Shown here: one piece after another, positions 1 to 36,023 of the stretch
Position numbering within the stretch: position 1 is the first letter of the stretch
How the letters are laid out: each line of letters begins with the position of its first letter
Assembly: GCA_026989655.1 (NCBI GenBank)
Contig: JALSIX010000001.1
Span: forward strand, 1-36,023
DNA from: Caldilineaceae bacterium
GTDB taxonomy: Bacteria; Chloroflexota; Anaerolineae; Caldilineales; Caldilineaceae
Length of the DNA: 36,023 nt
Direction of reading: 5' to 3'
Program-made: the position numbers and the translations under genes
The notes under the pieces: generated by a model
Told to the model about the DNA's origin: nothing
What the model saw: only the letters and a program-made list of their open reading frames with translations
Database searches by the model: none

Positions 1-318
1 GCCACCCCCACCCTCACGGACACCCCCAGCCCGACCCCACTTCCCACCGAGACGGCCACCCCAACGGCCACGTGGACCTCCACACCGCCCCCCAGCCCCA
101 CGGACACCCCCACCCCCACGCCCCAGGTGCTGGTGGTCACCCCCACCTGGACCCCCCAGCCGCCCCCGCCCACCGAGGCCACCGTCCAGGTGGTGGTCCA
201 GCCACCGCCCACCGAGCGCCCCCTGGACCCCGGGGGCCTGGTAGTCCTGGGCTGGCTCGCCCTGGCCGGGGCCCTGGTGACGGCCGTGGCCGGCTGGATG
301 TTGTGGCGCAGTCGCTAG
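1..318 (+). CDS. C-terminal part of a Pro/Thr-rich membrane-anchored protein (5' end outside window)
   Basis: The frame is open from the first base to the TAG at 316-318. About 75 residues of Pro/Thr-rich repeats (TPTPT, PPPPT) lead into one hydrophobic segment (about residues 80-101) and a short basic tail ending WRSR. This is the usual shape of a surface protein with a low-complexity stalk, a C-terminal membrane anchor and a few cytoplasmic residues. The functional domain lies upstream of the window, so no function can be given. Similar PT linkers occur in the two lipoproteins at 21890-25375. An internal ATG at 127 is not taken as the start because the same composition continues upstream of it without a break. 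Confidence 0.7.
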   Translation, partial: ATPTLTDTPSPTPLPTETATPTATWTSTPPPSPTDTPTPTPQVLVVTPTWTPQPPPPTEATVQVVVQPPPTERPLDPGGLVVLGWLALAGALVTAVAGWMLWRSR

Positions 319-356
319 CCCCCCAGGGCAGACAGACCGCCTCGCCCCCCCCCAAG

Positions 357-372
357 CGCCCCCAAGGGGGCG
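357..372 (+). terminator. GC hairpin after the first gene, weak terminator candidate
   Basis: CGCCCCC (357-363) and GGGGGCG (366-372) can pair about 40 bases after the stop codon. There is no T-tract, so intrinsic termination is uncertain. Confidence 0.3.
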
Positions 373-383
373 ACGACGGGCCT

Positions 384-412
384 TTGCCACCCCCGAGGAA
401 CTGCCGTACAAT
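384..412 (+). promoter_or_regulatory. Sigma-70-type promoter for the ThDP enzyme gene
   Basis: TTGCCA at 384-389 (5 of 6 to consensus) and TACAAT at 407-412 (5 of 6) are separated by 17 bases. The expected start is near 419, about 40 bases before the ATG at 459. Confidence 0.7.
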
Positions 413-458
413 CAGGGGGCATGCACCGCGCCGACACCCACCTCCGAGGAAGGCCACC

Positions 459-2087
459 ATGCTCCGACAGACCGGCGGCCATGCCGTGGTGGACGCGCTG
501 ATAGCCCACGGGGTGCGCGTGCTCTACGGCCTGCCCGGGATCCAGAACGACTGGCTCTACAACGCGCTCTACGACCGCCGAGACCATATCCGGGTCATCC
601 ACACCCGCCACGAGCAGGGTGCCGGGTTCATGGCCCTGGGCCAGGCCCTGGCCACCGGACAGCCCGCCCTCTTCAACGTGGTGCCCGGTCCGGGGCTCCT
701 CAACGCCACCGCGGCCCTGGCCACCGCGTACGGCCTCTGTGCTCCGGTGGTCTGCCTGACCGGCCAGATCCCCTCCCACCAGATCGGCCGGGGCATCGGC
801 GTCCTCCACGAGATCCCAGATCAACTGGGCGTCCTGGGCTCCCTGACCAAGTGGGCCGCCCGGGTGAACCACCCCGCAGAGGCCCCGGAGCAGGTGGCCC
901 AGGCCTTCCACCAGGTCCGCTCCGGCTGTCCTCGGCCCGTGGGCCTGGAGGTGCCCATGGACGTGCTCCAGGAGGAGGCCCCGATGGCGCCCAGCACCGC
1001 CCCCCGCGCCCCCTGGTCCCCTCCCGTGGACGAGGATCGCATCGACCAGGCCGCCCGGATCCTGGGCCGAGCGGAGAACCCCATCCTCTTCGTGGGCGGG
1101 GGCGCCCAGGATGCCGGCCCCCTGGTCACAGAGCTGGCCGAGATGCTCCAGGCCCCGGTGGTGGCCTATCGCACCGGCCACGGTGTCGTCGACGGTCGCC
1201 ACCCCCTGAGCCTCTTCCTGCCCCCGGCCCACGAATACTGGAAGAAGGCCGACGCGGCCCTGGCCATCGGCTCCAACATGCGCATCCCCCTGAGCCAATG
1301 GGGCGTGGACGAGGGGCTCCAGATCCTGCGCATCGACGTGGACCCCACCTCCCACCATCGGATCCGGCGCCCGGACGTGGCCATCACCGCCCGGGCCGAG
1401 GACGCGCTGCCCCGACTCCTGGAACGGCTCCCCCGCTACAACCGGGCACGGCCCTCCCGGGCCGAGGAGATGCGGACCCTGAAGGGCCGATGGTCCCGCC
1501 AGATCGCCTACCTGGAACCCCAGCTCAGCTTCCTCCGGGTCATCCGAGAGGAGCTGGGCGAGGAGGGGATCTTCGTGGACGAGCTGACCCAGGTGGGGTT
1601 TGTCAGCCGCATCGCCATGCCCGCGTATCGGCCCCGGACCTTCCTCTCCTGCGGCTACCAGGGCACCCTGGGCTACGGCTTCCCCACGGCCCTGGGCGCC
1701 AAGGTGGCCCACCCCCAGGTGCCGGTGCTCTCCATCACCGGAGACGGGGGCTTCCTCTTCGCCGCCCAGGAGCTGGCCACCGCGGTCCAACACCGGATCG
1801 CCCTGGTGACCGTGATCTTCGACAACCGCCAGTACGGCAACGTCCAGCAGATGCAGCGCACCCTGTACGGCGGCCGAGTCATCGCCACAGACCTCCACAA
1901 CCCGGACTTCGTGGCCCTGGCCCAGGCCTTCGGTGCCCAGGGCCTGCGGGCCACCACCCCCGAGGAGCTCCGGAGCGCGCTGCGGCAGGCCTTTGCCACA
2001 GACCACGTGCCCACCCTGATCCAGGTGCCTGTGGGCGACATGCCCACGGTGGACCGCTTCCGCAACCTCCCCCGGGTGCGGGGCTGA
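459..2087 (+). CDS. Thiamine-diphosphate-dependent enzyme, acetolactate synthase-like
   Basis: This 542-residue protein has the three-domain layout of the acetolactate synthase / benzoylformate decarboxylase superfamily. The N-terminal pyrimidine-binding domain carries the catalytic Glu in TRHEQ (E52). A central Rossmann-like domain follows (about 190-330). The C-terminal domain has the Mg-ThDP motif, GDGG at 428-431 and FDN about 22 residues later. The ATG at 459 is chosen because GAGGA lies just upstream at 446-450 and residue 1 begins the conserved fold; the frame is open further upstream but reads low-complexity sequence. The next gene is a GlcD/LDHD-type oxidase, which suggests 2-oxo or 2-hydroxy acid metabolism (for example glyoxylate or pyruvate carboligation), but this is inference. 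It is unlikely to be the biosynthetic IlvB, since no ilvN or ilvC is adjacent. The exact reaction is unknown. Confidence 0.88.
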   Translation: MLRQTGGHAVVDALIAHGVRVLYGLPGIQNDWLYNALYDRRDHIRVIHTRHEQGAGFMALGQALATGQPALFNVVPGPGLLNATAALATAYGLCAPVVCLTGQIPSHQIGRGIGVLHEIPDQLGVLGSLTKWAARVNHPAEAPEQVAQAFHQVRSGCPRPVGLEVPMDVLQEEAPMAPSTAPRAPWSPPVDEDRIDQAARILGRAENPILFVGGGAQDAGPLVTELAEMLQAPVVAYRTGHGVVDGRHPLSLFLPPAHEYWKKADAALAIGSNMRIPLSQWGVDEGLQILRIDVDPTSHHRIRRPDVAITARAEDALPRLLERLPRYNRARPSRAEEMRTLKGRWSRQIAYLEPQLSFLRVIREELGEEGIFVDELTQVGFVSRIAMPAYRPRTFLSCGYQGTLGYGFPTALGAKVAHPQVPVLSITGDGGFLFAAQELATAVQHRIALVTVIFDNRQYGNVQQMQRTLYGGRVIATDLHNPDFVALAQAFGAQGLRATTPEELRSALRQAFATDHVPTLIQVPVGDMPTVDRFRNLPRVRG

Positions 2088-2219
2088 GCCCCTTCGGGAG
2101 GAGCGGCCAACCGACTGGACATGCCGGTATCCTCTGCACCGACACCGGTCTCGATGCCGTCCGCGCCGACGGCAGAGCGGGCCGCCCCGGGACAACGATC
2201 ACAGATCCGGAGGTGAACC

Positions 2220-3620
2220 ATGTCCACCCCGTCCCATGCACCGGTCCATCCCCACAGACTTCTCCAGGACCTGCAGGCCATCGTCGGGCCAGAGCATGCC
2301 ACCACGGCAGAGGCCCATCGCTCCCAACACAGCCGGGACCAGTCCTCCCATCCCCCTCACCTGCCGGACGCGGTGGTCTGGCCCGAGTCCACCGAGCAGG
2401 TGAGCGCCATCCTCCGCTACGCCAACGAACGCCGGATCCCGGTGGTGGGCTGGGGCGCGGGGACCAGCATCGAGGGCAACCCCATCCCCGTGGCCGGAGG
2501 CATCGTGGTGGATTTCCGCCGCATGGACCGCATCCTGGCCATCCACCCGGAGGACTTCCAGGTGACGGTCCAGCCGGGCATCCTCTACAAGGACATGAAC
2601 CGGGTCCTGGCCCGCCATGGCCTCTTCTTCCCGCCCGACCCCGGGGCCAACGCCTCCATCGGCGGCATGATCGCGAACAACGCGGCCGGCATCCGCACGG
2701 TGAAGTACGGGGCCACCCGGGACAACGTCCTGCGCCTGGAAGTGGTGTTGGCCGATGGCCAGGTGATCCGCACCGGCTCCCGGGCGGTGAAGCAGTCCGC
2801 GGGCTACGACCTGACCCACCTGGTGGTGGGCTCCGAGGGGACCCTGGGGCTGGTGACCGAGGCCACCCTGAAGCTCGCCCCCCTGCCCGAACACTTCAGC
2901 GCGGTCACCGCAGCCTTCCCCACCCTGGAGGCCGCGTCCCAGGCCGTCTTCGAGATCATCGGCAGCAACCTGGGGCCCGCGGCCCTGGAGCTCCTGGATG
3001 CCCAGAGCGTGGCCATCCTGAACCAGGAGGCCCACTTCGACCTGGCCGTGGCGCCCAACCTCTTCATGGAGTTCAACGGCCCCTCCCCGGCCGCGGTCCA
3101 GGAGGTACTGGTCATGGCCCAGGCCATCTGCCAGGAGCTGGGCTGCATGGATTACCGAGAGGGCCTGGGCCGGGAGGCCCGGAACCGGCTCTGGCGGGCC
3201 CGACACCACCTCTTCGAGGCCCTGGTCCGCCACTACGCGGGGATGTCCTACCTGCTCACCGACGTGGCCGTGCCCATTGCCCACTACCCCCGGCTGGTGG
3301 CCCAGGCCCAGGAGATGGCCCGGGAACTGGGCCTGGAGGTGAGCTACATCGGCCACGCAGGGGACGGCAACCTGCACACCGCGGTCTTCTTTCCCCCCGA
3401 CGACCGGGAGACCCGACGCCGGGTGGAACAGTTCGACGACCGCCTGGTCCACCTCGCGCTGGCGCTGGACGGCACCTGCACCGGGGAACACGGCGTGGGC
3501 ATGGGCAAGGCCCAGTACCTGCCCCTGGAGTACGGCCCGGCCACGGTGGAGGTCATGCGCCAGATCAAGCGCCTGCTGGACCCCAACGGCATCCTCAATC
3601 CCGGCAAGGTCCTGCCCTGA
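2220..3620 (+). CDS. FAD-binding 2-hydroxyacid dehydrogenase (GlcD / D-lactate dehydrogenase family)
   Basis: The protein has 466 residues, the usual length for GlcD, LDHD or Dld2-type flavoproteins. The N-terminal PCMH-type FAD domain (about 35-215) has the phosphate-binding loop GWGAGTSIEG and the conserved GGMIANNAAG and KQSAGYDLTHL stretches. The C-terminal domain (about 215-463) has the metal/substrate His motif HAGDGNLH near residue 379 and GEHGVG at 422-427. It should oxidise a D-2-hydroxy acid such as D-lactate or glycolate to the 2-oxo acid. No GlcE or GlcF partner is adjacent, which favours the single-subunit D-lactate dehydrogenase type. GGAGGT at 2207-2212 sets the start. The upstream gene is 132 bases away, so the two may be co-transcribed, but no strong promoter or terminator was found between them. 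Confidence 0.9.
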   Translation: MSTPSHAPVHPHRLLQDLQAIVGPEHATTAEAHRSQHSRDQSSHPPHLPDAVVWPESTEQVSAILRYANERRIPVVGWGAGTSIEGNPIPVAGGIVVDFRRMDRILAIHPEDFQVTVQPGILYKDMNRVLARHGLFFPPDPGANASIGGMIANNAAGIRTVKYGATRDNVLRLEVVLADGQVIRTGSRAVKQSAGYDLTHLVVGSEGTLGLVTEATLKLAPLPEHFSAVTAAFPTLEAASQAVFEIIGSNLGPAALELLDAQSVAILNQEAHFDLAVAPNLFMEFNGPSPAAVQEVLVMAQAICQELGCMDYREGLGREARNRLWRARHHLFEALVRHYAGMSYLLTDVAVPIAHYPRLVAQAQEMARELGLEVSYIGHAGDGNLHTAVFFPPDDRETRRRVEQFDDRLVHLALALDGTCTGEHGVGMGKAQYLPLEYGPATVEVMRQIKRLLDPNGILNPGKVLP

Positions 3621-3887
3621 TCCCGCCGGAGCACGGCGCGCGAAGCCTGCCCCAGGCCCGGCCGCCGGACGGCCCCCGGCGGGCCCCACCCCAGGCCCTC
3701 CACGCCGGAAAGCGGGCATCGAGCCGGTTATGATGGGTACAAACGGCGCCAAGGCAGCAAAATCCATCGGGCCGTGGACACGTTGGGCGACCTGTTGGCC
3801 TTGAAAGTCATCCCTGGCCCAAGAGATCCAGGATGCCACTCCATGGCCCATGTCTTGTAAAAGTGCATAACACGCTCTAGGAGGTGG
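3621..3887 (+). pseudogene. Remnant of an IS5-type transposase (about 3690-3857)
   Basis: One frame, read from about 3699 to the TAA at 3858-3860, gives ..[18 protein letters not shown].. followed by [19 protein letters not shown]. From memory this matches the middle of IS5-family DDE transposases, around the second catalytic Asp (AVDTLG). It has no start codon, no N-terminal half and no C-terminal catalytic Glu region. After about ALKVIPG the similarity fades and the frame stops. About 50 residues of a dead insertion sequence therefore remain just upstream of the repeat array. No inverted ends were recognised. The bases from 3621 to about 3690 hold nothing else identifiable. Confidence 0.62.
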
Positions 3888-4735
3888 GTAGTACGCACTT
3901 CAGTGCGCACGTGGACGTGGCATGTGTATGTTCCCTGGACCGCTGAAGCGCTCACTACGAACCCTAGAGGATTGTAGTACGCACTTCAGTGCGCACGTGG
4001 ACGTGGCATGCGTGTGTCTCCCGGAGCGCTGAAGCGCTCACTACGAGCCCTATCACTACGGGCCCTAGAAGATTGTAGTACGCACTTCAGTGCGCACGTG
4101 GACGTGGCATGCGTGTGTCCCCTGGAGCGCTGAAGCGCTCACTACGAGCCCTATCACTACGAGCCCTAGAAGATTGTAGTACGCACTTCAGTGCGTACGG
4201 GGACGTGGCATGCGTGTGTCTCCTGGAGCGCTGAAGCGCTCACTACGAGCCCTAGAGGATTGTAGTACGCACTTCAGTGCGTACGTGGACGTGGCATGCG
4301 TGTGTCTCCTGGAGCGCTGAAGCGCTCACTACGAACCCTAGAGGATTGTAGTACGCACTTCAATGCGCACGTGGACGTGGCATGCGTGTGTCTCCCGGAG
4401 CGCTGAAGCGCTCACTACGAACCCTAGAGGATTGTAGTACGCACTTCAATGCGCACGTGGACGTGGCATGCGTGTGTCTCCCGGAGCGCTGAAGCGCCCA
4501 CTACGAACCCTAGAGGATTGTAGTACGCACTTCAGTGCGTACGTGGACGTGGCATGCGTGTGTCTCCCGGAGCGCTGAAGCGCTCACTACGAGCCCTAGA
4601 GGATTGTAGTACGCACTTCAGTGCGTACGTGGACGTGGCATGCGTGTGTCTCCCGGAGCGCTGAAGCGCTCACTACGAGCCCTATCACTACGGGCCCTAG
4701 AAGATTGTAGTACACACTTCAGTGCGCACGTGGAC
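3888..4735. repeat. Tandem array of paired GTAG palindromes (REP/BIME-like), 9 units plus a partial tenth
   Basis: Units start at 3888, 3974, 4075, 4176, 4262, 4348, 4434, 4520, 4606 and 4707, giving periods of 86 (six times) and 101 (three times). Each unit has hairpin A, GTAG then TACGCACTTCAGTGCGTAC (9-bp stem at best, TC loop). A spacer containing TGGACGTGGCATGCGTGTG follows, then hairpin B, GAGCGCTGAAGCGCTC, ending in CACTAC. The reverse complement of B reads GTAGTGAGCGCTTCAGCG, so A and B are inverted copies of one GTAG-headed palindrome that agree at 15 of 20 positions. The 101-bp units contain an extra 15-bp copy around CACTACGGGCCCTA. An inverted pair of GTAG-headed palindromes is the layout of REP sequences and BIMEs mobilised by RAYT (Y1 HUH) transposases. 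No RAYT gene is in the window. No convincing coding sequence runs through it. Confidence 0.92.
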
Positions 4736-4859
4736 TGAGTACACGAGGGGGGAAGGGGGCGGACCCACAGGACTGGGCCGGGTATCTCAACCGGAGCCGA
4801 GACCGGAAAGGGCTCGGGCCCCTGGGTGTGTCGACAAAACCGATGCCCTCGCAGCGGAT
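4736..4859. other. Non-coding stretch between repeat array and pdh promoter
   Basis: After the truncated tenth repeat unit the sequence loses similarity to the array. No hairpin, gene or motif was recognised before the pdh promoter. Short ORFs here overlap the array or the start of pdhA in another frame and look spurious. Confidence 0.5.
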
Positions 4860-4889
4860 TTGGTCCCCGGCCCCGAGATCCGGTATGAT
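4860..4889 (+). promoter_or_regulatory. Probable promoter of the 2-oxoacid dehydrogenase operon
   Basis: TATGAT at 4884-4889 (5 of 6 to the -10 consensus) lies 18 bases after TTGGTC at 4860-4865 (weak -35). It sits about 65 bases before the pdhA start, just outside the repeat array. The same TATGAT box precedes the gene at 19021. Confidence 0.5.
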
Positions 4890-4954
4890 GCAACCGCCAT
4901 GTCGGCACGGAACCCGTTCGCTCTCCCTGCCCATGGGTACCAAAGGAGCTACAC

Positions 4955-6001
4955 ATGGCCTACCCATTTCCCACCGAGATCCACCGCGTCGTGGACCCCG
5001 AGGGCAACCTCGTGGGCGATCCCCCGGAGCTCTCCCCGGAACAGCACCGCAAACTCTACTACTGGATGGTCTTCGGCCGCATGTGGTCGGAGCGCATGGT
5101 GGCCCTCCAGCGCCAGGGCCGGATGGGCACCTTCGCCCCCCATGTGGGCCAGGAGGCCCAGGCCGGCATCGCCTCGCCCCTCCGCCAGGACGACTGGCTC
5201 CTGGGCACCTATCGGGAGTGCATCGCCTACTTCGTCAAGGGCCTCTCGCCCCTGGCCCCCATGGCCACCCACCGGGGCTACTTCAGCCGGGGCTACACCC
5301 GGGAGCTCGGCCTGGTTCCCCTGCAGATCGTCATCGGCAACCAGATGCTCCACGCGGTGGGCGTGGCCATGGCCATGCAGTACGAGGGCACAGACCGGGT
5401 GGCCGTGGGCGTCTGCGGCGACGGTGCGACCAGCCAGGGAGACTTCCACGAGGCCCTGAACTTCGCCGCGGTCTTCCAGGCCCCCTTCATCGCGGTGGTG
5501 CAGAACAACCAGTACGCCATCTCGGTTCCCCGGCAGCGCCAGGCCGCGGTGGAATACCTGGCCTACCGAGGCCCCGCGTTCGGCATCCCCGGCTACATCG
5601 TGGACGGCAACGACGTCCTGGCCGTCCACAAGGTGGTCCAGGAGTGTGTGGAGCGGGCCCGGGCCGGGGAGGGCCCCAGCCTGGTGGAGCTGCTCACCTA
5701 CCGGATGGGTGCCCACACCACCGCAGACGACCCCACCAAGTACCGCTCCGACGAGGAGGTGGCCCACTGGCAGGCCCGAGACCCCATCAAGCGCTACCGG
5801 ATCTTCCTGCTCCGCCAGGAGATCCTCTCCAACGAGGAGGATGAGGCCCTCCACGAACAGGCCACCGCGGACCTCCAGCGCTGCGTGGAGGAGTTCGAGG
5901 CCATGCCCCCGCCCCGCCCCGAGGAGATCTTCGAACACGTCTTCGAGACCCCACCGCCCAATCTCCTGCGCCAACGGGACGAGATCCTGGGCACCCCCTA
6001 G
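4955..6001 (+). CDS. pdhA: Pyruvate (2-oxoacid) dehydrogenase E1 component, alpha subunit
   Basis: This 348-residue protein is the ThDP-binding alpha subunit of a heterotetrameric E1, which decarboxylates the 2-oxo acid and passes the acyl group to E2 lipoyl-lysine. The ThDP/Mg motif is clear: GDGATSQGDFHEALNF, then VQNNQYAIS about 25 residues later (the GDG..NN pattern). The C-terminal YRMGAHTTADDPTKYR is the conserved phosphorylation-loop region of this family. The RBS AAAGGAG precedes the ATG at 4955. The beta subunit begins 12 bases after the stop. Substrate is uncertain: the sequence resembles PdhA of Gram-positive-type complexes, but branched-chain oxoacid dehydrogenase alpha subunits are close relatives. 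Confidence 0.92.
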   Translation: MAYPFPTEIHRVVDPEGNLVGDPPELSPEQHRKLYYWMVFGRMWSERMVALQRQGRMGTFAPHVGQEAQAGIASPLRQDDWLLGTYRECIAYFVKGLSPLAPMATHRGYFSRGYTRELGLVPLQIVIGNQMLHAVGVAMAMQYEGTDRVAVGVCGDGATSQGDFHEALNFAAVFQAPFIAVVQNNQYAISVPRQRQAAVEYLAYRGPAFGIPGYIVDGNDVLAVHKVVQECVERARAGEGPSLVELLTYRMGAHTTADDPTKYRSDEEVAHWQARDPIKRYRIFLLRQEILSNEEDEALHEQATADLQRCVEEFEAMPPPRPEEIFEHVFETPPPNLLRQRDEILGTP

Positions 6002-6013
6002 AGGAGGACCGCC

Positions 6014-6994
6014 ATGCCCAAGTGGACCATGGTTCAGGCCATCAACCAGGCCCTGGCCCTGGAGCTGGAACAGGACCGCCGGGTGCGCATCTTCGGCGAG
6101 GACGTGGGGCGCAACGGCGGCGTCTTCCGGGTGACCGACGGCCTCCAGGAACGCTTCGGCGAGGACCGGGTCTTCGACACCCCCCTGGCCGAGGCCGGCA
6201 TCATCGGCGTCGCGGTGGGCATGGCCCTCTACGGCCTCCGCCCGGTGGCCGAGATCCAGTTCGCGGGCTTCGCGCACCTGGCCTTCCACCAGGTCGCGGC
6301 CCAGGCCGCCCGTCTCCGCTACCGCTCCGGCGGCGAACACCACGTGCCCCTGGTCATCCGGGCCCCCTTTGGCGGCGGCGTCCGCACCCCCGAGCTCCAC
6401 TCGGACAGCGTGGAGGCCTTCTACGCCCACGCGGAGGGCATCAAGGTGGTGATCCCCTCCGGCCCCTACGAGGCCAAGGGCCTGCTCCACGCGGCCATCC
6501 AGGACCCAGATCCGGTCTTCTTCCTGGAGCACATGAAGCTCTACCGCTCCCTCCGCGAGGAGGTGCCCGAGGAACGCTATACCATCCCCCTGATGGAGGC
6601 CCGGGTGGTCCAGCCCGGGAACGACCTGACCGCCATCGCCTACGGCGCGCTGCTCCACACCACCCTGGCCGCGGCCCGGCAGGTGGAAAAGGAGGACGGC
6701 GTCTCCATCGAGGTCATCGACCTGCGGACCGTCCACCCCCTGGACGAGGAGACCGTGGTCGCGTCGGTGAACAGGACCGGCCGGGCCCTGGTGGTCCACG
6801 AGGACAGCCGGGCCGCGAGCATCGCCGCGGAGGTCATCGCGGTGATCAACGAGCGCGCCCTCTACGCCCTCCTCAAGCCCGTCCGACGAGTGACCTGCCC
6901 GGACACCCCCTTCCCCCTCCCCGCGGTGGAGGACGTCATCGTCCCCCACCAGGAACGCATCGTCCGGGCCCTGCGCGAGACCCTGGAGCCCTGA
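6014..6994 (+). CDS. pdhB: Pyruvate (2-oxoacid) dehydrogenase E1 component, beta subunit
   Basis: The protein has 326 residues, normal for PdhB/BkdB2 transketolase-like subunits. The N-terminal pyrimidine-binding domain has the conserved RVRIFGEDVGRNGGVFRVT and FDTPLAEAGIIGVAVGMA stretches, including the Glu that activates ThDP in this family. The C-terminal transketolase domain includes IEVIDLRTVHPLDEET and VHEDSR. GAGGAGG at 6002-6008 is the RBS. It is translated between pdhA (12-base gap) and the E2 gene (2-base gap) and must pair with PdhA in an alpha2-beta2 E1. Confidence 0.93.
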   Translation: MPKWTMVQAINQALALELEQDRRVRIFGEDVGRNGGVFRVTDGLQERFGEDRVFDTPLAEAGIIGVAVGMALYGLRPVAEIQFAGFAHLAFHQVAAQAARLRYRSGGEHHVPLVIRAPFGGGVRTPELHSDSVEAFYAHAEGIKVVIPSGPYEAKGLLHAAIQDPDPVFFLEHMKLYRSLREEVPEERYTIPLMEARVVQPGNDLTAIAYGALLHTTLAAARQVEKEDGVSIEVIDLRTVHPLDEETVVASVNRTGRALVVHEDSRAASIAAEVIAVINERALYALLKPVRRVTCPDTPFPLPAVEDVIVPHQERIVRALRETLEP

Positions 6995-6996
6995 CC

Positions 6997-8415
6997 ATGA
7001 CCGAGAACCGCTACGAGTTCCGCCTGCCCGACGTGGGGGAAGGCCTGCACGAGGCCGAGATCGGCCAATGGTTGGTCCAGGAAGGCGACTGGGTGGAACA
7101 GGACCAGCCCATGGTGGAGATCGAGACGGACAAGGCCACTGTGGAGATCCCTGCCCCGGTGGCCGGCCGCATCGCCAAGATCCTGGCCCCCACCGGCACC
7201 ATCGCCCAGGTCGGCGATCCCCTGGTCATCATCGAGATGAAGGCCGGGGCCGCCCGGCCGGGCGGCCCTGCACCCCGCGCCCCAGAGGCCCCCTCCCCCC
7301 CGGCCGAGGCCCCCTCCTCCACCCGGATCCTGGCCTCTCCCCTGGCCCGGAAGAAGGCCGCAGAGCTGGGAGTGGACCTGGGCCGGCTCCAGGGCACCGG
7401 ACCCGGCGGGCGCATCATGGTGGCCGACGTGGAGCAGGCCGCCCAACGGGCCCCAACACCTCCTCCCGCTCCACCGCCCTCCCCCCCGGCGCCGGGCCCC
7501 GACGGCCGTCGGGTACGGGCCGCGCCCGCGGTACGACGGCGGGCCGCGGAGCTGGGCATCGACCTGGCCCAGGTGCCCGGCAGCGCGGAGGGCGGACGCA
7601 TCACCATGGAGGACCTGGAACGCTACGCGGCCGCCCAGGAAGCCGCTCCGCCGAAGACGGCCCCGACACCCGTCCCCGCGCCGGCCCCTCCCGCCCCCGC
7701 GCCGGCCCCGGAGGCCACCGAGACCGTGCCCCTTCGAGGGGTACGGCGCCGCATCGCCCAGCGCATGGAGGAGGCCTGGCGCATCCCCCAGGTCACCACC
7801 TTCGACCAGGTGGATGCCCAGGGGCTGGTCCGCCTGCGCGAGCTCCTGAAACCCACGGCCGAGGCCCAGGGAGTCCGCCTCACCTTCCTGCCCCTCATCG
7901 TCAAGATCGTGGTCCAGGCCTTGCGGGAGTTCCCCCACTTCAACGCCTCCCTGGACATGGAACAGGAGCTCATCCACCGCCACCACCACATCCACATGGG
8001 CATCGCCACCCAGACGCCCGCGGGCCTGGTGGTGCCGGTGATCCGCCATGCCGACCGCCTCTCGGTGCTGGAGATCGCCCGGGAGATGGAACGGCTGGCC
8101 ACCGGGGCCCGAGACCGGACCCTGGGCCCCGAGGAGCTCAGCGGCAGCACCTTCACCATCACCAACTTCGGCAGCTTCGGCGGCGACCTGGGTACGCCCA
8201 TCCTCAACCCCCCCGAGGCCGCCATCCTGGGGGTGGGGCGCATCGCCCGCCGCCCTGTGGTCAACCAGGAGGGCGCATTGGAGGCCCGCTGGACCGCACC
8301 CCTGGCCCTCACCTTCGACCACCGCCTGAACGACGGCGCGGACGCGGGCGCGTTCATCCGGCGGGTGGGCGAGCTCTGCGCCCACCCGGAGATCCTCCTC
8401 CTGGAGCTGCGCTGA
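6997..8415 (+). CDS. pdhC: Dihydrolipoamide acyltransferase (E2) with two peripheral-subunit-binding domains
   Basis: The 472-residue E2 has these domains in order. A lipoyl domain covers about 5-80, with the lipoylated Lys in ETDKATVE (K46). A Pro/Ala linker follows. The first E3/E1-binding domain (about 111-148) begins ILASPLARKKAAELGVDL. A second Pro-rich linker leads to another such domain (about 171-211), VRAAPAVRRRAAELGIDL. After a third linker the catalytic domain runs from about 242 to the end, with the active-site motif DHRLNDG at 441-447 (normally DHRxxDG). E2 forms the multimeric core and transfers the acyl group to CoA. One peripheral-subunit-binding domain is usual; two is uncommon. 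The ATG lies 2 bases after pdhB, and the gene ends overlapping the next start (TGATG). Substrate could be pyruvate or a branched 2-oxo acid. Confidence 0.93.
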   Translation: MTENRYEFRLPDVGEGLHEAEIGQWLVQEGDWVEQDQPMVEIETDKATVEIPAPVAGRIAKILAPTGTIAQVGDPLVIIEMKAGAARPGGPAPRAPEAPSPPAEAPSSTRILASPLARKKAAELGVDLGRLQGTGPGGRIMVADVEQAAQRAPTPPPAPPPSPPAPGPDGRRVRAAPAVRRRAAELGIDLAQVPGSAEGGRITMEDLERYAAAQEAAPPKTAPTPVPAPAPPAPAPAPEATETVPLRGVRRRIAQRMEEAWRIPQVTTFDQVDAQGLVRLRELLKPTAEAQGVRLTFLPLIVKIVVQALREFPHFNASLDMEQELIHRHHHIHMGIATQTPAGLVVPVIRHADRLSVLEIAREMERLATGARDRTLGPEELSGSTFTITNFGSFGGDLGTPILNPPEAAILGVGRIARRPVVNQEGALEARWTAPLALTFDHRLNDGADAGAFIRRVGELCAHPEILLLELR

Positions 8416-9731
8416 TGGTCGTCGGCGAGCTGTTGGTCCAGACGGATGTGGTGGTGCTGGGCGCCGGAGTGGCCGGCCGCACCGCGGCCCTCTGGGCCGC
8501 CCGGCTGGGCCGCGAGGTCACCCTGGTGGAACGGCCGTCGCCAGACCGAGGAGCCCTGGACGTGGACCGGGCCCTGGCCCTGCTCCTGGACACCCTGGAG
8601 CCCGCGATCCGGATGGCCCGTCGCCGGGAACGGGGCCTCACCCGCTTCAAGCGCGCGGTGAAACCGGCCGCGGTGCTGGGCTGGGTCCAGCACCGCCTGG
8701 AGGCCGAGGCCCGGGCCTGGCAGGAGCGCCTGGAGGAGGCCGGCGTCACGGCCATCCAGGGCGAGGCCGCCTTTGCCGGGCCCACCGAGGTGCGCATCAG
8801 CACGGAGCACGGCGCGGAACGCCTCGTCTACGAGGCCCTGGTCCTGGCACCGGAGCCCGTGGCCCAGAGCTGGCCGGGCCTGGATTTCGACGGGGAGCGG
8901 GTGCTCGGCCCCGAGGAGCTGCTGACCCGTCCCCACCCACCAGAGGCCCTCACCGTGGTGGCAGCCCATCCCTGGGGGCTGGAGCTGGCCACGGCCTACG
9001 CAGGGCTGGGGACCTCGGTCCAGGTGGTGGTGCCCCGGGACGAGAACCCGGTGGCCGGCTTCCCACAGGAGTGGGCTGAAGCGGTCCAGCCGGCCCTGAC
9101 GGCCCAGGGCATCCGGCTCCGCTGGGGCGTGGACGATCCGGTGGCCGCGACGGCCCAGGAGCCCCTGGTGGTGGTGGCCGCCGCCCCAGGGCTGGATCTG
9201 GGCACCCTGGCCGTGGACCAGGCCGGCATCGAGCTGGTGGACGCCGGCCTGGTCCGAGTCGACGAACGGCTGCGGACCCGCAATCCCCGGATCTGGGCGG
9301 CGGGAGCGGCCGCGGGCGCCCGCTCCCCTGGGGAGGCCCGACAGCAGGGGCGGGTGGCCGCGGAGGGGCTGGCCGGCCGGGTGGCCATCTACACCCCCCA
9401 GGCGGTGCCCAGGCTGTTGCGCACCGTGCCGGGCCTGGCCGGGGCCGGCCTGACCCCCCAGGAGGCCCGGAGACAGGGCTACCATGTGGTGGTGGGCCAG
9501 GCCACGGTGGACGATGTGACCGTGCAGGTGGTGACGGACGAACACGAGCCCTTCGTCCTGGGCCTGTTCGCCCGGGGCGAAGGCGTGGCCGACCTGGCCG
9601 GAGAGGCGGCCCTGGCCGTGGAGATGGCTGCCACCCTCACCGACCTGGCCGAGACCCTCCACCCCGCGGGCACCCCCGGCGCAGCCCTCCAGCAGGCCGC
9701 GGAGGCCCTGCTCCTCTCCCGGGAATCGTGA
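8415..9731 (+). CDS. Cysteine-free dihydrolipoamide dehydrogenase (E3)-like flavoprotein, probable pseudoenzyme
   Basis: This 438-residue protein follows the two-dinucleotide-fold plan of E3 enzymes and overlaps the E2 stop codon by one base, the normal place for lpd. The first motif is intact (GAGVAG at 16-21, then TLVE at 36-39). The redox-active Cys pair expected just after it (GGTCLNVGCIPSK in true E3) is missing, and the whole translation contains no Cys. The second dinucleotide motif, normally GGGYIG, reads AAHPWG in LTVVAAHPWGLELATAYAGL. The second FAD motif, normally a GD pair, reads WAAGAAAG. At the C-terminus the His of the catalytic His-Glu pair may remain (H416), but the Glu does not. 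The E3 reaction therefore looks impossible. A structural, regulatory or different redox role is inference. A working lpd should lie elsewhere in the genome. Confidence 0.85.
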   Translation: MVVGELLVQTDVVVLGAGVAGRTAALWAARLGREVTLVERPSPDRGALDVDRALALLLDTLEPAIRMARRRERGLTRFKRAVKPAAVLGWVQHRLEAEARAWQERLEEAGVTAIQGEAAFAGPTEVRISTEHGAERLVYEALVLAPEPVAQSWPGLDFDGERVLGPEELLTRPHPPEALTVVAAHPWGLELATAYAGLGTSVQVVVPRDENPVAGFPQEWAEAVQPALTAQGIRLRWGVDDPVAATAQEPLVVVAAAPGLDLGTLAVDQAGIELVDAGLVRVDERLRTRNPRIWAAGAAAGARSPGEARQQGRVAAEGLAGRVAIYTPQAVPRLLRTVPGLAGAGLTPQEARRQGYHVVVGQATVDDVTVQVVTDEHEPFVLGLFARGEGVADLAGEAALAVEMAATLTDLAETLHPAGTPGAALQQAAEALLLSRES

Positions 9732-9804
9732 GGGCCTCCAGCCTCTCCCGTCTCCCAGTCTGAGAAGGCCGGGGGGCCCCGGAGAAAGTCGGGCCCACGC
9801 GGGG

Positions 9805-9844
9805 TACAATTGAGAACCGGGAAAACCGGGCAGAAGACGCCCGG
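9805..9844 (+). promoter_or_regulatory. Possible promoter and 5'-UTR hairpin before the GNAT gene
   Basis: TACAAT at 9805-9810 resembles the -10 boxes elsewhere in this window, but there is no good -35 at the right distance. Downstream, CCGGGC (9826-9831) can pair with GCCCGG (9839-9844) about 17 bases before the start codon. Confidence 0.35.
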
Positions 9845-9861
9845 CCCTGCGGGAACACGCG

Positions 9862-10758
9862 ATGTCCGTCACCATCTACCCCACCGCCAGGGACTTCCTG
9901 GCCGCGGTCCAGACCCCGTTGGAGGCCGACGAGCCCCTCCACAGCCTGGTCCTGGGCGTCTGCAGCCACCTGGCCCGCAGCCCCGAGCCGCCCCAAGAGG
10001 CACCCTACCTGGCCGCGGTCTGGGACCGGCAGAAGCTTCTCCTGGCGGCCATGATGATCCCGCCCCATCACCTGGTCCTGGCGCCCACGGAGCACGCGGA
10101 CCCGCGTGCGCTCCTCGCGCTGGTGAAAGAGCTTCGGGACAGCCAGCGAAGCGTGCCCGGTGTCCAGGCCCCGGTACCCCACGCCCGCCGCTTCGCGGAG
10201 CTCTGGTGCCAAGGAGAGGAATGCCGGTTCCACCGCCTCCGCCGGCTGGAGATCCTGGCCCTGGAGACGGTGCTCGCCCCACGGCCGGCCCCGGGCCACC
10301 TGCGTGTCGCCACCCAGGACGACGTGTCCCAGGTCACCGAGTGGCTGCTTGCCTTCCAGGAAGAGGCCCTGCCCGAGGAGGCCGCGCAGGAGGAGACCCG
10401 GCGCCGGATCCCGGAGATCGCCCGGCGGGTGGTGGAGGCCGGCCGTCTCTTCCTCTGGGAGCATGGAGGACCGGTCTCCATGGTGGCCCTGTCTCGCCCC
10501 ACCCGCCACGGCGTCACCCTCAACATGGTCTACACCCCGCCCCCACACCGGAACAAGGGGTACGCGTCCAACGCGGTGGCCCAGCTCAGCCAGCGTCTGC
10601 TGGCGGAGGGCTATCGCTTCTGCACCCTCTTCGTGGACCAGGCCAACCCCATCTCCACCCGGCTCTACCGGGCCATCGGTTACCGTCCTGTGGCGGAGGT
10701 GGAGGTCTATCGATTCCAGCCCCCTGGCCCCCCGAACCCGGACGGGAAACGGATTTGA
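9862..10758 (+). CDS. GNAT-family N-acetyltransferase
   Basis: This 298-residue protein has a C-terminal GNAT fold (about 160-290). The acetyl-CoA loop region reads LNMVYTPPPHRNKGYASNAV, where HRNKGYA fills the place of the usual RGKGIG-type pyrophosphate loop. LFVDQANPISTRLYRAIGY is the classic GNAT C-terminal strand and helix. The N-terminal half (about 1-150) is a second, weakly GNAT-like or unrelated domain, as in the two-domain members often annotated only as GNAT. Substrate is unknown. The start at 9862 has no good Shine-Dalgarno sequence but is the first ATG after the likely promoter. The tRNA-Leu promoter overlaps its stop codon. Confidence 0.8.
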   Translation: MSVTIYPTARDFLAAVQTPLEADEPLHSLVLGVCSHLARSPEPPQEAPYLAAVWDRQKLLLAAMMIPPHHLVLAPTEHADPRALLALVKELRDSQRSVPGVQAPVPHARRFAELWCQGEECRFHRLRRLEILALETVLAPRPAPGHLRVATQDDVSQVTEWLLAFQEEALPEEAAQEETRRRIPEIARRVVEAGRLFLWEHGGPVSMVALSRPTRHGVTLNMVYTPPPHRNKGYASNAVAQLSQRLLAEGYRFCTLFVDQANPISTRLYRAIGYRPVAEVEVYRFQPPGPPNPDGKRI

Positions 10759-10783
10759 CAGCCAGAGCGTTTCCGGATATAGT
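10755..10783 (+). promoter_or_regulatory. Strong promoter of tRNA-Leu
   Basis: A perfect TTGACA at 10755-10760 and TATAGT at 10778-10783 are separated by 17 bases. The -35 box overlaps the stop codon of the GNAT gene. Transcription should start near 10790, about 16 bases before the mature tRNA. Confidence 0.85.
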
Positions 10784-10805
10784 GGGGACAGGATGACGAC
10801 GGTGT

Positions 10806-10889
10806 GCCGCAGTGGCGGAATAGGAAGACGCGCTACGTTCAGGGCGTAGTGGGCGTAGGCCCGTGGGGGTTCGAGTCCCTCCTGCGGCA
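10806..10889 (+). tRNA. tRNA-Leu (anticodon CAG)
   Basis: The acceptor stem is GCCGCAG (10806-10812) with CTGCGGC (10882-10888) and discriminator A at 10889, followed by CC. The anticodon stem is CTACG/CGTAG with loop TTCAGGG, giving anticodon CAG. A long variable arm (GGGCGTAGGCCC region) marks a class II tRNA, as expected for Leu. The T arm contains GGTTCGAGTCC. The final A of CCA is not encoded. Confidence 0.95.
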
Positions 10890-10895
10890 CCTGGG

Positions 10896-10922
10896 AAACC
10901 CGGGCAGTGGTCCGGGTTTTGT
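10896..10922 (+). terminator. Intrinsic terminator of tRNA-Leu
   Basis: AAACCCGG (10896-10903) pairs with CCGGGTTT (10912-10919) around an 8-base loop. The T-rich run TTTTGTTG follows. Confidence 0.8.
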
Positions 10923-10943
10923 TGTCGGATGCTCCTGCACACC

Positions 10944-11348
10944 ATGGGCACATCTCCGTCGCAGGCTTCGAGATCCCCTTCCCGGGCACGGCGGGCCTGG
11001 CTCCTGGTCGGCGGCCTGGCCCTCTTCCTCCTCTTCGGCTACCTGGTCCGCCTGGCACAGCTCCAGGACCTGCGCGCGGAGATCGCACGCCAACAGCAGG
11101 AACTCCAGGCCCTGCGCCGACAACAGGCCTCCCTGGAGGAGGAGCGGGATCTGGCCTCCGAGCCCTCCACCATCGAGGCCCTGGCCCGGCAGGTCCTGGA
11201 CATGATCCGCCCGGGCGACCAGATCTACCCCATGCCCGAGGAGGGTCCTGCCCACCCCACGGAACCCCAGGTGGAGGCGCCCCAGGCCCCATCGGAACCC
11301 ACGCCACTTCTCAGCATGGAGTGGTGGCGGAACCTCCTGGGCGAGTAG
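10944..11348 (+). CDS. FtsB/DivIC-type septum formation initiator protein
   Basis: This 134-residue bitopic membrane protein has a basic N-terminus, one membrane segment (about 21-40, AWLLVGGLALFLLFGYLV) and then a coiled coil rich in Leu/Gln/Glu (about 41-85). The FtsB-like signature near the end of the coil is EALARQVLDMIRPGDQIY. A Pro/Glu-rich tail follows. FtsB/DivIC proteins hold the FtsQLB divisome complex together. The start is uncertain: in-frame ATGs lie at 10929 and 10944, neither with a clear RBS, and both sit right after the tRNA terminator. 10944 is preferred because the residues just before it do not look like this family. No division gene neighbours it. Confidence 0.8.
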   Translation: MGTSPSQASRSPSRARRAWLLVGGLALFLLFGYLVRLAQLQDLRAEIARQQQELQALRRQQASLEEERDLASEPSTIEALARQVLDMIRPGDQIYPMPEEGPAHPTEPQVEAPQAPSEPTPLLSMEWWRNLLGE

Positions 11349-11386
11349 CTCGTCGGAAGAGGTGGAGGTCGGAAAAGCGCTCTCCG

Positions 11387-11411
11387 GCCTGCCGAGCATG
11401 GCCCGGCAGGC
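11387..11411 (+). terminator. Hairpin after the FtsB-like gene, weak terminator candidate
   Basis: GCCTGCCG (11387-11394) pairs with CGGCAGGC (11404-11411) across a 9-base loop. No T-run follows, so termination is doubtful. Confidence 0.35.
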
Positions 11412-11460
11412 GGACTCGTAGCCTGCGGGCCCAAAGCGTTTCAGGGCTGCCCGGCCGGAT

Positions 11461-11489
11461 TTGACCGGACATCTGGGCTGTGTTAGTAT
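11461..11489 (+). promoter_or_regulatory. Promoter of initiator tRNA-Met
   Basis: TTGACC at 11461-11466 and TAGTAT at 11484-11489 are 17 bases apart. A TG lies two bases ahead of the -10 box, resembling an extended -10 promoter. Confidence 0.7.
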
Positions 11490-11504
11490 AGGAGACGATG
11501 GTGC

Positions 11505-11576
<72 letters not shown>

Positions 11577-11590
11577 CCTCAGATGGGAGG

Positions 11591-11614
11591 CCGCCGATGG
11601 ACCTGCATCGGCGG
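11591..11614 (+). terminator. Stem-loop between the two CAT tRNAs
   Basis: CCGCCGATG (11591-11599) pairs perfectly with CATCGGCGG (11606-11614) around a 6-base loop, followed by TCTCCGTATCTTT. It may be a weak terminator or a processing signal for a two-tRNA transcript. Confidence 0.5.
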
Positions 11615-11628
11615 TCTCCGTATCTTTC

Positions 11629-11702
11629 GGCGACGTAGCTCAGGTGGTCAGAGCGAGGGACTCATAATCTCTAGGTCGGTGGTTCAAGTCCACCCGTCGC
11701 CA
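11629..11702 (+). tRNA. tRNA-Met, elongator (anticodon CAT)
   Basis: GGCGACG (11629-11635) pairs with CGTCGCC (11695-11701), and discriminator A is at 11702. The anticodon stem is AGGGA/TCTCT with loop CTCATAA. The T arm is GGTGG TTCAAGT CCACC. The fully paired acceptor excludes the initiator. The GGC..ACGTAGCTCAG start resembles elongator Met, but a CAT tRNA could also be tRNA-Ile2, whose C34 is modified by TilS. Sequence alone does not settle this completely. Confidence 0.85.
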
Positions 11703-11707
11703 CTGGG

Positions 11708-11738
11708 CGGCCATTCCAAGCGGATGGCCGTTTTTGTT
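11708..11738 (+). terminator. Intrinsic terminator of the tRNA-Met pair
   Basis: CGGCCAT (11708-11714) pairs with ATGGCCG (11724-11730) around a 9-base loop, and a run of five T follows (11731-11735). It is a textbook terminator. Confidence 0.9.
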
Positions 11739-11780
11739 GTCCGCAGCTCCCGCGATCTTCGCCGGCCAGGAGCCCGAACC

Positions 11781-12926
11781 ATGGATCCCCTCACGGCCCG
11801 CTGGCGCCCTGAATTCCCCGGCCTGGACCGACACATCTACCTGAACACCTGCTCTCTGGGCCAGCTCAGCCAACGGAGCGTGGCTGCCATGCACCGCTTC
11901 ATGGACCTATGGGCCGACCTGGGGGCCAGCGCCTGGTACGAGATCTGGCTGGGCGAGGTCGCGGAGGCCCGGGCCCGCTTCGCCCGGCTCATCCACGCCC
12001 AACCCCACGAGGTGGCCCTGCTGCCCAGCGTCAGCGTGGCCCTCAGCGTCATCGGCAGCAGCCTGGACTACTCCCAACGGCCCCAGGTGGTGGTGACGGA
12101 GATGGACTTCCCCACCGTGGCCTATCCCTGGCTGGCCCGGGCCCGGGAAGGGGTCCAGGTCCGCTTCCTTCCCGCGCCCGATGGGGTCCACGTGCCCCTG
12201 GAGGCCTTCCAGGAGGCCATCGGCCCGGAGACAGCCCTGGTGGCCACCACCCATGTCTTCTTCACCAGTGGATGGATCCAGGACCTCCGGGCCATTGCCC
12301 GGCTCGCCCATGCCGCGGGAGCCCTGTGCCTGGTGGACGGCTACCAGGCCGTCGGCCAGATCCAGGTGGACGTGAAGGCCGCGGAGGTGGACATCTACAT
12401 CGGCGGCGGCCTGAAATGGCTCCTGGGCGGCCCTGGCGCGGTCTTCATGTACGTTCGGGAGGAGCTGATCCCCCAACTGGAGCCCACCACCACCGGCTGG
12501 TTCGCGACCCAGGAGATGTTCCGCTTCGATCCCCGGTCGTTCCAATGGGCCCAGGACGCCCGACGCTTCGAACCCGGCACCCCTGCGTTGGCCGCGGTCT
12601 TCGCGGCCAACGCAGGCATGTCCATCGTGGAACAGATCGGCGTCCCGGCCATCCGAGCCCGCACCCAGGCCCTGGTGGCGGATCTGGTGGCCCGGCTGCG
12701 GGAAGCCGGGCTCCAGCCCCGAATGCCCGAAGACCCGGAACGGCACGCGGGCATCGTCATGGTCCCGGTGGCCGACCCGCCCGGGGCGGTCCAGGCCCTG
12801 AGACGTGGACAGATCATCGTCGACCATCGTCCCGGCGCACTGCGCATCAGCCCGTATTTCTACAACACAGAGGCGGAGAACCAGGCCCTGGTGGACACGC
12901 TGAGCGCCCTGGAACGGAGACCATGA
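11781..12926 (+). CDS. Class V PLP aminotransferase (kynureninase / cysteine desulfurase fold)
   Basis: This 381-residue PLP enzyme is of fold type I, class V. Visible features are the N-terminal YLNTCSLGQ, the PLP-ring Asp in LVDGYQAVG (about residue 190), and the Schiff-base Lys in YIGGGLKWLLGGPG (about residue 214). It lacks a clear Cys in an SufS/IscS-type loop, so a kynureninase- or isopenicillin N epimerase-like member is more likely than a cysteine desulfurase. Substrate is unknown. The ATG at 11781 is preceded by CAGGAG (11767-11772); the longer open frame upstream runs through the tRNA and terminator. It overlaps the mevalonate kinase start by four bases (ATGA), implying translational coupling. 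Confidence 0.87.
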   Translation: MDPLTARWRPEFPGLDRHIYLNTCSLGQLSQRSVAAMHRFMDLWADLGASAWYEIWLGEVAEARARFARLIHAQPHEVALLPSVSVALSVIGSSLDYSQRPQVVVTEMDFPTVAYPWLARAREGVQVRFLPAPDGVHVPLEAFQEAIGPETALVATTHVFFTSGWIQDLRAIARLAHAAGALCLVDGYQAVGQIQVDVKAAEVDIYIGGGLKWLLGGPGAVFMYVREELIPQLEPTTTGWFATQEMFRFDPRSFQWAQDARRFEPGTPALAAVFAANAGMSIVEQIGVPAIRARTQALVADLVARLREAGLQPRMPEDPERHAGIVMVPVADPPGAVQALRRGQIIVDHRPGALRISPYFYNTEAENQALVDTLSALERRP

Positions 12927-13903
12927 GGGGGACAGAGGCCTGGGCGCCCGGCAAGCTCATCCTCTTCGGCGAACACGCGGTGGTCTACGGCCGCCCGGCC
13001 ATCGCGGTGCCCGTGCACCAGGTCCAGGCCCGGGCCCGGGTCTCCGTCGGCCCTCCGGGCCAGGGATGCGTGGTCCACGCTGTGGACCTGGGCGAGACCG
13101 TGCGCATTGCCCAGGCCCCGGAGGACCATCCCCTGGCCCTGGCCGTGCGTCTGGCGTTGAAGGCCCTGGCCCTGGAACCGGCCCCGGACTGGACCATCCA
13201 GATCACCAGCACCATCCCCGTGGCCGGGGGAATGGGCAGCGGGGCCGCCGTCAGCGCCGCGCTGATCCGGGCCCTCTTCCGCCAGGCCGGCCAGGAGCCC
13301 GACCCGGAATGCCTCTCCCGGCTGGTCTACCAGGTGGAACGGATCCATCATGGCACCCCCAGCGGCATCGACAACACCGTGATCGCGCACGAGCGGCCCA
13401 TCTGGTTCGTGCGCGGCCAGCCACCGGAACCCTTTGACCCCAGCCGCCCCTTCACCCTGGTGATCGCGGACAGCGGCATCCCCAGCCCCACCCGGGAGAC
13501 CGTGGCCCATGTCCGCCAGAGATGGCAGCAGGCGCCGGAGCACTACGAGGCCCTCTTCGACGCCGTGGGCGCGATCGTCTACGCCGCCCGGGGGGCTATG
13601 GAGACCGGCCAGATCGAGGCGCTGGGGCCGCTGATGGACCGCAACCAGGCCCTGTTGCGCAGGCTGGGGGTGAGCGCCCCCGAGCTGGAGCGGCTCCTGG
13701 ACGCGGCTCGGGAGGCCGGAGCCCTGGGGGGCAAGCTCAGCGGTGGGGGGCGAGGGGGCAACGTGGTCGCCCTGGTCTACCCCGAGGACGCGCCTCGGGT
13801 GTGCGCGGCCCTGGAACGGGCCGGGGCCCGGCACACCTGGATCACCACCCCGGGGAGAGGGGCGCGCCCCGAAGAGCCCCTCTCCCCAGATCCCACACCG
13901 TGA
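12923..13903 (+). CDS. mvk: Mevalonate kinase
   Basis: This 326-residue GHMP kinase should phosphorylate mevalonate to 5-phosphomevalonate in isoprenoid synthesis. The family motifs are in order: APGKLILFGEHAVVYGRPA at the N-terminus, the GHMP ATP loop PVAGGMGSGAAVS (about residue 94), GTPSGIDNT with the catalytic Asp (about residue 145), and the C-terminal motif GGKLSGGGRGGNVVAL. The GEHAVVYG signature separates it from homoserine and galactokinases. The start overlaps the aminotransferase stop. The mevalonate pathway is uncommon in bacteria but known in Chloroflexota and Firmicutes. The other mevalonate genes are not in this window. Confidence 0.92.
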   Translation: MRGTEAWAPGKLILFGEHAVVYGRPAIAVPVHQVQARARVSVGPPGQGCVVHAVDLGETVRIAQAPEDHPLALAVRLALKALALEPAPDWTIQITSTIPVAGGMGSGAAVSAALIRALFRQAGQEPDPECLSRLVYQVERIHHGTPSGIDNTVIAHERPIWFVRGQPPEPFDPSRPFTLVIADSGIPSPTRETVAHVRQRWQQAPEHYEALFDAVGAIVYAARGAMETGQIEALGPLMDRNQALLRRLGVSAPELERLLDAAREAGALGGKLSGGGRGGNVVALVYPEDAPRVCAALERAGARHTWITTPGRGARPEEPLSPDPTP

Positions 13904-14055
13904 CGGCAGCCGCCTGGAACGGCACCACCACTGCATCCCCTCCCTCGCCCCCATCATCGGCAAGGTGGGGGCTCCTGCGGACGGCCGGAGAAAGAGGAGA
14001 TCTGTGCTGCGGAGCCCCGACAACCGTGAAATATATCCCCCCGAGGAAATCGCGG
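13904..14055 (+). other. Spacer after mvk, containing a GC hairpin
   Basis: GCCCCCA (13947-13953) can pair with TGGGGGC (13966-13972) across 12 bases, but no T-tract follows. Nothing else was recognised before the gcvP promoter. Confidence 0.4.
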
Positions 14056-14084
14056 TTGGCGCCGGGCCCGATCTGGGCTATAAT
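14056..14084 (+). promoter_or_regulatory. Promoter of the glycine riboswitch-gcvP transcript
   Basis: A perfect TATAAT at 14079-14084 lies 17 bases after TTGGCG at 14056-14061. The start would be near 14091, about 40 bases before the first aptamer. Confidence 0.8.
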
Positions 14085-14129
14085 AGGGCCAACCTGTGGA
14101 CAGGCACCTTCCCAGCCACACATGGGCCG

Positions 14130-14358
14130 ATGCGCGGCGAGAGAGATCCCGGAGCCTGGAGCGTTCGGGGCGCCGAAGGGGCAAACCGCTCCCGGGAAGC
14201 CACACCGGGGCGGTGACACTCTCAGGCAAAAGGATCGTCGCGACGGGCACCTCTGGAAAGTGTCTCGGGTCCCTCTGCGAAAGGGCCCAGGCCACCGAAG
14301 GGGCAAACCGCTCCCTGGACCTTCCCAGGGGCGGCCAATCTCTCAGGTCCACGACAGA
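14130..14358 (+). promoter_or_regulatory. Tandem glycine riboswitch (two aptamers)
   Basis: Aptamer 1 (about 14133-14240) is closed by CGCGGCGA pairing with TCGTCGCG, with one G.U. It contains GCCGAAGGGGCAAACCGCTC and then GACACTCTCAGGCAAAAGG. Aptamer 2 (about 14247-14358) is closed by CCTCTG and CAGAGG. It contains CACCGAAGGGGCAAACCGCTC and CCAATCTCTCAGGT. The GAAGGGGCAAAC and CTCTCAGG blocks are the glycine aptamer signatures, and each occurs twice. Because gcvP follows, glycine binding probably turns expression on so excess glycine is degraded; this is known for the family and inferred here. Confidence 0.96.
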
Positions 14359-14394
14359 GGAGGCGGGCATTCCCCTGGGATGCCCGCCTTTTGT
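14359..14394 (+). terminator. Riboswitch-controlled intrinsic terminator
   Basis: AGGCGGGCAT (14359-14368) pairs with ATGCCCGCCT (14378-14387), followed by TTTTGTTTG. It begins directly after the closing stem of aptamer 2, so stabilising that aptamer could hinder or allow terminator folding. It is the likely expression platform. Confidence 0.85.
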
Positions 14395-14472
14395 TTGTCG
14401 CGAACGGCACAAATTGTGGGGCCAGCCCGTCAACGCCTGGCCCCTCTACCGTGAGCCAAAGGAGGCCGTCCC

Positions 14473-17412
14473 ATGAGCACTGCCCTCGCTCCGCCCTATC
14501 CCCACACACCGTTCGACACCGACTCGGGTGCCCCGGATCCCGCGAACCTGCTCCGGCCACCGGATGCGTTCATCCCCCGGCACATCGGGCCGAACCCGGA
14601 CCAGATCCAGGAGATGCTCCAGGTCATCGGGGTCTCCAGCCTGGAGGAGCTGATCCAACAGGCGGTGCCCAACCAGATCCGCATGAAAGGCCGGCTGAAC
14701 CTCCCCGGCCCCCGGAGCGAATCCGAGGTGCTGGCCGAACTCCGGGCCATGGCGAGCCAGAACCGCCTGTTTCGCTCCTTCATCGGCATGGGCTACTACG
14801 GCACCATCACGCCCCCGGTGATCCAGCGCAACATCCTGGAGAACCCGAGCTGGTACACCTCCTATACCCCCTACCAGGCCGAGATCTCCCAGGGCCGCCT
14901 GGAGGCGCTGCTCAACTTCCAGACCATGGTCATGGACCTGACCGGCATGGCCTGTGCCAACGCCTCTCTGCTGGACGAGGCCACCGCGGCCGCGGAGGCC
15001 ATGACCATGGCCCACCGCCTGCGGCCCCGCCGCTCCGCGGCCAATGTCTTCTTCGTGTCGGAGAAGTGCCACCCCCAGACCATCGCGGTGGTCCAGACCC
15101 GGGCCGAACCCTTCGGCATCCAGGTGGTGGTGGGCGACCATCGAACCTATGACTTCGCGGACGAGGTGTTCGGTGTCCTGGTCCAGTACCCGGACACCGA
15201 GGGGAACATCCACGATCTCCGTCCCTTCTGTGAGCAGGCCCACGCCCACGGTGCCCTGGTGGTGGTGGCCACGGATCTGCTGGCCCTGACCCTCCTGCGC
15301 CCCCCGGGGGAGTTCGGCGCGGACATCGTGGTGGGCAGCTCCCAACGCTTCGGCGTCCCCATGGGCTACGGAGGCCCCCACGCGGCCTTCCTGGCCACCC
15401 AGGAGAAGTATGTGCGCCAGATGCCAGGCCGACTCATCGGCGTCTCCGTGGACGCGGAGGGACGGCCCGCGCTCCGCATGGCCCTGCAGACCCGGGAACA
15501 ACACATCCGCCGAGAGAAGGCCACCAGCAACATCTGCACGGCCCAGGCCCTGCTGGCCGTCATGGCCGCCATGTACGCGGTCTACCATGGGCCCCGGGGC
15601 CTGACCCGGATCGCCCGTCGGGTCCAGCTCCTGACCGCCCTCCTGGCCGACGAGCTGGAACGGCTGGGCTACCGGATCAACGAGACCCCGATCTTCGACA
15701 CCCTGAAGGTCCACGGCGGCCCGTTCGACCGGGACACCCTGATGGAACGTGCGCGGGCCCACGAGGTGAACCTGCGCCCCTACGGGGACGGCGGGGTGGG
15801 CGTCTCCCTGGACGAGGCCACCACCGAGGCGGACCTGCGCACCCTCATCGCCGTCTTCGGCGGCGATCCCGGACTGGACCTGGAGGGGCGAGCCCGCTCC
15901 CTGGACCTGCAATATCCGCCCCCCCTGGCCCGCACCAGCCCCTTCCTCACCCACCCGGTCTTCAACACCTACCACACCGAGACCCAGATGCTCCGCTACA
16001 TCAAGAAGCTGGAACACCGGGACTACTCCCTGGCCGACGGCATGATCCCCCTGGGCTCCTGCACCATGAAGCTCAACGCGACCGCGGAGATGCTCCCCAT
16101 CACCTGGCCGGAGTTCGCCCAGCTCCACCCCTTCGTCCCCCTGGACCAGGCCCAGGGGTACCAGGAGCTGTTCCGCAAGTTGGGCGATGCCCTGTTGGAG
16201 ATCACGGGCTTCGCGGCCATCTCCTTCCAGCCCAACGCGGGCTCCCAGGGCGAGTACACCGGCCTGCTCACCATCCGGGCCTACCACCGCAGCCGGGGCG
16301 AGGGCCACCGCGACGTCTGCCTGATCCCGGCGTCCGCGCACGGCACAAACCCGGCCAGTGCAGCCATGGCCGGCATGAAGGTGGTGGTGGTGGCCACCGA
16401 TGGCCATGGGAACATCGACGTGGCCGATCTGCGGGCCAAGGCCCAGGAGCACCGGGACCGGCTGGCCGCGCTCATGGTCACCTATCCCTCCACCCACGGC
16501 GTCTTCGAAGAGGCCATCGTGGAGATCTGTGCCATCGTCCACGAGAACGGCGGCCAGGTCTATCTGGACGGCGCGAACATGAACGCGTTGGTGGGCCTCA
16601 GCCGCCCTGGCGAGTGGGGCGCGGACGTGATCCACCTGAACCTGCACAAGACCTTCGCGATCCCCCACGGGGGCGGCGGCCCAGGCATGGGCCCCATCTG
16701 CGTGGCCGCGCACCTGGCCCCCTTCCTCCCCACCCACCCGGTGATCCCCCAGGTGGGCGGCGGCCAGCCCCTGGGCACCGTCTCGGCAGCGCCCTGGGGC
16801 AGCCCCAGCATCCTGCCCATCTCCTACGCGTACATCGCCCTGATGGGCGAACCCGGCCTGACCTTCGCCACCCAGGTGGCCATCCTCAACGCCAACTACA
16901 TCGTGGCCCGGCTGGAGCCCACCTATCGGATCCTCTACAAAGGAGCCCAGGGCCGGGTGGCCCACGAGTGCATCGTGGACACCCGGCCCCTGAAGGAGTT
17001 CGGCATCCTGGTGGACGACGTGGCCAAGCGGCTCATGGACTACGGCTTCCACGCGCCCACCATGTCCTTCCCGGTGGCCGGCACCCTGATGGTGGAGCCC
17101 ACGGAGAGCGAGGACAAGGGCGAGCTGGACCGATTCTGCGACGCGATGTTGGCCATTCGGGAGGAGGCCGCCGCGGTGGAACGGGGCGAGATCGCGCCGG
17201 AGGACAGCCCCCTGCGCCACGCGCCCCACACGGCCACGGCCATCGCCCAGGAGGACTGGAACCGACCCTACAGCCGGGAGGTGGGGGCCTTCCCCGCGCC
17301 CTGGGTGCGGGAGAAGAAGTACTGGCCCCCGGTGGGCCGCATCGACAACGTCCACGGCGATCGCCACCTGATGTGCGCCTGCCCCCCGGTGGAGGCCTAC
17401 GCGGAGGCGTAA
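14473..17412 (+). CDS. gcvP: Glycine dehydrogenase (decarboxylating), P protein, single chain
   Basis: This 979-residue PLP enzyme is the P protein of the glycine cleavage system. It decarboxylates glycine and passes aminomethyl to lipoylated H protein. It is the fused alpha-alpha form (E. coli GcvP has 957 residues) rather than the two-gene GcvPA/GcvPB form. Motifs are FIPRHIGP at the N-terminus, [29 protein letters not shown] in the first half, and [12 protein letters not shown] with [19 protein letters not shown] in the second. The PLP-binding Lys of the latter is K726. AAAGGAGG just upstream fits the ATG at 14473. Control by the tandem glycine riboswitch and terminator is direct. The other gcv genes (T, H) are not in this window. 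Confidence 0.97.
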
Positions 17413-17418
17413 CCCCCT

Positions 17419-17455
17419 CCGCTGCGGGGTCGCGGATCCCGCGGCCCCGCAGCGG
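17419..17455. terminator. Long GC hairpin between convergent gcvP and MATE genes
   Basis: CCGCTGCGGGG (17419-17429) pairs perfectly with CCCCGCAGCGG (17445-17455). Inside it CGCGG (17431-17435) pairs with CCGCG (17439-17443). Neither strand has a strong T-tract. Its position between convergent genes suggests it limits read-through both ways. Confidence 0.6.
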
Positions 17456-17457
17456 TC

Positions 17458-18855
17458 TCACCCTTCCACCAGACGACGCTCCCGCCAGCGACCGCGGCGG
17501 AACAGGATCCACATGAGGAGCGCCCGGGCGTTCCAATCGATGGCCGTGCCCCACCACACACCGGCCAGCCCCCATCCCATCTGGATGGCCAACAGGTAGA
17601 CCACCGCGATCCGCAGGAAGAGCACCCCCACCAGGGTGACCACCATGGGGCTCCGGGTGTCCCCGGCCCCCCGCAGGCCACCGGCCAGGATCATCTCCAG
17701 GCCCAGGGCCGGCATCTCCGCCGCGGCAATGGCCAGGGCCATCGCGGCCAGGGCCAGTACCTCTGGGGTGCTGCCGAAGAGGGAGACCAACGGCCGGGCA
17801 AAGGCCAGGAAACCCAGACTGAGCAGGCCGTTGAAGGCCAGGGAGAACAACAGGGTACGGCGCAGAGCCCGCTCCGCCAGGTCCGGATCCCGGGCCCCCA
17901 GGGCCTGGCCCACCAGGGTAGTGGCCGCGACCGCCAATCCCCAGGAGGGCATGTAGCTGAGGGACTCCACCCGCAGGGCAATCTGGTGGGCGGCCAGGGA
18001 GACCGTGCCCAGGGAGGCCACCAGCCGGGTGAAGACCAGGTAGCCGGACTGGGCCACGGCCCCCTCGATCCCGGTGGGGATGGCCAGGTGGACCAGGGTA
18101 CGCAGGATGGGCGGACGCCAGCAGGCCACGGCCCGCCAGGGAAGAGAGAGGCGGGTGTGCCCCCGCAACAGCGCCCGCAGGGCCAGGATGCCGCCCAGGC
18201 TCCTGGCCGTCATGCTGCCCCAGGCCGCTCCATCCAGGCCCAGGGCCGGAAAGCCCCCCAGACCGAAGATCAACACACCGTTGGCCGCGATGTTCCAGGC
18301 GTTCATGGCCAAGGTGTTCCACATGGGGGTGCGGGTGTCCCCGGCCCCCCGCATGATGCCGTTGGCCACCTGCATGGGCCAGCCCAACAGGGAGGCGGCC
18401 AGGATGATGCGGATGTAGCGGCTCCCAGCAGCCACCACATCCGGCTCCGCGCCCATCCAGCGCAGGTAGGTGGGGGCCAAAGGCAGGAAGACCGCCATGG
18501 TGGCCAGGGAGAGGAGCCCCGACAACAGGAGGGCCTGGCCTCCGAACTCCCGGGCCCGCTCCGGGCGACGGGCACCCCAGGCCTGGGCCACCAAGGCCGC
18601 TCCGCTCACGGCCAGGGCGTTGAACAGGGTATGGAGCAGATAGAGAAGGGTGCCGGCCAAGCCCGCCGCGGCCAGGGCCGTGGGATCCCGCAGCCAGCCG
18701 ATCATCAGGGTATCCGCGAAGAAGACCACGGTCTGGAGCAGGTTCTCCACCACCGCGGGCATGGCCAGGCGCAGGATGGTCCGGTTGAGGGAGGTGCGCG
18801 CCTCGGGCGCGGCGGCTGAATCGGTAAAGGCCCCTTCCCGAACAGGTGCCGTCAT
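17458..18855 (-). CDS. MATE-family multidrug/toxin exporter
   Basis: This 465-residue integral membrane protein has about 12 hydrophobic segments arranged as two homologous halves, the normal MATE layout (NorM/DinF type). Repeated family motifs are [12 protein letters not shown] in the first half and [12 protein letters not shown] in the second. The N-terminal core contains [20 protein letters not shown]. It should couple export of cationic or other toxic compounds to Na+ or H+ entry; substrate is unknown. The start at 18855 is supported by AGCGGAG about 7 bases upstream on the minus strand; the frame stays open upstream but overlaps the divergent gene. It is convergent with gcvP. Confidence 0.9.
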
Positions 18856-18875
18856 GGCGTGCTCCGCTGAGGGCT

Positions 18876-18905
18876 TTGTTCCGGGCTCGATGTTCCTGGT
18901 ATGAT
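18876..18905 (+). promoter_or_regulatory. Promoter for the ILVBL-like gene; overlapping -10 on the other strand
   Basis: TATGAT at 18900-18905 lies 18 bases after TTGTTC at 18876-18881. The same bases read TATCAT on the minus strand (18906-18901), so a divergent MATE promoter could overlap it, though no good minus-strand -35 was seen. Confidence 0.5.
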
Positions 18906-19020
18906 AGCACGACAGACCGCAGGATGGCAGCCACGCGGAACGCCTTGCCCGTCCTGCCCGGCCGGGGCGTTGCCCGGCCGGAGGCCCTGGACGCCCCCCT
19001 GACAGCGATGGAGACAGACC

Positions 19021-20754
19021 ATGCACGGCGGTGAGCTGATCGCGGATGTGTTGAAAGCCCAGGGAGTCCCCTTCCTCTTCACCCTCTGTGGCGGCCACAT
19101 CTCCCCCATCCTGGTGGCGGCCACCCGCCGGGGCATCCGGGTCATCGACACCCGGCACGAGGCCACGGCCGTCTTCGCGGCCGACGCGGTGGCCCGCCTG
19201 AGTGGACGTCCCGGCGTGGCCGCGGTGACCGCGGGCCCCGGCCTGACCAACACCGTCACCGCGGTGAAGAACGCGCAGATGGCCCAGTCGCCGGTGGTGC
19301 TCCTGGGAGGCGCGGCCCCCACACTGCTCCAGGGACGGGGGGCCCTGCAGGACGTGGACCAGATGGCCCTCATGCGCCCCCACGTGAAGTGGGCTCGCTC
19401 CGTCCGCCGGCTGCGCGACCTGGCCCCGGCCGTGGAGGAGGCCTTCCGCCGCTCCCAGGAGGGCGTCCCGGGCCCGGTCTTCGTGGAGTGCCCCATCGAC
19501 ATCCTCTACCCGGAGGAGCTGGTCCGCAAGCTCTACGGTGCCGAGGGGGCAACGGCCCGCCGCGGCGGGCTGGCCCGTCGCGGCCTGGACCTCTACCTCC
19601 GATGGCATACCCGTCGCCTCTTCGCCGGGCCGGTCCGCGGGGCCTCCCCCGATCCCGTCCAGGTCCAGGTGCCCCAGCCCCGGAAAGCCGTGGTCCAACA
19701 GGTGGCCCGAAGCCTGGCCCGGGCACGGCGGCCGCTGCTGCTCATCGGCAGCCAGGCGCTGTTGGACGTGGCCCGGGTGCCGGAGCTGGTGGCCGCGGTG
19801 GACCGGCTGGGGATCCCGGTCTACCTGTCGGGCATGGCCCGAGGCCTCCTGGGCCGGAGCCACCCGCTGCAGATGCGCCACCGGCGGCGCCAGGCCCTGC
19901 GGGAGGCCGACTGGATCCTGCTGGCGGGCGTCCCCTGCGACTTCCGCCTGGACTATGGTCGGCCGTTCCGGCGCAGCGCGACGGTGATCGCGGTGAACCG
20001 CAGCCGTCGAGATCTGACCTTGAACCGCAGGCCCAGCCTCCGGGACCTGGCCGATCCCGGTGCCTTCCTCCGCCGGCTGGCCCAGTTGGCCCCCGGTTCC
20101 TCCCAATGGCCGGAGTGGTTGGGCTGCCTCCGGGAGCGGGACCAGGCCCGAGAGGCCGAGATCGAGGCCAAGGCCCGGGAACCGGTGGGCAAGGTGAACC
20201 CCCTCCATCTGCTCCAGGAGCTGGAACGACTCCTGCCGGAGGACGCGGTGCTGGTGGCGGATGGCGGGGACTTCGTGGCCACCGCCGCGTACATCCTACG
20301 CCCCCGGGGGCCCTTGCGGTGGTTGGACCCGGGCCCCTTCGGCACCTTGGGCGCGGGTGCGGGCTTCGCCCTGGGCGCGAAGCTGGTCTATCCCGACGCG
20401 GAGGTGTGGATCGTCTACGGGGATGGATCGGCGGGATACAGCCTGATGGAGTTCGACACCTTCGTACGCCACCGCATCCCGGTCATCGGCCTGGTGGGCA
20501 ACGACGCGGGCTGGGCCCAGATCGCCCGGGAGCAGGTCCCTCTGCTGGGCGATCCGGTGGCCACCGAGCTGGCCCACGCGGACTACCACCGCACCGTGGA
20601 GAGTTTCGGCGCGACGGGCCTGCACCTGGACGATCCGGAGCTGGCCGAGGAGGTACTGGCCCAGGCCCGCGCCCGGGCTGCAGCCGGCAGGCCCACCCTG
20701 GTCAACGCCATCCTGGGCCGCACGGACTTCCGCAAGGGGTCCATCTCCATGTGA
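19021..20754 (+). CDS. ThDP-dependent lyase, ILVBL / 2-hydroxyacyl-CoA lyase-like
   Basis: This 577-residue protein belongs to the acetolactate synthase superfamily. The catalytic Glu is in TRHEAT (E47). The ThDP/Mg motif is GDGSAG (467-472) with GNDAGWAQ about 25 residues on. The NDAGWAQ version and the C-terminal [10 protein letters not shown] resemble, from memory, the eukaryotic ILVBL (HACL2) group and its bacterial relatives rather than biosynthetic IlvB. ILVBL cleaves 2-hydroxy fatty acyl-CoA, so a C-C lyase on 2-hydroxyacyl-CoA is the best guess. No clear Shine-Dalgarno precedes the ATG; 19021 begins the conserved fold. It is convergent with the kinase-like gene, whose animal homologues also act on hydroxyacyl-CoA. 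Confidence 0.82.
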
Positions 20755-20812
20755 TCCGCCCGCCACATCCCCGGCAGCCCCACCCCGAGGATTCGCCGCT
20801 GGCCCAGGCCCG

Positions 20813-21877
20813 CTAGAGCCCTGTGCGGCCCTGGGCCACCTCCAACGCGGCCTGGGCCGTCAGGGGGATCAGGGCGCCCAAGGACGCGAAACGGCGGTCC
20901 CGGGTCTGTCCCCGGACATAGCGGATGTAGATCTGGGCGATGATCACCGCCACCCGGTAGAGGCCCAGCGCGCGGTAGAAGCGGATCGCGGCCACGTCCC
21001 GGCCGCTGCGCTCCGCGTACCGGGCCACCAGGGCCTCCCGGGAGGGAAAGCGGGGATCCACCGGCATCATGGCCAGGGCCTGCAGGGGGGGCGGATCGTC
21101 CACCTGGACCCAGTAGGCCAGCAGCGCGCCCACATCCGAGAGGGGATCGCCCCGGGTGCACATGTCCCAGTCCAGGACCGCCACTGCCCGGCCTGGATCC
21201 TGGGGATGGAGCATGATGTTGTCCAGCTTGTAGTCGTTGTGGACCAGAGTTCCGGGAGACTCCGGCGGTTCGTTCTCCTGGAGCCAACGGTAGACGGCCT
21301 CCATGGCCGCCAGTTCCTCCAGCTTGGCGGCCTGCCAGCGCTTCCACCACCCTTCGATCTGGCGTCGGATGAACCCTTGGGGCCGTCCCAGATCCGCCAG
21401 GCCGACGGCCCCTGGGTCCACTGCATGGAGCCCGGCCAGGGCATCCACCAGGGCCCAGGCCATGCGCTGGGGCGCGTCGGGGATGCGGGCGTAGGCGGCC
21501 GGGAGCTCCCGCCGCACCACGATGCCCTGCCGGCGTTCCAGCACGTGGAAAGGAGCGCCGACGACCGTGGGGTCGTCGCAGTAGAGGAAGGAGCGGGGGG
21601 CCAGGGGATAGGCCTGCCACAGGCGCGAGAGGACCCGGTGTTCCCGGCCCATGTCGTGGGCCTTGGGGGCCACCGGGCCCAGGGGAGGACGACGCAACAC
21701 GTACTGGTGGGTCCCGTAGTCCAGGAGATAGGTGAGGTTGGCCTTGCCGCCCCCGAACTGGCGCACCCGGAGCGGGTTCTCCGTGCCGGGCAGCCGGCCC
21801 CGCAGGTACGCGGCCAGCCGGGCCTCGTCGAACCGTTCCTCGTCCCGGACCGGGATGGTGTCGGGGTGGGCATCCAT
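20813..21877 (-). CDS. Aminoglycoside-phosphotransferase-fold kinase, ACAD10/11-like
   Basis: This 354-residue protein is of the APH/choline kinase fold. The N-lobe has FGGGKANLTYLLDYG and YVLRRPPLGPVAPKAHDM, the latter characteristic of the ACAD10/ACAD11 kinase-like domain. The Brenner catalytic motif is HNDYKLDNIM (Asp at about residue 215) and the metal-binding motif is VLDWDM (about residue 234). Mammalian ACAD10/11 kinase domains phosphorylate 4-hydroxyacyl-CoA before dehydrogenation. Here the kinase is a separate gene without the dehydrogenase domain. It is unlikely to be a drug-resistance APH. It lies 58 bases from the convergent ILVBL-like gene, but no shared transcription is possible. 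Confidence 0.83.
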   Translation of the reverse strand: MDAHPDTIPVRDEERFDEARLAAYLRGRLPGTENPLRVRQFGGGKANLTYLLDYGTHQYVLRRPPLGPVAPKAHDMGREHRVLSRLWQAYPLAPRSFLYCDDPTVVGAPFHVLERRQGIVVRRELPAAYARIPDAPQRMAWALVDALAGLHAVDPGAVGLADLGRPQGFIRRQIEGWWKRWQAAKLEELAAMEAVYRWLQENEPPESPGTLVHNDYKLDNIMLHPQDPGRAVAVLDWDMCTRGDPLSDVGALLAYWVQVDDPPPLQALAMMPVDPRFPSREALVARYAERSGRDVAAIRFYRALGLYRVAVIIAQIYIRYVRGQTRDRRFASLGALIPLTAQAALEVAQGRTGL

Positions 21878-21889
21878 GGCCTCAACCGA

Positions 21890-23512
21890 TCAGGGCTGTC
21901 GGGCCGGGTCGTAGGGGCAGAACTGCCCCCGTTTGCGGTTGAAGTGGTCGCACAGGACGATGTACGCGGCCCGGAAGTTGAGCTGGTCGATGGGGCTGGG
22001 CTCCATGATGGCCCACCAGTACTGTTCCTCGTCCTGGGGGTTGCCGTCTGCCAGCCAGTCCAGGTTCGGCATGGTGAGCAGGCTCATGAGCCCGATCCAG
22101 GGCTGCCAGTTCGTCTCGGCCCAGATGTAGGCCCGCTTCAGGTAGTCGGCCTGGACGAACTGGTCGATCCCCGCGTCCGCGCCGTGCCACTTGTAGGCCG
22201 GGTTGACCGGGTCGAAGGTCCAGCCGAACTCCAGGATCACCACCCGCTTGTCCGCGTCGCCGTAGCGGACCATGATGTTGCGGATGTCCTCCACCCGGCG
22301 GAAGGCGAAGAAGCGATAGCCGCCGTACTTCGGGTTCGCGGCGGCCTCGGCCGGGTCCAGCTCTGGCGGGGCGGCGAAGCCGGCTCCGTGGACGCCCAGC
22401 ATGTCGAAGTAGCCGTCGCTGTTGCCCCCCATGGCCTGGTACATCTGCTCGTAGAAGAGGTCATCGGGCATGGCGTTCGCGTCGTTGGTGCCGGTGGGGG
22501 CCATGCCCGCGCTGATGACCAGGGCATTCGGGTTGCCCCGCTTGATGGCCGCGTAGGCCTTGGCCAGGAAGGCCGCGTACTCCCCGGGGTTCGGGCGTTT
22601 GCCGCCCCATTCCCGGGCCAGATTGGGCTCGTTCCACACCTGGTAGGCCTGGATGCAGCCCACGGCCTGGGGGGTGCAGTTGTAGCGGCTGGCCAGCGCG
22701 AAGAGGAAGTCCGCGAAGTGGTCGCGGTTGGCCGGGGGCGGGCCGGCCCAGAAGCTGAGCTGGCGCTCGGGATCGCTGGAGACCCGGGCCAGGAGCTTGA
22801 GGCCGCTGGCGTTCACCTGCCGCACCACCCGGTCCGCGATGGTCCAGTCGAACTGGCCCTTCCCCGCGCCCTCGATGGTCTCCCAGGCAAAGGTCTGCTT
22901 CACCCAGTTGAAACCCGCCTCCCGCATGAGCTGCAGATCCCGCTCCGCGATCTCCGGGCGCCACCACAGGAAGGCCTGGGCGCCGTAGTCGGGGCTGAGC
23001 ATGGTGGGCGGCGGATAGCTGCCCGTGGGCAGGTCCACGGCGGGGGCCACCTCGGCCGCCGGGGGGCTCCCTGCCTCGGCCGCCGCCACCAGATAGGCCG
23101 CGGCCGCCCAGCCCAGGGCCTGGCCGTCCCGGGCCACCTGGTACCACTGGCCGTCCTCCGAGGTGGCCATCACCTGGACCGTCTCGCCCTGGCGCAGGGT
23201 GGTGACCACGGCAAAGGCGGTGCCGGGACCGCTGCGGACGTTCAGCTCCGCAGCCTGGACCACCACCCGTTCCGGTGGGGGTTCCCCGGGGGCAGGGGGC
23301 GGCTCTGTCGGTGGGGGCGCGGGGGTGGGGGGTGGGCCAGAGACCTCGGCGGAGGGCACCGGGGTGTCCGTGGGGGACGGGGCGGCCGCCACCGGGGTGG
23401 GCGTCTTGGTCGGGGTGGGCGTGGGGGCCTCCTCCGCGCCCCCGCATCCTGCCACCAGCACCAGGGCGAAGAGGGGGAGGAGCCAACGCAACAGGCGATG
23501 GACAGGGGTCAT
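21890..23512 (-). CDS. Lipoprotein with SH3 domain and glycosidase-like (clan A) domain, copy 1
   Basis: This 540-residue secreted protein starts with a lipoprotein signal ([13 protein letters not shown], lipid Cys at about residue 23). A long Pro/Thr-rich linker (about 28-82) leads to a bacterial SH3 domain (about 83-145, [14 protein letters not shown] and WYQVARDG). A (beta/alpha)8 glycosidase-like domain runs from about 160 to the end. The acid/base Glu fits QVWNEPNL (about residue 294) and the nucleophile Glu fits VVILEFGW (about residue 426), as in GH5/GH39-type clan A enzymes. Substrate is unknown. The protein would be anchored to the outer face of the cell membrane. It is 30 bases downstream of a paralogue in the same operon. 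Confidence 0.8.
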
Positions 23513-23542
23513 GGAGTCACTCCTTCCGGTTGTCCGGGCGTC

Positions 23543-25375
23543 TCACTTGGGCATGTCCCGCAGGGCGTAGAAGACGGGCAGCGGGTTCCAGTTGGCATCG
23601 ATGATGCCCCACTGGGCCTTCTCCGTGCCGTTGGCGATGACGCGGAAGTTCAGGTTCCACAGGAAGGCCGGGCCTACCCAGCCCCAGTCCCGCATCATCT
23701 GGAAGGCCTCCACGGTCCAACGGGCCTGTTCGTCCAGGTCGTTGTCGTCCGCGTAGGTGTAGGCCGGGTGGAGCGCGCCGCCGGCCGCCCAGCCGAACTC
23801 CGTGGGCCATATGCGGAGATGGCCCGCGCCGTACCGGACCATCAGCTCCCGGTAGCCCTCCATGGTGCTGCGAAAGCTCCAGGAGTGGTGGGGGTTGTCG
23901 CAGGGCCCATTGAAGCGGTTGCCCGTCTGCTGGATGGCTGCGCAGGCCTCCTGCCAGCCCACCTGGGGGGGCACGTTGAACCCATGGGGATGGGCGCCCA
24001 CCCCGTCCGCGTAGCGGGCCAGGCCGTTCTGCAACATGCCTTCCAGGTAGGCGAAGTCGTCCCGGGCCAGGGGCGGGTTATCGCCTGTGGGGGAAGGGGC
24101 ACCGCTGATCACCGCCATGGAGGGGCAGCTCGCCTTGATGCTCCGGTAGGAGGCCCGCAACAGGGCCATGTACTCGGCCGGATCCAGGGGCCGATTCCCC
24201 CATTCATAGTGGAGGTTGGGCTCGTTCCACACCTCGATGGCCCGGAGGGCCGTCCCGCAGAACTCCCGGGCCAGGACGCCCAGGAAATCGGCCAGGGCCT
24301 GGGGATCCCCGGGCGGCCCGTTCACCGAGGGGTCGAAGCCCGGCTCCCGGGCCCAGTCGGGCGCGTTCACCACGCTGAAGAGCACCGAGATTCCCCGAGC
24401 CCCGGCCTCGTTGACGATCCGCCACAGGGGGGCCAGGTCCATCTGCCCGGGGTTCGGCTCGAAGAGACGCCACTCCACCTGCTGCTTCACCCAGGTGAAC
24501 TCCAGTTCCCGCACCAGATCCAGGAGCCGTCCCTGTTGGTCCACGTGGAGCAGGTGGGCCTGGATCCCATAGGCGAAGCCGTAGCCCACCAGGGGACCGG
24601 TGGGTGCCAGGGCCGCGGCGGCCTGGACAGGGGAGGGCGTGGGAGTGGGACGGGGTGGGATCTCGTCCTCGCCCAGGATGGGGAGCCGGTCCAGAGAGCC
24701 GTACACCGCGGTCAGCTCCCGGTACAGCCAGGCCGGCCCGTCCAACCCATCCAGCCGTACCTGGAGCCACTGTTCCCGGGGGCCCAACGCCTGGATCCGG
24801 GCCTGGGTTCCCTGGGGGACCACGCGGACCACGGGATACTCGGTCCCGGGTCCCAGGCGGACGTTCATGCGCTCCGGCCGGGTCACGGCCACGGGGCCCT
24901 CCGAGGTGTCCACGACCAAGGGGGTCGGGGTCGGCGCCGGAGTCGGCGTCACCGAGGGCAGGACGGAGTGGGCGTCGGGGACCGGGAGGCGCAGCAGCCA
25001 GGCGGCCAGCCACACGGGCTCCTCCATGCCCTCCACCTGGGCCTGGACCCAGGTGCCCTCGTCGTTCTCGCTCCGGGCCAGGAGGGCCACCGGGGTCCCT
25101 TCCTCCAACACCGCGACCACCGGATGGGCCGTCCCCGGGCCACGACGGGCGTTCATGCGTTCCGGCACGGTGTAGGCAGTGAGGGAGGGGGGACCTGAGG
25201 CCGGTTGGGCCGAGACGGTGGGCTCGGGCCGGTCCGAGACCCGGTTCCCCTGGGGTTCCGAGAGGGGGGGCTGGACCGTGGAGACCGTACACCCGGTGAG
25301 CAGGGTGGCCAGAAAGGGCACTACCCAGAGCCAACGGGCCCACAGACGAGGGATGGGGGAAGGGAGCTCGGCCAT
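23543..25375 (-). CDS. Lipoprotein with two SH3 domains and glycosidase-like (clan A) domain, copy 2
   Basis: This 610-residue paralogue of the downstream gene has signal [15 protein letters not shown] (lipid Cys about residue 29). SH3-like domain 1 covers about 68-130 ([14 protein letters not shown]) and domain 2 about 150-215 ([14 protein letters not shown]), separated by a [10 protein letters not shown] linker. The C-terminal glycosidase-like domain has acid/base [11 protein letters not shown] (about residue 385) and nucleophile WPTEFGW (about residue 526). It carries one SH3 more than copy 1. Start: ATG at 25375 with AAGGA about 12 bases upstream, a long spacing; another start is possible. 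The domain set suggests binding to and acting on cell-wall or extracellular polysaccharide. No specific activity can be claimed. Confidence 0.8.
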
Positions 25376-25421
25376 AGACGTGTGGTTCCTTTCCGGGCAG
25401 GGAAGCGAGACATTGGGCCCT

Positions 25422-25427
25422 ATTGTA
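25422..25427 (-). promoter_or_regulatory. Probable -10 of the lipoprotein operon
   Basis: Minus-strand TACAAT at 25427-25422 lies about 50 bases ahead of the start at 25375. The -35 region (TTCAGG, 17 bases away) is poor. It is divergent from the pdxS promoter. Confidence 0.4.
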
Positions 25428-25471
25428 CTGATCCCCCGAGAAATCCTGAAATCTGCCTGTTCCCACCCCGA

Positions 25472-25501
25472 TTCGCCAGCCCCGTTCTTTTCCAGTACAA
25501 T
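25472..25501 (+). promoter_or_regulatory. Probable promoter of pdxS-pdxT
   Basis: TACAAT at 25496-25501 lies 18 bases after TTCGCC (25472-25477), a weak -35. It gives a leader of about 75 bases before the pdxS start. Confidence 0.4.
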
Positions 25502-25582
25502 TAGAACCTGAAGATCCCCCCAGTGGAGAACGGAGAACCGCAGAAGACCGTGCAGGCATGGACATCCGCAAGGAGGCATCCC

Positions 25583-26500
25583 ATGAGCCAGCAGAACGGG
25601 AGTGAACACAACGGTCAAGCCCGGCAGGGGACCTTTGCCGTCAAGGCCGGCCTGGCCCAGATGCTCAAGGGCGGCGTGATCATGGACGTGGTGACGCCAG
25701 AGCAGGCCCGCATCGCGGAGGAGGCCGGTGCGTGCGCGGTGATGGCCCTGGAACGGGTCCCGGCGGACATCCGCAGCCAGGGCGGGGTGGCCCGCATGAG
25801 CGATCCCCGGCTCATCAAGGAGATCATGGCCGCGGTGACCATCCCGGTCATGGCCAAGGTGCGCATCGGCCACTTCGTGGAGGCCCAGATCCTGGAGGCC
25901 ATCGGCGTGGACTACATCGACGAGAGCGAGGTGTTGACCCCGGCGGACGAGGCCCACCACATCCACAAACACAAGTTCCGGGTGCCCTTTGTCTGCGGGG
26001 CCCGAGACCTGGGCGAGGCGCTGCGCCGGATCGCGGAAGGGGCGGCCATGATCCGCACCAAGGGAGAGGCCGGCACAGGCAACGTGGTGGAGGCCGTGCG
26101 CCACGCCCGGGCCGTCATGGGGGCCATCCGGCGGCTCCAGACCATGGACGAGGACGAGATGTTCGCCTACGCCAAGGAGATCCAGGCGCCCTACGACCTG
26201 GTCCAGCAGACCGCGGAGCTGGGCCGGCTGCCGGTGGTGAACTTCGCGGCCGGTGGCATCGCCACCCCCGCGGACGCGGCCCTGATGATGCAGCTCGGGG
26301 TGGACGGGGTCTTCGTGGGCTCCGGGATCTTCAAGAGCAGCGACCCGGCCCGGCGGGCCAAGGCCATCGTCCAGGCGGTCACCCACTACAACGATCCCCA
26401 GATCCTGGCCGAGATCAGCGAGGACCTGGGCGAGCCCATGGTGGGCATCAACCTGGACACCCTCCGGGAGGAGGAGAAGATGGCCCACCGGGGATGGTGA
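25583..26500 (+). CDS. pdxS: Pyridoxal 5'-phosphate synthase, PdxS (lyase) subunit
   Basis: This 305-residue (beta/alpha)8 enzyme condenses ribose 5-phosphate, glyceraldehyde 3-phosphate and ammonia into pyridoxal phosphate. The active-site Lys that binds the pentose is in [10 protein letters not shown] (K92, equivalent to K81 of B. subtilis). VIMDVV holds the conserved Asp (D35), and [11 protein letters not shown] and [11 protein letters not shown] are family signatures. AAGGAGG at 25570-25576 fixes the ATG at 25583 over an in-frame ATG at 25523. PdxT follows 29 bases later and supplies ammonia; twelve PdxS and twelve PdxT subunits normally assemble together. Confidence 0.97.
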
Positions 26501-26529
26501 ACCGTGATCCCGGAGCGGGGAGACGTGCC

Positions 26530-27150
26530 ATGAACCCCATCGGCGTGCTGGCCCTCCAGGGGGCGTTTCGCGAGCACATCCACATGTTGGAACGGCTGGG
26601 CGTGCCGGCCCAGGAGGTGCGCAAACCCGGACATCTGGAGGGGCTGGCAGGTCTGATCATCCCCGGCGGCGAGAGCACCACCATGGGCATCGTCGCGGAA
26701 CGTTGGGGCCTGGTCACCCCGCTGCGGCGTTGGGTCCGAGAAGGGCGTCCCACCTGGGGGACCTGTGCCGGGATGATCCTGCTGGCCCAACAGGTGGCCG
26801 GCCAGAAGGAGGGGGGGCAGCCGGTCATCGGGGGGCTGGACATCGCGGTGAACCGGAACTACTTCGGCCGCCAGGTGGACAGCTTCGAGGCCGATCTGTC
26901 GGTGCCCGAGCTGGGCGCCCCCCCCGTCCGGGCCGTCTTCATCCGGGCGCCCGCGGTGACGGCCGTGGGCCCAGGGGTGGAGGTGCTGGCCACCCTGCCG
27001 GGGCAGGAGGGCCGCCCGGTGATCGTGGCCGTACGCCAGGGGGCCATCCTGGCCACCGCCTTCCATCCCGAGCTCACGGACGACCTCCGCTGGCACCGGC
27101 TCTTCCTGCAGATGGTCCAGGAGGCCCGTCCCCAGGTCCCTGCGGAGTGA
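26530..27150 (+). CDS. pdxT: Pyridoxal 5'-phosphate synthase, PdxT glutaminase subunit
   Basis: This 206-residue class I glutamine amidotransferase releases ammonia from glutamine and channels it to PdxS. The nucleophile Cys is in [10 protein letters not shown] (C79). The oxyanion-loop motif is [10 protein letters not shown] (44-52), and the His-Glu of the triad is in [10 protein letters not shown] near residue 180. Length is typical. It sits directly behind pdxS with a 29-base gap, so the two are surely co-transcribed. Confidence 0.97.
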
Positions 27151-27182
27151 GCGTGGAACCTGGACTGGGCCCAGATCGACTT

Positions 27183-27220
27183 GGGGGCACCCGGAAGGTC
27201 CAGGTGCCCCCGCTGTCTTT
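27183..27220 (+). terminator. Terminator after pdxT
   Basis: GGGGGCACC (27183-27191) pairs with GGTGCCCCC (27203-27211) around an 11-base loop, followed by GCTGTCTTTCT. The 9-bp GC stem is strong but the T-tract is modest. It lies between convergent genes and may act both ways. Confidence 0.65.
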
Positions 27221-27273
27221 CTCCAGGGCCGCTGTGGCCCGGGCTCCATGGGAGGGCCCTGGTCCCGGGTGTT

Positions 27274-28041
27274 TCAGCTCGTGGACACCACCGGCTCCCA
27301 GCCGCTATCCTCGCCGGGGCCGGCCTGCGGGGGCTCGCCGGGGGCCGAGCCCACCACCGGGCCCGTCCGGGCCAACTGGCCGTAGAGGTGGAACTGGATG
27401 TAGGTGGTCACCAGGGTGCTCAGGGGAACGGTGACCACCAGGCCGATGAGGCACAACAGCAGGCCCACCAGCAGGCCCACGAACGACACCACGAAGGAGG
27501 CGATGAGGACCGCGAGGACGGCCACCACCACCTGGCCCAGGTGCGCGACGGACCACGACCAGATGGCCCCCACGGCCAGACCGTCCCCGATCCGCTCCCG
27601 CTCGGCAAAGGCAATGGTGTAGCCGGGAGCGAGAAAGGCCACGAAGAGGGAATAGAGGAAGAGCAGACAGGCTCCACACAGGAACAGGAGGGTTCCAAGG
27701 AACTGGGCCGCCTGGCCGGCCTCCGCCATCGCGCTCCCCACGAAGACCGGCACCATGAGCAGCCAGACCGGCAGGGTCCACACCAGCCCCACCACCATGA
27801 GCTTGAACCCCCGGACCAGGTCGTCGCCCCACTGATCCCATTCTGGGAGGACCGGCTGCACGTCGTCGCGGACGTTGCGCATCAGGCGCACGCCGTAGCC
27901 CAGGACGATGAAGAACCCCACGAGGCCCACCAGGATCACGCTGAGCAGCATGCTGATCAGGATCACCGCGGTGCCGATGGCGGTCTTCTCCACCCAACGT
28001 TCGTCCTCGGTGAAGAAAGTGAGCGCACGACCGATGTCCAT
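27274..28041 (-). CDS. DUF4013-like polytopic membrane protein
   Basis: This 255-residue protein has several long hydrophobic segments (about residues 22-50, 82-105, 115-145, 165-215) and a short soluble C-terminal tail. The N-terminal MDIGRALTFFTEDERWVEK and the central GYGVRLMRNVRDD with LPEWDQWGDDLVRGFK resemble DUF4013 proteins. The short loop PEWDDW-like motif after the first membrane pair is the family hallmark. Function is unknown. AAGGAGG lies 8 bases upstream of the ATG at 28041. It appears monocistronic, with its own promoter within the end of gatB. Confidence 0.75.
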   Translation of the reverse strand: MDIGRALTFFTEDERWVEKTAIGTAVILISMLLSVILVGLVGFFIVLGYGVRLMRNVRDDVQPVLPEWDQWGDDLVRGFKLMVVGLVWTLPVWLLMVPVFVGSAMAEAGQAAQFLGTLLFLCGACLLFLYSLFVAFLAPGYTIAFAERERIGDGLAVGAIWSWSVAHLGQVVVAVLAVLIASFVVSFVGLLVGLLLCLIGLVVTVPLSTLVTTYIQFHLYGQLARTGPVVGSAPGEPPQAGPGEDSGWEPVVSTS

Positions 28042-28106
28042 ACCGGAATCCTCCTTGTGTGAGATGTCCGAACCGGGCCCGGGTCTGCCGCGCCGGTGCC
28101 AGGCCC

Positions 28107-28134
28107 ATTGTAACACAACGCCCTAGCCGGTCAG
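28107..28134 (-). promoter_or_regulatory. Promoter of the DUF4013-like gene
   Basis: On the minus strand CTGACC (28134-28129) and TACAAT (28112-28107) are separated by 16 bases. The -35 box lies inside the last codons of gatB. Confidence 0.5.
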
Positions 28135-29637
28135 CTTTTCAACCAGACGGCGACGCAGGGTCTGGGGGTCGGCCTGCCCCCGAGTGGCCCGCATCACCTG
28201 GCCCATGAAGAAGCCCAAGAGCTTCTCCTCGCCGGCCCGATATCGGACCACCTCCTCGGGGTGGCGGGCCAGGACCTCCTGGATGGCCCTGTCGATGACG
28301 TCCGTATCCTGGACCAGGGCCAGGCCCTCTCGCTCCACGATGGCTTGGGGCGCGTCGCCCGTGGCGTACATGGCCTCCAGGACCTTCTTGGCCGTGTTCA
28401 GGTTGATGACCTTCTCGTCCACCAGGCGCAACAGAGCGGCCAACTGCTCCGGCCGGATCTTGGTCTCCGCGATCTGGCGGAGGTCCTGGCCCGTTCCCTC
28501 CGCGTAGAGCAGCCGGAAGAGCTCACCGGTGATCCAGTGGGCGACCCGCTGGGGCCGCCCCTCCTGGGTGCCGTAGGCCGCGACCGCGGCCTCGAAGAAC
28601 TCGGCCACCTGACGCTCCTCCGTCAGGGTCCGGGCATCCACGGCCCGGATCCCCCACTCGGCCTGGTAACGGCGGCGTTTGGCATCGGGCAGCTCGGGCA
28701 GGGTGGCGGCCACCGCGTCCACCCACTCCCGGCGCACCTCCAGGGGGGGCAGGTCTGGATCCGGAAAGTACCGGTAGTCCTCGCTGGTCTCCTTGGTCCG
28801 CTGGAGAACCGTCCGCTGACGGGCCTCGTCCCAGCCCATGTTGACCTGTTCCACCGCGCCGCCGGCCTCCAGGATCTGGATCTGGCGGGCGGCCTCGTAG
28901 GCGATGGCGTTCCGGACCGCGCGGAAGCTGTTCAGGTTCTTCACCTCCACCTTGGTGCCGAACTCGCCCCGGGCGGCCTGTTCCCAGGTGCGGACGCTGA
29001 TGTTGGGCTCGCAGCGCAGGGCCCCCTTCTCCATGTCGCCGCTGTTCACCTCCAGGTAGCGCAGGAGGGTGCGCAGCTTGGTGAGGAAGGCGTAGGCCTC
29101 GTCCGGACTGTGGATGTCCGCCTCGGTGACGATCTCCAACAGGGGCACGCCGGCCCGGTTCAGGTCCACCAGGGTGTGGCCGTCCACGTGGAGGTTCTTG
29201 CCCGTGTCCTCCTCCAGGTGGGCCCGGTGGATGCGGATGCGCTTGGATTCGCCGGTGTCCAGCTCGATCTCCACCCAGCCATCCCGGCACAGGGGATACT
29301 CGTACTGGGAGATCTGGTAGCCCTTGGGCAGGTCCGGGTAGTGGTAGTTCTTCCGGGCGAAGACGGCCAGGGGCTGGATCTGGCAGTTCAGGGCCAGCCC
29401 GGTCTTGATGGTGGCCTCCACCGCGGCCCGATTGGCCACGGGCAGGGCCCCAGGCATGCCCAGACACACGGGACAGGTGTGGGTGTTGGGGGGGGCTCCC
29501 TGGTAGTCCGCGGGGCAACCGCAGAACATCTTGGACTGGGTGAGCAGCTGGGCATGGACCTCCATGCCCACCACCACCTGGTATCTATGGCGATACGCCT
29601 CCAGCACGGCTGCCGGATCCCGGATCCGGTCGGTCAT
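28123..29637 (-). CDS. gatB: Aspartyl/glutamyl-tRNA amidotransferase subunit B
   Basis: This 504-residue protein is the kinase-like subunit of GatCAB, which converts Glu-tRNA(Gln) and/or Asp-tRNA(Asn) to the amide forms. The N-terminal [19 protein letters not shown] begins the catalytic cradle. The zinc site is CGCP with CPVC about 18 residues on. [13 protein letters not shown] and [12 protein letters not shown] are conserved catalytic-domain motifs. The C-terminal helical and tail (YqeY-like) domains end the protein. The start at 29637 has a weak GGGGGA upstream; the open frame extends 24 residues further without family similarity. It lies 68 bases after thrS on the same strand. gatA and gatC are not in the window. 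Confidence 0.95.
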
Positions 29638-29705
29638 GGCATCCCCCGTGGTCGTCGTGTCGCGGCCAGGGAAGGGACAGGGGCTCCAGGCCCCCGGCCC
29701 CACCC

Positions 29706-31532
29706 TCACAGCTCGGCAGAACGGGTCGCTATACGCTGGGTGACCAGGGCCACGAAGGCCTCCAACGACATATCATTTTGCCGCGAGCCGTCCCGTTTGC
29801 GCAAGGCCACGGTGTGGTTCGCCTGCTCCCGGTCTCCCACCACCAGCATGTAGGGCACCTTCATGAGCTGGGCCTGCCGGATCTTGTAGTTCATGCGCTC
29901 CGGGCCCAGGTCCACCTGGACCCGGACCCCCGCGTCCACCAGGCGGCGGTGGACCCGGACCGCGTACTCCTGATGGGCGTCGGTGATGGGGATCACCCGA
30001 ACCTGCTCCGGCGCGAGCCAGACCGGGAAGTTCCCCGCGTAGTGCTCGATGAGGAAGCCGATGAGCCGTTCGTGGGTGCTCAGGGGCGCCCGGTGGATGC
30101 ACAGGGGCGTCTCCTCCTGGCCCTGACGGTTGATGAACTTCAGGTGGAAGCGCTCGGGCACCGCGAAGTCCACCTGGTTGGTGGCCAGGGTGAACTCCCG
30201 GCCGATGGCGCTCCAGATCTGGACGTCGATCTTGGGGCCGTAGAACGCGGCCTCGTCCGGCACCTCCACGAACTCCACGCCGCCATGCTCCAGGGCCCGG
30301 CGCACCATCTCCTCGGTCTTCTGCCATAGCCGGGGATTGTCCACGTATTTCTTGCCCAGCTTCCGGGGGTGGTGGGTGCTCAGCCGCATGACGTAGCGGT
30401 CGATGCCGAACAGCTCGAAGTAGAACTTGTACAGGTCCACCACCGCGAGGAACTCCTCCTCGAACTGCTCCTCGGAGCAGTAGATGTGGGCGTCGTTCAT
30501 CTGCAGGGAGCGGACCCGCATGAGGCCGAAGAGCTCACCGCTCTTCTCGTAGCGGTAACAGGTGCCGTACTCTGCCAGCCGCAGGGGCAGATCCCGGTAG
30601 GAACGGGTCTTGGACGCGAAGATCTTGTGGTGGAAGGGGCAGTTCATGGGCTTGACGTAGTAGCGCACCCCCTCCATCTCCATGGGCGGGAACATGCTCT
30701 CCGCGTAGTAGGGCAGGTGGCCGCTGCGGATGAACAGGTCCTCCTTGGTGACGTGGGGGGTGCGGACCCGAAGGTAGCCCCGCCGGTCCTCCTGCTCCTT
30801 GGCCAGCTTCTCCAGCTCCTCCACCAGGATGGCCCCCCGGGGCAGCCAGAGCGGAAGGCCGGGGCCCACCTCCTCGTCGAAGGTGAAGAGCTCCAGCTCC
30901 CGGCCCAGCTTCCGGTGGTCCCGCTTTCGAGCCTCCTCGAGCTGGCGCAGGTACTCCTTCAGCTCCTTCCGGGTCCGCCAGGCCGTGCCGTAGATCCGCT
31001 GGAGCATGGGCCGGCTCTCGTCGCCCCGCCAATAGGCCCCGGCCACGCTCAGGAGCTTGAACGCGTCCGGGGGGATCTGGCCCGTATGCTCCACATGGGG
31101 CCCGCGACAGAGGTCCTCGAAGCCGTCGTGGCGGTAGGTGCTGATGACCGGTCTCTCCTCGGCCTCGTTGCCCCACTCGTCCACCTCCCCCTTCTCCAGC
31201 CCCTCGATGAGCTCCAGCTTGTAGGGCTGGTCCTTGAAGAGGGCCCGGGCCTCCTCCGGGCTCACCTCCCGGTAGACGAAGGGGTGCTTCTCCGCGATGA
31301 TCTGGCGCATGCGCTTCTCGATCTTCTCCAGGTCCTCCGGGGTGAACGTACGAGGGCGTCCCTCCGCATCCACCCCCAGGTCGAAGTCGTAGTAGAACCC
31401 CGTGTCGATGGGGGGCCCGATGCCCAGCTTGGCCTCCGGATACAGCTCCAGCACGGCCTGGGCCAGGACATGGGCCAGGCTGTGGCGGATCCTGTAGAGA
31501 TCGTCCTTTTCCACTTCCCGGTACTTCGCCAT
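29706..31532 (-). CDS. thrS: Threonyl-tRNA synthetase without the TGS domain
   Basis: This class II synthetase of 608 residues charges tRNA-Thr. It begins at the editing (N2) domain: [19 protein letters not shown] gives the HxxxH editing motif, with its Cys partner in [12 protein letters not shown]. The catalytic core has the zinc ligands in [10 protein letters not shown] and, further on, the His of the THER/THHP region. Motif 2 is in [20 protein letters not shown]. The anticodon-binding domain starts near [12 protein letters not shown]. The N-terminal TGS (N1) domain, about 60 residues in E. coli ThrRS (642 residues), is absent; the ATG at 31532 has GGGAGG just upstream, so this is not a start error. 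It follows the M20 peptidase gene by 68 bases. Confidence 0.96.
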
Positions 31533-31600
31533 GATCTCCCTCCCCAGATCCCAACACTTCGGATTCCGGATACGCCTGCACGCGCACTCCCACGCGGGTT

Positions 31601-32818
31601 TCAGCCCCCGTTCCCCGGCCCTCCCAGCCAGTGGGCAGCCCACCAGGTCAGGCAGAGGAGCTGCCGCATCCCCTGGACCAGGGGGCCGAGCGCGATCCAC
31701 TCGCTCAGGCGGTGTGCATCGCCCCCCTCCGTGAGCCCGATGCACACCGCGGGGATGCCCCGGCTCAGGGGCACATTGGCATCCGTGCTGCTGATGCGAA
31801 AGTCCCGTCGCTCCCGGACCCGGAGACGGGCCAACACCGCGGACGCGGCCTGGACCAAGGGGTGGTCCTCGGGGATGCCCCCGGCCGGACGATGGCCGAT
31901 CTGGACCATGTGGACGGTGACCTGGGTGTGGAGCCGCCGGTGTTCGCTCCGGTGCCGTTCCACCATCCGGCGGACCTGTTCATCCAGCCAGGCCAGGGTC
32001 TCCGGGGCCTCGCTGCGGAGATCCAGCTCCAGCTCCGCATGGTCGGCGATGGTGTTCACCGAGCGCCCTCCCTGGATGCGGCCGATGTTGAAGCTGGTCC
32101 GGGGCTTCCGGGGCACCTGCAGGTGCGCGATCTCCGCGGCCAGGGCGACCAGGGCATGGACCGCGCTGGCCACGCCGAAATCGCCCCAACTGTGCCCCCC
32201 CGGGGCCTGGACCGCGATCCGGTAACGGCGGACCCCCAGACCTCGATGGACCACTCGCCCCAGCCCCATGCCCTCCAGCACGATGGCCGCGCCCAGCCCC
32301 GGAGCCCGGCCGTGGAGGCGGTCCACCGCGGCCCGCATCCCCTTCAGATCGCCCAGGCCCTCCTCGTTGCTGTTGGCCACCAGCCACACGTCCACCGGCG
32401 GTGTGGGAAGCCGGACCAGGCTCTCGGCCAGGGTGACCAGGCCAGCGACCCCCACGGAGTTGTCCCCGATCCCCGGGCCCGAGAGCCGATCCCGTTCCGG
32501 CTCTCGGCGCAGGGCCAGGTCCGTGCCCGGAGGGAAGACCGTGTCCATGTGGGCGCTGACCAACAGACCTGGGCCCGGGCGCCGCCCGGGAACCCGGGCG
32601 TAGACGTTGAGGAGCGCGTCCCGCTCCACCCGCTCCAGCCCCAGCTCGCGGAAGGCCGCCTCCACCCAGGCCGCACGCGCGCCCTCCTGCCCGGTGGGCG
32701 CGGGGATCTGTTGGACCGCGACCGCTCGCTCCACCAGGCTCTCCTGCTCCTGCGCGTATCGCTCCATCTCGGCCTGAAGAGGCCCCAGAGGAGCCAGGCC
32801 CTCCAATGTCCTGTCCAT
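31601..32818 (-). CDS. M20-family metallopeptidase
   Basis: This 405-residue zinc peptidase/deacylase is of the ArgE/DapE/CPG2/PepT class. Metal ligands are visible in order: SAHMDTVF (His and catalytic Asp), GIGDNSVG (bridging Asp), NSNEEGLGD (general-base Glu and ligand Glu), and GGDAHRLSEW near the C-terminus (ligand His). The dimerisation-domain His is in QAPGGHSWGDFG. It probably cleaves a dipeptide, tripeptide or N-acyl amino acid in the cytoplasm; no signal peptide is present. GAGGT seven bases before the ATG at 32818 fixes the start; an in-frame ATG at 32836 lies just upstream. The T-box terminator ends 23 bases before this start, making it the first gene of the T-box unit. Confidence 0.9.
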   Translation of the reverse strand: MDRTLEGLAPLGPLQAEMERYAQEQESLVERAVAVQQIPAPTGQEGARAAWVEAAFRELGLERVERDALLNVYARVPGRRPGPGLLVSAHMDTVFPPGTDLALRREPERDRLSGPGIGDNSVGVAGLVTLAESLVRLPTPPVDVWLVANSNEEGLGDLKGMRAAVDRLHGRAPGLGAAIVLEGMGLGRVVHRGLGVRRYRIAVQAPGGHSWGDFGVASAVHALVALAAEIAHLQVPRKPRTSFNIGRIQGGRSVNTIADHAELELDLRSEAPETLAWLDEQVRRMVERHRSEHRRLHTQVTVHMVQIGHRPAGGIPEDHPLVQAASAVLARLRVRERRDFRISSTDANVPLSRGIPAVCIGLTEGGDAHRLSEWIALGPLVQGMRQLLCLTWWAAHWLGGPGNGG

Positions 32819-32840
32819 GTCCCGGACCTCACCCATCCAC

Positions 32841-32872
32841 AAAAAACACCCCGCCCAATGGGACGAGGTGTT
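32841..32872 (-). terminator. T-box leader terminator
   Basis: On the minus strand AACACC(T)CG(T)CCC pairs with GGGCGGGGTGTT through two G.U pairs around ATT, followed by six T (32846-32841). It lies just after the T-box sequence, so it is the switchable terminator. Confidence 0.88.
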
Positions 32873-33125
32873 CACCCGCGGTTCCACCCATCTTGCCCAG
32901 GCAGGCCGGAGAAGGCGGCCTCCTGGACCACTCGACGGCCGATAACGGGGCCGGCCGGACCGATTTACTGGGACCGATACAGGCCCGTTCCACCGGTCGC
33001 TCCCAGGGGGTATTCCGGAGGATACAGCACGGCGACTTCCAGCCACGATCGCCGCTCTCTGGGCTGCACCGAGCTCCGTACTCGTCCTGGTCGACGCGTT
33101 CCACCCGCCTCGGTTGTGTCGGCGC
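32873..33125 (-). promoter_or_regulatory. T-box riboswitch, probably threonine-specific
   Basis: The minus strand carries the canonical T-box GGGTGGAACCGCG (32889-32877) directly before a terminator. Upstream, AGAGAG (33060-33055) followed by GGCGA..TCGCC around CGTGGCTGGAAG matches the stem I GA motif and distal loop. The specifier region reads GGAATACCCCCTGGGAGC (about 33016-32999). ACC (Thr) at 33011-33009 is preferred over the overlapping TAC (Tyr). The acceptor-binding TGGA predicts a tRNA with discriminator U, fitting tRNA-Thr better than tRNA-Tyr (A). thrS is the second gene downstream. No clear promoter was found; transcription may begin near 33125 or read through from tRNA-Val. Confidence 0.88.
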
Positions 33126-33131
33126 GCCCTT

Positions 33132-33161
33132 GAAAAGAATGCCCTCTCCGGTGGAGAGGGC
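33132..33161 (-). terminator. Terminator of tRNA-Val
   Basis: On the minus strand GCCCTCTCC and GGAGAGGGC (33161-33141) form a perfect 9-bp stem with a 3-base loop, followed by ATTCTTTT. It separates tRNA-Val from the T-box leader. Confidence 0.85.
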
Positions 33162-33205
33162 AGACACGGAGGCTGAGGAGGGCTGCGCACGGAGGTCGAT
33201 TCAGG

Positions 33206-33279
<74 letters not shown>

Positions 33280-33290
33280 ACTCTGACCCC

Positions 33291-33320
33291 AGTATAGCAC
33301 GACCATCCCCCTCCTGGCAA
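33291..33320 (-). promoter_or_regulatory. Promoter of tRNA-Val
   Basis: Minus-strand TTGCCA (33320-33315) and TATACT (33296-33291) are separated by 18 bases, with the -10 box about 12 bases before the tRNA 5' end. Confidence 0.75.
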
Positions 33321-33372
33321 ATCGGACGGGAAAAGAGCATGCACCGCCGTGGGGCCCAGAACTGCCCAGCCC

Positions 33373-33484
33373 CAGTAATTCACGATTTTAGCCAAACGGA
33401 GGAGTGAGCATCCTCCGATGCGGCATCGCCCTCTGGAATCGGCATCCTCAGATGCCGACTCCGCTACGAATTCGTGAACTGCTG
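33373..33484. repeat. Second palindromic repeat pair (MITE/REP-like)
   Basis: The left end CAGTAATTCACGATTTTAGC (from 33373) and the reverse complement of the right end, CAGCAGTTCACGAATTCGTA (from about 33484), are similar inverted ends. Inside, the right arm on the minus strand starts GTAG (33467-33464) and forms GGAGTCGGCATC-TGAG-GATGCCGATTCC. The left arm has CGGAGGA/TCCTCCG (33397-33417) and GCATC-CTCC-GATGC (33408-33421). The layout is an inverted pair of GTAG-headed hairpins like one unit of the 3888-4735 array, with different sequence. The rest of 33297-33490 holds no gene. Confidence 0.65.
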
Positions 33485-33492
33485 AACCCCCT

Positions 33493-34365
33493 TCAGCGCC
33501 CAGGGGCCAAGGGCCCCGGCGACATCGCGGCGTGGACCTCCCGACGTCGACGCCGGGGATCCGCCGCGAACACCCCCAGGAAGACGGCGGTGGCCACCAG
33601 CACCATGGTCGGGCCAGAGGCCACATCCAGGTAGAAGCTGATGTAGAGCCCGACCACGTTGGAGGCCACGCCCAGGGCCGCAGCCACGGCCATCATGGAG
33701 GGAACCCGCCGCGCCAACAGGGACGCGGTGGAGGCAGGGGTCACCAACATGGCGATCATCAGGGCCAGCCCCACGGTCTGCAGCGAGGCCACGATGGTGA
33801 TGGCCAACATCACCAACAGCAGATAGCGAAGCCCCCGCACGGGCAGCCGCAGGACCACAGCCAGGATGGGATCGAAGGCCATGACCAGGAGCTCTTTGTA
33901 GAAGAGGACCACCAGGAGGAGTACCAGGATCCCCAGGACCACGATGAGCCGCAGGTCGTCGTCCGACACCCCCAACACGTTGCCGAAGAGGATGTGGGCC
34001 AGGTCGGTGGCGTAGCTCCGGACCGTGCTGAGAAGCGCCACCCCCAGGGCAAAGCTCCCGGCGAAGACAATGCCGATGGCCGTGTCCTCCCGGATCTCCT
34101 CGCGCTCGCTGATGACGCCAATGGCCACCGCGCTGGCCAGGCCGAAGAGGAGGGCTCCCAGCGCCAGGGGCCAGCCCACCAGGAAGGCCAGCACGATGCC
34201 GGGCAGAATGGCATGGGCCAGGGCATCGCCGAAGAAGGCCATGCCCTGGAGGACGAGAAAGGTGCCCAGGACCGGGCAGACGATGCCCACGGTCACCGCG
34301 GCCACCAGGGCCCGCACCATGAACGGAAAGCGGAGAGGGTCCAGAAGCCAGGCCAGGATCTCCAC
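33493..34365 (-). CDS. Metal ABC transporter permease (ZnuB/MntB/SitC family)
   Basis: This 290-residue protein has eight to nine membrane segments and belongs to the ABC-3 permease family, which imports zinc, manganese or iron. The N-terminal PFMVRALVAAVTVGIVCPVL and LVLQGMAFFGDALAHAILPG are family hallmarks, as is LVTPASTASLLARR in the second half. A GTG at 34365 is proposed as the start because WLLDPLRFPFMVRAL aligns with the usual N-terminus; the next ATG (34320) would cut into it. It begins 12 bases after the ATPase stop. The substrate-binding lipoprotein gene is not visible next to it. The metal cannot be told from sequence. Confidence 0.88.
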   Translation of the reverse strand: MEILAWLLDPLRFPFMVRALVAAVTVGIVCPVLGTFLVLQGMAFFGDALAHAILPGIVLAFLVGWPLALGALLFGLASAVAIGVISEREEIREDTAIGIVFAGSFALGVALLSTVRSYATDLAHILFGNVLGVSDDDLRLIVVLGILVLLLVVLFYKELLVMAFDPILAVVLRLPVRGLRYLLLVMLAITIVASLQTVGLALMIAMLVTPASTASLLARRVPSMMAVAAALGVASNVVGLYISFYLDVASGPTMVLVATAVFLGVFAADPRRRRREVHAAMSPGPLAPGR

Positions 34366-34376
34366 AGTCCCCGTCC

Positions 34377-35234
34377 CTACGGTCTGTCCCGTCCCGGTCG
34401 GCCCGACACCAGGGGCTGGACCATCTCCCGATTGCTGCAGCAGGTGTCGGGGATGGCCACCGTGCCCTCGGGAAGGGGCAGGATATGGAGGTGGCTGCCG
34501 AAGGCCTGGGCCAGGATCGGGGGACGGAGGACCTCCGCAGGGGGGCCGTCCGCGATGAGCCGACGGTTGAGGAGGAGCACCCGATCGTAGCGGCCCATGA
34601 CCTGCCCCAGGTCGTGGGTGGCCACGATGATGGAGATCCCCCGGTGTCGGAGCCGATCCAGGATGGCCAGCAGGGCCTCCTGGCTGGGGACGTCCAGGCC
34701 GGTGAGGGGCTCGTCCAGGAGCAGGAGCTCTGCCTCCTGGGCCAGGGCCCGGGCCAGGAACACCCGCTGCTGTTGGCCGCCGGAGAGCTCGCCGATCTGC
34801 CGCTCCCGGTACGCGTCCATGCCCACCTCGGCCAGGGCCTGGGCCACCGCTTCCCGATCCCGGGGACCGGGCCAGCGGAAGAACCCGATCCGGGCCACCC
34901 GCCCCATCATCACCGCGTCCCAGACGGTGACCGGAAAACGCCAGTCGATCTGGTTCCGCTGGGGCACGTACCCGATACAGAGGTGCCGATCCGGCCCGCT
35001 GCCGTAGATGCGGACCCGCCCCCGCTGGGGCCGGAGGATGCCCACGATGACCTGGAAGAGGGTGCTCTTGCCCGCGCCGTTCGGGCCCAACACAGCCACC
35101 TGCTCTCCCCGCTCCAGCCGAAAGGAGATGTCCTCCAGCGCGGGGACACCCTTGCGGTAGACCCATACATGTTCCAGCTCCACGGTGGCGGCAGTAGGCT
35201 GGTGTTCTGGAGGACGACGGAAGCGGAAGACCAT
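34377..35234 (-). CDS. Metal ABC transporter ATPase (ZnuC/MntB-like)
   Basis: This 285-residue ABC ATPase has Walker A GPNGAGKST (50-58), the Q-loop in YVPQRNQIDWRFPVTV (typical of manganese/zinc importers), the signature LSGGQQQR (about residue 157), Walker B AELLLLDEPLTGLD (about 176), and the switch His in VATHDLGQVMG. It would energise import through the permease encoded next. A C-terminal Cys pair (DTCCS, about residue 265) lies beyond the ATPase core. No strong RBS was seen near 35234. Upstream is a good promoter on the same strand at about 35350. Confidence 0.9.
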   Translation of the reverse strand: MVFRFRRPPEHQPTAATVELEHVWVYRKGVPALEDISFRLERGEQVAVLGPNGAGKSTLFQVIVGILRPQRGRVRIYGSGPDRHLCIGYVPQRNQIDWRFPVTVWDAVMMGRVARIGFFRWPGPRDREAVAQALAEVGMDAYRERQIGELSGGQQQRVFLARALAQEAELLLLDEPLTGLDVPSQEALLAILDRLRHRGISIIVATHDLGQVMGRYDRVLLLNRRLIADGPPAEVLRPPILAQAFGSHLHILPLPEGTVAIPDTCCSNREMVQPLVSGRPGRDRP

Positions 35235-35324
35235 GGCACACAGGCCCCCAAGTGGACGCAGTCGCCGACAAAACGCCGGGAGCCTTCCTGCCGGAGACCG
35301 CCGAAATTCCGTATGTGCAGCTCC

Positions 35325-35354
35325 AGTCTAATGCCGATAGAGAAGGACTGTCAA
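35325..35354 (-). promoter_or_regulatory. Promoter of the metal ABC transporter genes
   Basis: On the minus strand a perfect TTGACA (35354-35349) and TAGACT (35330-35325) are separated by 18 bases. The leader is about 85 bases. A metal-responsive operator (Zur, MntR) would be expected nearby, but no convincing palindrome was recognised. Confidence 0.65.
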
Positions 35355-35567
35355 GCGAGGCCCGGTCTCCGAAGCCGGAGGCTCTCGCCCGCGGACCCGA
35401 TGCACCGAACACCGGGGCCCTGCCGACACCCAGGGGACGCCCCCAGCGTACACGGCTCCCCGTCGGCCGAGGATGGGCCCCGACCCTGGATCGGCCGAGA
35501 GCGCTGCGGGCCCCGGGGACTCTGTCCAGGGCCCGCCAAGAGCCCACCCACCGAGTCGAGAACCGCC
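35355..35567. other. GC-rich divergent spacer
   Basis: This spacer between the ABC transporter promoter and the sensor-like gene shows no convincing plus-strand promoter, RNA or coding sequence. Minus-strand frames here extend the permease frame but lack family similarity. Confidence 0.4.
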
Positions 35568-36023
35568 ATGCGAGCCTCACTCTCCTCCCGCCTGATTTTT
35601 TACCTGCTGGTGATCGTGCTGGCACCCCTGTTGGCCACCACCGCCATCAGCTACCGTCTGGTGGAGCAAACCACGGTCCAGGCCCGGAGCCGACAGGCCC
35701 AGCTCACCTTGACCCTGGCCACCACACTGGTAGAACGCACGGCAACCGACCTGATCCATACGCTGATGGCCGTGGCGCCCGACGCCTCCCCCACGGCCGT
35801 GCGGGAGGATCTGGCCAGAGGCATCCCGGGCCTTCCCCCTCCGCTCAGCGTGGAGATCCTGGGCCCGGAGACCCTGCTCCGCTCCAGCGATGCCTCCCTG
35901 GGCCCGTCGAACATCCGCTTCGACGGCGTCCAGGAGCTGCGGGACCGGCTCCGCTCCCAGGCCTCCCCGGTGTGGATCGGCCTGGAGCCCGACCTCCGCC
36001 GCCCCGCCTTTGCCGACGCGGTG
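35568..36023 (+). CDS. N-terminal part of a membrane sensor-like protein (3' end outside window)
   Basis: The frame from ATG 35568 is open to the last base (152 codons). Residues 1-8 are basic, and residues 9-28 (LIFYLLVIVLAPLLATTAIS) form one membrane segment. A mostly helical, probably extracytoplasmic region follows (SYRLVEQTTVQARSRQAQLT, then ATTLVERTATDLIHTLMAVA). This looks like the input part of a histidine kinase, chemoreceptor or cyclase: one membrane anchor, then a Cache-like sensing domain. No output domain is in view, so the type cannot be decided. The start has only a weak RBS (CGAG), and the ATG is chosen because it begins the membrane segment. Confidence 0.6.
   Translation, partial: MRASLSSRLIFYLLVIVLAPLLATTAISYRLVEQTTVQARSRQAQLTLTLATTLVERTATDLIHTLMAVAPDASPTAVREDLARGIPGLPPPLSVEILGPETLLRSSDASLGPSNIRFDGVQELRDRLRSQASPVWIGLEPDLRRPAFADAV

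Follow-up and report, generated by a model that had tools for sequence, protein, structure and literature searches.

The window, a stretch of 36,023 nucleotides from a Caldilineaceae bacterium, carries between positions 3888 and 4735 a tandem array of inverted palindromes headed by GTAG. We consider it highly probable (roughly 0.9) that this array is a cluster of REP sequences arranged as REPINs (a BIME), that it belongs to a REPtron of the subclass 2.8 type with its cognate RAYT on contig C94 of the same draft genome, and that it has been amplified locally in tandem. This reading is based on the structure of the array, covariation in the stems, the distribution of copies, a cognate RAYT adjacent to a sister array, spacers specific to each locus and the similarity of neighbouring units. 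REPs are short parasitic DNA repeats that form hairpins, and the family type is already known. What is added here is the lineage, the size of the arrays and the locus-specific spacers.

A preliminary description of the window reported GTAG hairpins in units of 86 or 101 bp, and a repeat search as well as a hairpin-by-hairpin inventory bear this out. TRF finds an array at 3888-4684 with a period of 86, 8.9 copies, 87% matches and a score of 1042; a 101-bp variant of the unit is present. Between 3888 and 4735 there are 19 hairpins in strict alternation (+-+-...+), ten on the plus and nine on the minus strand. The plus hairpins (GTAGTACGCACTTCAGTGCGYAC) start at 3888, 3974, 4075, 4176, 4262, 4348, 4434, 4520, 4606 and 4707. 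Each of the nine minus hairpins, which read GTAGTGAGCGCTTCAGCGCTCC on the minus strand, lies between two plus hairpins. As reported earlier, the two hairpins of a unit are inverted copies of each other; of the 20 positions compared, 15 agree and five differ. They form head-to-head pairs of about 71 bp, with the REPs in opposite orientation and GTAG at the outer ends, which is the arrangement that characterizes BIMEs and REPINs. Nine full head-to-head pairs and one half unit make up the array, and the claim of a large tandem expansion holds. In the 101-bp units (starts 3974, 4075 and 4606) the extra 15 bp are a repeat of the CACTAC foot region. The features are:

2220..3620, plus strand: upstream flanking gene, GlcD-like FAD-linked oxidase
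3888..4735, no strand: whole REP/BIME array of 19 alternating GTAG hairpins, nine REPINs and one half unit
3888..3973, no strand: unit 1, 86 bp, the most divergent unit of the window array (plus hairpin 3888-3910, 27-bp spacer, minus hairpin 3937-3958, 15-bp linker)
3974..4074, no strand: unit 2, 101 bp, the extra 15 bp repeating the CACTAC foot
4075..4175, no strand: unit 3, 101 bp
4176..4261, no strand: unit 4, 86 bp
4262..4347, no strand: unit 5, 86 bp
4348..4433, no strand: unit 6, 86 bp, plus hairpin with the private variant CAATGCG, common to unit 7 only
4434..4519, no strand: unit 7, 86 bp
4520..4605, no strand: unit 8, 86 bp
4606..4706, no strand: unit 9, 101 bp
4707..4735, plus strand: terminal half unit with one plus hairpin (4707-4729); the array stops inside the spacer at about 4735
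4955..6001, plus strand: downstream flanking gene, pyruvate dehydrogenase E1 alpha subunit (pdhA)

The window array is extragenic, since it is flanked by the GlcD-like oxidase gene. Just upstream of it, at 3726-3827, 34 residues resemble by eye the remnant of an IS5-type transposase; this stretch has no Pfam match.

The palindromes of the window have a GTAG foot, a stem of 6-7 bp and a CTTCAG apex. Across a set of 50 distinct hairpins, collected from the source genome and from the RAYT loci of relatives, the GTAG foot and a T lead into six core stem pairs closed by a TTCA or TTTA loop. GTAG is the foot in most copies; GTCG is found in a minority on contig C112 and in most plus hairpins of contig C82. 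The compensatory stem pair that had been noticed earlier (A-T versus G-C) lies at hairpin positions 10/17, and a second one, missed at the time, lies at positions 7/20 (C-G versus A-T). Across the 50 hairpins, whose MAFFT alignment is gapless, double-sided changes occur in six of the seven stem pairs. The covariation score is 0.707, compared to a mean of 0.237 for shuffled hairpins; none of 500 shuffles scores as high, and slid versions score 0.03-0.13. Similarly, 88.6% of the cells are pairing, compared to 62.6% after shuffling. The seed used to collect the hairpins constrains nothing but the foot and the CTTYAG apex. Hence, pairing outside the foot and apex was not selected for. The stem is backed by compensatory change, as is typical of REPs of the GTAG superfamily. 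A point against the REP reading is that one unit, folded as a single strand, gains only mildly over its shuffles (z -1.6).

Copies were inventoried by pattern searches over the 4.09-Mb draft genome. The pattern GTAGTNNGCRCTTCAGYGC has 76 matches with at most two mismatches, compared to one for the reversed control. Six of these belong to the related C82 subfamily, and a few are isolated. The window-type palindrome subfamily comprises about 66 copies in about eight loci, mainly arrays. There are arrays on C1 (the window), C94, C108, C112, C13 and C55/C22, the last of which is probably one array split by the assembly, and near-single copies on C8 and C31. Further genome copies, which the preliminary description suggested looking for, are found both as arrays and as single copies. 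They are concentrated in few large arrays and are not spread by the hundred over the genome; three relatives have 122-232 copies at many loci. Where a gene lies on each side, the arrays are all between genes (the window, C94, C108 and C112 were examined). The neighbours are the glcD-like gene and pdhA in the window, csm1 and the RAYT gene on C94, a permease and a PfkB kinase on C108, and an MFS transporter and a response regulator on C112.

An array between two codirectional genes could also be an RNA-level element: a set of transcript stabilisers or terminators between the glcD-like gene and pdhA that was amplified for that role. REPs can serve secondary roles at the transcript level (PMC3733652). 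As RNA, the whole array folds better than its shuffles (z -6.5), although any array of inverted repeats would be expected to do so. However, the array has no Rfam match and the same hairpins adjoin unrelated genes. We think an RNA origin improbable, and an RNA role would be secondary to the REP identity instead of an alternative origin. In annotation, arrays of this kind do not call for a gene-regulatory role by default.

The REP reading gains from a RAYT gene beside the same palindrome, which had been proposed as a check. Such a gene is found on C94, directly downstream of a sister array. An array of 12 hairpins comes directly before it, and the start codon lies 13 nt past the last hairpin. 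The gene has at least 190 codons and runs off the contig about 8-10 residues short; the other flank is lost at the contig end. The protein passes the NCBIfam model REP_Tyr_transpos (99.2 bits, cut-off 80) and falls narrowly below the cut-off of the Pfam model Y1_Tnp (PF01797, 20.2 bits, cut-off 23). Because it is below the Y1_Tnp cut-off it was absent from the first family search; it was located when the C6 RAYT served as a tblastn query on the array loci.

By sequence, the best PDB relative of the C94 protein is 4ER8 (E 1e-8), the E. coli TnpAREP in complex with a REP hairpin. The predicted fold (mean pLDDT 81.7) also matches 4ER8 in Foldseek (E 3.7e-9). In the alignment, Y145 of the C94 protein lies on Y115 of the E. 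coli enzyme, which is the catalytic residue (PMC8266576). N84, H85, Y86, H87, W125, Y145, H147 and N149 are kept in eight aligned homologues, the C94 protein included. It has the HuH motif (H85-Y86-H87), the tyrosine (Y145) and a downstream asparagine (N149), the motifs of a REPtron RAYT. Subclass 2.8 is marked by NHYH, W[YH], YIHYNP and a proline-rich N-terminus (PMC6006769). The C94 protein bears each of these marks, and its motifs would place it as a TnpAREP of the subclass 2.8 type.

Contamination is an unlikely source of C94: its REPIN spacer is common to C108, whose flanks match the G+C of the window (both 0.70; C94 0.66). The RAYT locus and its array (L034, 2048-4684) come directly after the csm1/cas10 gene of a type III CRISPR system. 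Plasmid records hold no matching RAYT.

The family might instead be mobilised by another Y1 enzyme of this genome, either the IS200-like TnpA of contig C147 or the RAYT encoded on C6. These were the first suspects as cognate enzymes: the C147 TnpA also has GTAG-tagged palindromes alongside, and C6 encodes a full RAYT. Both were set aside because their flanking palindromes differ. The one at the C147 TnpA (GTAGCCGGGGGAATCATCCCCCGGC) is found at C147 only, and the C6 RAYT is flanked by copies of TGAGGAGTGCGCATGCTCCCATGCGCA. Only the C94 RAYT has the window-type hairpin directly beside it, and relatives of this RAYT show the same arrangement. We give these two enzymes very little chance of being the cognate ones.

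The C147 TnpA (L043, 4519-6126) has the motifs DHVH, WQ and YVQQQKEHH, is close to subclass 1.2 and follows a run of 15 alternating NTAG palindromes (GTAGCCGGGGGAATCATCCCCCGGC and ATAGCCCGGCGACTTCATCGCCGGGC). Subclass 1.2 was reported without REPs. A homologue in genome G032 (L151, 4357-4830), 62-63% identical, has such palindromes alongside too. On C6 (L032, 1219-2125), the palindrome TGAGGAGTGCGCATGCTCCCATGCGCA lies on both sides of the separate RAYT gene and has a GGAG-type foot. C52 (L134, 2713-3294) encodes another RAYT-like protein with a spoiled HuH motif (SRVH) and 52 of the 80 bits required by NCBIfam; it is probably a decayed RAYT.

The link between the hairpin and the RAYT extends to relatives, among which there was no other member of the source genus. 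Of 16 RAYT loci whose protein is at least 46% identical to the C94 RAYT, 13 have GTAG...CTTYAG hairpins in the fetched flanks, mostly on both sides. At RAYT loci with at most 42% identity, hairpins of the same design occur at 0 of 24 (Fisher p 5e-8, for a hairpin pattern designed after part of these loci had been seen). Ten loci fetched later give the same direction in a small sample (4/6 versus 0/4, p 0.08). Three of the 16 close RAYTs are without palindromes, and one of these three genes is broken. In other families of the class, related RAYT genes are flanked by palindromes of this design. Genome-wide counts in G125, G148 and G135, whose RAYTs are 54-59% identical, are 140, 122 and 232, with 0 for the reversed control.

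The hairpin of most of the closest RAYT relatives is GTAGT(RN)GCRCTTYAG. The RAYT group at 46-53% identity has GTAGTAACGACTTYAG or similar, which is also present in one 58% relative, G219. The stem sequence, as far as these loci indicate, tends to change along with the RAYT, and we regard this as a clear instance of RAYT and REP changing in step from genus to genus. The arm pair of the source genome, GTAGTGCGCACTTYAG and GTAGTGAGCGCTTCAG, is found again beside the RAYT genes of G125 and G148. Hence, the pairing of these two types is old, as is that of Y and Z in E. coli BIMEs.

Genome-wide, REP presence and the presence of a close RAYT are only loosely correlated across the class: 13 of 18 REP-bearing genomes are without a close RAYT match at E up to 1e-20. 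RAYT and REP pair up locally, but from one draft genome to the next the match is not strictly one-to-one; the draft state of the assemblies and loss of RAYTs may be the reason. The exact hairpin pattern is also found in Nostoc, Fischerella, Calothrix and other cyanobacteria, and in Chloroflexi. This is consistent with subclass 2.8, which is known from cyanobacterial proteins.

A large regular tandem array at one site, in a genome with few such loci, is also what a host protein-binding satellite would look like. In that case the array would be domesticated, for example for nucleoid or gyrase binding, and its likeness to REPs incidental. However, this palindrome occurs at many unrelated sites between genes and beside a RAYT gene, the hairpins are conserved while the spacers differ between loci, and the hairpin sequence changes together with the RAYT clade. 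A satellite is therefore a very improbable explanation. The preliminary reading of a BIME-like, RAYT-linked REP element is supported by the approximately 66 genome copies and by the RAYT adjoining the sister array; both other copies and a RAYT gene exist, and the reading stands. It needs two qualifications: the copies are concentrated in few arrays, and transposition is something we infer.

How does the system compare to known ones? Surveyed members of subclass 2.8 number eight, all cyanobacterial, with relatives in other phyla mentioned (PMC6006769, 2018). The system described here resembles a subclass 2.8 REPtron in its motifs, its length of about 199 aa, its proline-rich N-terminus and its canonical GT[AG]G-tagged flanking palindromes. 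In contrast to the survey, there are many members in a class of Chloroflexota, and the palindromes form large tandem arrays. Thus a barely studied RAYT subclass, formerly eight cyanobacterial proteins, is now found in many Chloroflexota with cognate hairpins. GTAG repeats are known in Chloroflexi, and those of Thermomicrobium roseum (GTAG-23) are clustered at few loci (PMC3733652, 2013). The likeness to GTAG-23, compared by description only, lies in GTAG-tagged palindromes in large blocks at few loci. The window-type hairpin has no excess on the T. roseum megaplasmid, with 25 loose matches compared to 173 for the reversed control.

As in E. coli BIMEs (Y and Z REPs, TnpAREP), hairpins of two types, distinct but related, alternate with their orientations opposed, and there is a single RAYT locus with its own REPs. 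In contrast, E. coli REPs have a bulged stem, the E. coli RAYT belongs to subclass 2.2 of group 2, and E. coli BIMEs are found at many loci, whereas the arrays here are few and long. The REPINs of Pseudomonas fluorescens reportedly are pairs of REPs in inverted orientation that carry GTAG at either outer end and are linked to a RAYT. The inverted REP pair, the outer GTAG and the RAYT link are shared with our system. In P. fluorescens, however, REPINs are mostly dispersed doublets, and here they are tandem arrays with local spacers.

These spacers bear on how the arrays grew. Within pairs they are about 94% identical inside the window array and 88-90% inside C94 and C112. Between most arrays they are at the shuffled or chance level, with the exceptions of C94-C108 (87%) and C55-C22 (87%). 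The spacers are array-specific, and the hairpins are shared between loci. Hence, each array probably multiplied its own founder. The spacer match between C94 and C108 looks like a pair that moved together with its spacer. In the window array, adjacent units resemble each other more closely than units further apart do (69/5000 permutations), and the same is true of C82 (62/5000, with a fifteenth C82 unit in the test that falls past the array end). The variant CAATGCG, with units 6 and 7 of the window array as its sole sharers, is an example. Such neighbour similarity fits repeated local duplication.

In the mechanism that we propose, the RAYT would recognise the GTAG foot and the hairpin on single-stranded DNA, presumably on the lagging strand, and would cut and rejoin strands through its catalytic tyrosine. 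Hairpin pairs could thereby have reached a small number of intergenic sites. A single founder pair, together with the spacer particular to it, would then have multiplied in tandem at each of them, through ordinary slippage, unequal recombination or errors in strand transfer.

Alternatively, the subclass 2.8 RAYT itself may drive tandem amplification besides dispersal, for instance if a circular or looped single-stranded REPIN, spacer included, is copied several times at one target. We consider this unlikely. If true, it would account for the few loci, the long arrays and the locus-specific spacers. Either way, the arrays are a convenient place to study the tandem growth of BIMEs, a step for which the literature examined offered no explanation.

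Three further loci carry repeats of their own. C82 (L133, 3407-4350) has a second array subfamily of 28 hairpins with a 60-bp period, in which GTAGTAACGACTTCAG (often with a GTCG foot) and GTAGTCGTCGCTTCAG are the hairpin types. The array reaches nearly to the contig end, beside a citrate synthase gene, and no RAYT was seen at the C82 locus; elsewhere this stem type accompanies the RAYT group of 46-53% identity. On C8 (L039, 4982-6141) a stretch of 1137 bp is repeated in tandem with one GTAG hairpin per copy, and C31 (L040) has ends in common with this repeat stretch.

Follow-up and report, generated by a model that had tools for sequence, protein, structure and literature searches.

A threonine T-box leader behind a tRNA-Val gene and ahead of an M20 peptidase-like gene and thrS in Caldilineaceae

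Results

Genes at the locus

The window analysed here is the whole 36,023-nt stretch of contig JALSIX010000001.1 from a Caldilineaceae bacterium. Towards its end, the minus strand carries a promoter-like site, a tRNA-Val(GAC) gene and a T-box leader, followed by three consecutive protein genes separated by gaps of 68 nt: an M20 family metallopeptidase-like gene (31601..32818, 405 amino acids), thrS for threonine--tRNA ligase (29706..31532, 608 amino acids) and gatB (28123..29637). The thrS product scores 654.7 bits against TIGR00418, above the cut-off of 383.65.

The M20 protein exceeds the Pfam cut-offs for PF01546 (M20, 59.5 bits) and PF07687 (M20_dimer, 46.5 bits), and none of the 25 named NCBIfam M20 models listed (dapE, argE, pepT-like and others) is passed, the best score being 69.6 bits against a cut-off of 357. 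Its closest solved structure is the poly(aspartic acid) hydrolase 7LJH (1.2e-56; the next is at 2.3e-09), which together with 7LJI we take to be PahZ2. The motifs HxDT, GDN/GDD, NEEG/GEEG, STD and AH, presumably the metal ligands, are kept in comparison with 7LJH/7LJI. The relation to this hydrolase is one of sequence, while the genomic setting differs. On these matches the protein is best called an M20 exopeptidase-like enzyme.

The T-box leader

We searched the region with covariance models and found that cmscan matches RF00230 (T-box) over its full model length at 33103-32856 on the minus strand, scoring 97 bits (E 2.6e-20) where the gathering score is 93. This agrees with the first-pass annotation, which had proposed a T-box at 32841-33125 from the letters alone, and those coordinates fit. 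The genome has five T-box matches in all, and this leader alone lies above the gathering score. Each of the parts named in that annotation was located on the minus strand: the AGAGAG motif of stem I (33055..33060), an ACC specifier (33009..33011), the T-box sequence GGGTGGAACCGCG (32877..32889) and a terminator hairpin with six T (32841..32873; hairpin at about 32873-32846, T tract at 32846-32841; -20.1 kcal/mol as folded). The antiterminator (32860..32889) includes GGGTGGAACCGCG and its UGGA, which would pair with U73-CCA of a tRNA. Antiterminator and terminator are mutually exclusive, as ACACCTCGTCCC is used by both, and the six T follow.

An alignment of 17 leaders (the window and 16 relatives) shows that ACC, UGGA, AGAGA and the antiterminator core are invariant. 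When the Rfam structure is laid on these leaders, 92.2% of the cells pair, a percentage biased upward by the derivation of the structure from a fit to one aligned sequence. Changes on both sides, which are less exposed to this bias, occur in 29 of 47 pairs, and the covariation value of 0.515 compares with a shuffled mean of 0.227, is reached by none of 500 shuffles and falls to at most 0.117 when the structure is slid. The short helix 4 pairs in 53% of cells only. A terminator follows the leader in 19 of the 20 family loci in which a T-box precedes the M20 gene (the exception is G009) and in only 9 of 17 loci scanned beyond these. We conclude that the element at 32856-33103 is a genuine transcription-terminating threonine T-box, and we expect it to work by antitermination in the cell.

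Threonine specificity

Three lines of evidence support threonine as the cognate amino acid of this leader: the invariance of ACC, the match of UGGA with U73 and the presence of thrS downstream. The model places the specifier loop of the window as GAA-U-ACC-C. Because the flanking bases vary among the 17 leaders, ACC alone is constant in the specifier region. A purine is usual after the specifier codon; here ACC is followed by A in 11 of the 17 leaders and by C in the other 6, so that the purine is absent in the window and five others. The first-pass annotation had also predicted from the UGGA bulge a tRNA with U73, and the acceptor ends, read by eye, agree: all three tRNA-Thr of the genome (GGU, UGU, CGU) have U73 and tRNA-Tyr has A73. 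The tRNA-Gly of the genome likewise has U73, and neither the specifier nor thrS fits glycine.

The window's GAAUACC also contains the tyrosine codon UAC one base upstream of the proposed reading, which would make this a tyrosine T-box. That U is replaced by A or G in the 16 other leaders, confining UAC to the window, while UGGA cannot pair with A73 of tRNA-Tyr and the synthetase gene downstream is thrS, not tyrS. Neither a TAC specifier by alignment nor a tRNA-Thr with A73 was found, and on the tRNA discriminators and the specifier alignment we reject tyrosine specificity, leaving it a negligible chance.

Conservation of gene order in Caldilineaceae

We compared the locus across 37 Caldilineaceae genomes (its own and 36 others). 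The T-box is followed by the M20 gene in 20 of them (G000, G001, G003-G006, G008-G011, G013, G017, G018, G020, G022, G023, G026, G027, G032, G034), 12 differ, and five are uninformative, with genes absent or truncated at the edge of a contig (G002, G012, G014, G016, G030). Wherever the contig allows, thrS comes next after M20; a contig break lies between them in G008 and G017, and the two are separated by 0.8-1.7 kb in G004, G006, G008, G009, G010 and G020. For the unit proposed at first, of M20, thrS and possibly gatB, this conserved order upholds the first two genes and gives little support to the third: tblastn detected no gatB in the other loci examined, some of which end soon after thrS, and we rejected a conserved gatB link.

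Two genera depart from this arrangement. In g8 (eight genomes), tRNA-Val and the order M20, thrS are retained and no T-box was found there; by eye, four of its loci (L178, L189, L193, L194) have a repeat-containing lipoprotein-like ORF at the T-box position, between tRNA-Val and M20-thrS. In g16 (four genomes), a weak T-box (32-44 bits) lies directly before thrS and no M20 match was detected. Outside the family, one of 24 class genomes (G055) has an M20 match below 1e-30, on another contig than its thrS. A survey of M20 homologue loci (L101-L159) returned three Caldilineaceae loci with thrS and 56 loci from elsewhere with neither a thrS match nor an exact T-box motif, several of them on short contigs; on this survey we rejected M20 homologues outside Caldilineaceae as neighbours of a T-box or thrS.

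A 52-row thrS tree places g16 as the sister group of a 29-row clade (95/89) to which the M20 genomes belong, and g8 forms one nested clade. G056, which belongs to another family and has a T-box before thrS without M20, is nested too (84/93), so that a loss or transfer is needed. Most simply, M20 would have been gained once, between T-box and thrS, and the T-box lost once, in g8; that g16 lost M20 is conceivable as well.

Non-synthetase genes were also seen first after other T-boxes. By eye, L215 (G041) has an EamA-like transporter gene between a Thr T-box and thrS, an independent insertion where the window has M20. L079, on contig C52 of the window's own genome, has a T-box followed by an AlaX-like gene, a transposase-like ORF and ileS (by eye), a further T-box case with a non-synthetase gene first.

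Linkage to tRNA-Val

Directly upstream of the T-box lies a tRNA-Val(GAC) gene (33204..33279, minus strand) that is conserved in relatives. The first-pass annotation was silent on this linkage and did not remark that no promoter can be recognised between tRNA-Val and the T-box. A promoter-like site, TTGCCA-18-TATACT (10 of 12 positions; 33291..33320, minus strand), ends 11 nt before the tRNA and is the only sigma-70-like site on either strand in 29500-33500 (shuffle mean 0.4). The transcription unit likely reaches upstream to the tRNA-Val gene and this site, to 33320.

By ARAGORN, 19 of the 20 loci with T-box and M20 have tRNA-Val(GAC) upstream in the same orientation, and in G006 the ends of a tRNA-Val are visible around a run of N. 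The 19 measured gaps between tRNA and leader are 4, 5, 10, 10, 15, 15, 37, 41, 43, 44, 44, 57, 64, 79, 97, 99, 100, 108 and 110 nt (median 44 nt, range 4-110), 11 of the 19 being 4-44 nt. The thrS T-box of G015 and G029 likewise has a tRNA-Val ahead of it, as do those of seven loci from other families (G041, G042, G046, G048, G049, G054, G060), and in G021 the tRNA-Val lies 1.8 kb away. A site of at least 8 of 12 ends 11-19 nt before the tRNA in 15 of 19 scored loci, with a shuffled p of at most 0.05 in 10 of those; against this, the site is weak or elsewhere in G009, G010, G023 and G032. Scored loci without an adjacent tRNA have a promoter of 11-12 of 12 just before the leader in 6 of 8 cases, and G021 and G025 show neither an adjacent tRNA nor a good site before the leader. 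Mainly because most loci lacking the tRNA have their own promoter and the promoter-like site of the window lies before the tRNA, we infer co-transcription: the T-box probably forms the 3' part of the tRNA transcript.

Counting against this, the window's gap is 100 nt long and holds a terminator-like hairpin with a weak T tract (TTCTTTTC; 33140..33162, minus strand); such a hairpin between tRNA and leader was seen in 4 of 19 scanned family loci with T-box and M20, the window included. A promoter could also lie inside the tRNA-Val gene, whose anticodon arm holds TTGACA; with TCAAGT or TCGAGC/T this makes 8-9 of 12 before many leaders (shuffled p 0.00-0.25). Since TCAAGT agrees with the -10 at 3 of 6 positions only, we take these sites to be chance matches. 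In g16 (G015, G029), a gap of 116-117 nt with a TACAAT box suggests that the leader has its own promoter. Other T-boxes of the window's genome (L077, L078; contigs C122, C77) lie, by eye, before trpE (with trpS and trpG further on), valS and serS, and at these two loci none has a tRNA directly upstream.

tRNA and T-box tandems in the class and phylum

We then scanned 396 genomes of the class with a pattern consisting of a tRNA T-arm, 22-82 nt and stem I. As a stricter first pattern had found few genomes (7 of 396), it was loosened, giving 57 places in 56 genomes and none with a reversed-pattern control. The pattern misses gaps above about 60 nt, including that of the window, so that this count is a lower bound. 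All 57 places were examined (61 loci, of which four are duplicates), and ARAGORN confirmed a tRNA at 56, the exception being G372, leaving 55 genomes with a confirmed tandem. Row L244 (no tRNA) was dropped, as were L278 (no tRNA) and a second match in G069 from the phylum draw described below.

The linked tRNAs are 30 tRNA-Val(GAC), 16 tRNA-Ala, 9 tRNA-Thr(CGU) and 1 tRNA-Leu(GAG). By tblastn, thrS or M20 follows 27 of the 30 tRNA-Val places (two of the three misses have less than 300 nt left, and L241 has 1500 nt with no match), valS follows all nine tRNA-Thr, leuS or ilvE all 16 tRNA-Ala (ilvE then leuS in L255, L256 and L274) and asd the tRNA-Leu; one query each for valS, leuS, ilvE and asd came from the tandem loci themselves. 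NCBIfam models identified valS, leuS (twice), ilvE, asd, serS and thrS (twice) in eight representatives, and the specifiers read are GUC (valS), CUC (leuS), ACC (asd) and UCC (serS). The tandem kinds are tRNA-Val, Thr T-box, thrS; tRNA-Thr, Val T-box, valS; tRNA-Leu, Thr T-box, asd; tRNA-Ala, Leu T-box, leuS or ilvE and leuS; and tRNA-Val, Ser T-box, serS. In the kinds read, the linked tRNA is not the ligand, a possible reason being that a cognate tRNA newly made in cis, still uncharged, would trigger the switch. In L224-L232, nine genomes of one genus, tRNA-Thr(CGU) stands directly before a T-box (specifier GUC in L224) and valS, the mirror image of tRNA-Val before a Thr T-box. L265 (G102) has tRNA-Leu(GAG), then a Thr T-box (ACC), then asd.

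A phylum draw of 151 genomes (the window's own, 17 of the same class and 133 others) gave the pattern in 10 genomes at 11 places. Five of these genomes are from other classes, with tRNA-Val before thrS in three and tRNA-Ala before leuS in two.

tRNA-Ala inside T-box leaders

In 13 loci of 13 genomes (L255, L256, L263, L264, L266-L271, L276, L280, L282), before leuS or ilvE, a tRNA-Ala(GGC) separates stem I from the T-box sequence, and a tRNA-Ala(CGC) stands directly upstream of these leaders. In all 13, a single RF00230 match covers the full model (positions 1-219) and extends across the nested tRNA; L266 and L282 score above the gathering score and the rest at 51.9-91.9 bits. In the alignment of L270, the helix preceding the antiterminator carries the insert in its loop. 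With helix arms fixed by the model, at least 6 of 7 pairs form in 10 of 11 loci (L267 and L276 have no definable arms). Among nine distinct arm pairs, the own mean is 6.4 against 4.7 for cross pairs, a weak test in which 18 of 72 cross pairs also reach 6, and a longest-stem test of the helix around the nested tRNA gave no separation (own 7.2, cross 6.7). The 13 genomes fall in seven families, one of them outside the class, which makes an assembly error unlikely. Maturation of the tRNA should cut such a switch in two. We rejected L242 as a further nested case, as a chance stem I motif precedes its tRNA-Val.

Taken with these nested leaders in 13 genomes, the tandems lead us to favour somewhat the view that Chloroflexota repeatedly build T-boxes into tRNA transcripts, in the order promoter, tRNA, T-box for a different tRNA, and synthetase or biosynthesis gene.

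Discussion

The features of the locus and their conservation, namely the T-box anatomy, the threonine specificity, the gene order and the linkage to tRNA-Val, make it probable in our judgement that this threonine T-box is the tail of a tRNA-Val transcript and controls M20-thrS by antitermination. Transcription would start before tRNA-Val(GAC) and run through the tRNA into the leader. With charged tRNA-Thr(GGU) plentiful, the leader's terminator would act and end the tRNA transcript as well. Under threonine limitation, the anticodon of uncharged tRNA-Thr would pair with ACC and its U73-CCA with UGGA, the antiterminator would form and RNA polymerase would continue into M20 and thrS. Processing of the tRNA 3' end would presumably release the leader, and given the hairpin between tRNA and leader in the window, passage may be partial. 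The M20 enzyme might supply threonine from peptides, and the suggestion of the first-pass annotation that threonine starvation also raises peptide breakdown is a plausible hypothesis.

The same leader could instead be an ordinary Thr T-box with its own unrecognised promoter, the tRNA-Val being a mere neighbour whose transcript ends at the hairpin at 33162-33140. The position of this hairpin fits such a view, as do the terminator-like hairpins found within 120 nt after 22 of 36 scanned tRNAs of the same genome and the example of G043 (L047), where by eye tRNA-Asn is followed by a clear terminator, a promoter-like site and then a Ser T-box. However, the best site within the window's gap matches 6 of 12 (p 0.62), gaps of 4-15 nt in G001, G003, G004, G008, G009 and G023 leave no room for a promoter outside the tRNA, and tRNA-Val precedes a Thr T-box in 15 families of the class, so that we consider an ordinary leader unlikely. 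A separate doubt, compatible with the T-box reading, concerns the M20 step only: M20 may be a passenger that came to lie between an old T-box and thrS and takes no part in supplying threonine. In other families thrS mostly follows the T-box directly, and g16, sister to the M20-bearing clade, has no M20. Yet across most of a family M20 has kept its place between T-box and thrS, and it still adjoins thrS in g8 despite no T-box there, and retains its metal-site motifs; a passenger is a serious possibility that we rate slightly below even.

The control of thrS by a T-box has a familiar counterpart, reportedly described by Putzer in 1992 in Bacillus subtilis. The leader here shares with that type (RF00230) stem I, specifier, antiterminator, terminator and control of thrS, and differs from it in that M20 comes first in the unit and that the leader lies right behind a tRNA gene, in many relatives with no room for a promoter. 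Bacterial tRNA-mRNA operons exist, such as the tRNA-tufB unit of E. coli. The arrangement here would likewise join a tRNA and a protein gene in one transcript, whereas its mRNA part starts with a riboswitch that reads another tRNA.

The tRNA linkage, the real interest of the locus, offers comparative evidence for what appears to be a new T-box arrangement. Titles and abstracts, and the available text of PMC12452182, PMC7778990 and PMC2494555, contained no report of tRNA-linked or tRNA-holding T-boxes, subscription literature lying mostly outside this scope, and a term search in PMC7583486 had no match. The word 'peptidase' is absent from the main text, as far as available, of a 2008 T-box survey, a 2020 T-box review and the T-box database paper. 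If the proposed arrangement is true, tRNA synthesis and synthetase control are joined in one RNA, with tRNA maturation, tRNA dosage and synthetase control as parts of one transcript, and a direct test becomes possible of how a T-box acts if its leader arises as the trailer of a tRNA or contains a tRNA gene. M20, conserved under a threonine T-box, is a candidate for connecting amino-acid starvation with the use of peptides.

Elsewhere in the window, two adjacent glycine riboswitch aptamers above the Rfam cut-off lie at 14128-14367 on the plus strand.
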